Origin: Xenorhabdus mauleonii
GTDB lineage: Bacteria > Pseudomonadota > Gammaproteobacteria > Enterobacterales > Enterobacteriaceae
Reading direction: 5' to 3'
Length of the DNA stretch: 64,000 bases
Assembly: GCF_900113945.1 (NCBI RefSeq)
Contig: NZ_FORG01000004.1
Coordinates: forward strand, 62,001 to 126,000
How positions within the stretch are numbered: the stretch's first letter is position 1; each line of letters starts with the position of its first letter. Below are positions 1-64,000 of the stretch, piece by piece. Under the pieces are notes generated by a model. It was not told the origin of the DNA. It saw only the letters and a list, made by a program, of their open reading frames with translations, and did no database searches. The translations under genes and the position numbers were made by a program.

Positions 1-398
1 TCCTTAATTTTTTTAATAAGCTTATCATTTTTAACATCATATTTAGGGTGATTAGATAGAAACTCTTTAAATCCAATTGCACGATTGCCATCATGCAAAT
101 CTCTTTTTATACTTTCATCGTCAGAATATTCTTCTGGATTAGCAGGATTCCAAACAGCATTGGTAATATCATTCTGTGTCAGAATATTTGTCTTTTCCAG
201 CTTTTTTCTATTAAGACGTTCTTTTAAGCTAGAAAATAATGCTTTTGAAGCCCCCGGTATTCTACTTTTGCGGCGAAATTTTAGGCTTGATAAAGCTGTA
301 TCTCTTGGTGAATCTAGGCCATATAAAATATCACCTGGCTTAAATTCTGTAATAAGTTTCTTTACTTTTTCTTTTTCTTTGACTTTATATATATTCAT
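1..398 (-). CDS. Partial ORF running off left edge; candidate eCIS payload (effector) N-terminus
   Basis: An open frame of 132 codons starts at ATG 398, with AAGGA 8 bases upstream, and reads without a stop to the window edge; the rest of the protein is outside. The first 75 residues are highly basic (an MNIYKVKEKEKVKKL start, then FRRKSR and KERLNRKKLEK), followed by a more neutral stretch containing NPANPEEYSDDES. I do not recognise the family. The position is informative: it follows the last structural gene of the eCIS on the same strand, with only a small regulator between. That is where PVC and Afp loci carry payload genes, whose N-termini act as loading signals and are often basic and disordered. 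The payload role is inference. The opposite-strand open frame over the same bases is hydrophobic, has no convincing start and looks like a shadow. Confidence 0.6.
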   Translation of the reverse strand, partial: MNIYKVKEKEKVKKLITEFKPGDILYGLDSPRDTALSSLKFRRKSRIPGASKALFSSLKERLNRKKLEKTNILTQNDITNAVWNPANPEEYSDDESIKRDLHDGNRAIGFKEFLSNHPKYDVKNDKLIKKIK

Positions 399-624
399 AA
401 CTATTCCTTAATTTTTTAATGGAATGGGTGATTTTTTAATGTTTTTTATAATCTTTGAAATTTCATATACCTACTCGGTTTCATGCTTAATAAAACCATG
501 GGTTTTACGCTATCTAACTTATTGTTGCTTATTAACAAGAATTAGTGAATGAAACTAGACGTGATAACTTTAATTGTCATTTTATTTATGCCGATGTAAT
601 TATTTTGTTAAAACAAATCATATG

Positions 625-915
625 TTATTTATTATTAATTTCATAATAGGATGGCTTATGATTCTTGTAGTCATTTTCGATATTTTTAAGTTGTTCATAA
701 ATTGACAAAACTTTATTGTATAGACATTCTCCTTCTTCCGTTAGTGTTAATCCTTGGCTTTTTCTGATAAAGAGTTTTACACCTAGTGAGAACTCCAGTT
801 TTTTTAAACTTCGGCTAATTGGCGACTCTGTAATAAAAAGCTCCTTTGTTGCCTTGTTTATTGATTTATTTTTGGCTACAACAATAAAATTTGCTAAGTC
901 TTTTGAAATAAACAC
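625..915 (-). CDS. Stand-alone LysR-type helix-turn-helix protein, 96 aa
   Basis: The product is a LysR-family N-terminal winged helix-turn-helix and little else. Residues 1-60 carry the usual pattern (LANFIVVAKNKSINKATKEL, then TESPISRSLKKLE, GVKLFIR and LTLTEEGE), followed by a helix that is the start of the LysR dimerisation linker. The co-inducer-binding domain of about 200 residues is absent, and the AT-rich DNA after the stop shows no continuation in any frame. The start is GTG at 915 with AGGAG six bases upstream, so translation is plausible. It lies between the end of the eCIS operon and the candidate payload gene. It may be a DNA-binding-only regulator or a truncated relic; a role in payload or eCIS control is only suggested by position. 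Confidence 0.8.
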   Translation of the reverse strand: MFISKDLANFIVVAKNKSINKATKELFITESPISRSLKKLEFSLGVKLFIRKSQGLTLTEEGECLYNKVLSIYEQLKNIENDYKNHKPSYYEINNK

Positions 916-1261
916 CTGAACTCCTTTTTAAATTAAATAGGCTTTATTCCTGGCGTTGTAAAATTTTTAATAAATTGTTGTTTTTATATTTTTTAAAAAA
1001 GTTGATGCAGTGGTTTATCTTAATAAAATTCATTAGCCACACAATAATCATATATATGCATTAATATTTGTCAATAATTAATAATGCGACTGCCATATTT
1101 ATCAGTATGAATTTAAAATGAAAATTCTTATTTAATATCAGAGGAATGCCATGATATAAGGCGGGTCAACCTTATTAATTATAAGTTTTATTTAAATATT
1201 ATTGGATGAAATTTTACTGACTCCTGCTTTTTATTTCGTGGTTTTTTTAAAAGATAATAAA
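916..1261. other. Intergenic, AT-rich, no gene seen
   Basis: These 346 bases lie between the stop of pvc16 and the GTG start of the LysR-type gene. I see no reading frame with a ribosome-binding site and no clear stem-loop terminator for the eCIS operon. The AT-richness fits a promoter region for the LysR-type gene, but I cannot assign promoter elements. Confidence 0.5.
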
Positions 1262-2167
1262 TTAAATGCCCAAAAGATGATTATTTTCTATGTTTTTAAT
1301 GTATATTCCATAATCATCAATTGTAATAACAATCTTGTTATCATTTAGCCAATGCGCAAAGATTTTATTAATGTCCTGAAGATATTTCTGATGGGTAATG
1401 CCCGATACAGACAGAGATATCGAAATTTCTTTTGAGTTATCTGTGTTCATAGCTTCTTTCTTCGTTAATAGTTCAACTTTGCTCAGGGCCAGCCTAATAT
1501 TTTCTTCACGTTCTGATTCAGCCGCAGGTTGCTTTTGTAGTTCTGTAATTAATAATTCTCGCAAGGTATGGCTAATTGTTTCCGGATTGACGGATGTGGC
1601 CTGTTCCAAGGTGGAAGAAATGGTGCTTACCGGCGTTGCCGTATTCTGTTCATCAGTAAGGCTAATCGGTATTGTCACTGAGTAATTTAAAGAAAGTCGT
1701 GGGCGATTCCCCAGGGATTGCCAAAAACTGCCCAAACTGTTTAAACTTTCTTTCGGGGGAACAACCTGAGTATAAGCGCCAGGAATACCTGCCAGTTGGC
1801 GGTTATTAATCAGGGCATTCAAGACTTGCGACATGACTTGTATTGCCTGATTATCCGGTTGGCTATCCGGGCTATTGGGATCGGTTGCGGGTTTGCTTGA
1901 TTCCCAATAGGTAATCAGATAATTACATTTAATATTGACCCAACCCGGCAATAATCTGCCTGAAGTGGCATTGAACACTCTGGATTCTGTTGAACGAAGC
2001 TGTAGATCTTCATGGATATCATAAAGAAAGACACTCACCATTGCGTCAGATTGCACGGTATCTAACTCAGGCAGGTCAAAACGGATTGCGATTTTTTTAT
2101 CCAGATATTTTTCCAAAATTTCTTTCATTGCTTTATTGGCATCAATAACAGTTTGCATTTTTAACAT
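1262..2167 (-). CDS. pvc16: eCIS tail-terminator/cap protein (Pvc16/Afp16-like, DUF4255)
   Basis: This 301-aa protein closes the eCIS operon. The N-terminal half has the pattern of the DUF4255 family: a conserved start (VIDANKAMKEIL), a stretch on valence-like output (VSVFLYDIHED), then a segment with YLITYW and QVLNALI. In Afp and PVC this protein caps the distal end of tube and sheath and ends polymerisation after the length is set. The C-terminal third is variable. The start at 2167 is preceded by GAGG at a suitable distance. It is 75 bases downstream of the ATPase gene, as expected for the last structural gene. Family assignment comes from sequence pattern plus fixed gene order. Confidence 0.9.
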   Translation of the reverse strand: MLKMQTVIDANKAMKEILEKYLDKKIAIRFDLPELDTVQSDAMVSVFLYDIHEDLQLRSTESRVFNATSGRLLPGWVNIKCNYLITYWESSKPATDPNSPDSQPDNQAIQVMSQVLNALINNRQLAGIPGAYTQVVPPKESLNSLGSFWQSLGNRPRLSLNYSVTIPISLTDEQNTATPVSTISSTLEQATSVNPETISHTLRELLITELQKQPAAESEREENIRLALSKVELLTKKEAMNTDNSKEISISLSVSGITHQKYLQDINKIFAHWLNDNKIVITIDDYGIYIKNIENNHLLGI

Positions 2168-2242
2168 AAAATGATCCTCTTGATATACTTTTAGGAAAAA
2201 GAGTGGGTCGTTGATACATTTAATTTTTAGTTCTACTTATTT

Positions 2243-4339
2243 TTATGGGGTTTTAAATATCAATCTGCCCACTTTATCTAATTCTCGTGTTAATGCTGTT
2301 TCAATATGATTATTATTCACTTCTTTATAGTTGTTCTCTGCGGCAAAAAGCGAAGACAATAAAGCAATATTCCGAATATTTGCTCCTGTTATACCTGCCC
2401 GTTGGGCTAATTTATCAAAATCCACATCTTGGGAAATCGGTATATTTTCAGGCCAGATTGCTTGCCACATTTTTTTGCGGAGAATTTCATCTGGGTAAGT
2501 AAAACGAGTAATAAAGGTAAAACGGCGATTAAAGGCGTTATCCAAATGGCTGCGATTATTCGTGGATAAAATAACTAAACCAGGATAATTTTCCAGCCGT
2601 TGCAACAAGTAAGAGACTTCAATATTTGCGTGCCTGTCTTGAGCATCTTTGGTTTCACTGCGTTTACCAAACAGTGCATCTGCTTCATCAAAGAATAAAA
2701 CACCGGCATCCTGTTCTGCCAAATCGAATATACGGGATAAGTTTTTCTCGGTTTCACCGATATATTTATTCACGACGGTGGCTAAATCCACTTTGATTAA
2801 ATCAACGCCAATACAATTGGCAATCACTTCTGCCGCCATGGTTTTTCCTGTTCCAGAATCACCATAAAACAGGGCGCTGATACCCGTCCCATAACCAATT
2901 TTGTCTTTAAAACCTTCTGCAAGAACGTGTTCCCGATATTTAATTGCTGTGAGTATTTCTTGTATTTGTTGAGCAATATCATCGGATACCAATAAATCTT
3001 TTAATGAACGTTTAGGCGTGATCCGCTGTGCCAATTGACCAAAATTTTGTTGGGCGCGTAAATTGAGCGCTTGATGGATATCGCATTGCTGCAAAATATC
3101 CAAAGGATTTCGTTGTTGTTGGTAAAGTTGGGCTTCCTGCAAAATCAATGGCAGGGTTTCAGGATTAAAGGTGTAACGCTGGCTTAAGGACATTGCGTCA
3201 ATATTATTTGCGCAGTGATTGGGTAATTGCGCCGTCAATAGATTCGTTTTTTCCTTCAGGGTCAGAATGGGCATTTCTACCAATAATGTTGATAATTTTC
3301 TCAACCAGACCAGTGGGGAAGAGGGTTCAATTAAGCATACCACTCTTAATTCAGGTTGCTGCAATAATGCCGACAGCGGTTCCAGTAGCTGTTTATTCTG
3401 TTCAACGAATAAGCAAAAATTTCGCAGCAATAAGCAGGCTCCGCGCATGCGAATTTCCCGCAAAATGCGCTTCATTCGGGAAAGCAGGGCGCTATTATCA
3501 TTGTCAGCCAATTTGGCGATATCTACTGCCAATGTTTGTCGCTCTTCTGAGGCCATGATATTGGCAACGGCATAAGCTCTGGCACTGCCGGCATTGCCCT
3601 TTAATAAGATAATGGAGCGAATATCATCGTGGTCAGATAACAACGCATTATTGAGTAATTGCTTTAATTGGGGTGGATAATAACCATTCTCTATAGGTGG
3701 TAACCACTCAGAATAATATTCTAAGTCAGGCGTAATAGGGTGATGCCCCAGTAAAAAATGATACACACTGTTATCAGTGATAAAAGGTGTTTGGATCCAG
3801 GATAATACTTTTTGATGGCTCTCAATGGATAATAGCCGGCAGTTAATCAGAGGAGAACAATGCAGGAAACTGGCTTGTTGTGCCTGCTTCTCCGACATTG
3901 AGTGACAAAATAGTTCCAGTGCCAGCGTAAAAGAAGGAAGCCGGGCTTGTTGTTCTCCTTGGATGAGCGCAAACAGTTGATAGTATCGGCTATCAAAATG
4001 GGGAAGTAGGCCTAACAGCAACACATCTCTTTCAAAATCAGTCAGTTCAAAACGATCAATTAAATCAGTCAGCCGGGAAGCTACAGAAGTGACGGTTTGC
4101 GGTATTGCCAGATAATCATCATTGAACCAGTGAGGTTTACCCTTGGGGTTATCTAATCTGGCGATAATATCTTCTTCATTTAGCAGGAATTCATCAAGAC
4201 GTTCATCTTGTTGGATGGAGATGCAATGGAGATGATATTGAAGAACGAGATCGATACGTTCCAGTTGGCTCAATAAAAACGCTAAATTAGCGTCATTATT
4301 CTGCTGAAATAAATTAGGGAAAATAGATGCTGTATTCAT
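2243..4339 (-). CDS. pvc15: eCIS AAA+ ATPase (Pvc15/Afp15-like)
   Basis: A 698-aa AAA+ ATPase. Walker A is GDSGTGKT at residues 493-500 and Walker B is FFDEAD at 549-554, followed by a sensor-1-like STNN and an arginine-rich NRRF segment. The first 450 residues form the helical N-terminal part typical of CIS ATPases, with a degenerate second nucleotide-binding region. In PVC/Afp systems this enzyme is needed for assembly or payload loading but is not a stoichiometric part of the finished particle. It sits between the tape-measure gene and the cap gene, as in characterised loci. The 123-base gap upstream, with a dispersed palindromic repeat, is one of the larger gaps in the operon. All key ATPase motifs are intact. 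Confidence 0.93.
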   Translation of the reverse strand: MNTASIFPNLFQQNNDANLAFLLSQLERIDLVLQYHLHCISIQQDERLDEFLLNEEDIIARLDNPKGKPHWFNDDYLAIPQTVTSVASRLTDLIDRFELTDFERDVLLLGLLPHFDSRYYQLFALIQGEQQARLPSFTLALELFCHSMSEKQAQQASFLHCSPLINCRLLSIESHQKVLSWIQTPFITDNSVYHFLLGHHPITPDLEYYSEWLPPIENGYYPPQLKQLLNNALLSDHDDIRSIILLKGNAGSARAYAVANIMASEERQTLAVDIAKLADNDNSALLSRMKRILREIRMRGACLLLRNFCLFVEQNKQLLEPLSALLQQPELRVVCLIEPSSPLVWLRKLSTLLVEMPILTLKEKTNLLTAQLPNHCANNIDAMSLSQRYTFNPETLPLILQEAQLYQQQRNPLDILQQCDIHQALNLRAQQNFGQLAQRITPKRSLKDLLVSDDIAQQIQEILTAIKYREHVLAEGFKDKIGYGTGISALFYGDSGTGKTMAAEVIANCIGVDLIKVDLATVVNKYIGETEKNLSRIFDLAEQDAGVLFFDEADALFGKRSETKDAQDRHANIEVSYLLQRLENYPGLVILSTNNRSHLDNAFNRRFTFITRFTYPDEILRKKMWQAIWPENIPISQDVDFDKLAQRAGITGANIRNIALLSSLFAAENNYKEVNNNHIETALTRELDKVGRLIFKTP

Positions 4340-4358
4340 ATAGTTTACTCAGGCTATT

Positions 4359-4378
4359 TATACCCAATGAATTTCAAG
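4359..4378 (+). repeat. Dispersed intergenic repeat (TATACCCAAT type), copy A
   Basis: The 20-base core TATACCCAATGAATTTCAAG lies in the gap between pvc14 and pvc15. A second copy in the opposite orientation, with one mismatch over the first 19 bases, is at 38294-38313. I remember such sequences as common between genes in Xenorhabdus, Photorhabdus and relatives. Element boundaries beyond the core are not clear at this copy. Confidence 0.6.
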
Positions 4379-4462
4379 ATGCATCGTAGCGGCCAATGAG
4401 TCAGCCAATAAAGAAGCAATTTGAAAGGCAAAGGATGTAGGATGTTTGATAGTTTTTTATGA

Positions 4463-6958
4463 CTATAACCATGTTGTCATGACGGGCTGTTCCAACCAGC
4501 TAAAGCGGGCTATATTTATTGGCCACGGCCAATTGTTTATCAGTGCATCATAAACTTCGGATTTAATATGGATATTGGTTAATCCATTTAATTCACTCAA
4601 TTCCCCGGAACGTTGTAAAAATAAATGCCGCACATCATTTATCCCCATTTTTTTCCAGTTCGGAAGTTGTACGAGCGTTTTTTCCAGCCATTGGTTGATA
4701 GCAATTTGTTGTTCTGGCTCAGGTGCGCGCCATAGCGCATCATCATGTATGGATAGCCCGCACAGTATTTTATTGAGGGTCAATCGCCATGCCGGTATTT
4801 CCTCTTCAGCCCAAATCATCCAATCCAATAAACAGACCGCCACTCTTTGCGCTTCAAGGCTGATAAATTGTTTTTCCTTCAATAAATCAAAGGTGCGGAA
4901 AAATGTTGGCAATAACGGCCATAAAAGCATACAGCCGGCATTACTGATGGGTAAAACAGATTGTACTGATGGCGTTTGAATCCCATTATTAGGTTGTTTG
5001 AATGACATGTGCGCTGACAATGCGGATTTCGGCAATTCTTTGTGTGATTTCTTGTGCTGTAGAATTGTTGGGTTTTGTTTTAATTCCCCCTTTATCAAAC
5101 CATAACGCTGCTGTAGGGGAGCCGGTTGCTGATTGATTTTTATGGAGTGGGGTGTAACTGGCGGTATTGTATCTATTGGTATATGGATTTTATGAACAGC
5201 CTGTTTTAATTGATGGTTTTCATCCTGATGGATACTGACTGTTGATGTTTTCTTAATTTTAGTTTGTGATAACTTTTTTGTTTGCGTATGGGATTCACTA
5301 TTATCCGGTTGTAATGAATTAACATAATTTTCTGCAATACCATTCTCTGGTATTTGTTTGTGTTGAATTTTTGGAGCTGTTTTTATTTTCGCATGCGTTT
5401 CATTACTAGTTGGTTTTGATAAATTAATGTTATTCTCAATAATATTATTCTCTGATGCCCACTTGTTTTGCGTGCTCATGAGGGTTTTCGTTTGTGTATG
5501 GTTTTGATCAATATCCGGTTTTATTGCATGACTGCTATTTCCTGAAATGCCGTTCTCCGGCATCCGCCTGTTTTGCGTTCTCAACGTAGTTTCTGTTTGC
5601 GCATGGATGCCGCTGTTAGCCGGTTTTAATGGATGGCGGCTATTTTCTACAATATCGTTCTCCGGTATTCGTTTATTTTGCGTTCTCAGTGTGGTTTCTG
5701 TTCGTGTATGAATGTCATTATTATCCGGTTTTAATGAATGACCGTTATTTTCTTTAATGTCGTGCTCCGGCATTCGTTTATTTTCTGTTTTCAGTGTGGT
5801 TTCTGTTGGTGTATGAATAGCATTATTCTCCGTTTTTAATGAATGATTGGTATTTTTCATCATTCCTTTTTTCGATGCCGGTTTGGTTCCAGTTTGTAAT
5901 GTGAATTTTTTTTGTGTGTTATTTGCATAATTTGCCTGATGTTTCAGATAATATTTTGCAGATAATTTCAATTTTTCTGGAGTCACACCTTCATCTTTGA
6001 TTGCTGGCTTATCAATAAGTTGGGGGCTTTTTATTGCCTCGGAAAATAAATTGAAAAGTATGTGGAGAACATCGGCTTGGCAGATTTTAATTAATCGACT
6101 TAGCTTCTCGGGTTGTAAACAATGGTTAGCTAGCATGGGAAGCCACTGCTGTGGTTGAAGGTTGATTTCTTCCAACAACCAATAACTAAATTCAGAGTTG
6201 CTTACCTGTTGCCATAAAATAGGTGAGTCCCAGTTGCCATGATTCAAATAGTTATCGACACTATTTAATGTGAATTTTTCTGGATCTAACGTATTGGATA
6301 CATTGAGATCACGCTTAATTATCGATGAAATATCATTTTTATCCCCGTTATCCTTCAGATTACCTCTTTGTTGGTTGCAATCGTTCACTCCAGTAGCACG
6401 GCTATCTATTCCATCTGTGCTATTTATTCTCAGGAAATGATGCGTGGTTTTTGTTTCCCATTGAAATTTGGCCTTTGGCGGTACAAATTCGTCTCTGGTG
6501 AAGTTGTCACTCCCTTGCTGCCTCGATACATCCCGAAGTTCATAAGGTATAGTTTTAGCTTTTCTTGAGGTGAATAAGTTACGGTCAGCATTCTGTTTCA
6601 TGCTTTCTGTGAATTCATGGGTCTTATTTCTTAATTCTCTTTCCAATCGCCAAATAAATTGTTGTTCAAAATTTTCTAACGCTATCTCTCCAAGATCTAA
6701 AACTATTTTTGTTAATGATAGATCATTGTTCTGTCTTGCCCATTTTTCCACTTCTTCATTAATTAAATGACGCAGTTTACGTTTAAATAAAGCAGAGCAT
6801 TTTTCAATTATCTTATTGCTGTGATGTTTCTCTGTTTCAAGTGATATTGATAATTTGTCAATGACACCCTTGAGATTTTCTTTGTGGTTTCTTTCCAAGA
6901 CAGTTGTCCCTTTACATGCTATGAATATGTTCAATGGGCGATAAATAGCGACGCCCAT
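4463..6958 (-). CDS. pvc14: eCIS tape-measure protein (Pvc14/Afp14-like) with internal 35-aa tandem repeats
   Basis: The N-terminal 130 residues match the pattern of contractile-injection-system tape-measure proteins: a helical region ending in a basic stretch and the signature LTKIVLDLGEIALENFEQQF. The C-terminal 170 residues form a second ordered region (LLWPLLPTFF, a later LNKILCG, then WPWPINIARFSWL). Between them, residues 372-581 are six tandem degenerate repeats of exactly 35 aa, rich in Asn, Thr, His, Lys and Pro. Afp14 sets particle length, so repeat number here may matter for length. Start choice is uncertain: ATG 6958 has no ribosome-binding site, whereas TTG 6898, in frame, has AGGGA about 8 bases upstream and gives an N-terminus more like the family (811 aa). 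Confidence 0.88.
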   Translation of the reverse strand: MGVAIYRPLNIFIACKGTTVLERNHKENLKGVIDKLSISLETEKHHSNKIIEKCSALFKRKLRHLINEEVEKWARQNNDLSLTKIVLDLGEIALENFEQQFIWRLERELRNKTHEFTESMKQNADRNLFTSRKAKTIPYELRDVSRQQGSDNFTRDEFVPPKAKFQWETKTTHHFLRINSTDGIDSRATGVNDCNQQRGNLKDNGDKNDISSIIKRDLNVSNTLDPEKFTLNSVDNYLNHGNWDSPILWQQVSNSEFSYWLLEEINLQPQQWLPMLANHCLQPEKLSRLIKICQADVLHILFNLFSEAIKSPQLIDKPAIKDEGVTPEKLKLSAKYYLKHQANYANNTQKKFTLQTGTKPASKKGMMKNTNHSLKTENNAIHTPTETTLKTENKRMPEHDIKENNGHSLKPDNNDIHTRTETTLRTQNKRIPENDIVENSRHPLKPANSGIHAQTETTLRTQNRRMPENGISGNSSHAIKPDIDQNHTQTKTLMSTQNKWASENNIIENNINLSKPTSNETHAKIKTAPKIQHKQIPENGIAENYVNSLQPDNSESHTQTKKLSQTKIKKTSTVSIHQDENHQLKQAVHKIHIPIDTIPPVTPHSIKINQQPAPLQQRYGLIKGELKQNPTILQHKKSHKELPKSALSAHMSFKQPNNGIQTPSVQSVLPISNAGCMLLWPLLPTFFRTFDLLKEKQFISLEAQRVAVCLLDWMIWAEEEIPAWRLTLNKILCGLSIHDDALWRAPEPEQQIAINQWLEKTLVQLPNWKKMGINDVRHLFLQRSGELSELNGLTNIHIKSEVYDALINNWPWPINIARFSWLEQPVMTTWL
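5216..5845 (-). repeat. Six tandem 105-bp repeats inside pvc14
   Basis: The first codon of each unit (His or Asn, then S/L/I-L/S-K) falls at 5845, 5740, 5635, 5530, 5425 and 5320, i.e. an exact 105-base period five times over. The unit encodes 35 residues of the type H-SLKP-N-IHT-TETTLRTQNKR-PEN-I-EN. The first three copies are closest to each other; copies 4 to 6 are increasingly diverged, yet no copy has gained or lost a codon. Confidence 0.93.
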
Positions 6959-6968
6959 TGTGAAAGAA

Positions 6969-8234
6969 TTAAGACTTCATAATAAATGCCAATATGTAAT
7001 AGGGTGGGACTATATCGACTTGATGTGTATGGGCCGGCAGCGTCGTTGATGCAGTATGATCATGGCCTTCTGAACTGCCTGTTGAACTGGTGTACGGCCA
7101 CCAGTGATTATAATTAACCGATCTGATCCAGGGTTCTTCTGTAGTATTATATATTATGCGATAGTGGTTAAGATCCTTGTTATTAATTTCATCGTTCAGG
7201 TCATTATTTAATACAGCACTGTATCGTAATCCTGTGTTTTCAGTGAATCCACCACCTTGTATGTGTTTATGCTTTGGTATTTGTTTTATATTTAATTGGG
7301 TTTCATTGACTCTAACATCCATTTTTTTAGTTGAGTTCTCGTTGCTATTGACGACAAAAGATTTCGCATTACTTTGCCCTGTAGCTGTTTTTCCATTAGT
7401 GCCATCGATATTTGCAATAGTTCCCCCTAATATAAATCTATCTATTAGATTAGGCGTGCCTTTAGTGCCATCGCATAATAACCAGCCTTGTGGTATTGCC
7501 GAGCCTGAAAACATAACAATCATACCCTTGGGTAATACAGTATTAGGATCAATGGCAACTTGATCATTGTCTATCTTAATACCGTGGCCCGTTTTAATAC
7601 GAATGCCTGATGAACTATTACCGATACCGCCATTGGCATGAAGATGAACTTCTAGACCATTACCAACGGTAATTCCTCTTCCTGCCTTAACTTTTATGCC
7701 GGCACTATCTACTGTAATGGTTGAATCCGCGGGGGTCGCTTCCAATGCACCCTCTGAGTTAAATGCTATTCCGTCGCCCGGTTTTATGGCAATGCCATTG
7801 GCATCAACAACTAAGCCTTTGTTCGCCGCCAATTTTACCGCAACACTTTGAGAATAAACGGTAATGCCATGCCCCTGACCCACCGATATTCCATCACTTT
7901 TATTCGTCAGGCCACGGCCCAGACTGACCGATAAAATATCTTGTTCCAGTTTTAATGGAGAAGAATTATTGTGGTCAATGATACCCATTTTTAAATTCAG
8001 AGTGCCATCATCACCCAGCGTTAATCCTGTTCCCGGGCCATTTTGTTGTGGTGCCAGACCACAGGCTTTGCGCCCGACATCGGCAATATCAATTAATTGG
8101 CTGAAATCAATTTGTAAAGGAATACTTCCTTCTTTGAATTTATATTTCAGTTTATCCGTTTCAGGCCCAATACCTTTTTCATTAGATAATGCTTGTTGCG
8201 TTTGTATTCTTGCAGAATAAAGCGTCTCTTTCAT
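6969..8234 (-). CDS. pvc13: eCIS tail fibre / target-binding protein (Pvc13-like) with phage collar-type tip
   Basis: 421 aa from ATG 8234, chosen over the in-frame ATG at 8246 because GGAG lies six bases upstream. Residues about 90-235 are a fibrous shaft made of short glycine-turn repeats of the GxGI-V and NGIAIKPGDGI type, like adenovirus-fibre shafts. From about residue 240 there is a phage tail-collar domain: a GMIVMFSGSAIPQGWLLCDG-type start, then GTPNLIDRFILGG. The end is rich in HxH pairs (KHKH, HDH, HTH), typical of metal-bound phage-fibre tips. In PVCs this protein decides which cell is bound. The collar-type tip differs from the adenovirus knob-like end of the best-studied PVCs. 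Host target cannot be read from sequence. Confidence 0.88.
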   Translation of the reverse strand: MKETLYSARIQTQQALSNEKGIGPETDKLKYKFKEGSIPLQIDFSQLIDIADVGRKACGLAPQQNGPGTGLTLGDDGTLNLKMGIIDHNNSSPLKLEQDILSVSLGRGLTNKSDGISVGQGHGITVYSQSVAVKLAANKGLVVDANGIAIKPGDGIAFNSEGALEATPADSTITVDSAGIKVKAGRGITVGNGLEVHLHANGGIGNSSSGIRIKTGHGIKIDNDQVAIDPNTVLPKGMIVMFSGSAIPQGWLLCDGTKGTPNLIDRFILGGTIANIDGTNGKTATGQSNAKSFVVNSNENSTKKMDVRVNETQLNIKQIPKHKHIQGGGFTENTGLRYSAVLNNDLNDEINNKDLNHYRIIYNTTEEPWIRSVNYNHWWPYTSSTGSSEGHDHTASTTLPAHTHQVDIVPPYYILAFIMKS

Positions 8235-8283
8235 GGTTAACTCCATAAAATTTAGTAAATATAAAATATTGCGGTAGGTGTTT

Positions 8284-11193
8284 TTATTTGTTCTCTTTAG
8301 GAACGTAGAATAATTCGTTTTGAATTATTTTTTCGGTATTCCACTGATCATTATTTTTACCGACAACTTCCTCTCTCTGATATGGTGTGGCAATCCGCAT
8401 TGTTCCTATTCCTTTTAAAGCAGCAGGTAATTTGCCTAATGTTAATTTTTCCAGAATAGAGTAGGCTGCATCCCCCAATGGAGCACCATTATTTTGCCAG
8501 CGTTGATACGTATTGCCGAAATTGAAAAATGCCTCTTGATCCATCCAGTGAATAATCATGGCGGTATGGGCAGGAAATTCGGTCAGCATCGTTTCTTTAA
8601 TCCATGCCTCCAATTTATAGAGATCAACACCGGAGATTTTAATTAACTCAATGTTGACTACAACACTAATCACGAATGAAAAACGGTCTGTCTTTTCATA
8701 TTTTTCACCTGAAAAATGCCAACTGTATTCCCAGGCTTCTTCAGGGGCAGGAAATTTCAATGTCGAATTATCTTGGCGTTCAATAATTAAAGTGCCTTTG
8801 ATGCGGTCAAAGCTGACGACTTTGGCATACAATTTTTCTGCTTTATCTGCATATGCCAATGTGGCATTGGCTATTCCTAATTTCTGATTCAGGGTAATTT
8901 CATTGCCTACTGCAATCAGGGAAGGGAAAGGGGTCTGCGCGGTGCGGGACAGACGCCGCTGATTTTCAGGTAATGGATTACCATTTTGGGACTGGTCGCC
9001 ATCGTAGGTTAAGCGGTAGTCCATATCTTCCATCCAGACCCTGCTGTTTTGCCAGAACAATTTTTTTGCTTTGGCTGCGGCCATTACCCGTTCCAGATTG
9101 TATTCCAGTTGGGTGCTATTCCCCACATCCAGCCAAAACTGATCCCCTTCGGTTTTGGTTATCATTTGGCTATATATTGTAAATTGATTTAGGTTCTGCT
9201 CGCCTTCATAGATAACTAAATTGATCACTTGCCCTTGTGTCAATTTACCCTTAATACCCGCTTGCTTAATGACTACATAATGTTGATTAGTTTGGTTCTC
9301 TTCTGCCACTGAATCGGGTTTCTGTTCTTTATCAAATTGGTTGTTGGGCCTGATTGGCAGCAATGCCCGATGCTCTACCAGATAAAACGGCAGCTTACTC
9401 AGATCAGGTTCTGGCTTAAATAGTTCACCGCCTAATCCCATGCGAGCCGCAATACGCTTCTGTAGTGACGATACTTGATCAATCTGAATATTGGCACGGT
9501 GATAAGTCAATATCGGTTGCTGGGCCAGATAACCTTGTTGTATGGCACGAAACTCATTGATGTCGCTAGTAAAGGTGCGGGGTGCCCGCTGAGTGCCAAA
9601 GTATCCGAGCAGGTAATTGACAATATCCAATTCATGATCGCTATCGTGCGCAATTTGTTTGAGCAGTTCCTTTAATGTCGAAGCATAATTTTGATGAACA
9701 TGATTGCTGACAGAATCCGGCTTAAACGGCCATTGATCGCCCCAAACTTCATATCCTTCACGCTTAAAGGACAGCAACTTGGGCAGCATGGCAATTTGTT
9801 GGCAGCTACAGGCTAAGAGCTGTTCAAATGGCAGCATAAATCGATGAAGTGACTTCAGTCGTTGGTCATCCCCATTGTTTGATAGTTGGTTATCTTGGTT
9901 TTCTGATAAAGGCTGTTGTAGCTCGTAGCAAGCGGGCAACGTATCGCTGACGGGATAATAGCGGCCTACATCGCGGTGTTTCCCGTAAGCGAGTATCACT
10001 GGTTTATTTTGGATCAGGGGGCGATCGGGTAAATTGTCGCGAATCTGATTTTCATTGACCGTAGCGCGAAGCCCGCCTTTGGTGATGACTCGCAGCGGGC
10101 CATCATGCTGTGCCAATTGGTGAAGCGGATCTTGCCCCCACAGACGAGGGTAATAACCTTTTTTAATTGACCATGACCAGCTATCTTGGTTAACCGGTTC
10201 AATTAAGTTTTTATCAGCGCTGTCAGCTAGACTCAGGTGGTTAATACTCTGAATGCCTTTAATCTCCAGCAGCTTATTAACCAAACGGCTAAGATTGAGG
10301 GTAAGCCGATTGGTATAATCACGAACTGCCGGCAGTTCAGGTATCCAGCCATGTTTTAATTGCGGCCCTTCAAAAATTTCATCATTGCGCAATCCTGCAT
10401 TTTGCAGTGTTTCAGTAGGGTAACGTTGTGCCTCAGGCATCAAGTATTGCTCTGCTGTGCTATAGACGGCAGCAAAAATACCCGCGACATTTTGCACATC
10501 GTCATCCAGTTCGATCTCCAGCAATAGCGGGAAATCAACCGGCTTTGTCCAGATAATTTGGCTGACAGATTCACCAATATTGCGATTCTTGGTTAAAAAA
10601 TCAGTTAATTGCTGGGTGGCATGGTTCAAATTTGCCTGAGTGCGACGGGTTGGTTCCAGATAAAGCCAGTAATTTCCCCGCAGCGTAAATTTTTTCGCAT
10701 CCTGGCTACTGGCGAAGCTATATTCCCTTTTGGCGGCATCATACCAATAGGTATAACGTTGCGTTTCCGGTTCACGGACTAATTGCACGTTACGGAACAG
10801 AAAATCCCCTTTATCCTGTTCTGCTTTCGATTTTCCTTTTGTCCAGTCGCTACTATGTAAATCCAGCAGCGCTTTTCGATAATCAGCGGTAGTGATGGGG
10901 CCACATGTCAGTGTATTGTGAGGGCCAAATTCGGCAGGGAAAATGCCGTCTTGCTGTTGCTGCTTATCGGGGGCAGGGGTCAGTAAATCTGTTAAGGGAA
11001 GGGTATGGCGGTACGACAAATCTGACACGCCGTAGCTGAACGCTTCCAGAAACGTTATGCCGGGATCATGTTCCGCAGTGTCACTCCAGAGTTTTCCTGC
11101 TTGTTGCTCAACGACCTGATGAGCCTGTTCCAGCAAGGTATCAAAGTGAATATCGTCTTTCACTTTGTGAAACAGTACATCTTGATTACTCAT
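8284..11193 (-). CDS. pvc12: eCIS baseplate wedge protein (Pvc12/Afp12-like)
   Basis: A large baseplate protein (969 aa from ATG 11193). That start has GAGGAA seven bases upstream and begins MSNQDVLFHKV; the longer in-frame start at 11223 would overlap pvc11 and lacks a comparable site. The N-terminus has the motif AEHDPGITFLEAFSYGVSDLSYR, whose shorter core (DPGITFLEAF) is a hallmark of the gp6/gp7-like wedge components of PVC and Afp. The last 100 residues return to a baseplate-like region. In the particle it forms the outer wedge ring with Pvc11 and holds the fibre. It lies 16 bases after pvc11, in fixed order before the fibre gene. Confidence 0.9.
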   Translation of the reverse strand: MSNQDVLFHKVKDDIHFDTLLEQAHQVVEQQAGKLWSDTAEHDPGITFLEAFSYGVSDLSYRHTLPLTDLLTPAPDKQQQQDGIFPAEFGPHNTLTCGPITTADYRKALLDLHSSDWTKGKSKAEQDKGDFLFRNVQLVREPETQRYTYWYDAAKREYSFASSQDAKKFTLRGNYWLYLEPTRRTQANLNHATQQLTDFLTKNRNIGESVSQIIWTKPVDFPLLLEIELDDDVQNVAGIFAAVYSTAEQYLMPEAQRYPTETLQNAGLRNDEIFEGPQLKHGWIPELPAVRDYTNRLTLNLSRLVNKLLEIKGIQSINHLSLADSADKNLIEPVNQDSWSWSIKKGYYPRLWGQDPLHQLAQHDGPLRVITKGGLRATVNENQIRDNLPDRPLIQNKPVILAYGKHRDVGRYYPVSDTLPACYELQQPLSENQDNQLSNNGDDQRLKSLHRFMLPFEQLLACSCQQIAMLPKLLSFKREGYEVWGDQWPFKPDSVSNHVHQNYASTLKELLKQIAHDSDHELDIVNYLLGYFGTQRAPRTFTSDINEFRAIQQGYLAQQPILTYHRANIQIDQVSSLQKRIAARMGLGGELFKPEPDLSKLPFYLVEHRALLPIRPNNQFDKEQKPDSVAEENQTNQHYVVIKQAGIKGKLTQGQVINLVIYEGEQNLNQFTIYSQMITKTEGDQFWLDVGNSTQLEYNLERVMAAAKAKKLFWQNSRVWMEDMDYRLTYDGDQSQNGNPLPENQRRLSRTAQTPFPSLIAVGNEITLNQKLGIANATLAYADKAEKLYAKVVSFDRIKGTLIIERQDNSTLKFPAPEEAWEYSWHFSGEKYEKTDRFSFVISVVVNIELIKISGVDLYKLEAWIKETMLTEFPAHTAMIIHWMDQEAFFNFGNTYQRWQNNGAPLGDAAYSILEKLTLGKLPAALKGIGTMRIATPYQREEVVGKNNDQWNTEKIIQNELFYVPKENK

Positions 11194-11209
11194 AGCGATT
11201 TCCTCAGTG

Positions 11210-13369
11210 TTATAGCTTGTCACCTGCTTCCCAGACTAAGATCAGCACTTCATTATCTTTGGCTTCTACTGATGTGGTGATATCACTGTCTTGAGTCGCA
11301 TCCGACCGATGCAATGCCAGACGGATGACTCGCTCAACCAAGGGTTGCTGTTGAATGGTCGCCAGCAACTGATAATAACTTATGCTGTTATGCAACATCA
11401 CCGGACGTTGCTCGTCGATGCTCCAGGGCATGTATGTCTCACTGAGTCGCTGTCGTAGCTGGCGATAGCCAAAATCTTCGTTCACGTTTGGCTTAAAAAT
11501 CACGTCGTAACTGATTTTCACATCAACGTATTTAGGATTGCTGATCTCAATCTCAGCCCAGGGCGAGCTTTTTTGCTGTAGCCATGTGGCCATTTCTTGC
11601 AGGCGTGCAGGGTTTAGTACCGGACGTAAAGGATCATCGCTGTCGTTGTATCGATTAGCCGGAATGATCGTGAGCTGTTGCTTTTCTAATGCAGGGACTC
11701 GGGTGAGTTCATCATTGCCGGGGTATTTAACATCAAAGATGCTGACATAACGCTCTTTTAACAGTGCAGCCATGTTGCCCCAAGTTAAGGCCCGGTTACG
11801 GTGGGACAGGTGTTGTGCTTCCCGCTTAAAAAAGTCAGTGTAGGATTCCTGTGCACGCCCATTCCATGATGCCCATGGTTGGTTGATTGACGCGACCATC
11901 ATGATAGGAGCAACCGGGCGCTGAATAGTGCCTGCCGGTAATGGCGCCAAGAAATGGCTGTTACTGATGTTATCGGTATTCACCAATGTTGCTGTCATCG
12001 CGTTATAGCTCAGGCCATATAACCAAGGGTTTTCCCCCCACGAGCCTTTAGGTGTGGATAGGGCGGCGACAGCTTTCAACCAATAGTGCCCCGTTGGCAT
12101 TTGGGTTGCCTGAGCAGAAGCATCTGCCGGCAGGGTAACTTGCCAGATGCCATCTTGATACAGATGTTGGGTTTCATCATTGACCCATGCATCCAGTGCA
12201 ATCCATTGATTCTTTTTATTCAGGTAATACCAGGAAACTTTTTCCGGTTGCTGTGGCGATTTTAATTTCCAATATAATGATAGAGTTTGTCCCGGCTCGA
12301 CGCCCGTGAAACCAAGATACAATGTGGGATATTCTTCCAGTGGCTCGATTTCAAGACCATAACCAAAGGGAGTGAGGTAATGTGTCTTGAATGAGGCTCC
12401 GACGATATTCTGTACTTTGAGGGCCGTTATCGTTGGCAAGGGTGAGCTGTTTTTTCCCTGTAACCGGAGTACAGGTTCATTGAAAATCAGGTTATCCAAA
12501 TCCTCTGGCGCACGGGTTGCTGGCTCTGTATCTGCCAGTGTCAGTGTGATTTCTGTTCCTTTTCCTTTAGCAATCAAGGTTAGCCATTGATCTCCACTGC
12601 TGATTTGTGCCATCAGGTTTTGGCTGTGAACCTCTTTTTCAAAGGTAACCGTTATCTCTCTCGTTCCTTCTTCCATCGCCAGATGTTTTGACGTGATTAA
12701 CACACCGCCCAGTACCTGTTTATCAAAATCCGTTTTGCTGAATAATCGTATTCCATCAGATGGTAATGATAACTGTGCCTGTGAATCCCAGGGCGCAGAG
12801 GTTATCCACTTATGTTTTTCTTTTTTACGTAGCCAATACAATTGACTGATATGGCCACGGTTCGCCAGTAAATTGGCGTCCAGTGCATATTGCAAGGCGT
12901 TGCCTTGTTCATCTTGCCCGGCTTCAAATAAGGTACCTTTCGTCAGCAATTGCTCTGTGACTGTGGTATTCAGTTCGACAGATAAGGCGACTTGATCAGG
13001 TTGCGCCGGGCGGGGCGATAATCCTAACAGCGCCCGGTAATAGAGATTGCGATGAGTTGCAGGTAAGGCATTAAATAAAGATATCGGTGTTTCCAATAAT
13101 CGTAATATTGCCAATAGAAAAGCTTGGTGAGGCAATAATTCTCCATTGGCTTCAATTTTCCCTTGATACAATTCGGCAAGTTTGCCCGGCGTGTTATTCG
13201 CCATAAAGAAGAATTCATTCCAATGTTTGTCGTTCTCTTTATTAAAGGGAACTATTTTTGTGTAGGCTTCAATATATTGGAGTAATTGCAAACTGGTTCG
13301 ATTATCTAATTTAAAATCGCTCATCGGTACCAAGTCTGACAATTTTTTATTTAACTTAGTTAGTTCCAT
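11210..13369 (-). CDS. pvc11: eCIS baseplate protein (Pvc11/Afp11-like, baseplate J/gp6-like)
   Basis: A baseplate wedge component of about 719 aa. I chose ATG 13369 (MELTKLNKK) because AGGTGA is just upstream; an in-frame GTG at 13420 has no site. The C-terminal 200 residues contain the region shared with baseplate-J/gp6 proteins (YVDVKISYDVIFKPN, then a GYRQLRQRL helix and the ISYYQLLATIQQQPLVERV segment). The middle is a beta-rich insertion. Together with Pvc12 it makes the wedges that connect hub to sheath and trigger contraction. It sits between the spike-tip gene and pvc12, as in characterised PVCs. Confidence 0.9.
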   Translation of the reverse strand: MELTKLNKKLSDLVPMSDFKLDNRTSLQLLQYIEAYTKIVPFNKENDKHWNEFFFMANNTPGKLAELYQGKIEANGELLPHQAFLLAILRLLETPISLFNALPATHRNLYYRALLGLSPRPAQPDQVALSVELNTTVTEQLLTKGTLFEAGQDEQGNALQYALDANLLANRGHISQLYWLRKKEKHKWITSAPWDSQAQLSLPSDGIRLFSKTDFDKQVLGGVLITSKHLAMEEGTREITVTFEKEVHSQNLMAQISSGDQWLTLIAKGKGTEITLTLADTEPATRAPEDLDNLIFNEPVLRLQGKNSSPLPTITALKVQNIVGASFKTHYLTPFGYGLEIEPLEEYPTLYLGFTGVEPGQTLSLYWKLKSPQQPEKVSWYYLNKKNQWIALDAWVNDETQHLYQDGIWQVTLPADASAQATQMPTGHYWLKAVAALSTPKGSWGENPWLYGLSYNAMTATLVNTDNISNSHFLAPLPAGTIQRPVAPIMMVASINQPWASWNGRAQESYTDFFKREAQHLSHRNRALTWGNMAALLKERYVSIFDVKYPGNDELTRVPALEKQQLTIIPANRYNDSDDPLRPVLNPARLQEMATWLQQKSSPWAEIEISNPKYVDVKISYDVIFKPNVNEDFGYRQLRQRLSETYMPWSIDEQRPVMLHNSISYYQLLATIQQQPLVERVIRLALHRSDATQDSDITTSVEAKDNEVLILVWEAGDKL

Positions 13370-13456
13370 GACATCACCTGTATGGCACAGCGATTCCTCT
13401 GTGAATAAAAGTTTATTCACACCATTTAATATGAATATTTTGATTCAGATAATGCG

Positions 13457-13882
13457 TTAATTTACGGTGGAAAAATTCTGTTGAGTAATAAAACTTCCTG
13501 TACCTAATGAAGGTGTCAGAATATCCGGTTGTGGCGGAATGACGGTATTATTCATGGCCGGAACTCGGGGTGTAAATATAGCCGTAAATCTTTTCCCTTT
13601 GATAATTAGGGCAGCGCCACTGGTACACTGAAGGGCCTGTTGACTGATATCCAACAGGCTGATGGTCAGAGTGCCAATTCCCGGTGTCATATGGATGATT
13701 GTGGTATAAGTCGCAGTTACCGTAACCCGTTTCTCATCACCTAGAATGCAAACTTTTTTGCCGTTAACCTGTGCATGGCCTGTGCCAATGATCTTGCCGG
13801 GGATGGGAATTTTCACCTGTCGATGCCCAAATTGAGGCTCAAACTGAAGTATGTCACCGTCTGTTACAATGGGGCCACTCAT
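13457..13882 (-). CDS. pvc10: eCIS spike-tip protein (Pvc10/Afp10-like, PAAR-like)
   Basis: A 141-aa protein whose start overlaps the stop of pvc9 by four bases (ATGA), implying translational coupling. The PAAR-like features are the short beta segments with GHAQVNGKKVCILGDE and CTSGAALIIKG, which match proteins that sharpen the VgrG-like spike in Afp and PVC. His and Cys residues that could bind a metal are present (GTGHAQ, KKVCIL, ALQCTSG), although I cannot say which ones do. It follows pvc9 and precedes pvc11, the invariant order. Confidence 0.88.
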   Translation of the reverse strand: MSGPIVTDGDILQFEPQFGHRQVKIPIPGKIIGTGHAQVNGKKVCILGDEKRVTVTATYTTIIHMTPGIGTLTISLLDISQQALQCTSGAALIIKGKRFTAIFTPRVPAMNNTVIPPQPDILTPSLGTGSFITQQNFSTVN

Positions 13883-14301
13883 GAAGCCTCCAGTCTCTGG
13901 CCTTCATTCAGCGCCAGTGTTCCTTGGATCTGCTGGTGGATATCGCTTCCCCGCAGGCGATACATCACCTGCACTTGCAAAGCGCTCTTATTATTTGGCG
14001 ACTGACGAACCTGAATATCGGTAATATCTGCCCGTGATTCATAACGCAATACGCTGTCATGAATATGGGACTCCATTTCCGCAAATAATTCGTTGCGGAT
14101 ATTTTCAAACATAAAATCATTTAATCCGCAGCCATAATTTTCGCGCATAAAGCGTTCCCCCGGTTCAGTTCTGAATAAGATGTGCAAACTCTGCCGCACA
14201 TCTTCCGCGCCTTCGGCCATTTCTACCCCTTTTTCAAGGGTGAAGACGGGAGGGAACGCCCAACCACGACCATAGAGTTGTGTCAGTATTCGGTTTTCCA
14301 T
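13879..14301 (-). CDS. pvc9: eCIS baseplate gp25-like protein (Pvc9/Afp9-like)
   Basis: This 140-aa protein has the gp25/lysozyme-like baseplate fold pattern: a GRGWAFPPVF start, an EDVRQSLHILFRTEPGERFM helix-turn, and NYGCGLNDFMFE. The EPGER motif is the conserved core of gp25/TssE proteins, which nucleate sheath assembly in the wedge. AGG is found upstream of ATG 14301, and the end overlaps pvc10 by four bases. Length and position agree with the family. Confidence 0.93.
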   Translation of the reverse strand: MENRILTQLYGRGWAFPPVFTLEKGVEMAEGAEDVRQSLHILFRTEPGERFMRENYGCGLNDFMFENIRNELFAEMESHIHDSVLRYESRADITDIQVRQSPNNKSALQVQVMYRLRGSDIHQQIQGTLALNEGQRLEAS

Positions 14302-14311
14302 TATTCACCTT

Positions 14312-15928
14312 TTATTGGGTCAGATTAATTTTCCGGCCTTTGATCTCAACGCTATTTTTGCCAGAAATATTGAGTGATTTATCCATTTCGGCATTCATGG
14401 TTTGCGCTTTCAGCATGAATTCTTTTTTCGCTGTCAGCGAAATATCTTTATCCTGCTGGAGCATGATTTGATTTTCTCCCGCACTCATTTGAATGATTTT
14501 TTCTTTGCCATGAATCATGATTTGTTGTTGATTTTCTCCTTTTTTCACCACCAGAACTTTTTCCTGATTATCCTGAGTGGGTTCTAAAGGCGCTTTATTT
14601 TTCGGGTTGTGCATTGCTCCCAGAATGACCGGATAACGGGGATCGTTTTCAAAAAATCCGACAATCACTTCGTCACCGGGTTCAGGATAAAAACAGAAGC
14701 CGCTTTCATGGCTGGCGTAAGGTTTTCCCAATCTGGCCCACAAGAATTCATTCGGGCGATTCAGTACCGGCAGAATAATCGGAATGCGGTTCAGAGCCGC
14801 TTTATCCTGTTGATACTTGGCGACTGTCGCAATGTGCAATTCGGTGGCATCGGGCAGTATTGGCAGGTATTCCTGCTGTAATCCAATGCTCAACGTCGTT
14901 TCCCAATCAATTCGTCGGTTAAAATGATGGCGAACCGCAGTGATGTTTGCCGTGCCGTCCAATTGTGAACCAAATCCCGTCAATTGAACGTTGTCTCCCA
15001 ATTGATAACGCCCATTACCTTTAAGCAGAAATTCGCCTGTCACACCAGAAATGCGCTGATTCAACAATAGCCCCTGTGCCAGATAGCCACTCTCTTGGGT
15101 GGTTAACGGGCTGCTGTAACGAATATCCCAGCCTGTTTTATTTAAAGAAGCTAACCGGTCAGGAGAGAGGGCGGCTTGGCCCAAGGCTATGCTGCTGTGG
15201 CGACCGCCTGATAATTCCTGTTGCTTGTTGATATCCCAACTACTGACTTCCAGCGAAGCAGGGTTAAGATGGTTATCAAATTGCCAACTGGCATCTTTGA
15301 CGAGGATATCTTTTTCCTCATCTCCCCGGCTTTTCAGGATATGGATTGGTTTGGATTTCAGGGTGTCAGGTTGAATAAGGTGAGCACCTTCTGTTGTGGG
15401 TAACAGCCAGACGCCGGTGGCCGATAGCCGACACAGCAGAAAACGCCAGTCTGAACAACGAAATTGCACCATCTGCTCATGTTTTTGCTCCAATGCGGCG
15501 ATCTGTCCAAAATGTGCTTTGATGCCTGCCTGATTCAATAACGTGTTCAGAATGTTTTTTTCGTTACTGGTTTTGAACAATTGTGAGTGCTGTGTATCTG
15601 CCATCAGTTGCAATCTATGTCGGACAACCAAAGTAAGCAACAGTTGATTATTTTTTATCTTCAACGAATTACGGGTGATTTGGCCGTTAAACAGCACCGA
15701 TTTTTGGCCGCCGTCAATCAATTCCAAAAGCAGGGTTTTTCCTGTCTGACAAAGTGCCAGCTCTGCCTGTATATCTGGTTGATTGAAAGAAGAATGCGGC
15801 TTGTCCGGCAGACTGAGCTTCAGCGTTGCGGAAGGGATGCTGTTAACGCGGAAGTAGGTATCGACATCAACGGCAGCCAGCAAGGAGAGCGCCTTACCAT
15901 CGGCAATGACGTTCAGTTGATGATTCAT
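14312..15928 (-). CDS. pvc8: eCIS central spike protein (Pvc8/Afp8-like, VgrG/gp27-gp5-like)
   Basis: A 538-aa spike protein. The first 370 residues correspond to the hub (gp27-like) part. An OB-fold like that of gp5/VgrG follows (LWARLGKPYA, GFCFYPEPGDEVIVGFF, then DPRYPVILGAMHNPKN, with the conserved PGDEV and GAMHN). The last 100 residues are short beta-helix repeats ending in KKINLTQ-like segments. The trimer forms the needle at the end of the tube and carries the Pvc10 tip. The start overlaps the pvc7 stop by one base. No C-terminal enzymatic extension is present. Confidence 0.92.
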   Translation of the reverse strand: MNHQLNVIADGKALSLLAAVDVDTYFRVNSIPSATLKLSLPDKPHSSFNQPDIQAELALCQTGKTLLLELIDGGQKSVLFNGQITRNSLKIKNNQLLLTLVVRHRLQLMADTQHSQLFKTSNEKNILNTLLNQAGIKAHFGQIAALEQKHEQMVQFRCSDWRFLLCRLSATGVWLLPTTEGAHLIQPDTLKSKPIHILKSRGDEEKDILVKDASWQFDNHLNPASLEVSSWDINKQQELSGGRHSSIALGQAALSPDRLASLNKTGWDIRYSSPLTTQESGYLAQGLLLNQRISGVTGEFLLKGNGRYQLGDNVQLTGFGSQLDGTANITAVRHHFNRRIDWETTLSIGLQQEYLPILPDATELHIATVAKYQQDKAALNRIPIILPVLNRPNEFLWARLGKPYASHESGFCFYPEPGDEVIVGFFENDPRYPVILGAMHNPKNKAPLEPTQDNQEKVLVVKKGENQQQIMIHGKEKIIQMSAGENQIMLQQDKDISLTAKKEFMLKAQTMNAEMDKSLNISGKNSVEIKGRKINLTQ

Positions 15929-16614
15929 CAGGCATCTCCTCTGGTGGCCTGCAATATCTGGCCAGGTGCAAATCCGTTAAGATTATCCAACCCGTTTTGC
16001 GAGGCCAGCGTCAGGTAATCAACACCGCCAGACAGCGTTGAAGCTGTGCTGGCTGCCATCAGGGCCAGTGAAGCGCCATCCTGTACCCGCAAAGCGATTT
16101 GTGCGGGGGATTTCAGGTTTTGCTCTGTCTCTTGTATGACCAGACTTTCATCCGCCACCAGTGTCAGGATGACCCTTGCCCGTAAAGGCGTGGCATCGCG
16201 ATCAAACAAAGTGTAATTCACCGACAACCCGGTCACTCTGCCGGAAAAATAACCGCGATTTTCCCAACGCATTTTTCCCCATTTGACTTGCAGGAATCGT
16301 GTTTCATTGCTGGTAGCGTCCACGCTGCACAACTGCTTGAGCTGCATTAATTGTGCTTCAACAGGGATTTTATTGTCCGGCATTGTGGCATCAAAAATCA
16401 GCTCAAGAGATAACCCTGCGGGCTTGGCTTGAATATAAATGCTGCTCTGTTTTTCGTTATTGATTGCCAGAGATTGTTGGTAATCCGTTTGGTAATCCAG
16501 TTGCAGGGAATCAGGGTTATACATGGCTTGGATCGTGCCGGCCTGTATTTTTCCTTCTCTGTCTTTAAAAGCATTAATCGTCAGCTTTGCTAAACCACGT
16601 TCAATTAAACTCAT
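15928..16614 (-). CDS. pvc7: eCIS hub/tube-adaptor protein (Pvc7/Afp7-like)
   Basis: A 228-aa protein in the position of Pvc7/Afp7, which joins tube initiator to spike hub. The start at 16614 (MSLIERGLAKLTI) overlaps the pvc6 stop as ATGA and lies nine bases after AGGAAGG, so I prefer it over ATG 16623. Conserved segments include AMYNPDSLQLDYQTDY in the first 45 residues, a middle VKWGKMRWENRGYFSG, and YTLFDRDATPLRARV. These match the family also annotated as LysM-peptidoglycan-binding or gp53-like baseplate protein. Confidence 0.88.
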   Translation of the reverse strand: MSLIERGLAKLTINAFKDREGKIQAGTIQAMYNPDSLQLDYQTDYQQSLAINNEKQSSIYIQAKPAGLSLELIFDATMPDNKIPVEAQLMQLKQLCSVDATSNETRFLQVKWGKMRWENRGYFSGRVTGLSVNYTLFDRDATPLRARVILTLVADESLVIQETEQNLKSPAQIALRVQDGASLALMAASTASTLSGGVDYLTLASQNGLDNLNGFAPGQILQATRGDA

Positions 16615-16793
16615 GGGCGCCATCCTTCCTCATCGCGTAATGCAGCCAGCACTTCGCGTTTAATTTTTTCAACGAAAACCGCCTCATCCAGACTTTCCTG
16701 AATCAACGAATGGCTTTGTTGAGCTGGGCCAGTTGGCTGTGTTGATGAAACCACTTTTGCCTGAATAACTAATTCTCTGATTTCAATGGTCAT
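16611..16793 (-). CDS. pvc6: Small eCIS protein (Pvc6/Afp6-like), 60 aa
   Basis: A 60-aa open frame between pvc5 and pvc7, coupled to both: its ATG overlaps the pvc5 stop (ATGA), and its stop overlaps the preferred pvc7 start. The small Pvc6/Afp6 proteins occupy exactly this slot. The sequence is helical, ending in VEKIKREVLAALRDEEGW, a pattern I associate with this family. Its role in the particle is poorly defined. It is real by coupling and order rather than by strong motif. Confidence 0.82.
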   Translation of the reverse strand: MTIEIRELVIQAKVVSSTQPTGPAQQSHSLIQESLDEAVFVEKIKREVLAALRDEEGWRP

Positions 16794-17248
16794 ACTTTAA
16801 CTCCCAGCCAGCACATATCCTGATAGCGCAGTTCGAGGGTATTCACCAGAATGGCATTGCTGTTTGCATCAAAGTCGCTGGTCTGCCAGCGTATCGGCAG
16901 GGCATTACTTAACGTCCAGCTGGATAGGGGCAGTGAATGTTCGTTTAGCAGCATAATCACGACATCCGCATAGACGATTGTTTCACCGCGCAGTACCCGA
17001 TCAAATGCCACGGTCAGGGGAGAAACCGTCATCACGCCACGTTCCAGTGTTAGGGTGCCGTGCTGGATCTTTTCGGCCAAATAGTTATTGCGGGCGTTCT
17101 CACCACCTTGGCTGTGTTGGGTCACCTGAAGTTCCCGGCTCAGGCCGGAAATACGCTGAAACCGGATATCCAGTGGATTGGGAATGCCGTTAAAAATAAA
17201 ACTCGCCATAAAACGGTGGGATACCACGGGGGTATAAAAATCGCTCAT
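16790..17248 (-). CDS. pvc5: eCIS tube-initiator protein (Pvc5/Afp5-like, gp19 family)
   Basis: A 152-aa paralogue of the Pvc1 tube protein. It shares the gp19/Hcp-like tube pattern: VVSHRFMASFIFNG, an RFQRISGLS segment like Pvc1's FNSVSGLDI, and then LTLERGVM, like Pvc1's ITLRKGVF. In PVC the Pvc5 hexamer is the initiating ring between hub and the Pvc1 tube. AAGGAAAG precedes ATG 17248. It overlaps pvc6 by four bases. Confidence 0.92.
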   Translation of the reverse strand: MSDFYTPVVSHRFMASFIFNGIPNPLDIRFQRISGLSRELQVTQHSQGGENARNNYLAEKIQHGTLTLERGVMTVSPLTVAFDRVLRGETIVYADVVIMLLNEHSLPLSSWTLSNALPIRWQTSDFDANSNAILVNTLELRYQDMCWLGVKV

Positions 17249-17263
17249 TGTGCTCTTTCCTTT

Positions 17264-18472
17264 TTAAGATAAAAGCGCGCCCGTTTGAGTATCAAATACC
17301 AAACTGATCTCGATAAATTCAACAGGAGACAATACCGCTAAGGCGACTTTCATGATCATTTTCCCGGCTCGGATATCCTCTTCCGTCATCGTTTCATTGA
17401 CGCCTAACAATACAGTAAATGCCTCATCTTCCCGTGAACCGTACAAACCTCCCTGTAGCCACAATTGCCGTAGCCAGTTATAACTTTGCCCCTTGCATTT
17501 CATCCACGTCAGTTCGTTATTAGGCTCAAAGATGTACATACGGGCCAATTGCGCCAAATGGACAGTGACATAAGAAACCAAGCGCCGGGTTTGCAGGTAA
17601 CGCCAAGGTGTGTGATCCGTATTTTCCAGTGTGCGGCATCCCCATACGCGTATACCTTTACCGGGGAAAGTGCGGATCACATTAAGAGAGGTTCCATTAA
17701 TGCTAAACAGCCCATTGCCTTGAAGATACGACTTAACTGGCCGGATAACTTGAGTCAGGGCAATATTGGCTGGTGCTTTCCATATTCCCACTTCACTATC
17801 CGTGTGCTGGATAAGCGCTGCAACGGCAGCAGTAGGGGATATCAGCCTATTTTGGGGGTTGGGGATATCCTGATAGGCCGTTTCCAGACGAGGCCAATAG
17901 GCGGCTCCCCATTGGCGGTATGCTGACGAGAGTCCTTCCAGACATTGCTTTGCCTGCACGATGTCATCCGGCGCGTCCAGCAGCACAAAGAGATTAGGGC
18001 GGATCTGGCTGAGTTTCAGCAGGGTATTCCAACCAGCAGACCACAAATTGACCGGGGTTTGTTCGTCATCAATTACACTGTCATTCAGCCGGGCGATATC
18101 CGGCGCCAAAATCAGGGTAATCTGTGTTTCCTCGCCAATGGCGTTTTGCACCGCATCAGCGCTTAATGCTGTCATCAGGGCTTGCGCTTCTGTTTCGGTG
18201 ATGTTTGCTGAAGGCATATCTCCTTGCAGTGGCAAAATAAAAGCCGGTTGACCGCCATTATCGAAATAGTGCCTGATTGCCAATGCCATCAAATGATGGT
18301 CGCCGAATAATCGGATATATTCCGCCAGATTGTCGATACGAACTGTGGTTTTCGCGTGTTGCTGGTTGCGGGAGGTATAACCAATAAATACAGGCACTGC
18401 GCTGGCGATTTCTGGTTGCCCCGTGGTGATGATACTTTCTGTTAAGGTCACGCCCGGTTGAATGATTTTCAT
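17264..18472 (-). CDS. pvc4: eCIS sheath protein (Pvc4/Afp4-like)
   Basis: One of three sheath paralogues, about 402 aa. The N-terminus has the sheath pattern PGVTLTESII and ASAVPVFIGYT, the middle VGIWKAPANIAL, and the C-terminus RVWGCRTLEN followed by the conserved helix-strand ending in KMIMKVALAVLSPVEFIEISLVF. In PVC this version forms a sheath layer near the baseplate. Three ATGs in a row follow AAGGAG (18478, 18475, 18472); the third has the best spacing. Its end differs most from Pvc2, as expected for the baseplate-contacting paralogue. Confidence 0.92.
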   Translation of the reverse strand: MKIIQPGVTLTESIITTGQPEIASAVPVFIGYTSRNQQHAKTTVRIDNLAEYIRLFGDHHLMALAIRHYFDNGGQPAFILPLQGDMPSANITETEAQALMTALSADAVQNAIGEETQITLILAPDIARLNDSVIDDEQTPVNLWSAGWNTLLKLSQIRPNLFVLLDAPDDIVQAKQCLEGLSSAYRQWGAAYWPRLETAYQDIPNPQNRLISPTAAVAALIQHTDSEVGIWKAPANIALTQVIRPVKSYLQGNGLFSINGTSLNVIRTFPGKGIRVWGCRTLENTDHTPWRYLQTRRLVSYVTVHLAQLARMYIFEPNNELTWMKCKGQSYNWLRQLWLQGGLYGSREDEAFTVLLGVNETMTEEDIRAGKMIMKVALAVLSPVEFIEISLVFDTQTGALLS

Positions 18473-18556
18473 CATCATCTCCTTTCATTGGGTGAGATAG
18501 GCACTGTTAATACAATTAATATTGCTAATACAGTGCCTTGTGTTTAATCACGGAGA

Positions 18557-19882
18557 TTACTGAGCGACATCCTGCGTGAATTGCAGAACGATAAATTCAG
18601 CCGGCCGTACTGCGGCCAAACCGACTTTCATGACCATTTTTCCTTGTTTGATATCTGTATCAGACATAGTGATATCCTGACCAATTTGCACAAAATACGC
18701 TTCTTCAGGGGTGTTTCCCATCAGGGCATTTTTTTGCCAGAGGGCGTAAAGATAGTGCTCAACAGCCGCCTTGGCGCGCATCCAGGTCGGTTGATGATTG
18801 GTTTCAAATAGCACGGCACGCAGTGCCTGACGGATATCACGTTCAATGGAATTGAACAGACGTCGGACAGGAATATAGCGCCAGCGGGTATCGTTTACTT
18901 CTGTACAAGTACGGGCTCCCCAAACTATAAAACCGCGATCTGTAAATGATCGAATTACATTGATGCCCTTGTCATTCATATTACCTTGCCGATCATCATC
19001 AACTTTATCGGTCAATCCTTTGATACCGCTGAGGGCAACGTTTGCGGGGGCTTTCCAGACACCACGCTGGTTATCCGTTTGGCAATAGATTCCCGCGATG
19101 GCAGTGCTGGGTGGAAGAGTGAGCGGGTGTTGTTGCTCCTGCTGTAATGTGGCATCAATATCCTGCGCCAGCGTTTCATTTTTTTTCCTGAGTTCAGCCA
19201 GATTTTTCAGTTTATCCTTGCCTGATTCATCTTCATATCCACTGATAATAATGTTCTTGTCATCAGGCAAGGCAGATAATGTCAGGTGAGTTTCCAACTG
19301 AGGATAATAGACGGCAATCTTGGTACGCGTTCCCGAACTCGGTATTGATTCACCATCAGGGCTATCGGCAATCAGAAAATAGCCCGCTTTGTTATCATTC
19401 AGCAGTGAGCTGACTGCATCATAAACTTTGTTTTTGTAATCCCACTCGGTTTCCGGGCAAACCAGCAGGGTAATATCCCCTTTTTGTTCAATTAACTCAG
19501 GGAGGGCGGCCAGAGCTGCATTGTCATTAATATTGTTCAGTGGGTAGATATAACAGGCACCGCCCCCATTTTGGAAATAGAGCTTTAAGGCTTCTACAGC
19601 CAGAGATTGGTTGATTTTCTCAATATTGTGGAGCCATTTTTTGTTTTCCCCTTCAGCAGGAAGGTTTGATTTGATAACAATGTCTGTCACGGGAGCCAAA
19701 GAAAACGCGGAAGTAAATTCAAGCCAATTGCTGATACGAATGCAGGCTTGGGTCGGCTCTGCGGTGTTGGGTGTGAATTTACCGATAAAAACAGGCACGG
19801 CAGTGGGGCTATTGCTGACAGATAATGCAAGGGAAGCATTTTCTTCAATATAAACGCCGGGCGTTTTTAGATTAGCAGGCAT
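18557..19882 (-). CDS. pvc3: eCIS sheath protein (Pvc3/Afp3-like), longer paralogue
   Basis: Second sheath paralogue, 441 aa. It shares with Pvc2 and Pvc4 the start TPGVYIEENASLALS, the SPTAVPVFIG strand, the GVWKAPANVAL motif and a nearly identical C-terminus (QGKMVMKVGLAAVRPAEF, then QFTQDV). It is 85 residues longer than Pvc2. The extra material lies mostly in the middle, where a helical charged insert (residues about 210-250, ending QQEQQHP) would face outwards on the sheath. GAGGAA precedes ATG 19882. Pvc2 and Pvc3 form the alternating or distal sheath layers. Confidence 0.93.
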   Translation of the reverse strand: MPANLKTPGVYIEENASLALSVSNSPTAVPVFIGKFTPNTAEPTQACIRISNWLEFTSAFSLAPVTDIVIKSNLPAEGENKKWLHNIEKINQSLAVEALKLYFQNGGGACYIYPLNNINDNAALAALPELIEQKGDITLLVCPETEWDYKNKVYDAVSSLLNDNKAGYFLIADSPDGESIPSSGTRTKIAVYYPQLETHLTLSALPDDKNIIISGYEDESGKDKLKNLAELRKKNETLAQDIDATLQQEQQHPLTLPPSTAIAGIYCQTDNQRGVWKAPANVALSGIKGLTDKVDDDRQGNMNDKGINVIRSFTDRGFIVWGARTCTEVNDTRWRYIPVRRLFNSIERDIRQALRAVLFETNHQPTWMRAKAAVEHYLYALWQKNALMGNTPEEAYFVQIGQDITMSDTDIKQGKMVMKVGLAAVRPAEFIVLQFTQDVAQ

Positions 19883-19907
19883 AATAATTCCTCATCAATC
19901 AATGAGA

Positions 19908-20978
19908 TTAACGCTGTTCTACATCTTGCGTAAATTGGAGGATGATAAATTCCGCAGGCCGGACAGCCGCAAGACCGATTTTGACGATCATTTGCCCCTG
20001 ATTAATTTGGTCTGGTGTCATCGTAATTCCTTTGCCTATCTGCACAAAATACGCTTCTTCTTCCTTGCTGCCCGCCAATCCGCCTTGTTGCCACAGACTA
20101 TGAAGGTAATTACTGATTGCTGCCCTGACACGTTCCCAAGTGGGTTGGTTGTTAGGTTCAAACATGGCAAAGCTCATGGCACGCTTAACATCCCGTTCGA
20201 CGGTATTAAACAGGCGACGCACAGGGACATAACGCCAGTTATCATTATCTTCCAGCGTTCTTGCACCCCAGACAGTGGTGCCGGTATTACTGAAATTTCG
20301 AATCATATTGATGGCACGTTTGGCGTTATATACTCCCTGAATTTCATCAGTGACTAAAAATACAGGTTCAAGCCCGCCTTTCAATGCAATATTGGCAGGC
20401 GCTTTCCACACGCCACGGGACAGATCGACGGAAGCGTAAACGCCAGCCATCACCGCACTCGGTGGAATGGTAGTTTTTGCCCAATCGGCTTTCAGCCACG
20501 GGTAGTAAACTGCTGCGAATGCCGTGGAATCATACTTGCCTTTGATGGTTTCGGCATTTGCAATAGTCAGTGCTTCTTCAGGGCCATCAAAAATGGCAAA
20601 TAATCCTTTTCCCGGCCGGCATAAAGTTGCCGTTGCGGTTTTAATATCTTCACCCGCAGCAACCAGTAAAGTGACATCATCTAAGGTCGGAATCACTTTT
20701 TCTAAATTACTGGTTTTGACGAGGTAACAGTAACCTCCGCCATTGGTAAAATAAGCACGTAGAGAAACAGCCAATTTATCGGTTGCATCAAAACTGCTTG
20801 ATACTTTATTAAGGTATTCCATCCAAGAATTGATTCGGACTGCGGTGTTTTCGCCAATAATATTATTTTTATCATTCGCGGCAAAAACAGGAACGGCAGT
20901 CGCGTTATTGGATATGGATAGTGCCAGGCTATTTAATTCTTCAATATAAACGCCAGGATAACTGGTAACGGTTGTCAT
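19908..20978 (-). CDS. pvc2: eCIS sheath protein (Pvc2/Afp2-like)
   Basis: The main sheath protein, 356 aa, close to the normal length for Pvc2. Landmarks are YPGVYIEELNSLALS at the start, ATAVPVFAANDKN, GVWKAPANIAL in the middle, and VKIGLAAVRPAEFIILQF at the end, the strand that exchanges between neighbouring subunits in contractile sheaths. AAAGGA sits eight bases before ATG 20978. It is second in the operon, 39 bases after pvc1. Confidence 0.95.
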   Translation of the reverse strand: MTTVTSYPGVYIEELNSLALSISNNATAVPVFAANDKNNIIGENTAVRINSWMEYLNKVSSSFDATDKLAVSLRAYFTNGGGYCYLVKTSNLEKVIPTLDDVTLLVAAGEDIKTATATLCRPGKGLFAIFDGPEEALTIANAETIKGKYDSTAFAAVYYPWLKADWAKTTIPPSAVMAGVYASVDLSRGVWKAPANIALKGGLEPVFLVTDEIQGVYNAKRAINMIRNFSNTGTTVWGARTLEDNDNWRYVPVRRLFNTVERDVKRAMSFAMFEPNNQPTWERVRAAISNYLHSLWQQGGLAGSKEEEAYFVQIGKGITMTPDQINQGQMIVKIGLAAVRPAEFIILQFTQDVEQR

Positions 20979-21017
20979 AAATAAATCCTTTATACAAAAT
21001 GATTAATTATCAATGAA

Positions 21018-21467
21018 TCAAACAGCCTGCATAATGACGCGATCGGCTGCCAAGGTAATTTCCTGCACAGCAATATCATTGCTGGTGGCATCAAAGGAAG
21101 GGGAGGTTAATGATGTCGGAAAAGCATTGGCAACATTCCAGGTCATTAATAATTCAGTGCCAGCATCGTTGGTTAAACTAATGGTGATATCTTTTTTCTC
21201 AATTTGATTAAGTTGGATGGAATTAATCCAGTCAAATAATTCTGTTTTACCCGGAAAAACACCTTTACGCAGGGTAATGTTAATCGGTTGGGGCTGGCCG
21301 GGCATTTTAAACCAATTACCTATGCCATCACGATATTCAATGGTTTCAAAATTAATATCCAGCCCTGAAACGCTATTGAACGGAATGTTTTCGCCTCCAA
21401 TAGAAACGATGAAACGATAAGAAGGAATAGGGTATTCAATAGCAATTTGAGACATGCTTGTAGACAT
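21018..21467 (-). CDS. pvc1: eCIS inner-tube protein (Pvc1/Afp1-like, gp19 family)
   Basis: The first gene of the operon, 149 aa. It has the tube-protein (gp19/Hcp-like) pattern: PSYRFIVSIGG near the N-terminus, FNSVSGLDINFETIEYRDG, NITLRKGVF and a WNVANAFPT segment near the end. Hexamers stack into the tube that is driven through the target membrane and whose lumen carries payload. GAGG precedes ATG 21467. The leader of roughly 160 bases contains an ops element, so the operon is probably controlled by antitermination. Confidence 0.95.
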   Translation of the reverse strand: MSTSMSQIAIEYPIPSYRFIVSIGGENIPFNSVSGLDINFETIEYRDGIGNWFKMPGQPQPINITLRKGVFPGKTELFDWINSIQLNQIEKKDITISLTNDAGTELLMTWNVANAFPTSLTSPSFDATSNDIAVQEITLAADRVIMQAV

Positions 21468-21541
21468 AATAGCCTCTCTGTAAATAAAGTGAGTTATGGT
21501 TGATTAAATTAAGTGGGTTTTTAAAAAGCATATATTTAGAC

Positions 21542-21553
21542 AAAGCTACCGCC
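21542..21553 (-). promoter_or_regulatory. ops (RfaH/NusG-paralogue recruitment) element in the pvc1 leader
   Basis: On the minus strand the bases read GGCGGTAGCTTT, which carries the ops core GGCGGTAG followed by two variable bases and T. It lies about 75 bases upstream of the pvc1 ATG, on the transcribed strand and inside the expected leader. In enterobacteria ops elements pause RNA polymerase and recruit RfaH to long operons; the related Afp operon of Serratia entomophila is activated by the RfaH-like protein AnfA1. The match is seen directly; function is inference from placement. Confidence 0.75.
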
Positions 21554-21633
21554 ACAAAATGAAAGTAAACTTCCTTTTGAAAAAAATTATGCGGTAATAT
21601 TGGTTTTATATCGAAAATGATCGTGCCGAAAAA

Positions 21634-21663
21634 TTTATAATGTGTACATTGCCAATAATGCAA
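21634..21663 (-). promoter_or_regulatory. Possible sigma-70 promoter for the eCIS operon
   Basis: On the minus strand, TTGCAT (21663-21658) and TATAAA (21639-21634) are 18 bases apart. Transcription would start near 21627, placing the ops element at about +75. The -35 match is only four of six and the region is AT-rich, so this is a candidate at best; its consistency with the ops position is the main support. Confidence 0.35.
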
Positions 21664-22557
21664 ATTGCTTTTTATGCAATTTAATTCTTTTTGAAATAAA
21701 AATGTTTTTAAGAATGTTTGAAATACATTCAGTGTGTATTAAAAATTATTCAATAAACGAAGAGTGAAGTATTGATTCTGGGATGGCAAAGGGAATATCA
21801 GGAGACAATAGCCAGAATCTCTCAGATTCGGAAATGGGTGTTATCAGCGAGACGGAGGTAAACTGTCCTGCGAATAACTTCACGTGCATCCTGTCGTTGG
21901 ATAAAGGTATTATGATGTTTTTCTCATAGCTGATTATATTTAGATCAAGAGAGTGAGGAAGTAACCTACGCTCGACATAAATTAATTATGAATATTTATA
22001 TATTTCTAGATAAAATCATTTACTATTCCTAGTATGTCATAGCCATCATTATGTCGTCTGGACATAACGTTTTTACTCAACGTGGCATATCAGCCATAAC
22101 TCGCACTGCGATCTCCACGATAATACAAACGAATAATCCTTACTTGTTGTTTACTCTTTGAAAATAAATGAAATATTAATCACTTCGCCCATTTTTTCAC
22201 GGTCAGAATAATAAGGTAGTCGTTAAAATAAGAGCTTGTGTTACCACCTTTCCGGATATTGTGGCATTTCTAAATTTGTATGTTATCGCGCTTCATTTGA
22301 AGCACTATCAAAGGCCATTCAGGATAAACCTTGAAGAAAGCCAGTCACGGTCTGCTTAACCTTTTTGGAGGTGATTATCCCTGAGAGAGAGATTAGCACT
22401 GAAGGTTTATCGCTGAAAGGAACGCAACCATAAGTGCCGCTTTATTTCTTAAAGAGCACGAAATGATTTTGTTTTATGTTGGATGGTTAATTAATCAAAT
22501 GGCGAAAAAAAGAACACTTCTGTACAGTGTGCCAGACAGCATAAAGCGGAGGAATGA
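21664..22557. other. Non-coding stretch upstream of the eCIS operon
   Basis: About 0.9 kb with no convincing gene on either strand. A short plus-strand open segment near 21771-21870, translating as LILGWQREYQETIARISQIRK, looks more protein-like than its surroundings but has no start and is only about 30 codons; it may be a relic of a lost gene. The rest is AT-rich and could hold the regulatory region of the eCIS. I see no tRNA, insertion-sequence end or attachment site here. Confidence 0.4.
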
Positions 22558-22767
22558 ATGATGAGTCAATATATTGTTACTTATAATGGCCTGGGTAGTG
22601 ACAATTCTGTTTTGGTTAGCTCACAAATTTCTTTCGATTTTGATTGGAGTGATAATGCGGTTAATGATTTTTTAAACTTGGTGATAGATACCGCATCTTC
22701 TAACGCTAATCAACTTAATAATAGCGTAGCAAGAATCTCTATTGTCAGAATATATAACCTACCATAA
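22558..22767 (+). CDS. Small protein of unknown function, 69 aa
   Basis: A strong ribosome-binding site (GGAGG) precedes two adjacent ATGs at 22558 and 22561 by five and eight bases, and a canonical terminator follows within 15 bases of the stop, so this is a well-framed single-gene transcript. The product is acidic and Ser/Asn-rich with no Cys, no signal peptide and no membrane segment; residues such as SFDFDWSDNAVNDFLNLV suggest alternating strands and a helix. I do not recognise the family. It lies upstream of and parallel to the GhoS-like gene, separated from it by the terminator. Confidence 0.7.
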   Translation: MMSQYIVTYNGLGSDNSVLVSSQISFDFDWSDNAVNDFLNLVIDTASSNANQLNNSVARISIVRIYNLP

Positions 22768-22781
22768 AAATCCCATTAACT

Positions 22782-22806
22782 AACCCGCTTCCGGCGGGTT
22801 TTTGGT
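22782..22806 (+). terminator. Intrinsic terminator after the 69-aa gene
   Basis: AACCCGC, loop TTCC, GGCGGGTT, then a T run. A weaker second stem (ATCGC-CAAA-GCGGT with seven Ts) at about 22811-22831 may act in tandem. Confidence 0.88.
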
Positions 22807-22947
22807 TCCGATCGCCAAAGCGGTTTTTTTTAATAGGTACTCAAAGAAATAGTCATTAATATCGGTTTTTTTCTTTCTTTTCTCGCTTTAAATAGTAAAG
22901 GAAAACTGATAACTTGTTTGTTCAATAGTCGATACAAGGAAAGAAAA

Positions 22948-23259
22948 ATGGCAAGTTATTTGGTTCGCGTAGAACTTTATGGTACAGGTTCTGATGGTTA
23001 TGACAAATTGCATAAAAGGATGACGGCGAATCAATTCAGCCAATCTATTCGCTTTCCCAATGGCAAATGGCATCGCCTTCCCAGTGGGACTTATATCGGC
23101 AGCTCTACCTTGGAATCTATGCAGTTAACGGAAAAAATTAAATCCATGGCAACACCGTTTTCAAACAAAGATCCGGCCATATTTGTCTGCACTTACAGTA
23201 ACTGGAGTGCGGCGCTTTATCCCGAGAAACAACATACAGAAGCAGGTTCGGGGGATTAA
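22948..23259 (+). CDS. GhoS-like (DUF2622-type) small protein, 103 aa
   Basis: From ATG 22948, which has AAGGAAAG just upstream; an in-frame TTG at 22918 would add ten residues but has no site. The pattern MASYLVRVELYG, then a YDKLHKRM helix, then strands around GKWHRLPSGTY resembles small proteins annotated as GhoS-like antitoxin. E. coli GhoS is the endoribonuclease antitoxin of the type V GhoT/GhoS system. Overall similarity is recalled by pattern only, so the function is unproven; many such homologues occur without a GhoT partner. The tail (HTEAGSGD) looks disordered. A tiny single-membrane-span peptide gene lies 270 bases downstream. Confidence 0.65.
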   Translation: MASYLVRVELYGTGSDGYDKLHKRMTANQFSQSIRFPNGKWHRLPSGTYIGSSTLESMQLTEKIKSMATPFSNKDPAIFVCTYSNWSAALYPEKQHTEAGSGD

Positions 23260-23530
23260 GCCCAAAGGAAAGGCGGCGGCGGCCCGGATGCCAGTGCCCA
23301 AAGGTTAAAACATTCGATATGGAATCGTTGGAGCTTGTTTTTATCATGCTGTTTGGTTTTTTTGATAAAAACAGCTCCCCCTCTAATATATTTCATCTTC
23401 TCTGATTTCTGGCTTTATTGCTCAGGAATTGTCTTATTTCTAAAACAACCCAGCCGTTTTTATGCTCATTGTAATAAATATTAAAATAGCGCTTATGCTG
23501 CTTACCCAATATATATAAGGTACTGTCGAA

Positions 23531-23695
23531 ATGATTTCTATTTCAGACAATCAAAGCCACTACCGTGCAGCTATGGATATTTGTTTGATAATAAGGGAAG
23601 GTGAAAAAATGAATAACAGATTGATGAGCTATATAACGTTTGTAGGGGTTTGGATTGTGGTAACACTGGCTATTGGTATTATGTTGTCACAATAA
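23531..23695 (+). CDS. Tiny single-span membrane peptide, 28 or 54 aa
   Basis: An open frame from ATG 23531 (54 codons) contains an internal ATG at 23609 that is much better placed: GGGAAGG lies about seven bases upstream. From there the product is 28 aa, a short polar start (MNNRLMSY) and one continuous hydrophobic segment ending in LSQ, i.e. a single transmembrane helix. A strong terminator follows 25 bases after the stop. I cannot match it to a named small protein. It could be a small membrane regulator or a membrane-active peptide. Confidence 0.55.
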   Translation: MISISDNQSHYRAAMDICLIIREGEKMNNRLMSYITFVGVWIVVTLAIGIMLSQ

Positions 23696-23719
23696 ATAAC
23701 TATATGAAAAAGTTCTATG

Positions 23720-23742
23720 ACCTCGCTTTGGCGAGGTTTTTT
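23720..23742 (+). terminator. Intrinsic terminator after the tiny membrane peptide
   Basis: CCTCGC, loop TTTG, GCGAGG, followed by six Ts. Confidence 0.9.
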
Positions 23743-23977
23743 CTACAAAACTATCTTAAGTAACTATTATAAATATTGATTATCAACAATAATAACTATT
23801 ATTTATAATAACGGCATCTCGAAATAACTATTTACACAGTGGCTACCATCATGCTGTTCCGTTTATCAGATTACCCAGCATCATACCGGGTAATCGAAAA
23901 ATTATGTGAGCGTATAGTTTTTAAAACAGAAAAAAATAATGCATTAAACTGAGCCTGAATGACTGTGCATTAACAAC

Positions 23978-24418
23978 TTATTGAGTAAATTCCCTATCCC
24001 GTAACGCATAGATCAATGTGTTTTGGCCTTGCACCAGAATGAGTTTCTTGCCTTGTAAACTGACTTTTGCCCCTTTGATCAGTACATTACTGATGACTCT
24101 ATCCCATTGATTAAGCTTATTATTAACACACGACATCTGGGTGCTGGCTAAGTTTTTTACAGTGAGAATGCTATTTTTTAATTTGCCTACTCCCATGAAA
24201 TTGTTGCACATAGCACCAGATATGTGCATGTCTTTACCGAATGTAATGGAGAGTTTGCTATCGTTTTTATTTGAGACATCCTCACTATTGACGCTGACTA
24301 GAGCAAAATGATGATTTTGTAAGTCTTTGATTGTGACATTTCCTGTGGCGTTAACCTCCTGAGACTGACACGCTGCAAGTAGTAAAGTGGCGACCACTAA
24401 CGGAATCGCTTTTTTCAT
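23978..24418 (-). CDS. hslJ: HslJ-like META-domain lipoprotein
   Basis: A 146-aa outer-membrane or periplasmic lipoprotein with a lipobox LLAAC ending at Cys17, giving a mature N-terminal lipid-Cys. The rest is a META domain: LQNHHFALVSVNSE, then LSITFGKDMHISGAMCNNFMG, then STQMSC, the conserved elements of HslJ. E. coli hslJ is heat-induced and linked to novobiocin resistance. It directly follows ldhA on the same strand, 24 bases after its stop, the same order as in E. coli. Confidence 0.93.
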   Translation of the reverse strand: MKKAIPLVVATLLLAACQSQEVNATGNVTIKDLQNHHFALVSVNSEDVSNKNDSKLSITFGKDMHISGAMCNNFMGVGKLKNSILTVKNLASTQMSCVNNKLNQWDRVISNVLIKGAKVSLQGKKLILVQGQNTLIYALRDREFTQ

Positions 24419-24442
24419 TTGATCTCCTGATGTTTGCTGACA

Positions 24443-25438
24443 TTATCCAACGAGATTCGGGCAATCTTTCCCGGAAGTTAATTGCTGGATATTTTGTAAA
24501 GTAGTTTCACTGATGCTGGTTAATGCTTCTTCTGTCAAAAATGCCTGATGACCGGTAAACAGTACATTATGACAGGAAGACAAACGGCGGAAGATATCAT
24601 CTTGGATAACATCATTTGATTTATCTTCGAAGAATAGTTCGCGTTCGTTTTCATAAACATCCATACCTAATGCCCCAATTTTCTGCTGTTTCAATGCATT
24701 TATGGCGGCAATAGAGTCAATGAGGGCACCCCGGCTGGTATTGATAACCATAACTCCATCTTTCATTTTACTGAATGCAGTTTCATCCAATAGATGATGA
24801 TTTTCTGGAGTCATGGGGCAATGCAAAGAAATGATATCTGATTCAGCATATAGCGTATCTAAATCAACATATTCTACTCCCATATCCAAGGCTTCTGGAT
24901 TTGGGTATGGATCATGAGCCAACAAACGCATCCCGAATCCTTTCAAAATCCGTAGAGTGGCAAGGCCAATTTTCCCCGTACCGATAATGCCTGCCGTACG
25001 TTTGTACATATTGAAACCTGTCAATCCCTCAAGGGAAAAGTTGGCATCGCGGGTACGTTGATAAGCACGATGAATACGCCTATTCAGGCACAACATCAGC
25101 CCAACAGTATGTTCAGCGACTGACTCAGGTGAGTAGGCAGGCACCCGGACAATTTTAATGCCTAACTCTTTGGCTGTATCGAGATCAACATTATTGAAAC
25201 CTGCGCAACGCAATGCGAGTATCTTGATACCCATCTCTGACAATTCTTGCAGAACTTCCGGCCCACCATCATCATTGACGAAAATACAAACTGCATCTGC
25301 TCCAATCGCATTCTTGGCTGTTTGTACGCTCAGGGGAAAGTCAAAAAACTCGATGTGATAGTCAAGGCCAAGTTTTTGGTTGAGCATTTCAAAATGTTTA
25401 CGATCATACTGCTTTGTACTGTAAACAACCAATTTCAT
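24443..25438 (-). CDS. ldhA: Fermentative D-lactate dehydrogenase
   Basis: NADH-dependent reduction of pyruvate to D-lactate in the cytoplasm. From ATG 25438 the protein is 331 aa, close to E. coli LdhA (329 aa), with GGAG nine bases upstream; the 19-codon extension to 25495 has no family support. The Rossmann motif GIIGTGKIGLATLRILKGFG is intact, as are the substrate-loop arginine region (NTSRGALID), the catalytic Glu region (DVYENE) and the catalytic His in FTGHQAFLT. The gene reads away from ydbH and is followed by hslJ. Confidence 0.97.
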   Translation of the reverse strand: MKLVVYSTKQYDRKHFEMLNQKLGLDYHIEFFDFPLSVQTAKNAIGADAVCIFVNDDGGPEVLQELSEMGIKILALRCAGFNNVDLDTAKELGIKIVRVPAYSPESVAEHTVGLMLCLNRRIHRAYQRTRDANFSLEGLTGFNMYKRTAGIIGTGKIGLATLRILKGFGMRLLAHDPYPNPEALDMGVEYVDLDTLYAESDIISLHCPMTPENHHLLDETAFSKMKDGVMVINTSRGALIDSIAAINALKQQKIGALGMDVYENERELFFEDKSNDVIQDDIFRRLSSCHNVLFTGHQAFLTEEALTSISETTLQNIQQLTSGKDCPNLVG

Positions 25439-25664
25439 AACAACATCTCCACCCAACAGTAACGTGAAATCATTCGAGTCGTCCATTGAACTCATCTTGC
25501 TGTAAGTCTGTGTGCAATAATGATTTCTATTGAAGACTCTAAGCGTTATCTCTCGCTATACTCGAATAAGCCATTCTTCGTAATTGCCAGTATAATAAAT
25601 CGGCTCAGAGCCTGATATGAGACTATCATAACAGGAAGTTGCTCTTAGGTTGAAAAGATGAGAT

Positions 25665-28334
25665 ATGGATTTGATGACCAAGCTATTAAAAGTGTTCGCA
25701 GTAATGTTGATATTGCTGGTGTTATTGATTTTGGTGGGATGGTTTACACTTCCACGTTGGGTGCCATGGATTGCCAGTTATTGGTTGCCACAAGGCGTTA
25801 CCCTCTCTTTAAGCCAGCCCGAATGGAAAAAGCAGGGATTATGGTTGGAAAGCCTGTCATTAAGAGCAAAAGAGTGTGAATTGATTGATATATCAGGTCT
25901 TTCAGTGGCGTATCTGTACCGCAAGGATTCGTCCCCTAAAAGCAACCAAGGCCATAATTGGGATGTTCATGCAAATAATATTGACACCCAAAGCCAGTGT
26001 TTGACGCAGCTATTGGCCGAACAACCGACAGAAATGCAATCCTCACCTTTATCGATTCAACACATATTATCTTCTATTCCTGCGCGTCATTTTACAGTCG
26101 AGCGTTTCACGCTAATGCCGTGGCCGCAATTTGCCGGTAGAGTTCAATTCAGTTCTTCATCTCAGAAACAAACTTTTTCTTATCAAGGGGAACAACTAAA
26201 ACTCAGCGCGAACATCACGGATAAAAAGGCGCTTATTATTCAGCAGTTTTTTATGAAGCTGCCTGAACAAGAAATTAATCTGCAAGGTGATATCGAATTG
26301 CCTTTGGATATTGAAACCTGGCCTGAACAGGGGCAAGTCATCGCTTATTTGTCTTTGAATCAATATTCTGAGCCACTGCAATTGGCGTTGAAATGGAAAG
26401 GGCGAGCCGGGCAACTAACCGTTACAGAAGAACAAAAACAACACAGGCTGGCGGAATTACCTTGGTCGTTTGATGAATCTCAATTTCAGATAACGAATGG
26501 TAAATGGCAATGGCTGAATGCAGGGCAGTCTTTGTCTGGCGGGATAAATGTGCGACTCGAACAATGGAAAAAGGGATTGGCTGGAATGTCTGTCAGTGGG
26601 CGGATAAATCTGGTTACGCAAAATGAACAGGGTAAAGGCAATGTTGTCCTTTCAATACAGCCGACATCCATCAATATTACTGATGCCCATATTCCATTCC
26701 AGTTAACCGGGCAAATGAATAGAGATTCCATGATCATGACCATGTCATTGCCTGCTGTTGTGACAGGATCGCTGGCTGCGCCTAAAATCACGTTTCGGTC
26801 AGGCGCCTTATTTAGAGCATGGGGGAAAGTGAGTGAAACTTTTTTTGTCAAAGAAGCCCGTTTGCCTTTAGCTGGGACTCACTTGACTCGCGACGGATTC
26901 ACGGGCCGGCTTCAAGCGATTGTGCAAGCAAAAGACAGTTATTGGGGAGCATTTAAAATCCACCTGGATGGTTATGCAGAGAATTTTATTCCCGATCACG
27001 GAAATTGGAAATGGCGTTATTGGGGGAATGGGAATTTACCTCCGCTACAAGCAAAATGGGATATTGCAGGCACCGGCAATTGGAATCAATCACGAATAAC
27101 GGTGAACCAATTAAGCACAGGATTTGATCGTATCCAACATGGCTCGGTGAAAATCATCGAACCACGTTTAGCGTTAGTTAACCCACTGATTTGGCAAAGG
27201 CCTCTAAATCGTCCCGCTTCAATGGGGGATGTGCAATTATCATTGCAGTTGTCCGCGAAGAGAACAGAATTCCGCTCCGGGGGCTTTTTGCCTCCCTTCG
27301 ATTTTAAAGCCTCATTGGTTGGCCAATCGCCTGAAAACTTTATGCTGAATGGTAAATTGTACTCTAAAGGAATTGGCCCCATTCCATTGTATGGGCGTTG
27401 GGACGGCGATCGCTTGAGGGGAGAGGCCCGTTGGCCACGACAATCGCTATTGGCTTTTCAGTCGTTGATCCCGCCGGATTTGGGAATTACATTACGTGGC
27501 GGAAATATTTACGCTCAAGCCGCTTTTTCAATAGCAAAAGGGCAAGGTCTGCGTGCCGGCGGGCATTGGGTTGTGAAAAATGCAGGCATGTGGTTAAAAA
27601 ATGGCGAAGTTGATGGTTTGAATTTCGTTTTACCATGGCGTTTGCAGGAGCACATTTGGCAATTGGGCGTGGCATCTCCGGTTCAGCTACGCGTCAAATT
27701 GATTCAAGACTTATTTGCCATGCAGAATGTGACTGCTGATTTGCAGGGGTTTTATCCGTCAACTGATACCAAGCCATTGGTATTGAGCAATGTGAATGTT
27801 GATCTGTTGGATGGCAAACTGGAGATGGATAAATTACAACTGCCGCAAAAAGAGGCAGCCGTCTTGCGGTTTAATAAACTGAATTTGAGTAAATTATTTG
27901 GTGTCTTGAAAGTCAAGCAAATGGCCATGTCAGGTCACATCAGTGGCGAATTGCCCGTGTTGTTGAATGATAACTACTGGATTATCAAGAAAGGGTGGAT
28001 CTCCAACGAAGGGGATTTAACCTTAAGGCTGGATAAAGATACCGTAGATTCCATCGGGAAAAATGACTTATCTGCAGGTGTAGCAATGGATTGGCTGCGT
28101 TATTTGGAAATAAGCCATTCAAAGGCCTATGTTACGCTGGATAATCTGGGTGTGTTGAGATTGCATTCAGAAATTAGCGGGGTTAACCCTGTGGTAGATA
28201 GACGGCGTGAAGTCCGGCTCAATTATCGCCATGAGGAGAATATTTTTCAATTATGGCACAGTCTGCGTTTTGGCAGTAATCTGGAAGAATGGTTACAGAA
28301 AAACATATCTGTAATGGGTGGGAGTGACAAATGA
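25665..28334 (+). CDS. ydbH: YdbH family AsmA-like intermembrane protein
   Basis: An 889-aa protein close to the 879 aa of E. coli YdbH. An uncleaved N-terminal membrane anchor (VMLILLVLLILVGWF) is followed by a long beta-strand-rich periplasmic region typical of AsmA-like proteins, which form hydrophobic grooves bridging inner and outer membranes. YdbH, TamB and YhdP are redundantly needed for phospholipid transport to the outer membrane. The start could be 25665 or the ATG at 25674 (MTKLLKV). It heads the ydbH-ynbE-ydbL operon. Confidence 0.94.
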   Translation: MDLMTKLLKVFAVMLILLVLLILVGWFTLPRWVPWIASYWLPQGVTLSLSQPEWKKQGLWLESLSLRAKECELIDISGLSVAYLYRKDSSPKSNQGHNWDVHANNIDTQSQCLTQLLAEQPTEMQSSPLSIQHILSSIPARHFTVERFTLMPWPQFAGRVQFSSSSQKQTFSYQGEQLKLSANITDKKALIIQQFFMKLPEQEINLQGDIELPLDIETWPEQGQVIAYLSLNQYSEPLQLALKWKGRAGQLTVTEEQKQHRLAELPWSFDESQFQITNGKWQWLNAGQSLSGGINVRLEQWKKGLAGMSVSGRINLVTQNEQGKGNVVLSIQPTSINITDAHIPFQLTGQMNRDSMIMTMSLPAVVTGSLAAPKITFRSGALFRAWGKVSETFFVKEARLPLAGTHLTRDGFTGRLQAIVQAKDSYWGAFKIHLDGYAENFIPDHGNWKWRYWGNGNLPPLQAKWDIAGTGNWNQSRITVNQLSTGFDRIQHGSVKIIEPRLALVNPLIWQRPLNRPASMGDVQLSLQLSAKRTEFRSGGFLPPFDFKASLVGQSPENFMLNGKLYSKGIGPIPLYGRWDGDRLRGEARWPRQSLLAFQSLIPPDLGITLRGGNIYAQAAFSIAKGQGLRAGGHWVVKNAGMWLKNGEVDGLNFVLPWRLQEHIWQLGVASPVQLRVKLIQDLFAMQNVTADLQGFYPSTDTKPLVLSNVNVDLLDGKLEMDKLQLPQKEAAVLRFNKLNLSKLFGVLKVKQMAMSGHISGELPVLLNDNYWIIKKGWISNEGDLTLRLDKDTVDSIGKNDLSAGVAMDWLRYLEISHSKAYVTLDNLGVLRLHSEISGVNPVVDRRREVRLNYRHEENIFQLWHSLRFGSNLEEWLQKNISVMGGSDK

Positions 28335-28369
28335 CAACAGAAATTGGGTACAGGTCGCAGGGTGCCAGT

Positions 28370-28555
28370 ATGCGAATGATGCTGGGGAGCATGATATTGA
28401 GCAGCCTGATGTTGATGGGGTGTGTCAGGCTGGAAATGGCGACACCGGATAAGCCCATCAACATCAATATGAATGTGAAGATTGAGCATGAGATCCATAT
28501 TAAAGTCGATAGGCAAATTGAGGATATGCTCAAAAATAACTCTAATTTATTCTAA
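28370..28555 (+). CDS. ynbE: YnbE small outer-membrane lipoprotein
   Basis: From ATG 28370 the product is 61 aa, the same length as E. coli YnbE, with AGGG seven bases upstream; the longer frame from 28331 overlaps the ydbH stop but puts the lipobox too far in. The lipobox LMLMGC is followed by a short strand with the conserved KPININ, then MNVKIEHEI. YnbE is the outer-membrane partner that extends the YdbH bridge by strand addition. Confidence 0.93.
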   Translation: MRMMLGSMILSSLMLMGCVRLEMATPDKPININMNVKIEHEIHIKVDRQIEDMLKNNSNLF

Positions 28556-28565
28556 GGGCGGGAAT

Positions 28566-28886
28566 ATGAAAAAGGCAGGAATAGTATTTGTATTGAGTCT
28601 GCTATTCAGTTCTTTTGCCATCGGCATGACGTTGAGTGAAGCAAAGCAACAAGGGTTGGTAGGAGAGACATTCAGCGGCTATCTGGCACCGGTAAAAAAT
28701 ACTCAGGATGCGCAGTCTGTGGTTCACAAAATTAACAGTGAGCGAGGAAAAAAATACGCTGAAATTGCCGCTCAAAACAATATGACAGCCGATCAAGTTG
28801 CGAAAATCGCAGGTGAAAAATTGGTAAACCGGGCTGCCCCAGGAGAATATGTTCTTGGTATTAACGGCAATTGGGTGAAGAAATAA
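28566..28886 (+). CDS. ydbL: YdbL family periplasmic protein
   Basis: 106 aa from ATG 28566, with GGGCGGGAA upstream; E. coli YdbL is 108 aa. A signal peptide (MKKAGIVFVLSLLFSSFAIG) is followed by LSEAKQQGLVGE and a helical DUF1318-type domain containing RGKKYAEIAAQN and QVAKIAGEKL. In E. coli YdbL works with YdbH and YnbE, probably limiting YnbE multimerisation. It is the last gene of the operon; its stop lies within a bidirectional terminator. Confidence 0.94.
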   Translation: MKKAGIVFVLSLLFSSFAIGMTLSEAKQQGLVGETFSGYLAPVKNTQDAQSVVHKINSERGKKYAEIAAQNNMTADQVAKIAGEKLVNRAAPGEYVLGINGNWVKK

Positions 28887-28912
28887 GCGCGCCACACGGC
28901 GCACTTATTTTT
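28882..28912. terminator. Bidirectional terminator between ydbL and azoR
   Basis: AATAAG, one mismatch, GCGCC, loop ACAC, GGCGC, one mismatch, CTTATT, then Ts. The genes on either side converge on it. Confidence 0.85.
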
Positions 28913-28940
28913 TGTATGTTCAGGTTTTGTTTGGGGCTGT

Positions 28941-29899
<959 letters not shown>

Positions 29900-32800
29900 G
29901 TGGAATTACCCTTGACCGCACCTATTGCTAAATTATTTGCTGAACTTGATCATATATCGCTGCGCGATCAGTTCCGTTTAAAAAAACGTTTGCATGGAGC
30001 AGCAAAAATTAAGAACCAGGCATCCCAGCAGGCGGTTGCTCAATCCATTTCTACGGACATTGCGGCTGCAAGACAAAAAGTCATCAATCGCCAAGCGGCT
30101 TGTCCATCAATTAAATATTCTGAAAATTTACCTGTCAGCCAAAAGAAAGACGATATCTATAAAGCCATTCGGGATAATCAGGTTGTTATCATTGCCGGGG
30201 AAACCGGTTCGGGGAAAACCACCCAAATTCCGAAAATCTGTCTTGAATTGGGGAGAGGGGTTAAAGGGTTAATCGGTCATACCCAACCCCGCCGTTTAGC
30301 CGCACGTTCAGTTGCCAACCGCATTGCTGATGAGTTGGAAACTTCGCTTGGTTCTACGGTAGGTTATAAAGTCCGCTTTAATGATCAGGTGAGTGACAAC
30401 ACGCTGGTCAAGTTGATGACTGATGGTATTTTGTTGGCAGAATTGCAGCAAGATCGCTTACTGTTGCAATACGATACGTTGATTATCGATGAAGCCCACG
30501 AGAGAAGTCTGAATATCGATTTTATTCTTGGCTATTTACGGCAATTGCTGCCGAAACGCCCTGATCTGAAAGTTATCATCACTTCAGCCACCATTGATCC
30601 TGAACGTTTCTCCCGCCATTTTAATAAAGCGCCAATTATTGAAGTCTCTGGGCGTACTTATCCGGTGGAAGTCCGTTATCGGCCTGTAGCGAGTGATGAT
30701 AGTGACGGCGACCGGGATCAACTTGAGGCCATCATTGATGCGGTGACGGAGCTGGGGCGAGAAAGTGCCGGTGACATATTGGTCTTCATGAGTGGTGAAC
30801 GAGAAATTCGTGACACCGCAGATGCGCTCAATAAACAAAACTTCCTGCACACTGAAATTTTGCCGCTGTTTGCACGCCTATCCAACAGTGAACAGAACCG
30901 GATATTCCAGCCTCACGTCGGCCGGCGTATTATTCTGGCAACGAACGTAGCAGAAACATCACTGACGGTACCGGGCATCAAGTATGTGATTGATACGGGT
31001 TTTGCGCGCATAAGCCGATACAGCTACCGCACCAAAGTACAGCGTTTGCCGATAGAGCCTATTTCCCAAGCATCGGCTAATCAGCGTAAAGGGCGTTGTG
31101 GGCGAGTTTCGGACGGTATCTGTATTCGCCTTTATTCGGAAGATGATTATTTATCACGGCCGGAATTCACGGATCCTGAGATTTTGCGTACCAATCTGGC
31201 TTCTGTTATTTTGCAGATGACCTCCATTGGTTTGGGGGATGTCAGTGCATTTCCATTTGTTGAAGCTCCGGACAAACGTAATATTCAAGATGGTGTTCGG
31301 TTGTTGGAGGAACTGGGAGCAATTGATCCGGAAACCTCGTCAGAAGGCATTTATCGACTGACTTCAATGGGGCGGCAATTGGCACAATTGCCCATCGATC
31401 CGCGTTTAGCCCGTATGGTGCTGGAAGCCAAGGCTCATGGCTGTGTTCGTGAAGTGATGGTCATCGCCTCGGCACTATCCATTCAAGATCCGCGGGAAAG
31501 GCCGCTGGAAAAACAACAGGCTTCAGATGAAAAGCACCGCCGTTTTGCGGATAAAGATTCTGATTTTATTGCGTTCCTGAAATTGTGGGATTTCTTACAG
31601 GAACAGCAAGAAGCACTTTCCAGTTCCCAGTTCCGCAAGCTTTGTCGTCAGGATTACCTGAATTATCTGCGCGTCAGAGAATGGCAGGATGTTTATACCC
31701 AGCTCCGACAAGTGGTGAAAGAAATTGGCTTACCAATCAATAGTCAAGAAGCGGATTACCGCAGTATCCATGTTGCGCTGCTGACAGGGCTTCTTTCCCA
31801 TATTGGCCAAAAAGACACGGATAAACAGGAATACACTGGTGCACGCAATGCCCGTTTCTCTATCTTTCCTGGTTCGGGATTATTTAAAAAGCCGCCCAAA
31901 TGGGGAATGGTGGCGGAATTGGTCGAAACCAGCCGCTTGTGGGGGCGTATTGCTGCGCGCATAGAGCCTGAATGGATTGAACCATTGGCAGCCCATTTGA
32001 TTAAGCATCATTACAGTGAACCACACTGGCAAAAATCACAGGGCGCTGTGATGGCAACGGAAAAAGTCACCCTGTATGGTTTGCCTATTGTGGCAGGGCG
32101 GTTGGTAAATTACAGCCAGAAAGATCCCATGCTATGTCGCGAATTGTTCATCCGTCACGCATTGGTTGAAGGGGACTGGCAGACTCGCCACTCTTTCTTC
32201 CGTGCTAACCTAAAACTGCGTGAAGAAGTAGAAGAACTGGAGCATAAATCGCGTCGGCGGGATATCTTGGTGGACGATGATACTTTGTTCAGTTTTTATG
32301 ACCAAAGAGTCGGCAAGGACGTTGTGTCATCCCGTCATTTTGATCGCTGGTGGAAAGTCGCAAGCAAAGATCAACCAGAATTGCTCAACTTTGAAAAGAG
32401 CATGTTGATTAAAGGGGATGCCAATAAAGTCAGTGCCTTGGACTATCCGAATTATTGGCATCAAGATAATTTGAAGTTCCGTTTAAGTTATCAATTTGAG
32501 CCGGGAACCGATGCTGACGGCGTTACAGTGCATATTCCTTTGCCGGTGTTGAATCAGGTCAGAGATGAAGGGTTCGACTGGCAAATTCCGGGAATTCGTC
32601 ATGAATTGGTGGTTGCCTTAATCAAATCATTGCCAAAACCGATACGGCGTAATTTTGTCCCTGCGCCTAACTATGCACAAGCCTTTCTGGAACGGGTCAG
32701 TCAACCGCAAGGCGCTTTATTGGAGAGCCTTGAGCGGGAACTGCGCCGTATGACCGGCGTGACAGTGTCACGCGAAGACTGGCAGCTAGAACAAGTTCCT

Positions 32801-33820
32801 GATCATTTGAAGATTACATTCCGTATTCTTGATGAAAAAAGGGCGGGCGAGAAAAACAGATTGCTGGCTGAAGGTAAAGATTTATCTGCCTTGAAACTGA
32901 AACTGAAAGGAAAAGTTCAGGAAACACTTTCAGCGGTTGCAGATGACGGTATCGAACAAAGTGGCCTGCACATCTGGAGTTTTGGAGAATTGCCCGAACG
33001 CTATGAGCAAAAGCGTGGTGGCTATTCCGTCAAAGCGTTTCCGGCCTTGGTGGACGAGAAAGATTGTATCGGCATTAAACTGTTCGAAACTGAAATTGAA
33101 CAGCAAAATGCAATGTGGGAAGGAACACGTCGCCTGCTGCTGCTGAATATACCGTCACCGATAAAATATCTGCATGAGAAATTACCGAACAAATCCAAGC
33201 TGGGGCTGTACTTCAATCCTTATGGCAAAGTGTTGGATTTGATCGACGATTGCATTTCCTGCGGTGTGGATAAACTGATAGCAGAGCATGGTGGCCCGGC
33301 ATGGAATGAGCAGGCGTTTTCTGACTTGCAGAATAAAGTGCGTGCTGATTTGAATGACGCAGTAGTAGAGATTGCCAGACAGGTCGAGCAAATCCTGACT
33401 GCGGTCTTTAATATCAATAAACGTCTGAAAGGGCGGGTAGACATTGCCCTTGCACTTGCCTTATCAGATATTAAAGAACAGTTATCAGGTCTGGTCTTTA
33501 ATGGATTTGTGACTTCTCATGGTTGGAAACGGCTGGCGGAGGTTTTGCGCTATCTGAATGGTATTGAGCGCCGATTGGAAAAACTGGCGGTTGATCCGAA
33601 CAAAGATCGGGCGCACATGAGCCGGATTGAGCATATTCAGCGTCAATGGCAACAATGGCTGGCAAAACTGTCTGTTCAGCAAAAACAACTACCGGAAGTA
33701 AAAGAAGTTCGCTGGATGATTGAAGAACTTCGGATTAGCCTGTTTGCCCAGCAATTGGGTACGGCTTATCCAATATCTGACAAACGTATTTTTCAGGCTA
33801 TGGAAAATATAGCGTCTTAA
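29900..33820 (+). CDS. hrpA: ATP-dependent DEAH-box RNA helicase HrpA
   Basis: From GTG 29900, with AAGGA nine bases upstream, the product is 1306 aa, close to E. coli HrpA (1300 aa); the N-terminal match (VELPLTAPIAKLF, then LRDQFRLKKRLHG) begins here and not at the upstream TTG. Helicase motif I is GETGSGKT (residues 100-107), motif II DEAH (197-200), with SAT just after and QRKGRCGR as motif VI. The long C-terminal domain (DUF3418-type) is complete, ending FQAMENIAS. HrpA is involved in rescue of stalled ribosomes and mRNA processing in E. coli. Confidence 0.96.
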   Translation: MELPLTAPIAKLFAELDHISLRDQFRLKKRLHGAAKIKNQASQQAVAQSISTDIAAARQKVINRQAACPSIKYSENLPVSQKKDDIYKAIRDNQVVIIAGETGSGKTTQIPKICLELGRGVKGLIGHTQPRRLAARSVANRIADELETSLGSTVGYKVRFNDQVSDNTLVKLMTDGILLAELQQDRLLLQYDTLIIDEAHERSLNIDFILGYLRQLLPKRPDLKVIITSATIDPERFSRHFNKAPIIEVSGRTYPVEVRYRPVASDDSDGDRDQLEAIIDAVTELGRESAGDILVFMSGEREIRDTADALNKQNFLHTEILPLFARLSNSEQNRIFQPHVGRRIILATNVAETSLTVPGIKYVIDTGFARISRYSYRTKVQRLPIEPISQASANQRKGRCGRVSDGICIRLYSEDDYLSRPEFTDPEILRTNLASVILQMTSIGLGDVSAFPFVEAPDKRNIQDGVRLLEELGAIDPETSSEGIYRLTSMGRQLAQLPIDPRLARMVLEAKAHGCVREVMVIASALSIQDPRERPLEKQQASDEKHRRFADKDSDFIAFLKLWDFLQEQQEALSSSQFRKLCRQDYLNYLRVREWQDVYTQLRQVVKEIGLPINSQEADYRSIHVALLTGLLSHIGQKDTDKQEYTGARNARFSIFPGSGLFKKPPKWGMVAELVETSRLWGRIAARIEPEWIEPLAAHLIKHHYSEPHWQKSQGAVMATEKVTLYGLPIVAGRLVNYSQKDPMLCRELFIRHALVEGDWQTRHSFFRANLKLREEVEELEHKSRRRDILVDDDTLFSFYDQRVGKDVVSSRHFDRWWKVASKDQPELLNFEKSMLIKGDANKVSALDYPNYWHQDNLKFRLSYQFEPGTDADGVTVHIPLPVLNQVRDEGFDWQIPGIRHELVVALIKSLPKPIRRNFVPAPNYAQAFLERVSQPQGALLESLERELRRMTGVTVSREDWQLEQVPDHLKITFRILDEKRAGEKNRLLAEGKDLSALKLKLKGKVQETLSAVADDGIEQSGLHIWSFGELPERYEQKRGGYSVKAFPALVDEKDCIGIKLFETEIEQQNAMWEGTRRLLLLNIPSPIKYLHEKLPNKSKLGLYFNPYGKVLDLIDDCISCGVDKLIAEHGGPAWNEQAFSDLQNKVRADLNDAVVEIARQVEQILTAVFNINKRLKGRVDIALALALSDIKEQLSGLVFNGFVTSHGWKRLAEVLRYLNGIERRLEKLAVDPNKDRAHMSRIEHIQRQWQQWLAKLSVQQKQLPEVKEVRWMIEELRISLFAQQLGTAYPISDKRIFQAMENIAS

Positions 33821-33828
33821 TATGATGA

Positions 33829-33868
33829 TAATAGGGCTGTAGTAAATAAATTACTCACAGCCCTATTA
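33829..33868 (+). terminator. Inverted repeat after hrpA, possible terminator
   Basis: TAATAGGGCTGT pairs perfectly with ACAGCCCTATTA, and inner bases GTAA/TTAC extend the stem. There is no T run after it on the plus strand, so it may act as an mRNA 3'-end stabiliser rather than a classic terminator. Confidence 0.5.
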
Positions 33869-33925
33869 ACCAATACTTGATTAAATTATTGATCGAGTTT
33901 TTAAAATACCATCATATTGTGAACA

Positions 33926-34261
33926 CTAATCTATTAGTCCATATTTCTTTGCGAAAATATCGTGATGGGGATCATTGTTCCATTCATATTCTGCCATGTC
34001 TGCAAAAGAAACTGCAGCATCAATGCCATAAATCTTAGCTATCATCGCGAGTGACATATCTGTACCGGCAGATACTCCAGAAGAAGTGAAGTATTTTCCA
34101 TCTTCTACCCACCTTGCTTCTTTTACCCAATCCACACTTCTGTTTTGCTCCACAACCCACTGAAAAGACTCTTTATTGCTTGTGGCTTTTTTGCCATTAA
34201 GCAAGACCGTTTTCGCTAACAGAGCTGATCCTGTGCAGATCGTACCAACGTAAGTCGATGT
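33926..34261 (-). pseudogene. 5'-truncated DJ-1/PfpI family gene
   Basis: The frame gives the C-terminal half of a DJ-1/PfpI (class I glutamine amidotransferase-like) protein. It starts abruptly at YVGTICTGSALLAKT, which holds the nucleophile Cys in the family's C-T-G elbow, continues with LLNGKKATSN, and ends with a second conserved region (GVSAGTDMSLAMIAKIYG). The N-terminal half of about 100 residues, which should carry the first strands and the conserved Glu, is absent: a stop codon lies just upstream and no frame continues it. Translation might start at an internal ATG (34204), but that would drop the Cys. I call it a remnant, next to the left copy of a 26-bp direct repeat. Confidence 0.85.
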
Positions 34262-34353
34262 TAGTTAAGGTTAAGTAGTAATTCAAATAATAGATTCTTA
34301 ATAACGGAAGTGACGGTAATATTGAATCGGGTGGTTCTGGCGAAAAGCTAATA

Positions 34354-34379
34354 TTTCTCTATATTAGTTACAACATACT
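34354..34379 (+). repeat. 26-bp direct repeat, left copy
   Basis: Identical over 26 bases to 40375-40400 in the same orientation; the shared part contains CTATATTAGTTACAACATAC. The first mismatches are at 34353 and 34380. The two copies bracket the whole fimbrial operon and are 6021 bases apart. Confidence 0.9.
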
Positions 34380-34548
34380 TGTTGCACTACAATCAAACCC
34401 CTCATCATCAACTACAGAGAAAATTCAATCTATCTTTAAAGCAGGGGACTGAAAAACGGGAGGGTGGAATTATTGCTATTCGTTTTGATTATCGGATATG
34501 AGGATTTACGAAAATGGGACTACGGGGGTTTACATTCCAGAGTAATGT

Positions 34549-34584
34549 TTTTTAACCCCGCTCAATATTGAGCGGGGTTAAAAA
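34549..34584. repeat. Perfect 36-bp palindrome after the fimbrial operon
   Basis: Arms of 18 bases with core ACCCCGCTCAATATTGAGCG meet without a loop. It starts 15 bases after the adhesin stop on the minus strand, where a terminator is expected, but on both strands the stem is followed by As rather than Ts, so it is not a classic intrinsic terminator. Confidence 0.7.
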
Positions 34585-34598
34585 TAGGATAAAACAAT

Positions 34599-35600
34599 CT
34601 ATTGATAAGTCAGGGTAACAGTGGCAGTCGCATCTGCCTTACCGGGGGTAATGCGCGGATCAGTTTGAATATACCGTGCCTGCAATGGAATAGAGAAATG
34701 TCTTACTCTATGGCTGGGGCGAAGCATAATAGGCTCACGCATATCTAATGGTTTATTGAATAACAATATCTGTAAACCAATACCTGTAGCCGTGACGTTG
34801 TCACTACTGTAATCCAACGCCCAAATATTATTGGCATAACTTTTCGCTGGCCGTCCATCCAATGTAACATCAACATCTAGATTAGCATCACAATCTACTT
34901 CCAAATTGAAGTCCTTTAATCCCGCAGTACTATTAACACCACGGAAATCACTAGTCTTGACTTCACCCATATTAACGAAAGTCGTGCTTTGTGTAAGGGA
35001 ACACCCTTGAGTGATGATGCGGGTATTGGTCAGATAAAAAGTATGTATAGTCATATCAGGGTCTAGTCTAGCCCGCGTCAATAGCCTATTTTGCACCATG
35101 CCTGAGCCAGTTGTAGGGGCTATTTTTATTAGCTGCACAGTTAAGTAGCCGAATGTTTTACCACAATAGGGGACTTTGCCGTGATATCCATGAACCGGGT
35201 AGCAATATTGTGCTGGATATGCCGTTCTGGGTAGCCAATCGATACCAAAGCCAGGCCCCCAAGTATTAATGCGGATCCCGACGCCGGGTATGCCAGATTC
35301 ATAAATCGCGTCATAGTTATAGTGTGCCCGATCAAGTGCGGGTTCATCCCATGTGGCGGAGGTATGGTAATCACAGAAGGCGAGGTAGCCCTGCACATCC
35401 ACTTCATCGAGATAAATTTCCCGGATGGTTGTCCCGATGGGATAATCCCTTGGGATCACGATATCACCAAAAGAGACGGCTGTTGTTTTGGCTGCAACAC
35501 CGGGAGCATACCCGCAATAATTTCTTGCCTGACTGGCAAAACTGCTTATCATGCTGAGGATAAACACACTCAGCAATAATAATCTGGATCTACTGGTCAT
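34599..35600 (-). CDS. Fimbrial tip adhesin (two-domain)
   Basis: 333 aa with a signal peptide (RLLLLSVFILSMISSFASQA). Residues about 27-190 form a Cys- and aromatic-rich N-terminal domain (FCDYH, then FGIDWLPR, then CYPVHGYHG) not resembling a pilin, as expected for a receptor-binding lectin-like domain. The last 140 residues are a pilin domain: TQGCSLTQSTTFVNMGEV, LEVDCDANLDVDVTLDG, and a C-terminal strand ending TVTLTYQ for chaperone and donor-strand interaction. It is the last gene of the operon, the usual place for a FimH-like adhesin. Ligand is unknown. Confidence 0.85.
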   Translation of the reverse strand: MTSRSRLLLLSVFILSMISSFASQARNYCGYAPGVAAKTTAVSFGDIVIPRDYPIGTTIREIYLDEVDVQGYLAFCDYHTSATWDEPALDRAHYNYDAIYESGIPGVGIRINTWGPGFGIDWLPRTAYPAQYCYPVHGYHGKVPYCGKTFGYLTVQLIKIAPTTGSGMVQNRLLTRARLDPDMTIHTFYLTNTRIITQGCSLTQSTTFVNMGEVKTSDFRGVNSTAGLKDFNLEVDCDANLDVDVTLDGRPAKSYANNIWALDYSSDNVTATGIGLQILLFNKPLDMREPIMLRPSHRVRHFSIPLQARYIQTDPRITPGKADATATVTLTYQ

Positions 35601-35659
35601 AAATAATTTCCATAGTATTTCAACGACATATTTTAATCTGAAATAGATATCCGGTTTTG

Positions 35660-38248
35660 TTATTCACACGTTGCGTTCAAAGTGTATAAACCCGATTCAG
35701 GCGTTTTATCAGGAAGTTGGTAATTTACCCGGCACTCCTGAGCACCTTTCTGACCCCATTTCACCCAAATCTGGCCTGAATCAGGTATACCGCTGAGGTA
35801 AGCCTGCCCATCATTGCTGACAATGGTGCTATTGGGTTCACTTCTTTCATCATGTTGTTGTTCTAACGTTGCAGTTGCACCAAACGGAATTTCTTTGCCT
35901 TTGTGAGACAAAGTCAATAACACACGGTGACCAATGCGTGTCTGAAAATTAGCCAAAGTTACTGAGCCTCGGGTTGGGACGATGGTTTGGGTATTGATAT
36001 CAATATCAACATCGTTGCCCATTGAATAGGTATCCAGAGCAATGCGGTTTTTTCGGTAGCTGCTGACATAAGGTACAATGGCATGGCCTTTCCAGTCCGT
36101 CTTAATGCCGGCATGGTTTTGCACTTTAATTCCTTTAGCACCATTTGCCCGCACCAATACCAGTGTATCTCCCAAAGATTGAGAAAGAGTGACACCGTAA
36201 GGGTGGGCAACTATGCCGCCATTTAAACCGTAAGTCAGTTGTTTGAAATAGTTATTGTAACTGTAGCCCGCGTTAATCTGACTATAGGCTCCTTTGTATT
36301 CAGCAGTAATATTCCCGCCAACATCTTTGTTGCGGCTGGTGTAATTTTGCTGAATGCCATAAGTCAGTTTGTTATCTTCAAGAGCAGTGCCGTTTAAGCT
36401 GACTTGGTGAGACATGTCACCGTTTTTACTACTCGTCATGTTGTAGCTCACCCAACTGTCTTTTAACAAACGGTCAAGAGGGATTTGAAGGCTCAAAGAG
36501 ACAATCTGTTCATTACGATTTGCACTCGGGAAAGCATTGTAGGAGTAGCTCAGGTTATAGTTGATGGAATTGTAATTCGAGCTGTAACCTGCACTGATAT
36601 TTTTTTCGTAACCTTTCTGCTGCCAGTAATCCTGCTGTAAAGCCGATATGTAAACAGATCCCCAATCTTTCAACGGCTGGTTAATGTAAAGCTGCAATTT
36701 GCTGCGTTTATTGCTGCTATTGTTGATGCCTCCGTTATTTGTATTAACCAATTCATTGGCTTCTTTAAAATCGTAAAAATCTTGCGTCGAGTAACGATAT
36801 CCGGCAAGGGAGAGGTTAGTTCCTGTCAGGGGGATATCTTTGGCATATTGGAAACGATAGGATTGACCATAATAGCTGCCGTTGGATGTTGAATTAGTTT
36901 TGGCATAAGTCGCATCAAAAGAAACTGAGCCCCAATCCGCGAAGTTATAACCGGCACCTAACGCAATAGATTGATAATCCTTTGATATTGTCGTTCCGCC
37001 GTATGCCGTGACATTATTGGAAACGCCATATATCAGTGTGCCCTGCACAAAATAAGGTTCTTTACCATGATCAGAATTGGATTTGTATTTTCCCAAAGCC
37101 AGTGAATGCCGTAGGCTATTTTCCCGGAGCATGATAGGAACAGTCGAAAACGCTTGCACTGAACGATGCTCTTTCCCATCAGCTTCTTTGACAATAACTT
37201 CCAGATCACCGTTAGACGATGTTGGATAAAGGTCATTGATAACAAAAGGCCCAGGGGATACGTAAGATTCATAAATGGTGTAACCATTTTGTTTAATGAT
37301 GACCTGAGCATTGCTTTGTGCAATTCGCCTGATCGTCGGTGCAAACCCTTTTTGGCTATCAGGCAACATGCTGTCGTCGGAAGCTAACTGCATTCCACGA
37401 AATTGAAAACTATCAAAAATAGGGGAAGGGGTATAGCTATCCCCAAATGTTAATTGGCTTTTCAATGCATGAATATCGCGTTGAAGATAGGTATTGAAAT
37501 GTTGCCATTTTTTATCTTGGCTGCTGTAAGTGGAATGATTTCGTAAACGCCATGCATCCCAATTGGCACCTGTTCTGATATTAAGAAAATGATTTTTTGT
37601 TGTGCCTGGTTGAGCGTCTTGCCAAGTCATGGAACCGCTGTAATTATAATTGACCATCAAGGATGTCAGCCCCTGTTCCCACAAATGAGGGGGAACATAA
37701 TCTCTGGCTTGACGATTCAATACCGCTTGCGGAATGCTGAGATCCAATCGTTGATGTTTGAAATCAAAAGAAGACGATGCCGATGGGATATATTGGCCAA
37801 TATCATCAAGTTCCGTATCTTGGGTTAAATCACGCAGCAAAGGGAGTGATTCAATATTGACACCCATTTCCCGGAGTTTTTGTACCTTAAATTTTGGTGA
37901 TAGCTTATGGTTTACAATAATAAAATCGATATTCCCGGTATCTACTTTCTCCCGGTTAAGATAGATATCTACCCAATAGCGGCCGGGTGGCTGCTGTTCA
38001 TCCTGAGTGAAAAGAGATAAATCAATATCCTCTGGAAAGCCTGAATGGTTTTCCAATGCATTAATATTGAAATACTCTTCCGTGTAAGCTTTATTGGTAT
38101 AAGCCCAAAAACATGTGATGAACAATGCGCAAAAGAATACTCGGCTATAATTTATTTTTACAGAATAGAGGTAGCGCAAGCGTAGCTTGATAAACAACAG
38201 CCAATAATCAGAAAAATTTTGTTGAAGATAATGACGGTAGTTATCCAT
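35660..38248 (-). CDS. Fimbrial outer-membrane usher (FimD/PapC-like)
   Basis: 862 aa, within the usual usher range. After an unusually long N-terminal region of about 55 residues with a hydrophobic stretch (VFFCALFITCFWAY), the N-terminal periplasmic domain begins at EEYFNINALE, followed by the pore with plug region (PDSQKGFAPTIRRIAQSNAQV, GPFVINDLYPTSSNGDLEV) and two C-terminal domains ending with the conserved Cys (CRVNYQL, NATCE). It assembles and exports pilin subunits delivered by the chaperone. The ATG at 38248 may be too early; later starts cannot be excluded. It lies 85 bases after the chaperone gene, with a dispersed palindromic repeat between them. Confidence 0.94.
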   Translation of the reverse strand: MDNYRHYLQQNFSDYWLLFIKLRLRYLYSVKINYSRVFFCALFITCFWAYTNKAYTEEYFNINALENHSGFPEDIDLSLFTQDEQQPPGRYWVDIYLNREKVDTGNIDFIIVNHKLSPKFKVQKLREMGVNIESLPLLRDLTQDTELDDIGQYIPSASSSFDFKHQRLDLSIPQAVLNRQARDYVPPHLWEQGLTSLMVNYNYSGSMTWQDAQPGTTKNHFLNIRTGANWDAWRLRNHSTYSSQDKKWQHFNTYLQRDIHALKSQLTFGDSYTPSPIFDSFQFRGMQLASDDSMLPDSQKGFAPTIRRIAQSNAQVIIKQNGYTIYESYVSPGPFVINDLYPTSSNGDLEVIVKEADGKEHRSVQAFSTVPIMLRENSLRHSLALGKYKSNSDHGKEPYFVQGTLIYGVSNNVTAYGGTTISKDYQSIALGAGYNFADWGSVSFDATYAKTNSTSNGSYYGQSYRFQYAKDIPLTGTNLSLAGYRYSTQDFYDFKEANELVNTNNGGINNSSNKRSKLQLYINQPLKDWGSVYISALQQDYWQQKGYEKNISAGYSSNYNSINYNLSYSYNAFPSANRNEQIVSLSLQIPLDRLLKDSWVSYNMTSSKNGDMSHQVSLNGTALEDNKLTYGIQQNYTSRNKDVGGNITAEYKGAYSQINAGYSYNNYFKQLTYGLNGGIVAHPYGVTLSQSLGDTLVLVRANGAKGIKVQNHAGIKTDWKGHAIVPYVSSYRKNRIALDTYSMGNDVDIDINTQTIVPTRGSVTLANFQTRIGHRVLLTLSHKGKEIPFGATATLEQQHDERSEPNSTIVSNDGQAYLSGIPDSGQIWVKWGQKGAQECRVNYQLPDKTPESGLYTLNATCE

Positions 38249-38267
38249 GATAATTTTCTAATTTTAA

Positions 38268-38313
38268 TATACCCGCTATCTTTCAGGACGTAGCTTGAAA
38301 TTTATTGGGTATA
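38268..38313. repeat. Dispersed palindromic repeat (TATACCC...GGGTATA), copy B
   Basis: 46 bases bounded by TATACCC and GGGTATA. The right arm read on the minus strand matches copy A at 4359-4378 with one mismatch over 19 bases. The arms form an imperfect hairpin with TTTCA/TGAAA inside. It lies in the gap between chaperone and usher genes. Confidence 0.65.
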
Positions 38314-38333
38314 TAAGTGGTATAAGTTATTTC

Positions 38334-39020
38334 TCAAAATGTCTGTTTTTCTTCTGCCGTTACACCACCAAAATCATTGATAGTTTTCCAAGTGACTTGG
38401 TTGATGTTTTTAATCGGTACATCCCAGCTTGATTTCCCAAAGGGCGGGATCATGCCAGCGGATTTAATTTCATAATTTTTTGTACCATTGCCGGTCTTTA
38501 GCTCAGTAAAAGAGATGTAATAAGGTGTCGGGTTTTCGGCAATCAACTTGTGTCCATCGGTCTTGAATTTCAGAGCCTTATAGGCAATTACAGCACCTTC
38601 AGCCAAGTCGGCAGGGCGATAGAAAAGCTTAAAGCGCGATTTCACCGTGATTTGCAGCTGGTTTTGCGCTGATTTAGCTGTGGCAGGAATAGATTTAACA
38701 TTGAGCCAGAATAAAGACTCTCTATCTTCAGGTAAATTATTCCCGGTTTTAACAATTCGTAAAATATTCTCATTTCCACTTGTTAACTTAAAAAGTGGGG
38801 GAGTAATAATAAAAGGCGTCTTAGTTTCATCGTGTTCATCTTGAACCCAAGATTGGATGAGATAAGAAATATCCGTTTCTGGATTGCTGATGGAAATAGA
38901 AGCTTCTTTTTGGTTACTAATATAAATAACACGAGTGCCGCCAATTACGACTCCCGCAAAAGAAGTATTAATGCTGAAGATGCAGATGAAAATAAAAATA
39001 AAAATGCGAAAATATCTCAA
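38334..39020 (-). CDS. Periplasmic fimbrial chaperone (PapD/FimC-like)
   Basis: 228 aa. A signal peptide (FRIFIFIFICIFSINTSFA) is followed by GVVIGGTRVIYISNQKEASI, the A-to-B strand region with the conserved Arg of PapD-type chaperones; the second key residue, a Lys, is in VKSRFKLFYRP. The F1-G1 loop is of normal short length, so it is an FGS-type chaperone for adhesive pili rather than FGL. It binds pilin subunits through donor-strand complementation and passes them to the usher encoded next. Confidence 0.94.
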   Translation of the reverse strand: MRYFRIFIFIFICIFSINTSFAGVVIGGTRVIYISNQKEASISISNPETDISYLIQSWVQDEHDETKTPFIITPPLFKLTSGNENILRIVKTGNNLPEDRESLFWLNVKSIPATAKSAQNQLQITVKSRFKLFYRPADLAEGAVIAYKALKFKTDGHKLIAENPTPYYISFTELKTGNGTKNYEIKSAGMIPPFGKSSWDVPIKNINQVTWKTINDFGGVTAEEKQTF

Positions 39021-39130
39021 AGTGATAACTCCAAATAAAAATTATTTTTATATTTATTAATAAGTAAATGTAATCAGAAAGCTATTGGCAAATGTAACTA
39101 TTTAAACCCGTTAAACGAGTACTATGGCAT

Positions 39131-39144
39131 TGGCATCCTTGCCA
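39131..39144. terminator. Small stem-loop between pilin and chaperone genes
   Basis: TGGCA, loop TCCT, TGCCA in the 167-base gap. Stem-loops here in fimbrial operons commonly favour pilin over downstream genes by attenuation or mRNA protection. The stem is short, so function is uncertain. Confidence 0.4.
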
Positions 39145-39187
39145 TTAGTTCCTTTTGGCGTTAGGATTTTTTTGTAATTAAGACAGC

Positions 39188-39718
39188 TTAGTTATAGGTA
39201 ATAGTAAAGTTAGCTACTGCATCACCTGCACCTGGCTCGACTTTAGCCGTTGTTGCAATGTATTTAGCAACAAAACTCAATTCATCAGTTTTTTGACCAC
39301 TCAAACGCTGAGGACGTGAGCTTTCAGCCATGTTTATCATCGAGTTACCATCATCTTCATAAAGTGCGATTGCAACACCTCTGGCAGTTGCTGCTCCAGT
39401 ATTACTGGTTAAAGCTAATAGTCTGCTGTTGCTTCTATCTGTCTGACCATCGAATTTAACTTGAGCTGTTTTATATTCTGTTGGGCAGTCAGTTAATTTA
39501 ATACTAAAGCGAGTAGGAGCAGAGGTACTGTGAATACCACTGAAGGAACTTGCACTAATAGTCCCCAGATTCACAGTTTGATCGATTGAACCAGAATCTA
39601 CTTTACATGCAGACGCTGTTACTTTCCCTGTAAATTTAACTAGTCCATCAGCAGCATGAGCGGTAGACATTAATACAGACGAAACAAATAAAGATGAAAT
39701 AATTAGTTTGGTTTTCAT
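39188..39718 (-). CDS. Major fimbrial subunit (type 1/MR-P-like pilin)
   Basis: 176 aa. Signal peptide to about residue 22 (SSLFVSSVLMSTAHA), then a mature protein starting ADGLVKFTGKVT. The two pilin cysteines are in ASACKVD and LTDCPTEY. The C-terminal strand ends VANFTITYN with the penultimate Tyr needed for chaperone binding. It is the first gene of the operon, with a 167-base gap to the chaperone gene. Pilins of this type in Xenorhabdus are similar to MrpA of Proteus. Confidence 0.95.
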   Translation of the reverse strand: MKTKLIISSLFVSSVLMSTAHAADGLVKFTGKVTASACKVDSGSIDQTVNLGTISASSFSGIHSTSAPTRFSIKLTDCPTEYKTAQVKFDGQTDRSNSRLLALTSNTGAATARGVAIALYEDDGNSMINMAESSRPQRLSGQKTDELSFVAKYIATTAKVEPGAGDAVANFTITYN

Positions 39719-40374
39719 TTTTTAATACGTTCCATCTCTGGCGTAGTTATACGTCAGAGAAATAGTTTATTGAATTAACGTTAAAGCCGTACATAAATAC
39801 AGCAAGTAAACTTTGCGAACTCACATCTTAAAAATAACAAAGAAACAACAATTCATGTTTCTTTATCGATAGGTAATACGGAGAATATAGTAGCGAGTAA
39901 TTAACAAAGTTCAAAATAATAACTCGACAAAACCCATTCTTTGAATTTTTTATCTGTAAAGTAAACATTAATAGTATTGTTATTCATAAAACAGTGTATT
40001 TTTTGAACGTAAAATGAACTTTTATTCTGTTTTATAAGATTAACTATTAATTGACGATTTTCTATAAAAATAAATATGCAAATAAATACATATATTTCTT
40101 TAATTTGTCTTTTTTGCTACATTTTTAAGTAAATATTATACATTTGTGATCGGATCTTGTTCTTCTGGTTTTTGTGTTATATATTTCACATAAGTAAGAC
40201 TTGAATGGATACCTTAAGCCAAATATGCAATGATTTTATCTATATAAAGTTAACTTGTTATTAATAATATCTCTTACAATTATTGTGGCTAATAACGCTA
40301 TTTATTTTTTATGAAAAATAAAATCAAATAAAAACAAAATAAATGCTTATGTATTGGGTGTGATTTGTTCATAT

Positions 40375-40400
40375 TTTCTCTATATTAGTTACAACATACT
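40375..40400 (+). repeat. 26-bp direct repeat, right copy
   Basis: Exact match to 34354-34379, same orientation. It lies about 660 bases upstream of the pilin ATG (39718). Confidence 0.9.
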
Positions 40401-40638
40401 ATTAAGCAACAACAAAAAATACACATGTAACAACAAACAAAAATTCAGAAACCTGCACTATGAAAGTACAAAAAGAGCCCACTATCTGGGTTTTTAAAAA
40501 TCCATCTCATGGGAAAAAATCAGGGAAATGTGTGATATGTTGTCTAGGTGAGGGTGTAACTATCTACTTTTTTTTGATAAACCAGACAAAAATACTAACC
40601 AGGTTGAGTTAGTTTTTCAGCATATTTTGAGCAAAAAA

Positions 40639-40666
40639 TAAGAGGAGAATGGAAGTTCTCCTCTTA
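40639..40666 (-). terminator. Intrinsic terminator of ydgI
   Basis: An 11-base perfect stem (TAAGAGGAGAA/TTCTCCTCTTA) with a six-base loop; read on the minus strand it is followed by a T-rich run. It lies 70 bases after the ydgI stop. Confidence 0.85.
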
Positions 40667-40735
40667 AATATTGGCTTCTGAATAGAATGGTTAGAATAAT
40701 TTGTATCTAAAAAATCAGATGGAGCAAGACCTCAA

Positions 40736-42127
40736 TCAGTGCATTAAAACCCATGTGGAAGGAATTGCTGTAATGATTAGAATCACTATGGCTGATTTTT
40801 CCATTAAGTTGAGCGGCGTTTTTTCCTCATTTTGCCTACGGGCATACAGAAACACCAGCAAACCCGGAGCATACAGCACAACGGAAAGGAGCAAATTCAT
40901 TAAGCCTGAAGCATAAATCAGCCATAATCCATAAATACAAGCGCCTACAGCGATAGACAGCAAAGGGCGGCTGCTACGTTCAAATGCCACTTTTACTAAA
41001 AATGCACCAACGAGAAAGTAGGGCACAAGAATCATCTCTGATGCAATCGCAAGCAAGGTATTGTAATTACTGCCGGTTATCCAGATGAAAATCAAAGAAA
41101 TCTGAACGGCTCCATTTGTGATCCAGAGAGATGACACCGGCGCTTTTTTGCTGTTTTGCTGGTTGAACGCTTTTGGAAATGTACCATGCAAGGCGGCAAT
41201 AAATGGCACTTCTGCAGCCATGATTGTCCAACTCAAATAAGCCCCACAAACGGAAATGATTAATCCACCAATAATGACAATCTCACCTGTGGAGCCCATT
41301 AACTCAACCATGAGATTCGCCATTGAAGGATTACGCATGGCCGCTAATTCAGGTCTGGTGACTAAACCTAACGAGAGAAGGGTAACGAGTATATAAACGC
41401 TTAATGCGGAAACCACAGCCAACACAGTGGCAAGACCAATATCCCTGCGTTTTCTAGCTCGGGCGGAAACAACAACAGCGCCTTCAACCCCGATGAAAAC
41501 CCACAGAGTGATTAACATCGTATCCTTTACTTGCTGCCAGACGGGAACCCCCATATCAACGCCGGTGAAGTCAAAAGTAAACACATCCATTTTAAAAGCG
41601 GCGATTGCCAAGACAATAAATATACCTAACGGCAGTAATTTTGCCATCGTAGCCAGCTGATTGACTCCTGCGGCCGTTTGAACACCACGAAGCACCAACC
41701 AATGAACAAACCAAAGCAAGATTGATTCACCAATCAACGATTGCCACGTATTGCCATCACCAAAAATTACAGAGTGTTCAGTATCAGTGAAAAAACTTAA
41801 TGCTGAAAAGACAATAACCAAGTAAGAAACATTGGCAATAATGGCGCAAAACCAGTATCCCCATGCTGAACAAAACCCAACTAACTCCCCAAACCCTTCC
41901 CGGGCATAAGTAAAAATGCCGCTGTCTAAATCAGGACGAAGACGCGAAAGTAAAAGCAAAGAAGTGGCTAAAAAGAGAATACCGATGCCTGTTATTCCCC
42001 AACCAATCATAAGTGCAGCAGGGCTGCCAACCTGTGCCATATTTTGTGGCAAGCTGAACACTCCCGCACCCACCATCGAGCTGAGTACCAGTGCTGTCAG
42101 AGAAGTGAGGCCTAATTTCTTTTCCAA
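40736..42127 (-). CDS. ydgI: YdgI-like arginine/ornithine antiporter (APC family)
   Basis: Inner-membrane amino-acid antiporter with about 12 membrane segments. From TTG 42127 it is 463 aa (E. coli YdgI 460) and begins MEKKLGLTSLTALVLSSMVG as in the family; AGGAA lies eight bases upstream. The in-frame ATG at 42205 would add 26 residues with no match. The APC signature GAGVFSLPQN is near the start and LWVFIGVEGAVVVS in the middle. Exchange of arginine for ornithine is inferred from similarity to ArcD; transport was not shown for YdgI itself. It is next to ydgH and pntAB, as in E. coli. Confidence 0.93.
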   Translation of the reverse strand: MEKKLGLTSLTALVLSSMVGAGVFSLPQNMAQVGSPAALMIGWGITGIGILFLATSLLLLSRLRPDLDSGIFTYAREGFGELVGFCSAWGYWFCAIIANVSYLVIVFSALSFFTDTEHSVIFGDGNTWQSLIGESILLWFVHWLVLRGVQTAAGVNQLATMAKLLPLGIFIVLAIAAFKMDVFTFDFTGVDMGVPVWQQVKDTMLITLWVFIGVEGAVVVSARARKRRDIGLATVLAVVSALSVYILVTLLSLGLVTRPELAAMRNPSMANLMVELMGSTGEIVIIGGLIISVCGAYLSWTIMAAEVPFIAALHGTFPKAFNQQNSKKAPVSSLWITNGAVQISLIFIWITGSNYNTLLAIASEMILVPYFLVGAFLVKVAFERSSRPLLSIAVGACIYGLWLIYASGLMNLLLSVVLYAPGLLVFLYARRQNEEKTPLNLMEKSAIVILIITAIPSTWVLMH

Positions 42128-42390
42128 AGATACGTTCCTAAAAATAATATAATCGACACGATTAGCCAGAACACTTGTTCTGAATATCGAACACATATTG
42201 GACATTTATTGCATCCATGCTATGGATTGCAGAAAAGATTTAGTAGATAAATCTAAAAACAGGGGAATTCTACGGAGTGAATGCAGTGTATGCAATGGGT
42301 GACTATGCAAAAAAACATAAATTTTATGCATAATATTATGTGAGGGTATAAGAAAATCAATTAATGCTGGAAGCTGAATACTCCAATAAA

Positions 42391-42421
42391 AAGAGGCACA
42401 AATGTGTTATTTGTGCCTCTT
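42391..42421 (-). terminator. Intrinsic terminator of ydgH
   Basis: A 12-base stem (AAGAGGCACAAA/TTTGTGCCTCTT) with a seven-base loop, then a T-rich stretch on the minus strand, 27 bases past the ydgH stop. The remaining 260 bases up to the ydgI start hold no gene and presumably the ydgI promoter. Confidence 0.85.
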
Positions 42422-42447
42422 GGATAACTTAAGGAGCTATCTGCTGA

Positions 42448-43401
42448 TTATTTGAATAAATCAGCACTGATGGTGACATTGCCACCATTGGACTGCCATT
42501 CCCTTGTAACATGGTAATACTTAGCCCCTTTTTCTGCTGCACGCTTGGCGACCTGATAAGAAACTTCAGGTGCTGTTGTGTAATAACCAGAGAAAGTGAC
42601 GGAATCAAATGGAACCATTTGGGCAGCGGATGCTTTGTTCAGCTCTTGAATTTTTGTACCATCAGGCAAGGTTACAGTGTAACGCCCGCCTTTTGATGTC
42701 TGGGTTTCAAAAAAGCGACCGACGAAATTACTGGTTGAAGAGGAGGAAGCGACACCCGGAATTTCTACTTTTTTGGCTTCTTCTCCACCTTGTGCCAGTG
42801 CCTGGCGGCCAGCATCGGAATCAGCAGGGATCACGGCATCATCGGACTGAACCTTGCGTTTCGGCGCATCTTCTTTGTAGACATAAGCGGTGACTATCTG
42901 ATTTCCACCATTATTTGGTGTAATGTCGCGAACGATAAAGAAGGATGCTGCATCTTTCTTCTTGGCCGCTTTGGCAATGGCTTCTTTCATGTCAGGATCG
43001 GTTGGGTAATAACCGTTGATGGTGACAGTATCAAAAGGTTCTAAAGTGATGGCTTCAGTCTTAGGTAATTCTTTAATGCCACGATAGACACGATAATTTT
43101 TTGTTTTATCCGCTTTTTCTGCATCTTTATGATACAAATCAGCTACAACGCGCAAATTACCACGTCCATTGAGATCGTCCAGACTCTGGATATAAAAGCT
43201 TTCAGCGCCTTTTTTATCGGCCTGGCGGGAAACTGCATCAGCAGCTTCATAGATTGCATTAAAACGTCCAGTAACTGCGATTCGCTCGAAAGGTTTGAGC
43301 TCTGCGGCTTGTTCTGGAGTTAACTCTTTGGCCGCATGTGCAGCAGTAATCGACATTAATGAGAACACCGTGGTAGCGATGATCGTTGTCTTCAGCTTCA
43401 T
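42448..43401 (-). CDS. ydgH: YdgH, periplasmic protein with three DUF1471 domains
   Basis: 317 aa from ATG 43401 (E. coli YdgH 314), with AAAGGA upstream; the extension to 43428 is not supported. A signal peptide (TTIIATTVFSLMSITAAHA) is followed by three repeats of the DUF1471 (YhcN/BhsA) fold, each opening with a F(E/D)xVT(V/F)xGYY-type strand (FERIAVTGRF, FDTVTINGYY, FDSVTFSGYY) and closing with strands around YHV or YIQ. Single-domain relatives are stress and biofilm proteins. A linker of about 40 residues rich in Ser and charged residues separates domains 2 and 3. Confidence 0.95.
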   Translation of the reverse strand: MKLKTTIIATTVFSLMSITAAHAAKELTPEQAAELKPFERIAVTGRFNAIYEAADAVSRQADKKGAESFYIQSLDDLNGRGNLRVVADLYHKDAEKADKTKNYRVYRGIKELPKTEAITLEPFDTVTINGYYPTDPDMKEAIAKAAKKKDAASFFIVRDITPNNGGNQIVTAYVYKEDAPKRKVQSDDAVIPADSDAGRQALAQGGEEAKKVEIPGVASSSSTSNFVGRFFETQTSKGGRYTVTLPDGTKIQELNKASAAQMVPFDSVTFSGYYTTAPEVSYQVAKRAAEKGAKYYHVTREWQSNGGNVTISADLFK

Positions 43402-43916
43402 AAAAAATCCTTTCGCCTTCTTGCGCATTAAATATTTATAACGTGCTGAACATTGTTATGGTTTTATCTCACATAGGGCGCAATTATTATATGTAATTTT
43501 AAAAATGTCCAAATACTTTGATGATTCTGTATGTCATAGTCAATTCACAATTCGTGCCTAATTACGCTTACTGGTATTTCTATGTTGAAGGCAGCGCCTC
43601 TTTTTCCCGCTGATCCTTTTTGGTTATAAACCACGATATCTTTAAATAAGCCACGTCGAAAACGGTTTTTTTCTCAAGACGGGGTAATATCTATTCTGCA
43701 AATGTATCAATCGTGATATTGATAGGTAGGCTCTGATTCTGTTGGTTACTTTAGGGCCAATTAACCCATTGATAATTTTTCCAGAAAATATTTTTATAAC
43801 GTTACCATTTTTTTGATAGATTTTGCTGATACCAGCAATAACATCAAACAAATCGTTAAAGAGGCTTCAACAGGTAATAATCGGCAATATATTTCATTCT
43901 TAGAGAAGGAAACATT
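43402..43916. other. Divergent intergenic region between ydgH and pntA
   Basis: About 515 bases that must hold promoters for both ydgH and pntAB. A 69-codon minus-strand frame (43642-43851) has no coding-like features. The end is a clear pntA ribosome-binding site (AGAAGGA). No other structure assigned. Confidence 0.55.
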
Positions 43917-45449
43917 ATGCATATTGGTGTACCAAAAGAGCGGCTCTTAAATGAAGCTCGCGTTGCTGCCACACCATCAACCGTGGAGCAGTTGCGTAAG
44001 TTGGGGTTTACTGTTGCAGTAGAGGCGGGAGCTGGGAAACTCGCCAGTTTTGATGATGCAGCTTATCAAAAAGCCGGGGCTGACATTGCAGAACATCATC
44101 AGGTTTGGCAATCAGACATTATTTTTAAAGTAAATGCTCCCGACGATAATGAAATAGCTTTAATGAAAGAAGGAGCTACATTAGTTAGCTTTATCTGGCC
44201 GGCACAAAACCCAGAATTACTCGCAAAATTATCAGAACGCCAGATAACTGTTTTGGCGATGGACTCAGTGCCCCGGATTTCTCGGGCGCAATCTTTAGAT
44301 GCTCTCAGTTCAATGGCGAATATTGCAGGTTATCGTGCCATTGTTGAAGCAGCTCATGAATTTGGCCGTTTTTTCACGGGGCAAATCACAGCAGCAGGAA
44401 AAATACCACCAGCTAAGGTGATGGTTATTGGCGCTGGTGTCGCTGGTTTGGCGGCAGTCGGGGCGGCTGGCAGCCTTGGCGCCATCGTTCGTGCTTTTGA
44501 TACGCGTCCGGAAGTGAAGGAACAAGTACAAAGTATGGGCGCTGAATTTTTAGAATTGGATTTTAAAGAAGAAGCGGGCAGAGGCGATGGTTATGCTAAA
44601 GTCATGTCCGAAGCCTTTATTAAAGCAGAAATGGAATTGTTTGCCGCACAGGCAAAAGATGTTGATATCATCGTGACCACAGCACTGATCCCAGGCAAAC
44701 CGGCACCAAAACTTATTACTAAAGAAATGGTGGATTCCATGAAACCCGGCAGTGTGGTTGTCGATCTGGCGGCACAAAATGGCGGGAATTGTGAATACAC
44801 ACAGGCTGACCAACTTGTCGTGACATCCAATGGTGTCAAAATTATTGGCTATACCGATTTACCCAGTCGTCTCCCCACTCAATCGTCACAACTCTACGGA
44901 ACAAATCTGGTTAATTTGCTGAAATTACTCTGCAAAGAGAAAAATGGGGAAATTATTATAGATTTCGAAGATGTTGTTATCCGTGGCGTCACGGTTGTGA
45001 AACAAGGAGAAATTACCTGGCCAGCGCCGCCCATTCAAGTTTCAGCTCAGCCTGTGGCTAAACCTGCGCCGCTGAAAAAAGAAGATAAACCTACCAAAGC
45101 TCCCAAATCTCCGTGGCTGAAATATGGATTATTGGCCTTGGCCATCATTTTGTATGGCTGGTTGGCAGATGTTGCACCGAAGGAATTCTTATCTCATTTC
45201 ACTGTATTTGCCCTGTCTTGCATTGTGGGTTATTACGTTGTCTGGAATGTCAGCCATTCATTGCATACCCCATTAATGTCAGTCACTAATGCGATTTCGG
45301 GCATTATTGTCGTTGGTGCAGTACTGCAAATTGGTGAAGGGGGATGGGTGAGTTTCTTCTCATTCATTGCCATCTTGATCGCCAGCATCAATATTTTCGG
45401 TGGCTTCACGGTCACTCAACGTATGCTGAAAATGTTTCGTAAAGGGTAA
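43917..45449 (+). CDS. pntA: NAD(P) transhydrogenase subunit alpha
   Basis: 510 aa, identical in length to E. coli PntA. With PntB it couples proton flow across the inner membrane to hydride transfer between NADH and NADP+. Residues 1-380 form the NAD(H)-binding domain I, with the alanine-dehydrogenase-like start MHIGVPKE and the dinucleotide motif [20 protein letters not shown]. The C-terminal 110 residues contain four membrane helices after a Pro/Lys-rich linker ([13 protein letters not shown]). pntB follows after 10 bases. Confidence 0.98.
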
Positions 45450-45459
45450 GGGGTAACTT

Positions 45460-46848
45460 ATGTCGAACGGAGTAGTCATCGCGGCATACATTGTTGCCGC
45501 CATTTTATTCATTTTCAGTCTCGCTGGGCTTTCCCGCCATGAAAGTTCCAAGCGGGGGAATATTTTCGGGATTGTAGGGATGGCGATTGCGTTGATCGCG
45601 ACAATCCTTGGCCCTGACGCGGGTAAAATCGGCTGGATTATTTTGGCGATGGTCATCGGTGCCGTCATTGGCATTCGCCTTGCTAAAAAAGTCGAAATGA
45701 CCCAAATGCCGGAGTTGGTCGCCATTTTGCACAGTTTTGTCGGTCTGGCCGCGGTGTTAGTGGGCTTCAATAGCTTTATTACCCATGATACTTTTGCCAC
45801 TCCGATTATGGAGAATATCCATCTGACGGAAGTTTTTCTCGGCGTATTCATTGGCGCAGTAACATTTACCGGTTCAGTCGTGGCATTTGGTAAATTGCGC
45901 GGGAAGCTCTCCTCCAAGCCATTGATGTTGCCACACCGTCATAAACTTAATCTGGCGGCGCTGATCGTTTCTCTGATTCTGATGGTTACCTTTATCAGAT
46001 CGGAAAGTGTTGGCCTGCAAGTTTTCACCTTATTGCTTATGGCCGTGATAGCGCTCGCTTTTGGTTGGCATTTAGTCGCCTCAATTGGGGGGGCAGATAT
46101 GCCGGTCGTGATTTCGATGCTGAACTCATATTCAGGTTGGGCCGCTGCTGCTGCAGGTTTCATGCTGAGTAATGATCTACTGATTGTCACCGGTGCGTTA
46201 GTTGGTTCTTCAGGGGCAATTCTTTCTTATATTATGTGTAAAGCGATGAACCGTTCTTTCATCAGTGTTATCGCCGGCGGTTTTGGAACAGATGGTGTTT
46301 CATCCGACGATAAACAAGAGATGGGAGAATATCGCGAAACAACTGCGGAAGAAGTCGCTGAACTGTTAAGAAATTCCACCTCAGTGATCATCACGCCGGG
46401 CTATGGCATGGCAGTGGCTCAAGCACAATATCCGGTTCATGATATTACGGCGAAATTGCGGGAGAAGGGCATCAACGTTCGTTTCGGCATTCACCCCGTT
46501 GCGGGCCGCTTGCCGGGTCATATGAACGTACTGCTGGCTGAAGCAAAAGTGCCTTACGATATCGTTTTGGAAATGGATGAAATTAACGATGATTTTTCTG
46601 AGACAGACACCGTTTTGGTCATTGGTGCCAACGATACCGTAAACCCTGCGGCCCAAGACGATCCTTCCAGCCCGATTGCCGGTATGCCAGTATTGGAAGT
46701 CTGGAAAGCCCAAAATGTGATTGTCTTTAAACGTTCGATGAATACGGGTTATGCCGGAGTACAAAATCCGCTCTTTTTTAAAGAAAATACCCAAATGTTG
46801 TTTGGTGATGCTAAAGACAGTGTAGACTCAATCCTTCGAGCGTTATAA
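45460..46848 (+). CDS. pntB: NAD(P) transhydrogenase subunit beta
   Basis: 462 aa, as in E. coli. The first 260 residues are eight to nine membrane helices that form the proton channel; the key His lies in the helix containing [15 protein letters not shown]. The C-terminal domain III binds NADP(H), with the motif [13 protein letters not shown], then [18 protein letters not shown], and a [12 protein letters not shown] segment. A strong terminator ends the operon. Confidence 0.98.
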
Positions 46849-46871
46849 TTCAGTGATATTATTTTATATTC

Positions 46872-46903
46872 AGAGCTTTATGTTTTGACATAAAGCTCTT
46901 TCT
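46872..46903 (+). terminator. Intrinsic terminator of pntAB
   Basis: AGAGCTTTATG and CATAAAGCTCT form an 11-base stem with a six-base loop, then a T-rich tail. Confidence 0.92.
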
Positions 46904-47383
46904 TATTTCATAGAATGAAAGAAGAATAAATTATGTTTGGGGGAGCGAATAAAAGTATCTACCTTTGATTGTTTTTGATGTACAAATAAAAAAAGCAAAT
47001 GACGGCTCCTGACAAGACTATGTTAGTATGATTGTTAATGATTTTAATCTATATTTAACATTATATTTATGGCTATGATTATTGATTGTTCTTCAAGGGA
47101 AGCCTATTTAAAAGTAAAAGTCCCGCCTTATTTTTTATTTCAGGAACCATTCCTCAGACAATGTGTGCATGAAATATAGATGTGATATCTCCCTATATCA
47201 AATTATAACGGTTATAAATATATATTATCCAGCACCTCACACCTGTATTAAAACATTCATATTTTTCTCCTCGATAAAAGTAAGGGGCTTAAAATGTTTT
47301 ATATCCGTTAATTACAAAATGAAAACTTATTTCCACGCTGAGGAAAAACAACACAAAAACCATTGAAAGGTGAAAAGTATCAT
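46904..47383. other. Leader/promoter region of the NRPS operon
   Basis: 480 bases, very AT-rich, without a convincing gene (a 67-codon frame at 47163 has no ribosome-binding site). It must contain the promoter of the NRPS genes; no clear -35/-10 pair can be assigned. In Xenorhabdus, peptide clusters are generally under Lrp/LeuO/HexA-type global control, which could act here. Confidence 0.5.
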
Positions 47384-49147
47384 ATGAAAAATGCTGCTCA
47401 AATTGTCAATGAGGCTTTAAATCAAGGGATTACTCTATTTGTTGTTGATAACCAATTACAGTATGAAACCAACCGCGACAGTATACCGTCAGAATTGTTC
47501 AATGAATGGAAAAATTATAAGCAAGAATTGATTGACTTTCTCAGTCAGGTTGACGCAACAGAAGAAACTCAAATACACCAAGCACAAAAAATTCAGCGCA
47601 ATGCTGGCGCTGCGGATTATCCACTCTCATTTGCCCAGCAACGTTTATGGTTCATTGACCAATTAACTGAAGGCAGTGCGCAATACAACTGTGTAGAAGA
47701 CTTTAGGCTACAGGAATCACTTAACATCAAGGCATTTGAGGAAGCAGTGAAAACGATCCTTGAACGCCATGAAGCTTTGCGCACCCATTTTAAAACGATT
47801 GATAATGAGCCTAGGCAGGTTATCGAGACTGCCTACGATTTACCCATCAAGTACTATGATTTGTCAATATTTCCGGAAGCAACAAAAAAAGAACAAATAA
47901 AACAATTGGCAGAGGAAGAAGAGAATCTGACATTTAAACTCGATACAGATTTGATGCTGCGAATTAGAGTAATAAAACTGGCTGAAAAAGATTATGCCAT
48001 TATCTATAACATCCACCATATTGCTTGTGATAGCTGGTCACAGGAAATATTCCTTAAAGAACTTCTCACGTTATATCGGGTTTATTGTCATGATGAAAAA
48101 AATCCGTTGCCAGCGTTAAAAATTCAATATGCAGATTATGCCCAATGGCAACGAAGCTGGTTACAAGGCAATGTGCTGGAAAAACAACTGGCTTACTGGG
48201 AAAAGCAATTATCCGGTGTTTCACCGGTTCATCATTTTCCGTTGGACAATCCCCGCCCGGCAAAACAAGGTTTAGAAGGACATATTCATACACAACGTAT
48301 CCCGATGCCTCTTACCCAAAAAATCAGGGCGCTGTGTGCCAAGCATGAAGCAACATTATTTATGTTCTTGGAAACCGCCTTTGCCGTATTACTCAGTCGT
48401 TACAGCGGTGAAAAAGATATTTTGGTAGGAACGGCGTTGGCAGGCAGAACACACCATGACGTAGAGCCTTTGATTGGTTTTTTTGTCAACTCTTTGGTGA
48501 TCAGAACAGATTTGTCAGGAAAACCAACGTTCAGTGAACTACTGAAACAAAATAGCCGCAACATTTTGGATGCATACGCCCATCAAGATATACCCTTTCA
48601 AACTTTAGTAGAAAAAATCAGCCCTGAACGAAACTTAAATTATAACCCCATATTCCAGATAGCTTTTACTTTAGAAAATACCCAGCAAGATACACTGCTG
48701 GAACAGGATAAACATATTGAGATAAAAAAACGCCCATTTTGGAAAGCGCGCTTTGATTTAGAAATTCATATTTACGAAAAAGACAACGAATTATATTTGG
48801 AATGGATTTCAGATGCCAATCTGTTTAATAGAAATACTATTGACAGATTAATGGTCAATTACGAAACATTACTTTTCAATATAGTCAATGTAATGAAATA
48901 CAGTGCGGGCAATTATACAACAAATAAAGAACCTTCCGTTCACGAAATACCGCTCTTGTCTGACTCTGAGAAACAAATTTTATTACATCATTGGAATGGG
49001 CCACGGAAGCAGAATCATCATGGGTTTTGTTTCCATGAATTATTTGAAAAGCAAGCATCGGCGACAATGAAATGCTGCGCTATCGTTATGACGTTATCTT
49101 GCATAAACAAGTTAAAGATACAGAACCATATCGCGCTCAGCCTGTAA
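47384..49147 (+). CDS. Truncated NRPS 1: docking domain plus condensation domain, A domain lost
   Basis: 587 aa from ATG 47384, chosen because all three NRPSs here start [11 protein letters not shown]; an in-frame TTG at 47363 is a less likely start. Residues 1-55 are a TubC-like N-terminal docking domain. A condensation domain follows, with the active-site motif HHIACDSW at 211-218; the usual Gly after Asp is Ser. At about residue 555 the sequence enters the adenylation domain ([10 protein letters not shown]) and then jumps out of frame into the end of a methyltransferase, giving about 30 junk residues before the stop. Compared with the next gene, about 2065 bases are missing. If made, the product could dock and condense but cannot activate an amino acid. 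Confidence 0.85.
49050..49060 (+). other. Deletion junction in NRPS 1
   Basis: Left of the junction the sequence aligns with 51657-51665 of NRPS 2 (GAAAAGCAA); right of it with 53731 onwards (GCATCGGCGACAATG). In NRPS 2 the intervening bases are 51666-53730, 2065 in number, which is not a multiple of three. Adding 2065 to the 2627 bases of the remnant gives 4692, in frame and close to the 4704 of NRPS 2. Confidence 0.88.
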
Positions 49148-50010
49148 CCTGGCTTAATTTCAATACAATCGAAGAAATTAGTAGCCTGTTGCAAGCAGGA
49201 ACGTTCGAGACCTTTGGTATTTCAGCCATACCCAACGCCCGTATCAAAGATGATGTTGAAGTGGCAGAAGGATTGCGCTATTGGTCAGCCAATCAATTAC
49301 TCCATCCGCCAGAATATGCCGGAAAATTCTCTCCTCAGGCAACCAAACAGGTTCAAGCATTTGAATCCTTATTTCAATATGCAGAGCAGTGCGGCTATCA
49401 ATGCGGTTTGACATGGTCACAACAACAACCCGATCTACTGGATGTGATTTTCAGCCGTGGCGCATTACCCCAGATACAGGCGCGAGCTGTTTACAGTCAA
49501 ACCCATTTGGCGAACTACCCGCAACTCTCATCGATTAGCGGCGAACTTTCAGAACATCTTGAATCTGCCCTGAAAAAGCACTTACCGGAATATATGGTGC
49601 CCAGTCTCTATATCACACTGGAACGCATGCCGCTTTCCCTGAACAATAAAATCGATAAAAAAGCACTTCCGACCCCAATAGACAGTGACTTACGTCAACA
49701 GACTTATATCGCACCAGAAACTGAAATTGAAATACAAATTTGCCGGTTATGGCAGGACTTGCTGAAAGTTCATCAGGTGGGGCTTCGCGACAACTTTTTC
49801 ACGCTAGGCGGACATTCACTTCAGGCAATACGGCTGATCAGTTTAATACGCAATGAATTACACATTGAAATCCCATTGAAAAGCATTTTTGAAAATCCAA
49901 CGCTGGAAAAATTATCGCAACTTGTCACGGTTCATCTTATTCAGACAAGAAGAAAACATGCCCAGACAGAGCAAGGGAAAACACAAATATTATTTAGAGG
50001 GGATATATGA
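49072..50010 (+). CDS. NRPS 1 remnant: end of methyltransferase/A domain plus thiolation domain and C-terminal docking tail
   Basis: 312 aa in the correct NRPS frame after the deletion. It begins with the last part of the methyltransferase region ([12 protein letters not shown]), includes the A10 end of the adenylation domain ([30 protein letters not shown]) and a complete thiolation domain with [11 protein letters not shown], where the Ser would carry phosphopantetheine. The last 15 residues ([15 protein letters not shown]) nearly equal the tail of NRPS 2 and resemble a C-terminal docking motif. There is no good ribosome-binding site at its ATG, so expression is doubtful. It overlaps the next gene by four bases. 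Confidence 0.6.
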
Positions 50011-53000
50011 AAAACGCAGCTCAGATCGTCAATGAAGCATTAAACCAAGGAATTACACTGTTTGTTGCAGATAACCGCTTACAGTATGAGGCTCAGTATG
50101 ACACGATACCGCCGGAGTTGCTCAACAAATGGAAAACTCATAAGCAAGAATTGATTGAATTTCTAACTTCAATCGATGCGGAAGCAGATACTGATAATCA
50201 TTTATTGCAGGATATTCCCCGTGACGGTCGCTCCGCACATTATCCACTCTCATTTGCCCAGCAGCGCTTGTGGTTGATTGATCAGCTTAATGGCTGCAGC
50301 CCACAGTATAACGGTACTGGAGATTTCAGATTAAGGGAATCAATCAATATTGAAGCATTCGAAGCGGCAGTGAAAAGTTTGCTTGAACGCCATGAAGCCT
50401 TGCGCACCCATTTTAAAGTCATTGATAACGAACCACGGCAGATGATTGCGACGGCCTATGATCTGCCTATGGTCTGCCATGATTTATCATCACTTTCGGA
50501 AGCAGAAAAAAAACATCAATTAAAACAAATTAATAAAGAAGAGGAAAACCAACTTTTTAACCTGAGTGCTGATTTGATGCTGCGTATCCGGGTCATTAAA
50601 ATGGCAGAAAATGACCATGTCATTATTTATACCATGCATCACATTGCCTACGATGGCTGGTCTATTCCCATTTTCCTCAGTGAGCTTCTTACCTTATACC
50701 GTGCTTACTGCCAAGGCGAATCTAATCCGTTGCCTCCGTTAAAAATCCAGTATGCCGACTATGCCCAATGGCAGCGGAATTGGCTGCAGGGTGAGGTTCT
50801 GGAAAAACAACTGACGTATTGGCAAAATCAGTTAGCCGGCATTGCCCCTTTGCATCATTTCCCGCTGGATAATCCTCGCCCGGAAAAGCAAGGTTTCGAA
50901 GGACATATTCTTACACAACGCATCCCGATGTCTCTTACCCAAAAAATCAGGAAGCTGTGCATCAAGCACGAAGTGACATTATTTATGTTCTTGGAAACCG
51001 CTTTTGCTGTATTGCTCAGTCGTTACAGTGGTGAAAAAGATGTCGTGGTCGGCATGCCGATTGCGGGGCGGCGGCACCGGGACATAGAACCCCTGATCGG
51101 TTTTTTCGTCAATTCTCTGGTTATCCGGACTGACTTATCGAAAGAAATCACTTTCAGTGAATTGTTGAAGCAAAACAGCCGTACCATTCTTGATGCCTAT
51201 GACCATCAAGATTTGCCTTTTGAAAAGTTGGTGGAAACAATCAGCCCGGAGCGAAATTTAAATCATAATCCCATCTTCCAGATAATCTTCGCCGTACAGA
51301 ACAACCAAAAAGACACGACGCTGGAACAAGAAACTATTGTTCCGGATAGAGAAAAATCATTTATCACCACCCGATTTGATTTAGAAGTTCATGTTTATGA
51401 AGAAGGGGATGAACTATCGATTTTATGGATTGCGGACACTTGCCTGTTTAACCGCGATACGATTGACCGATTATTCACCAATTACGAAACGTTGCTGACC
51501 AGCATTGTTGAGACGATGAGTCTCGATGCAAACAATAAAGAGCCATCCATTGATAAACTTTCAATCTTGGGCGATGTGGAAAAGCGCACATTATTGCATG
51601 AATTAAATGGACCAAAAACTCAGTACCAGCGCGGCCTGTGTTTCCATGAGCTGTTTGAAAAGCAAGTTGCACTCACCCCCGAAAAAAACGCGTTGATATT
51701 TGGTGAAAGTTCGCTCAGTTATCGCGAGCTGAATGAACGAGCCAATCAATTGGCGCATTACCTTATGGAACAAGGTATTCAACCCGATACCTTGGTTGCA
51801 ATTTGTCTTCCCCGAACGATGGAAATAGTTATTACACTGCTGGGAATTTTAAAAGCCGGCGGTGCTTATGTTCCGTTGGATATCAGTTATCCGAAAGCGC
51901 GCCTTCAATACATGCTGGAGCACAGTGGGGCAGAACTGATCCTGACAGAAACGAACTTGGTCGATCAATTGCCACTTAACCAGCAAAAAGTGATTTGCCT
52001 TGATACCACCGACATACAGTCAAGTCTGAAAGATTTACCCACCGAAAATATAACCAAGCGGCCATTTCCATTGACTGAAAATCATCTGGCCTACGTAATT
52101 TACACCTCTGGCTCTACCGGCAAACCTAAAGGTGCAATGCTGGAACATAAAGGCTGGGTCAATTTGGCGTATGCACAGGCGGATTTGTATGGTGCTGATG
52201 CCAACAGCCGCGTATTGCAATTTGCTTCCTGGAGTTTTGACGCAGCTACTCTGGAAATGTCTATGACATTGGCTTACGGGGCAACGCTATACCTTATTTC
52301 TGAAAACCAGCGCCGCTCCCCTGAGTTACTGAATGACATTGTTGCAACACACCAAATTACCCATGCAGTTTTACCGCCCGCATTACTGCCTCATTTGGAT
52401 TTCAACCAATGGCGCAGCGTTTCAACGCTATTGTTAGCTGGGGAAGCAGTGCCGCCATACATAGCCGCACAATGGTCACAAGCACGGAGACTGTTCAATG
52501 TCTACGGCCCGACAGAGTGCACGTCCATCATTACCAGCGGGTTATTGACGGCAGACAAGCGGATTACGATCGGCAAACCGCTGCCGAATGCCGTAATGCG
52601 CATTATCGGCTCTGATGGTCATTTAGTCCCTCTTGGGGCGGTGGGAGAATTGCATATCGGCGGTATCCAATTGGCGCGGGGTTACCGGAACGCGCCAGAA
52701 CTGACAGAAAAACAGTTTATCCGTGATCCATTCAGTGCTGAACCAAGCGACAGACTTTATCGCACCGGGGATTTAGTACGCTGGACGCCTGACGGTGAAT
52801 TGGAATTTATTGGTCGCATTGATTCGCAGGTTAAAATTCGCAGCCACCGGATAGAGCTGGGGGAAATCGAGTCCGTTTTGTCCGGGCAGGCGATTTTAAG
52901 CAGTGCTGCAGTGATCACGGATGGTGACGGTGAAGATAAAAAGCTGATCGCCTATGTTTGCCCGAGTACAGAGTGGTTGGCTGAGAAAGCGGCTGAATTT

Positions 53001-54710
53001 AATGCCGATTATGTAGAAAGCTGGACAAAAATCTTTGATGAGCAATACCGGCAAACAACGGCTGCAAATATTATCGTCGATAAGCATGACGTTGACAGTG
53101 ATTTTGGCGGTTGGGTAAACAGTTATACCCGCCAGCCGATCCCGCTTGAGCAGATGGAAGAATGGCGCTCTGGCACCATGCAACGCATTGAAGCCCTGCG
53201 TCCGCGTCGTTTACTGGAAATCGGCTGCGGTACGGGCTTGCTGTTATATCGCTATGCTGAACAGTGTGAATCGGTACTGGCAACCGATATTTCGGCAGAA
53301 GTTTTGGCTCGGCACCAGCACATCCTGCAACAGCGTGGTTGGTCCCATGTTCAATTGCATCAAGGGGATGCCCTGAATTTAGGCGTAGGTACGAATGATA
53401 TCTTCGATACGGTTGTCATTAACTCGGTGGTGCAATATTTCCCCAACGTGCAGTATCTGGATGAGGTGATTGCACAGTTATTGCCGATAGTTGAAGCAGG
53501 CGGAAACATTTTGTTGGGGGATATCCGTAACTTAGATTTACTGACGGCCCATGTGACAGCGATAGAACAAAGCCGCTGTAACGGACAGCGCATCGACGCG
53601 GGAACGCTGGCAAACCGTATTCAGCGGCGGTTACAGCAAGAAGAAGAGTTCCTGCTCAGTCCGACTTACTTTGCTCAATTGCCTGCCCGTCATCCGGAAA
53701 TTGACCGTGTGGATATTCTGGTCAAGCGGGGCATCGGCGACAATGAAATGCTGCGCTATCGTTATGACGTCATATTGCATAAAAAAGCTGCCAGCAATCA
53801 AAAAGAGGAAAGCATAAACAGCAGGGGAGCTTTTGCCCATACGCCTTTCACCTGGCACGACTTTGTCTCCCTTGAAAATTTACGCGATATATTACAGCGG
53901 GAAGAACAAATATTTGGTGTTTCCGGTATCCCCAATGCACGTATCAACGATGATATTGCCTTAGCTGAAGGCTTGAGGCATTGGTCAGCAAATCAATTCA
54001 TTTATTCATCGGAGCAAGTGGGCAGTTTTTCCCCACATTCGGCGGAACAGGTTCAATCTTTTGAACTGTTGATCCAATATGCTGAAATGTGCGGTTATCA
54101 GTGTGGCATAACATGGTCACAACAACAGCCCGAACTGCTGGATGTGATTTTCAGCCGTAGCGCATTACCCCAGATACAAGCGCGAGCTGATTACAACCAA
54201 ACCCATTTGGCGAACTACCCGCAAATCTCATCGATTAGCGGTGAACTTTCAGAATACCTTGAGTCTGCTCTGAAAAAGCAACTACCAGAATATATGGTGC
54301 CCAGCCTCTATATTACACTGGAGCGCATGCCGCTTTCCCTGAACAATAAAATCGATAAAAAAGCGCTGCCTATTCCTAACGAAGACGATCTGCGACGCCA
54401 GACTTATATTGCCCCAAGAGATGAAATAGAGAAGAAACTTTGTCAGTTATGGCAAAACTTACTGAAAGTTCGTCAGGTTGGGATCTATGACAATTTCTTC
54501 ACATTGGGCGGGCATTCACTTCAGGCAACACGCCTTATCAGTTCAATACGCAATGAACTGGATGTCGAAATCCCTTTGAAGAGTATTTTCGAAAATCCAA
54601 CGCTGGAAAAATTATCACAACTTGTCACGATTCATCTTATTCAAACAAGAAGAAAGCATTTCCAGACGGAGCAAGGGAAAACACAAACATTATTGAGAGG
54701 GGATATATGA
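50007..54710 (+). CDS. NRPS 2 of a rhabdopeptide/xenortide-type cluster: docking-C-A-MT-T
   Basis: 1567 aa, one full module. Residues 1-55 TubC-like docking; C domain with HHIAYDGW at 211-218; A domain from about 520 with [11 protein letters not shown] near 699, YGPTEC at 833 and YRTGD at 918. An N-methyltransferase is inserted between A8 and A9 (about 990-1390), with SAM motif LEIGCGTG near 1070. The thiolation Ser is in LGGHS at about 1504; a docking tail ([15 protein letters not shown]) ends the protein. The specificity residues I read, by alignment to GrsA, are D-A-L-V-L-A-V-S-I-K; I do not assign a substrate. Monomodular C-A-MT-T proteins with such docking ends are typical of rhabdopeptide/xenortide synthetases (rdp, kj12). 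ATGA overlaps couple it to both neighbours. Confidence 0.93.
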
Positions 54711-57700
54711 AAAACATCGCCCAGATCGTCAATGAAGCGTTAAAGCAAGGAATTACGCTGTTTGTTGCAGATAACCGCTTACAATATGAGACCCAGAATG
54801 ACACGATACCGCCGGAGTTACTCAGCGAGTGGAAAGAGCATAAACAAGAATTGATTGAATTCCTGAGTTACGCTAACTCAGCGGAAGGAACGAATACATA
54901 TCAATTGCAAGACATCCAGCGTGATGAGCATGCAAGCGATTATCCACTCTCATTTGCCCAGCAGCGTTTGTGGCTGATTGATCAGTCTAATGGCAGCAGC
55001 CCGCAATACAATGGCACCGGAGATTTGAGATTAAGGGAATCAATCAATATTGAGGCATTCGAAGCGGCAGTAAAAAGTTTGCTTGAACGCCATGAAGCCT
55101 TGCGCACCCATTTTAAAGTCATTGATAACGAACCACGGCAGGTGATTGCGACTGTTTTTGAACTGCCCATTATTTATCATGATTTATCTTTAGTTCCGGA
55201 AGCTGAAAAAGAACGCCAATTAAAACAAATTAATAAAGAAGAAGGGCGTCAGGTTTTTAACCTGAGTGCCGATTTGATGCTGCGTATCCGGGTCATTAAA
55301 CTGGCCACAGAAGATTATGCCATCATCTATACGATGCACCACATCGCCTACGATGGCTGGTCTATACCGATTTTCCTCAGCGAACTGCTCACCTTATACC
55401 GGGCTTACTGCCAAGGGGAGCCTAATCCGCTGCCTCCGCTAAAAATCCAGTATGCCGACTATGCCCAATGGCAGCGGAATTGGTTGCAAGGTGAGGTTCT
55501 GGAAAAACAACTGGCGTATTGGCAAAACCAGTTAACCGGCATTGCTCCTGTGCATTGTTTCCCGCTGGATAATTCCCGCCCGGAAAAACAAGGCTTCGAA
55601 GGGCGAGTTTACCCACAACAGATTTCGCAGCATCTGACTCAAAAAATCAGGGAACTGTGTACCAAACATAAAGTCACATTATTTATGTTCTTGGAAACGG
55701 CTTTTGCCGTATTGCTCAGTCATTACAGCAATGAAAAAGATATTGTGGTCGGTATGCCGATTGCGGGGCGGCGGCACCGGGACATAGAACCCCTGATCGG
55801 CTTTTTCGTCAACTCTCTGGTTATCCGGACTGACTTATCAGGGCAGCTCACTTTCAGTGAATTGTTGAAGCAAAACAGCCGTACCATTCTGGATGCCTAT
55901 GACCATCAAGATTTGCCGTTTGAAAAGTTGGTGGAAACACTCAGCCCGGAACGACATTTAAATCATAATCCCATTTTCCAGATAATTTTCGCTGTACAAA
56001 ACAATCAATTTGATATCATTTGGGAACAGGAACACGCTGTTTCTGAAGAAGAAAAACCGCTGCTCACGACTCGGTTTGATTTAGAAGTTCATGTTTATGA
56101 AAAAGGAGATGAGTTATCGATTCTATGGATTGCAGACACTAACCTGTTTAACGACGCTACCATTGACCGATTACTCGAAAATTACGCAACACTGCTGACC
56201 AGCATTGTTGAAACGATGGATGAAAATTCAGTTACTGCTGAGCCACCTGCCCATGCTCTCCCATTTTTAGTTGATACTGAAAAACACGCACTGCTGCATG
56301 AACTGAATGGGCCTCAAATTCAGTACCAGCGCGGCCTGTGCTTCCATGAATTATTTGAAAATCAAGTTGCACTCACTCCTGAAAAAACCGCGTTGGTTTT
56401 TGGTAATCATTCATTAAGCTACCAAGCATTAAATGGGCAGGCTAACCAGCTTGCCCATTATCTGATTGAACAAGGGATTCAGCCAGACACTTTGGTTGCG
56501 ATTTGCCTCCCACGCTCATTGCAGGCCGTTGTTGTCCTGCTGGGAATTCTTAAAGCGGGTGGCGCTTATGTACCACTGGATGCCAGTTATCCAAAAGCGC
56601 GCCTCCGATATATGCTGGAGAACAGCGGGGCAGAACTTATTCTGACGGAATCATCATTGGTTGAAAAATTACCTGTCAGTCAACAAAAAGTGATTTGCCT
56701 TGATACCACCGACATTCAGTCGAATCTGAAAAATTTACCCACCGATAATATAACTGAACGCCCATTCCCATTGACTGAAAATGATCTGGCCTATGTTGTC
56801 TACACTTCGGGTTCAACGGGCAGGCCAAAGGGCGCGATGCTGGAACACAAAGGCTGGGTTAATCTGGCACATGCACAGGCGGATTTGTATGGCGCTGATG
56901 CCAACAGCCGTGTATTGCAATTTGCGTCATGGAGCTTTGACGCGGCCATTCTGGAAATGTCCATGACATTGGCGTACGGGGCAACGCTGTACCTTATTTC
57001 TGAAAACCAGCGCCGCTCCCCTGAATTGCTGAATGACATCGTTGCAAAACACCAAATTACCCATGCGATATTGCCACCAGCTTTATTACCTCATCTGGAT
57101 TTCAATCAATGGCGCAGCGTTTCAACGTTGTTATTAGCTGGAGAAACTGTGCCGCCATACATTGCCGCACAGTGGTCACAAGAACGGAGATTGTTCAACG
57201 TCTACGGCCCGACAGAGTGCACGTCCATCATTACCAGCGGATTATTGACGGCAGATAAGCGGGTGACGATCGGCAAACCGTTGCCGAATGCCGTGATGCG
57301 CATTATCGGCTCTGATGGCCATTTAGTCCCCCTTGGGGCGGTGGGAGAATTGCATATCGGCGGCATCCAATTGGCGCGGGGTTACCGGAACGCGCCAGAA
57401 CTGACAGAAAAACAGTTTATCCGTGATCCATTCAGTGCTGAACCAAACGACAAACTTTATCGCACCGGGGATTTGGTGCGCTGGACGCCTGACGGTGAAC
57501 TGGAATTTATTGGCCGCATTGATTCGCAGATCAAAATTCGCAGCTATCGGATAGAATTGGGGGAAATTGAATCTGTTTTGGCTGAACAGGACATTTTAAG
57601 CAGTGCCGCAGTGATCACGAATGGCGAAGACGAAAACAAAAAGCTGATCGCCTATGTTTGCCCAAGCACTGAGTGGTTGGCTGAAAAAGCTACCGAGTTT

Positions 57701-60700
57701 AATGCCGATTACGTAGAGGGCTGGACAGAAATATTTGATGAACAATATCGGCAAAAAACCAATAAAAATCCTGTCGCCAATCAGGATGACGCTGACAGTG
57801 ATTTTGGCGGCTGGGTAAACAGTTATACCGATCAACCCATTCCGCTTGAGCAAATGGAAGAGTGGAGGGCGGGTACAGTTCAGCGAATTAATGATCTGCA
57901 TCCGCGTCGTTTACTGGAAATCGGTTGTGGTACAGGCTTGCTGTTATATCGCTACGCTGAACAGTGTGAATCGGTATTGGCAACGGATATTTCGGCAGAA
58001 ATTTTGGCACGACACCAGCACATACTGCAACAGCGTGGTTGGTCCCATGTTCAATTACATCAGGGGGATGCCCTGAATTTAGGCGTGGGCACGAATGATA
58101 TCTTCGATACGGTTGTCATTAACTCGGTGGTGCAATATTTCCCTAATGTACAATATCTGGATAAAGTGATTACTCAATTATTGCCGATAGTTGAAGCAGG
58201 GGGAAAAATCCTGTTGGGGGATATCCGCAACTTAGATCTGCTGACAGCCCACATGACAGCCATTGAACAAAGCCGTTGCAATGGGCAACGCATTGATGCG
58301 GGAACACTGGCAAACCGTGTCCAGCGGCGGCTACAGCAAGAAGAAGAGTTCCTGCTCAGTCCGACTTATTTTGCCCAACTGCCAACACGTTATCCGGAAA
58401 TTGACCGTGTCGATATTCTGGTGAAACGGGGCATCGGCGACAATGAAATGCTGCGCTATCGTTATGAGGTCATCCTGCATAAACGCGATGAAAATGCAGC
58501 GATATGTCACGAACAGTCTATAGTTTGGTTTTATTTTAATACAATTGATGAAATTAACAGTCAGTTGCAAGCAGGCACATACGATACGTTCGGTATCTCG
58601 GGCATCCCTAACGCCCGCATTAAAGATGATGTTGAATTGTCTGAAGGACTGCGCCATTGGCCAGCGAACCAAATCATACCATCATTGAAAAATGATGGTT
58701 GTTTGACACCGGAAGCGATGGAGCAAATTTCGGCGTTCGAATCCTTGCTCCAATATGCTGAACAGTGCGGTTATCAATGCGGCGTGACATGGTCACAACA
58801 GCAATTTGACCTGCTGGATGTGATTTTCAGCCGACATGAATTGCCTCCCGTGCAGGCTCGCCATGAATATAGTCAAACCCATCTGGCTAATTATCCGCAA
58901 ATCTCTGCCATTGGTGGGGAGCTTGCCGAATTATTGGAAGCGGCCCTGAAAAAACAATTGCCAGAATACATGATTCCCAGCCTTTATATCCCAATGGAAC
59001 GCATGCCGCTCTCATTGAGCAATAAAATAGATAAAAAAGCGCTGCCGATGCCAAACGATGGTGACTTACACCACCACGCTTATGTTGCACCACGGGATGA
59101 AATTGAAGAAAAACTTTGTCAGTTGTGGCAGCACCACCTGAAAATCAATCAAGTTGGCATTTATGATAATTTCTTCTCACTCGGTGGTCATTCGCTATTG
59201 GCTGTGAAAATAACAGCTTCTATAAAAAAAGATTTAAACAACAATTTCAGCATGAATCACATGTTTGCGAACCCAACGATTGCCCAGATTGCTAATCTGA
59301 TTCGCAACACTCTCACATTATCATCAACATCACATTCACTAACGGAAAATGTATTCGATAGGAAAAATATCACTGATAGAAAAATACCGATTTCTTACTA
59401 TCAAAAAATGTTTTGGTCTCTGGCCAAAGAAGGTCTATTGGACGATGCTTTCAGTATCCCTCTCTTCTTTTTGCTCGAGGGGGAACTGAATAAAAGGGCA
59501 TTGGAAAAAAGTTTTTCTGTAATTATAGAGCGGCATGAAAGCTTGCGATTGCGATTTTACGAAGAAGATGGACAGACTTTCATAACGCCCAATAACAATA
59601 TGACAGCCAATTTGCAAATTATAGATTTATTGCCAAAAGGATTAGAAAAAGAACACATTACCGCTGAAATTAACAAGCTCTGGGAAACGGAATTAAAGAT
59701 ACCTTTTGATATATTCAATGGCCCGTTATTCAAGACATTTTTATTGCCGATGTCAAAAACACGCTCAGTTTTGTTCATTAACATTCATCACATTATTTTC
59801 GATGGATGGTCTATCAACATTCTTATGAATGAGCTGAAGACATTGTATACGGCATACTCACAGGGGCAAGAAATTACGCTTCCGCCTCTTTCAATGCAAT
59901 ACTCTGATTTTTCGTATGATTTGTATGAACGTCATAAGACTGAAAAATATCAAAATCAGCTAAAATTCTGGCAGCAACAATTTGCTGATATTAATACGGA
60001 TGAGCGTAGTTTCCCTGTTGCTTTCAGCAAGCATATGGATACAACGTATCAATTTAAAGTCATCAATATTAATACACCGGAATCACTGGATAAGGCCGTT
60101 TCACAATACTGTGAAACCCATAAAATCACCCCTTACATGTTATATATGGCATTGTTCCATGCTTGTCTCTTTATGTATTCTGGTGAATCGCAACATGTTG
60201 TCACCTCACCACAAGCAGATCGTGCTCATATCGATAGCCATCCAATCATGGGCTTGTTCTTGGATGACTTGATCGTAAAATCAACTATCAGTAAAGAAAT
60301 GAGTCTTCATGACATCATCCAGCAAGTCAGCCAGTTTATTTATAACTCACTGGAGAATTCAGATATTCATATGGCTGCGGTGATTGATAGTGTAGGAGAA
60401 AAGACCAGGGACTGTATATTTAATGTTATTTTTAATTATATGGATGCCCAGAATTTCTATAATTACGCGGATAGCCCAGAAAGCAGCAAAATATCGTTAC
60501 CCAATCTCGATATGGAATCGATAAAAATTGATCCGGTACCTTTTCAGTCACTGGGGATAAACTTCATCAATGCATCGCAAAATATCATTTGCGAATTAAG
60601 CTATAACCCAGAATTGTATACCGAAGAGATCGCCAATAGCCTTGCGAAGAATTATGAAAAGTTGTTGGAAGTCATCGTATCGGGTCAAAGTAAAGTGAGT

Positions 60701-60721
60701 ATCAGTAGACTTTATGAATAA
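54707..60721 (+). CDS. NRPS 3 of a rhabdopeptide/xenortide-type cluster: docking-C-A-MT-T-Cterm
   Basis: 2004 aa. Residues 1-55 docking; C domain HHIAYDGW at 211-218; A domain with [11 protein letters not shown] near 699 and YGPTEC at 833; methyltransferase with LEIGCGTG near 1070; thiolation Ser in LGGHS at about 1496. A second, quite different condensation domain follows from about 1560 with HHIIFDGW at 1694-1701, and the protein ends without thioesterase or docking tail. In this peptide class the terminal C domain releases the chain onto an amine such as phenylethylamine. The A-domain code, D-A-L-I-L-A-V-S-I-K, differs from NRPS 2 at one position. DNA of the A-MT part is nearly identical to NRPS 2, suggesting recent duplication or gene conversion. 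Confidence 0.94.
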
Positions 60722-60853
60722 CTTCACTTAGGAAAAGTTGATTAGATTAATAAACGAGACGAGAGTAGAGCCTCATGGATGAGGCCAATTATCTTCAAAC
60801 GCTATCAATTCCATGAGGCTTCTGAAATCTGGTGAAATACACCGACAATAAAA

Positions 60854-61714
60854 TTATACAACAGGGATTAAATACTCATAATTCCAATGCGTATCCTGAG
60901 AGTGAATTGATACATCGAAGTTACGTATAATGATGACATCAGGATCTGGGCGTAATACATAAGAGGACCCAATAAGTACACTATCATAGATCTGTTGTAC
61001 TTTTTTACTGAGATCTTGGCTTGCACCATACCATCTAAAAACCAGATAGTTGCCCTTGACATTGATTTTGGATGTTCGAACACAATTCGATGAATGATGC
61101 CCAAGGTGTACGCGAACAGCAAGATTATCTGTCTTTCTTAAATATTGGTTACTAATAGTTACATATGTATCTATTGGTTGATGAATATTTCTATTTAATA
61201 GAATATTAACGCTATGATTTACATCATTATAGAATTTATTGCTATTTTCTTCCTCTTCGATTGTTAAGCTACCTGCATCATTCTGGATGAAAATATCATA
61301 ACCTTCTATTTTTTCGAGAATAAGTTCAGGAACATCGTCTGTTGCAGGGGTAAATGGCGGGAATAACCGATTTAACTCTAAATTCTCAGTTTTTCTCCAA
61401 GCTCCCGGAGTGACGCTGAAATGAGATTTAAATGAACGTGAAAATGATTGATGTGAATCAAATTGGTATCGAACTGCAACTTCATAGGCCTTTTGTCCAG
61501 AGAACCACAAAGCTATCGCTGTTTTATAAAGTCGACGTTTAAGTATGTAGCTTCCCAGAGATTCGCCGGTGATCGCTTTAAACAGGCGTTGTAAGTGCCA
61601 CTTACTATAACCTGATTTCTTAGCAACAATATCTATATTAAGTTGATTATCAAGGTTTTTTTCAACCCAAGAAATCAGCTCAAAGATAATGGTCTTAGTG
61701 ATCATTACGGACAT
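60854..61714 (-). CDS. AraC-family regulator with GyrI-like C-terminal domain (Rob-like layout)
   Basis: 286 aa from ATG 61714, with AAGGA five bases upstream; a TTG at 61729 is possible. The N-terminal 110 residues are two helix-turn-helices of the MarA/SoxS/Rob type (VAKKSGYSKWHLQRLFK, then AVRYQFDSHQSFSRSFK with TPGAWRK). Residues from about 125 form a GyrI-like effector-binding domain (LEKIEGYDIFI, YLVFRWYG and a final YEYLIPVV). This layout is like Rob and similar multidrug or stress regulators. Target genes are not visible, but it is convergent with the NRPS operon and upstream of dkgB and the MFS gene on the same strand. Confidence 0.88.
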   Translation of the reverse strand: MSVMITKTIIFELISWVEKNLDNQLNIDIVAKKSGYSKWHLQRLFKAITGESLGSYILKRRLYKTAIALWFSGQKAYEVAVRYQFDSHQSFSRSFKSHFSVTPGAWRKTENLELNRLFPPFTPATDDVPELILEKIEGYDIFIQNDAGSLTIEEEENSNKFYNDVNHSVNILLNRNIHQPIDTYVTISNQYLRKTDNLAVRVHLGHHSSNCVRTSKINVKGNYLVFRWYGASQDLSKKVQQIYDSVLIGSSYVLRPDPDVIIIRNFDVSIHSQDTHWNYEYLIPVV

Positions 61715-61850
61715 ATCTTTCCTTATCAATTGACTGGCTATATATCTTGAAATCTACTGCAACTACACCTAATGGATTGCTGCAGAGCAAGAAACATTCG
61801 CATCGAACGGGCATTTATTTTGGTTAAACGCTTCAATATTGCAATTTTAA

Positions 61851-61878
61851 TGCGGTAATTTCAATACGGTAATTTCAA
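61851..61878. promoter_or_regulatory. Tandem 14-bp repeat upstream of the AraC-type gene
   Basis: TGCGGTAATTTCAA is followed at once by TACGGTAATTTCAA, one mismatch. It lies about 140 bases upstream of the regulator start. AraC-type proteins often bind two directly repeated half-sites, so it could be an operator; this is inference from form and place only. Confidence 0.35.
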
Positions 61879-61962
61879 GACCATAGCCAGTTTTATGTTT
61901 TGTATAATCCGATGATCTAACTAAGAAAATAGATTCTTATTCTCATTCTCACTTGATGTAAG

Positions 61963-62769
61963 TTATTCATCCCAAATAGGGGATAATTTATCCGGGCTAA
62001 CGATACGCCCATTACTCTCAAGATTGTAAATCGCTGACATATCGTCATTATCAAGATTAAGCTCTCTGGCCAGAAGGTTACTGGCAAGATTTTCCCGTTT
62101 TGTTGATGACGGGATCACCGAATAACCCAGTTTAAGCGCCCAAGCCAGTGCAACTTGCGCGGTTGTCGCATTGTGTTTATTCGCAATGGCAGTCAAAACG
62201 GGATCTTGCAAAACTTTGCCATAGGCAAGCGTCATATACGATGTGACATGAATATTCTGGGATTTTAGAAAAGCCGTCAGCTTGCGATTTTGTAAATACG
62301 GACTCAATTCAATTTGATTGGTTGCTATCACATTGTTGCCAACAACATCAATGGCTTGCTTTGTTAATTCAATATTGAAATTAGATATCCCGATCTGCTT
62401 TGTTAAGCCTTGTTCTTTTGCTTCAAGCAAACTTTCCATATACTCCTTAAGGGAAATTTCCCCATCAGGTACAGGCCAATGAATGAGAGTTAAATCGACA
62501 TAATCTGTTTTTAGCTTGTCCAAACTCTCTTTTAGGCTGGGAATAAGTTTATCTTTTGAATAATTATCAACCCAAATTTTAGTTGTTAAAAACAACTCAT
62601 TTCTGTCGATACCGCTTTGTGAAACGGCTAATCCCACCTCAGATTCGTTATCATAGACTTGTGCAGTATCAATAGCTCTGTAGCCGCACTCCAATGCATT
62701 AGTGACAGAATCAATAACTGTTTGTCCTGACAATCTAAAAGTGCCAACCCCGAATGAAGGTATACTCAT
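61963..62769 (-). CDS. dkgB: 2,5-diketo-D-gluconate reductase B / methylglyoxal reductase (aldo-keto reductase)
   Basis: 268 aa (E. coli DkgB 267) and clear similarity throughout: [15 protein letters not shown], the catalytic Asp/Tyr in DTAQVYDNE, the Lys in TTKIW and the His in [20 protein letters not shown] and [12 protein letters not shown] form the NADPH site. It reduces small aldehydes including methylglyoxal. Complete gene on the minus strand, with the start where the family begins ([11 protein letters not shown]). Confidence 0.96.
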
Positions 62770-62991
62770 AAATCCTCTATAATCTGTATTGAATCACTTA
62801 CTGAAAAATAGACGTATTAGGTAATTTTCCCCGGACAGGAAAGTAAGCCGGATTTTTCATCTTATATTAATAGATTAATAATTAATGAGATCTGGCGCTC
62901 AGCGGAACTAAAACTTACATTAAGCGATTTTATCAACTTTTTCTGCTATATTTTTCGCCACATTTAGATAACAAAAATCTGTATCCAGTCC

Positions 62992-64000
62992 TTATTCCTC
63001 AGCTTTTCGTTGCACCGAATTACTGGTACGAATGCCATACAGTACCAGTGGGGCAGCAATGACATTGGTGATAGCAGCAACAAGCCAGATGGCACCGGGC
63101 CAGTCATTCCTGACGGTAAAATAAAAAACAGAGAAAAAAAGTGGGGCAATGACTGATGACAGGCTCATTGCCGATGACAGAATTCCCTGAAGTTGTCCCT
63201 GTTGATCTGCTCCGGCTTGACGACTAGCCAGAGCTTGAAGTGCCGGAGTGCCTATGCCGCCGAGTGCAAAAACCGGCATAATGGCAAAAACCATCCAGCC
63301 ATCGGTTGCGAAGGCCATAGCGCAAAGCGCAGCACATAAGGCGGTAATGCCTGTTAAAATAGCTCCCCGCTCGCCCAAAATGCTGACCGCTGGACCAGGC
63401 AAAAAAACTTGCGAGAACGTCTGGAAAAAACCAAATATCCCCAGAGATAATCCCACCATAAACCCATTCCACCTGAAAGCATCATGTCCCCACATAGCCC
63501 AGCAAATGCCGCAGGCTTCTCCGGCAAAGCCAAGAATGAAAAAAGTAAACACAATCGGCAGGACACCCTCTGTCGTCAGCAACCAACGCAGAGGAAAAAG
63601 GGGGTTAAGAGCTGCCGGCCTGAATGAACTTCGCGAGGCGGTACGGGTTTCAGGCAATACAAATAACACCAACAAGAAATTACAGCCATTAAGAAACGAT
63701 GCGGCCAGAAAAGGCAAGCGAGCCCAGTAATCACCAAGCATACCGCCAAGAACGGGGCCGAGAATGAAGCCAATTCCAAACATGGCATTGAACAGGCCAA
63801 AATGCCGTGCCCGCTTCTCGGGCGGAGATATATCAGTAAGGTAGGCCATAGCAACCGGCAGGCTGGCTCCCGTTATACCGGCAATGGCCCGACCCAATAT
63901 TAATAATGGCAAGCTGGTGGCAAAGGTCATGAAAATATAACTGATGGCGGCTCCACCGAGAGAGAACAACAACACGGGCCTGCGCCCAAACCGATCGCTC
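62992..64000 (-). CDS. TetA-like MFS drug exporter, partial at right edge
   Basis: 336 codons remain; about 60 N-terminal residues lie outside the window. The frame continues to the edge, and its first residues are the loop motif [11 protein letters not shown] between membrane helices 2 and 3, the MFS motif A. Further family landmarks are [32 protein letters not shown] and a late [15 protein letters not shown] plus QGQLQG, which resemble TetA-type 12-helix tetracycline/H+ antiporters. Drug specificity is unknown; no TetR-type repressor is seen on this side of it. The 222 bases between it and dkgB hold nothing recognisable. Confidence 0.85.

Follow-up and report, generated by a model that had tools for sequence, protein, structure and literature searches.

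Recurrent tandem expansion of a linker in the tape-measure protein of PVC-type contractile injection systems of Xenorhabdus and a sister genus

The tape-measure protein (TMP) Pvc14 encoded in the window (the whole stretch of 64,000 nucleotides of a Xenorhabdus genome that we analysed) contains six head-to-tail units, each of exactly 105 bp, and the array is real: it lengthens the tape measure of an injection system in a way that recurs and that varies in nature. On balance, we favour its interpretation as a recurrent in-frame amplification of a native linker segment, in which the added units would lengthen the tape and hence the tube, and hold this to be slightly better than an even bet.

The first 21.5 kb of the window carry, on the minus strand, the operon of a PVC-type contractile injection system, apparently intact as judged by its open frames; two of the eight proteins scanned from it gave no Pfam match. 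Its principal features are collected in Table 1. The operon includes pvc16, whose product we take to be the cap protein. A previous sequence-only reading had called pvc14 a tape-measure gene, and this is borne out by a match to PF19268 (CIS_TMP) of 184.5 bits, against a cut-off of 27.8, that runs from position 3 to 463 of the 463-position profile and thus covers both ends; the gene also lies between the tail fibre and AAA ATPase genes, the position expected of a CIS_TMP gene. Pvc14 measures 831 aa from the first ATG and 811 aa from a TTG at 6898. The true start is probably this TTG (6896-6898), preceded by AAAGGGA, since the X. szentirmaii orthologue (806 aa) opens at the same TTG and its open frame offers no usable start before that point. 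Counted from its start motif to the last residue, the conserved C-terminal domain spans 159-161 aa in 55 of the 65 TMPs of Xenorhabdus and its sister genus and 155-173 aa in 60 of them, one of the others having 86 aa and four lacking the motif. A further PVC-type TMP gene in the window's genome (L151, contig C71, 26000-31000) appears as two open frames of 378 and 289 aa and is perhaps a broken gene.

Table 1. Features of the pvc14 region (positions within the window; aa, residues of Pvc14)
Feature	Position	Strand	Basis or remark
pvc14, tape-measure protein	4463..6958	-	Pfam PF19268 CIS_TMP, E 5.9e-54, residues 32-830
pvc13, tail fibre, upstream neighbour of pvc14	6969..8246	-	Pfam Av_adeno_fibre + Collar
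pvc15, AAA ATPase, downstream neighbour of pvc14	2243..4339	-	PF00004 + PF22977
pvc16	1262..2167	-	PF14065 Pvc16_N
MITE-like dispersed element, 212 bp, in frame, aa 136-207	6340..6551	-	ends TATACC...GGGGATA
Flank before array, aa 334-368, with start of native linker motif	5855..5959	-	62% nt identity to matching X. szentirmaii flank
Array, six 35-aa units, aa 369-578	5225..5854	-	offset-35 identities
Array unit 1	5854-5750	-	
Array unit 2	5749-5645	-	
Array unit 3	5644-5540	-	
Array unit 4	5539-5435	-	
Array unit 5	5434-5330	-	
Array unit 6	5329-5225	-	
Flank after array, aa 579-613	5120..5224	-	68% nt identity to matching X. szentirmaii flank
Conserved C-terminal domain of Pvc14, aa 669-831	4466..4954	-	start motif to end, 159-161 aa in 55 of 65 TMPs

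The best self-match offsets within pvc14 are 105, 210 and 315 nt, and those within the protein 35, 70, 105 and 140 aa; at offset 35 the array holds 81 identities in 175 comparisons, with 20,000 shuffles reaching at most 29. Our analysis therefore confirms the six-unit, 105-bp array that had been placed at 5216-5845, here given in the protein register 5854-5225, the 9-base difference reflecting the arbitrary register of the array. The earlier description also holds in its details, as the spacing is perfect (35 aa in all five steps) and copies 4-6 are strongly diverged, pairs that involve them showing 50-70% nucleotide identity versus 70-85% among units 1-3. Tandem Repeats Finder (TRF) alone reports 3.2 copies (5512-5846). 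The residues N, Q, T, S and P make up 46% of the array, which includes 12 prolines in 210 residues. AlphaFold runs on the whole of Pvc14 and on the array alone, both from two-row alignments, returned pLDDT values of 30 and 44 and low-confidence strands only. The 105-bp unit was rejected as a dispersed repeat, being found at a single place in the genome.

A stretch equivalent to the unit (e.g. LQTQNKQTPxxNIxQNxSHLLKQ) occurs about once in eight of the ten other Xenorhabdus orthologues that could be aligned, and therefore the array is most simply read as an amplified native linker segment. The two remaining orthologues have the stretch twice (L012) or have lost most of it (L014), and the same count gives seven copies each for the window and X. 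szentirmaii, so that copy number varies between related loci, as the sequence-only reading had anticipated, from about 0 through 1 and 2 to 7 by eye in this alignment of 12 orthologues, which includes those two, and from 1 to 8 in the sister genus. The thirteenth Xenorhabdus orthologue (L017), which lies outside the alignment, has in its linker a 33-residue duplication of its own. With a unit profile at E < 0.01, the 13 Xenorhabdus TMPs gave six units in the window, seven in X. szentirmaii, one in six proteins and none in five; this profile misses units in some orthologues, and hence the weakest cases of the motif are visible by alignment alone. PF19268 matched in 14 of 30 Xenorhabdus genomes and the P0001 search in 16 genomes of the genus, two of which (G013 and G024) matched just the dispersed element, the collections searched for relatives holding one genome per species. 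Further relatives amounted to one locus among genome contigs, with none among viral contigs and none among solved structures at E up to 1.

Comparison with X. szentirmaii, which has six units between flanks orthologous to those of the window, gives some access to the history of the array. The two proteins align without gaps over aa 208-636, with 130 substitutions and 0 gaps in the array region, and their last units share 76% nucleotide identity. The four inner units of X. szentirmaii are 92-100% identical to one another, which supports duplication and with it the earlier proposal of repeated expansion. Synonymous distances among the window units lie between 0.64 and 1.5 in 13 of 15 pairs, one further pair being saturated and one (units 1 and 2) at 0.15; those among the inner X. 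szentirmaii units are 0-0.13, and that of the C-terminal domain between the two species is 0.55, below most window unit pairs. Units 1 and 2 of the window and the inner X. szentirmaii units would thus be younger than the level of the C-terminal domain split, on unit distances that are near saturation and a sample of one species pair. This is most simply explained by an array of roughly the present size in the ancestor, later partly homogenised inside each species. The six-unit count of X. szentirmaii could be an assembly error, because two of its units are indistinguishable (100% identity) and another two reach 92-98%; such an error is not plausible for the window, whose units are too diverged.

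The array is accompanied by a second insertion. The MITE-like element in pvc14 occurs also in the X. szentirmaii gene but in none of the other 10 Xenorhabdus orthologues aligned; it has 24 matches in its own genome, the pvc14 copy included and most of them partial, and its alignment comprises 11 full-span matches, of which one is the pvc14 locus and four come from further Xenorhabdus genomes. With a length of about 200 bp, dispersal and terminal inverted repeats (the inverted ends were read by eye), it resembles a MITE, and Rfam at gathering score gave 0 matches in loci L032 and L063. Palindromic elements of Rickettsia are likewise inserted in frame into genes, where a small dispersed palindromic element adds a stretch to a protein; they differ in sequence and host from the element described here, which stands for one insertion in one gene. 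The short Xenorhabdus orthologues (11 of 13) measure 491-577 aa with a median of 532. The 811-aa Pvc14 of the window exceeds this median by 279 residues, close to the 72 of the element plus the 210 of six extra units, and these two additions account for nearly all the growth from 532 to 811 aa.

The TMP family was present in all 12 genomes of one sister genus from the same bacterial family as Xenorhabdus, taken to be Photorhabdus on account of several PVC-type TMPs per genome and strong LuxC matches in 12 of 12; the LuxC family also matches 9 of 14 control genomes and so lends support to the name without establishing it. We surveyed 73 TMP ORFs (47 from the sister genus, 18 from Xenorhabdus and 8 from others) among 170 ORFs of 152 loci, with a profile built from 16 of the TMPs themselves and with the exclusion of ORFs below 250 aa or open at the locus end, of G177 (one match with a stop, the others in short frames) and of a contig-edge fragment in G181; the survey thus covers family matches from selected groups, not a random sample. 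Internal repeats, called when the internal repeat score reached twice the maximum of 20 block shuffles or more, were found in 22 of the 73 TMPs, with offsets of 34 or 35 in ten, of 109 in six and of 15, 33, 48, 68, 114 and 169 in one each. The eight sister-genus TMPs with offset 34 carry their arrays in the linker preceding the C-terminal domain and contain, by unit profile, 4, 4, 4, 4, 4, 6, 7 and 8 copies; in the same clade a ninth TMP has 2 copies and L103 and L107 have 1 each, copy number thus ranging from 1 to 8 among C-terminal domains that are 75-91% identical. Three copies occur in L129, outside this clade.

Pvc14 of the Photorhabdus virulence cassettes (the genus name being inferred) therefore resembles that of the window in family, in the linker concerned and in having tandem arrays in several species, but differs in a unit of 34 aa and of other sequence. 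Homology between the units of the two genera is not supported, hhalign giving a probability of 0.7% and a score of 12.6 versus up to 14.4 for column shuffles (one Xenorhabdus row was misplaced by the aligner) and a cyclic profile test giving 662 of 5,000 shuffles as good. On the tree of C-terminal domains the arrays fall in two separate clades, with support of 0.99 for the Xenorhabdus pair and 0.78 for the sister group. Taken together, units without detectable homology and arrays in separate clades indicate that linker expansion is recurrent, a different segment having been amplified separately in the sister genus; by eye, its 34-aa unit seems to stem from the end of a conserved segment next to it. 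Other architectures were also observed in the survey. In the sister genus, L136, L140, L060 and others have a 109-residue repeated module whose end resembles the 34-residue unit by eye, and L137 has a near-identical 169-residue duplication in its N-terminal part, outside the linker. L101 (G179, sister genus) groups with the Xenorhabdus type on the C-terminal domain tree, which operon transfer may explain, and L148 (G071, another genus) has about five 15-residue Q/S/P-rich units directly before the C-terminal domain. From other families of the class, eight TMPs were recovered out of nine genomes with a match (none came from G315); they reach 1,516 aa and show no strong short array, three of them scoring slightly above their own shuffles. 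Lengths of 1,058-1,516 aa thus occur among eCIS TMPs that lack a strong short tandem array, so TMP length can also be gained by other routes.

Repeat-bearing TMPs are known in phages, and the Pvc14 array is an injection-system version of them. As described for phage TMPs (Belcaid 2011, PMC3271669; Mahony 2016 on TP901-1, PMC5099701), tandem units are gained and lost by duplication and are a proposed source of changes in tail length; those units have 11 or 18 residues marked by W or F, a 40-residue TMP repeat of phage p2 being mentioned as well, while those of the present proteins have 34-35 residues and serve a protein-injection particle. The aromatic 11/18-residue type is not found in the window, whose array has 2 aromatic residues in 210 and a period of 35. 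Among the open-access papers searched, none dealing with tandem arrays in the tape measures of eCIS came to light, subscription papers being outside the search. A further known system is Afp14 of the Serratia antifeeding prophage, of the same family as Pvc14, which is said, after Rybakova 2015, to regulate Afp length; it differs in its size, 554 aa in the S. entomophila record.

How the array could act on the particle is suggested by the way such tubes are built. The tail tube of lambda polymerises along the TMP and ceases to grow once this is engulfed (PMC8718954), and in TP901-1 the removal of 347 aa shortens the tail from 118 to 65 nm (PMC5099701), figures which give 1.53 Å per residue. The tubes of Afp and PVC have 21 and 22 rings, of 39.3 Å each (PMC8718954). 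With the Afp14-type CDS of S. entomophila (1665 nt, 554 aa), 21 rings correspond to 1.49 Å per residue if that protein built the 21-ring tube. Two S. entomophila plasmids differ at this gene, L176 (NZ_MT039148.1) having the TMP annotated in two pieces and L177 a single 554-aa gene. It can be proposed that a native 35-residue segment, from the flexible linker that joins the middle part of Pvc14 to its constant C-terminal domain, was amplified in tandem; the protein grows, its C-terminal domain keeping to about 160 aa. Because the polymerising tube would engulf the TMP until it is spent, each added unit would lengthen the tape and thus the tube. At the Afp-derived value of about 1.5 Å per residue, one unit would correspond to about 1.3 tube rings and six extra units to about 8, and 811 aa would predict some 31 rings versus the 21-22 of Afp and PVC. 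A ruler function of the Pvc14 array seems likely. Several points count against it in this simple form: no measured particle with an array-bearing TMP was found, one unit is no whole number of rings, the review in PMC8718954 has the Afp toxin replacing the TMP in the mature particle, and an array rich in N, Q, T, S and P and bearing prolines is unlike the long helix that 1.5 Å per residue implies, so the rise per residue could differ.

The same composition, together with the low-confidence AlphaFold models, would also suit a merely tolerated expansion, a disordered linker looping or packing in the lumen with little or no effect on tube length. We consider this possible but rather unlikely. The relaxed constraint on the units (dN/dS ~0.43-0.64), the 1 to 8 copies within one clade of similar C-terminal domains and the tolerated insertion of the dispersed element in another Pvc14 linker are what such a linker would lead one to expect; yet TP901-1 deletions, in the repeats and the neighbouring hydrophobic region, shorten the tail proportionally (PMC5099701), the units are still under some constraint, and two species have an equal count of six units despite unit turnover.

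The length of the unit itself might also be selected, the array being a graduated ruler with one mark per 34-35 residues. The sequence-only reading had proposed selection on length because the unit size is so exactly kept, and as stated this is not supported: exact spacing argues only weakly for such selection, with P values from 0.04 to ~0.33 and a pooled result that depends on the rate assumed. Of the 47 steps between consecutive units, 43 keep the exact spacing, all 11 of those in Xenorhabdus and 32 of the 36 in the sister genus; the off-length steps measure 15, 28, 32 and 59. The window units have accumulated 84 substitutions on a spanning tree and 0 indels, where the rate of the adjacent linker, taken from ten other Xenorhabdus TMPs, predicts 3.1 (P = 0.04), and the arrays of the window and X. 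szentirmaii show 0 gaps versus 1.1 expected from the rest of the two proteins, at 2 gaps per 236 substitutions (P ~0.33). Pooling 11 arrays gives 2 off-length steps versus 5.7 expected at the Photorhabdus linker rate (P = 0.07) or 23.6 at the Xenorhabdus linker rate (P ~2e-8), pooled P values being too small because related arrays share history. Any selection would not be on length alone, as the sequence of the units is also constrained: their pooled dN/dS is 0.43 in the window, 0.64 in X. szentirmaii and 0.45 in L143, that of the C-terminal domain between the window and X. szentirmaii being 0.15. A graduated ruler thus appears doubtful. It would account for the exact steps of both genera, for unrelated units of nearly equal length in them and for the strong pooled test at the Xenorhabdus rate, but not for the two non-significant comparisons, the off-length steps, the offsets of 15, 33, 48 and 109 aa in other TMPs or a unit of about 1.3 rings. 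It is improbable that the units are retained for multivalent binding, be it of cargo, of a chaperone or of the Pvc15 ATPase, rather than as a ruler. In favour of such binding, their sequence is under purifying selection, four of the six window units have an [IM]PE core, and cargo shares the lumen and is loaded partly via disordered N-terminal leaders with Pvc15 (PMC11495950); against it, no sequence similarity is detectable between the units of the two genera, and about one copy suffices for eight of the ten other Xenorhabdus orthologues aligned.

Under the favoured reading of amplified units that lengthen the tube, it is tempting to speculate that needle length has an evolvable dial in a linker hot spot, where unrelated cassettes of similar size have been amplified repeatedly in at least two genera. 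Needles of about 18 to about 32 rings would then be predicted among near relatives, and different lengths even for two loci of a single cell (the window's genome encodes TMPs of 574 and 811 aa); we give this proposal somewhat less than an even chance. The setting of needle length in protein-injecting particles rests on few cases, and these loci provide a natural allelic series on an otherwise conserved protein, with about 0, 1, 2 and 7 units in one genus and 1-8 in another. With a helical tape each unit would add about 1.3 rings, with an extended one about 3 and with a looped one none, alternatives that electron microscopy of native particles can separate. Nature may thus offer a ready-made series of needle rulers.
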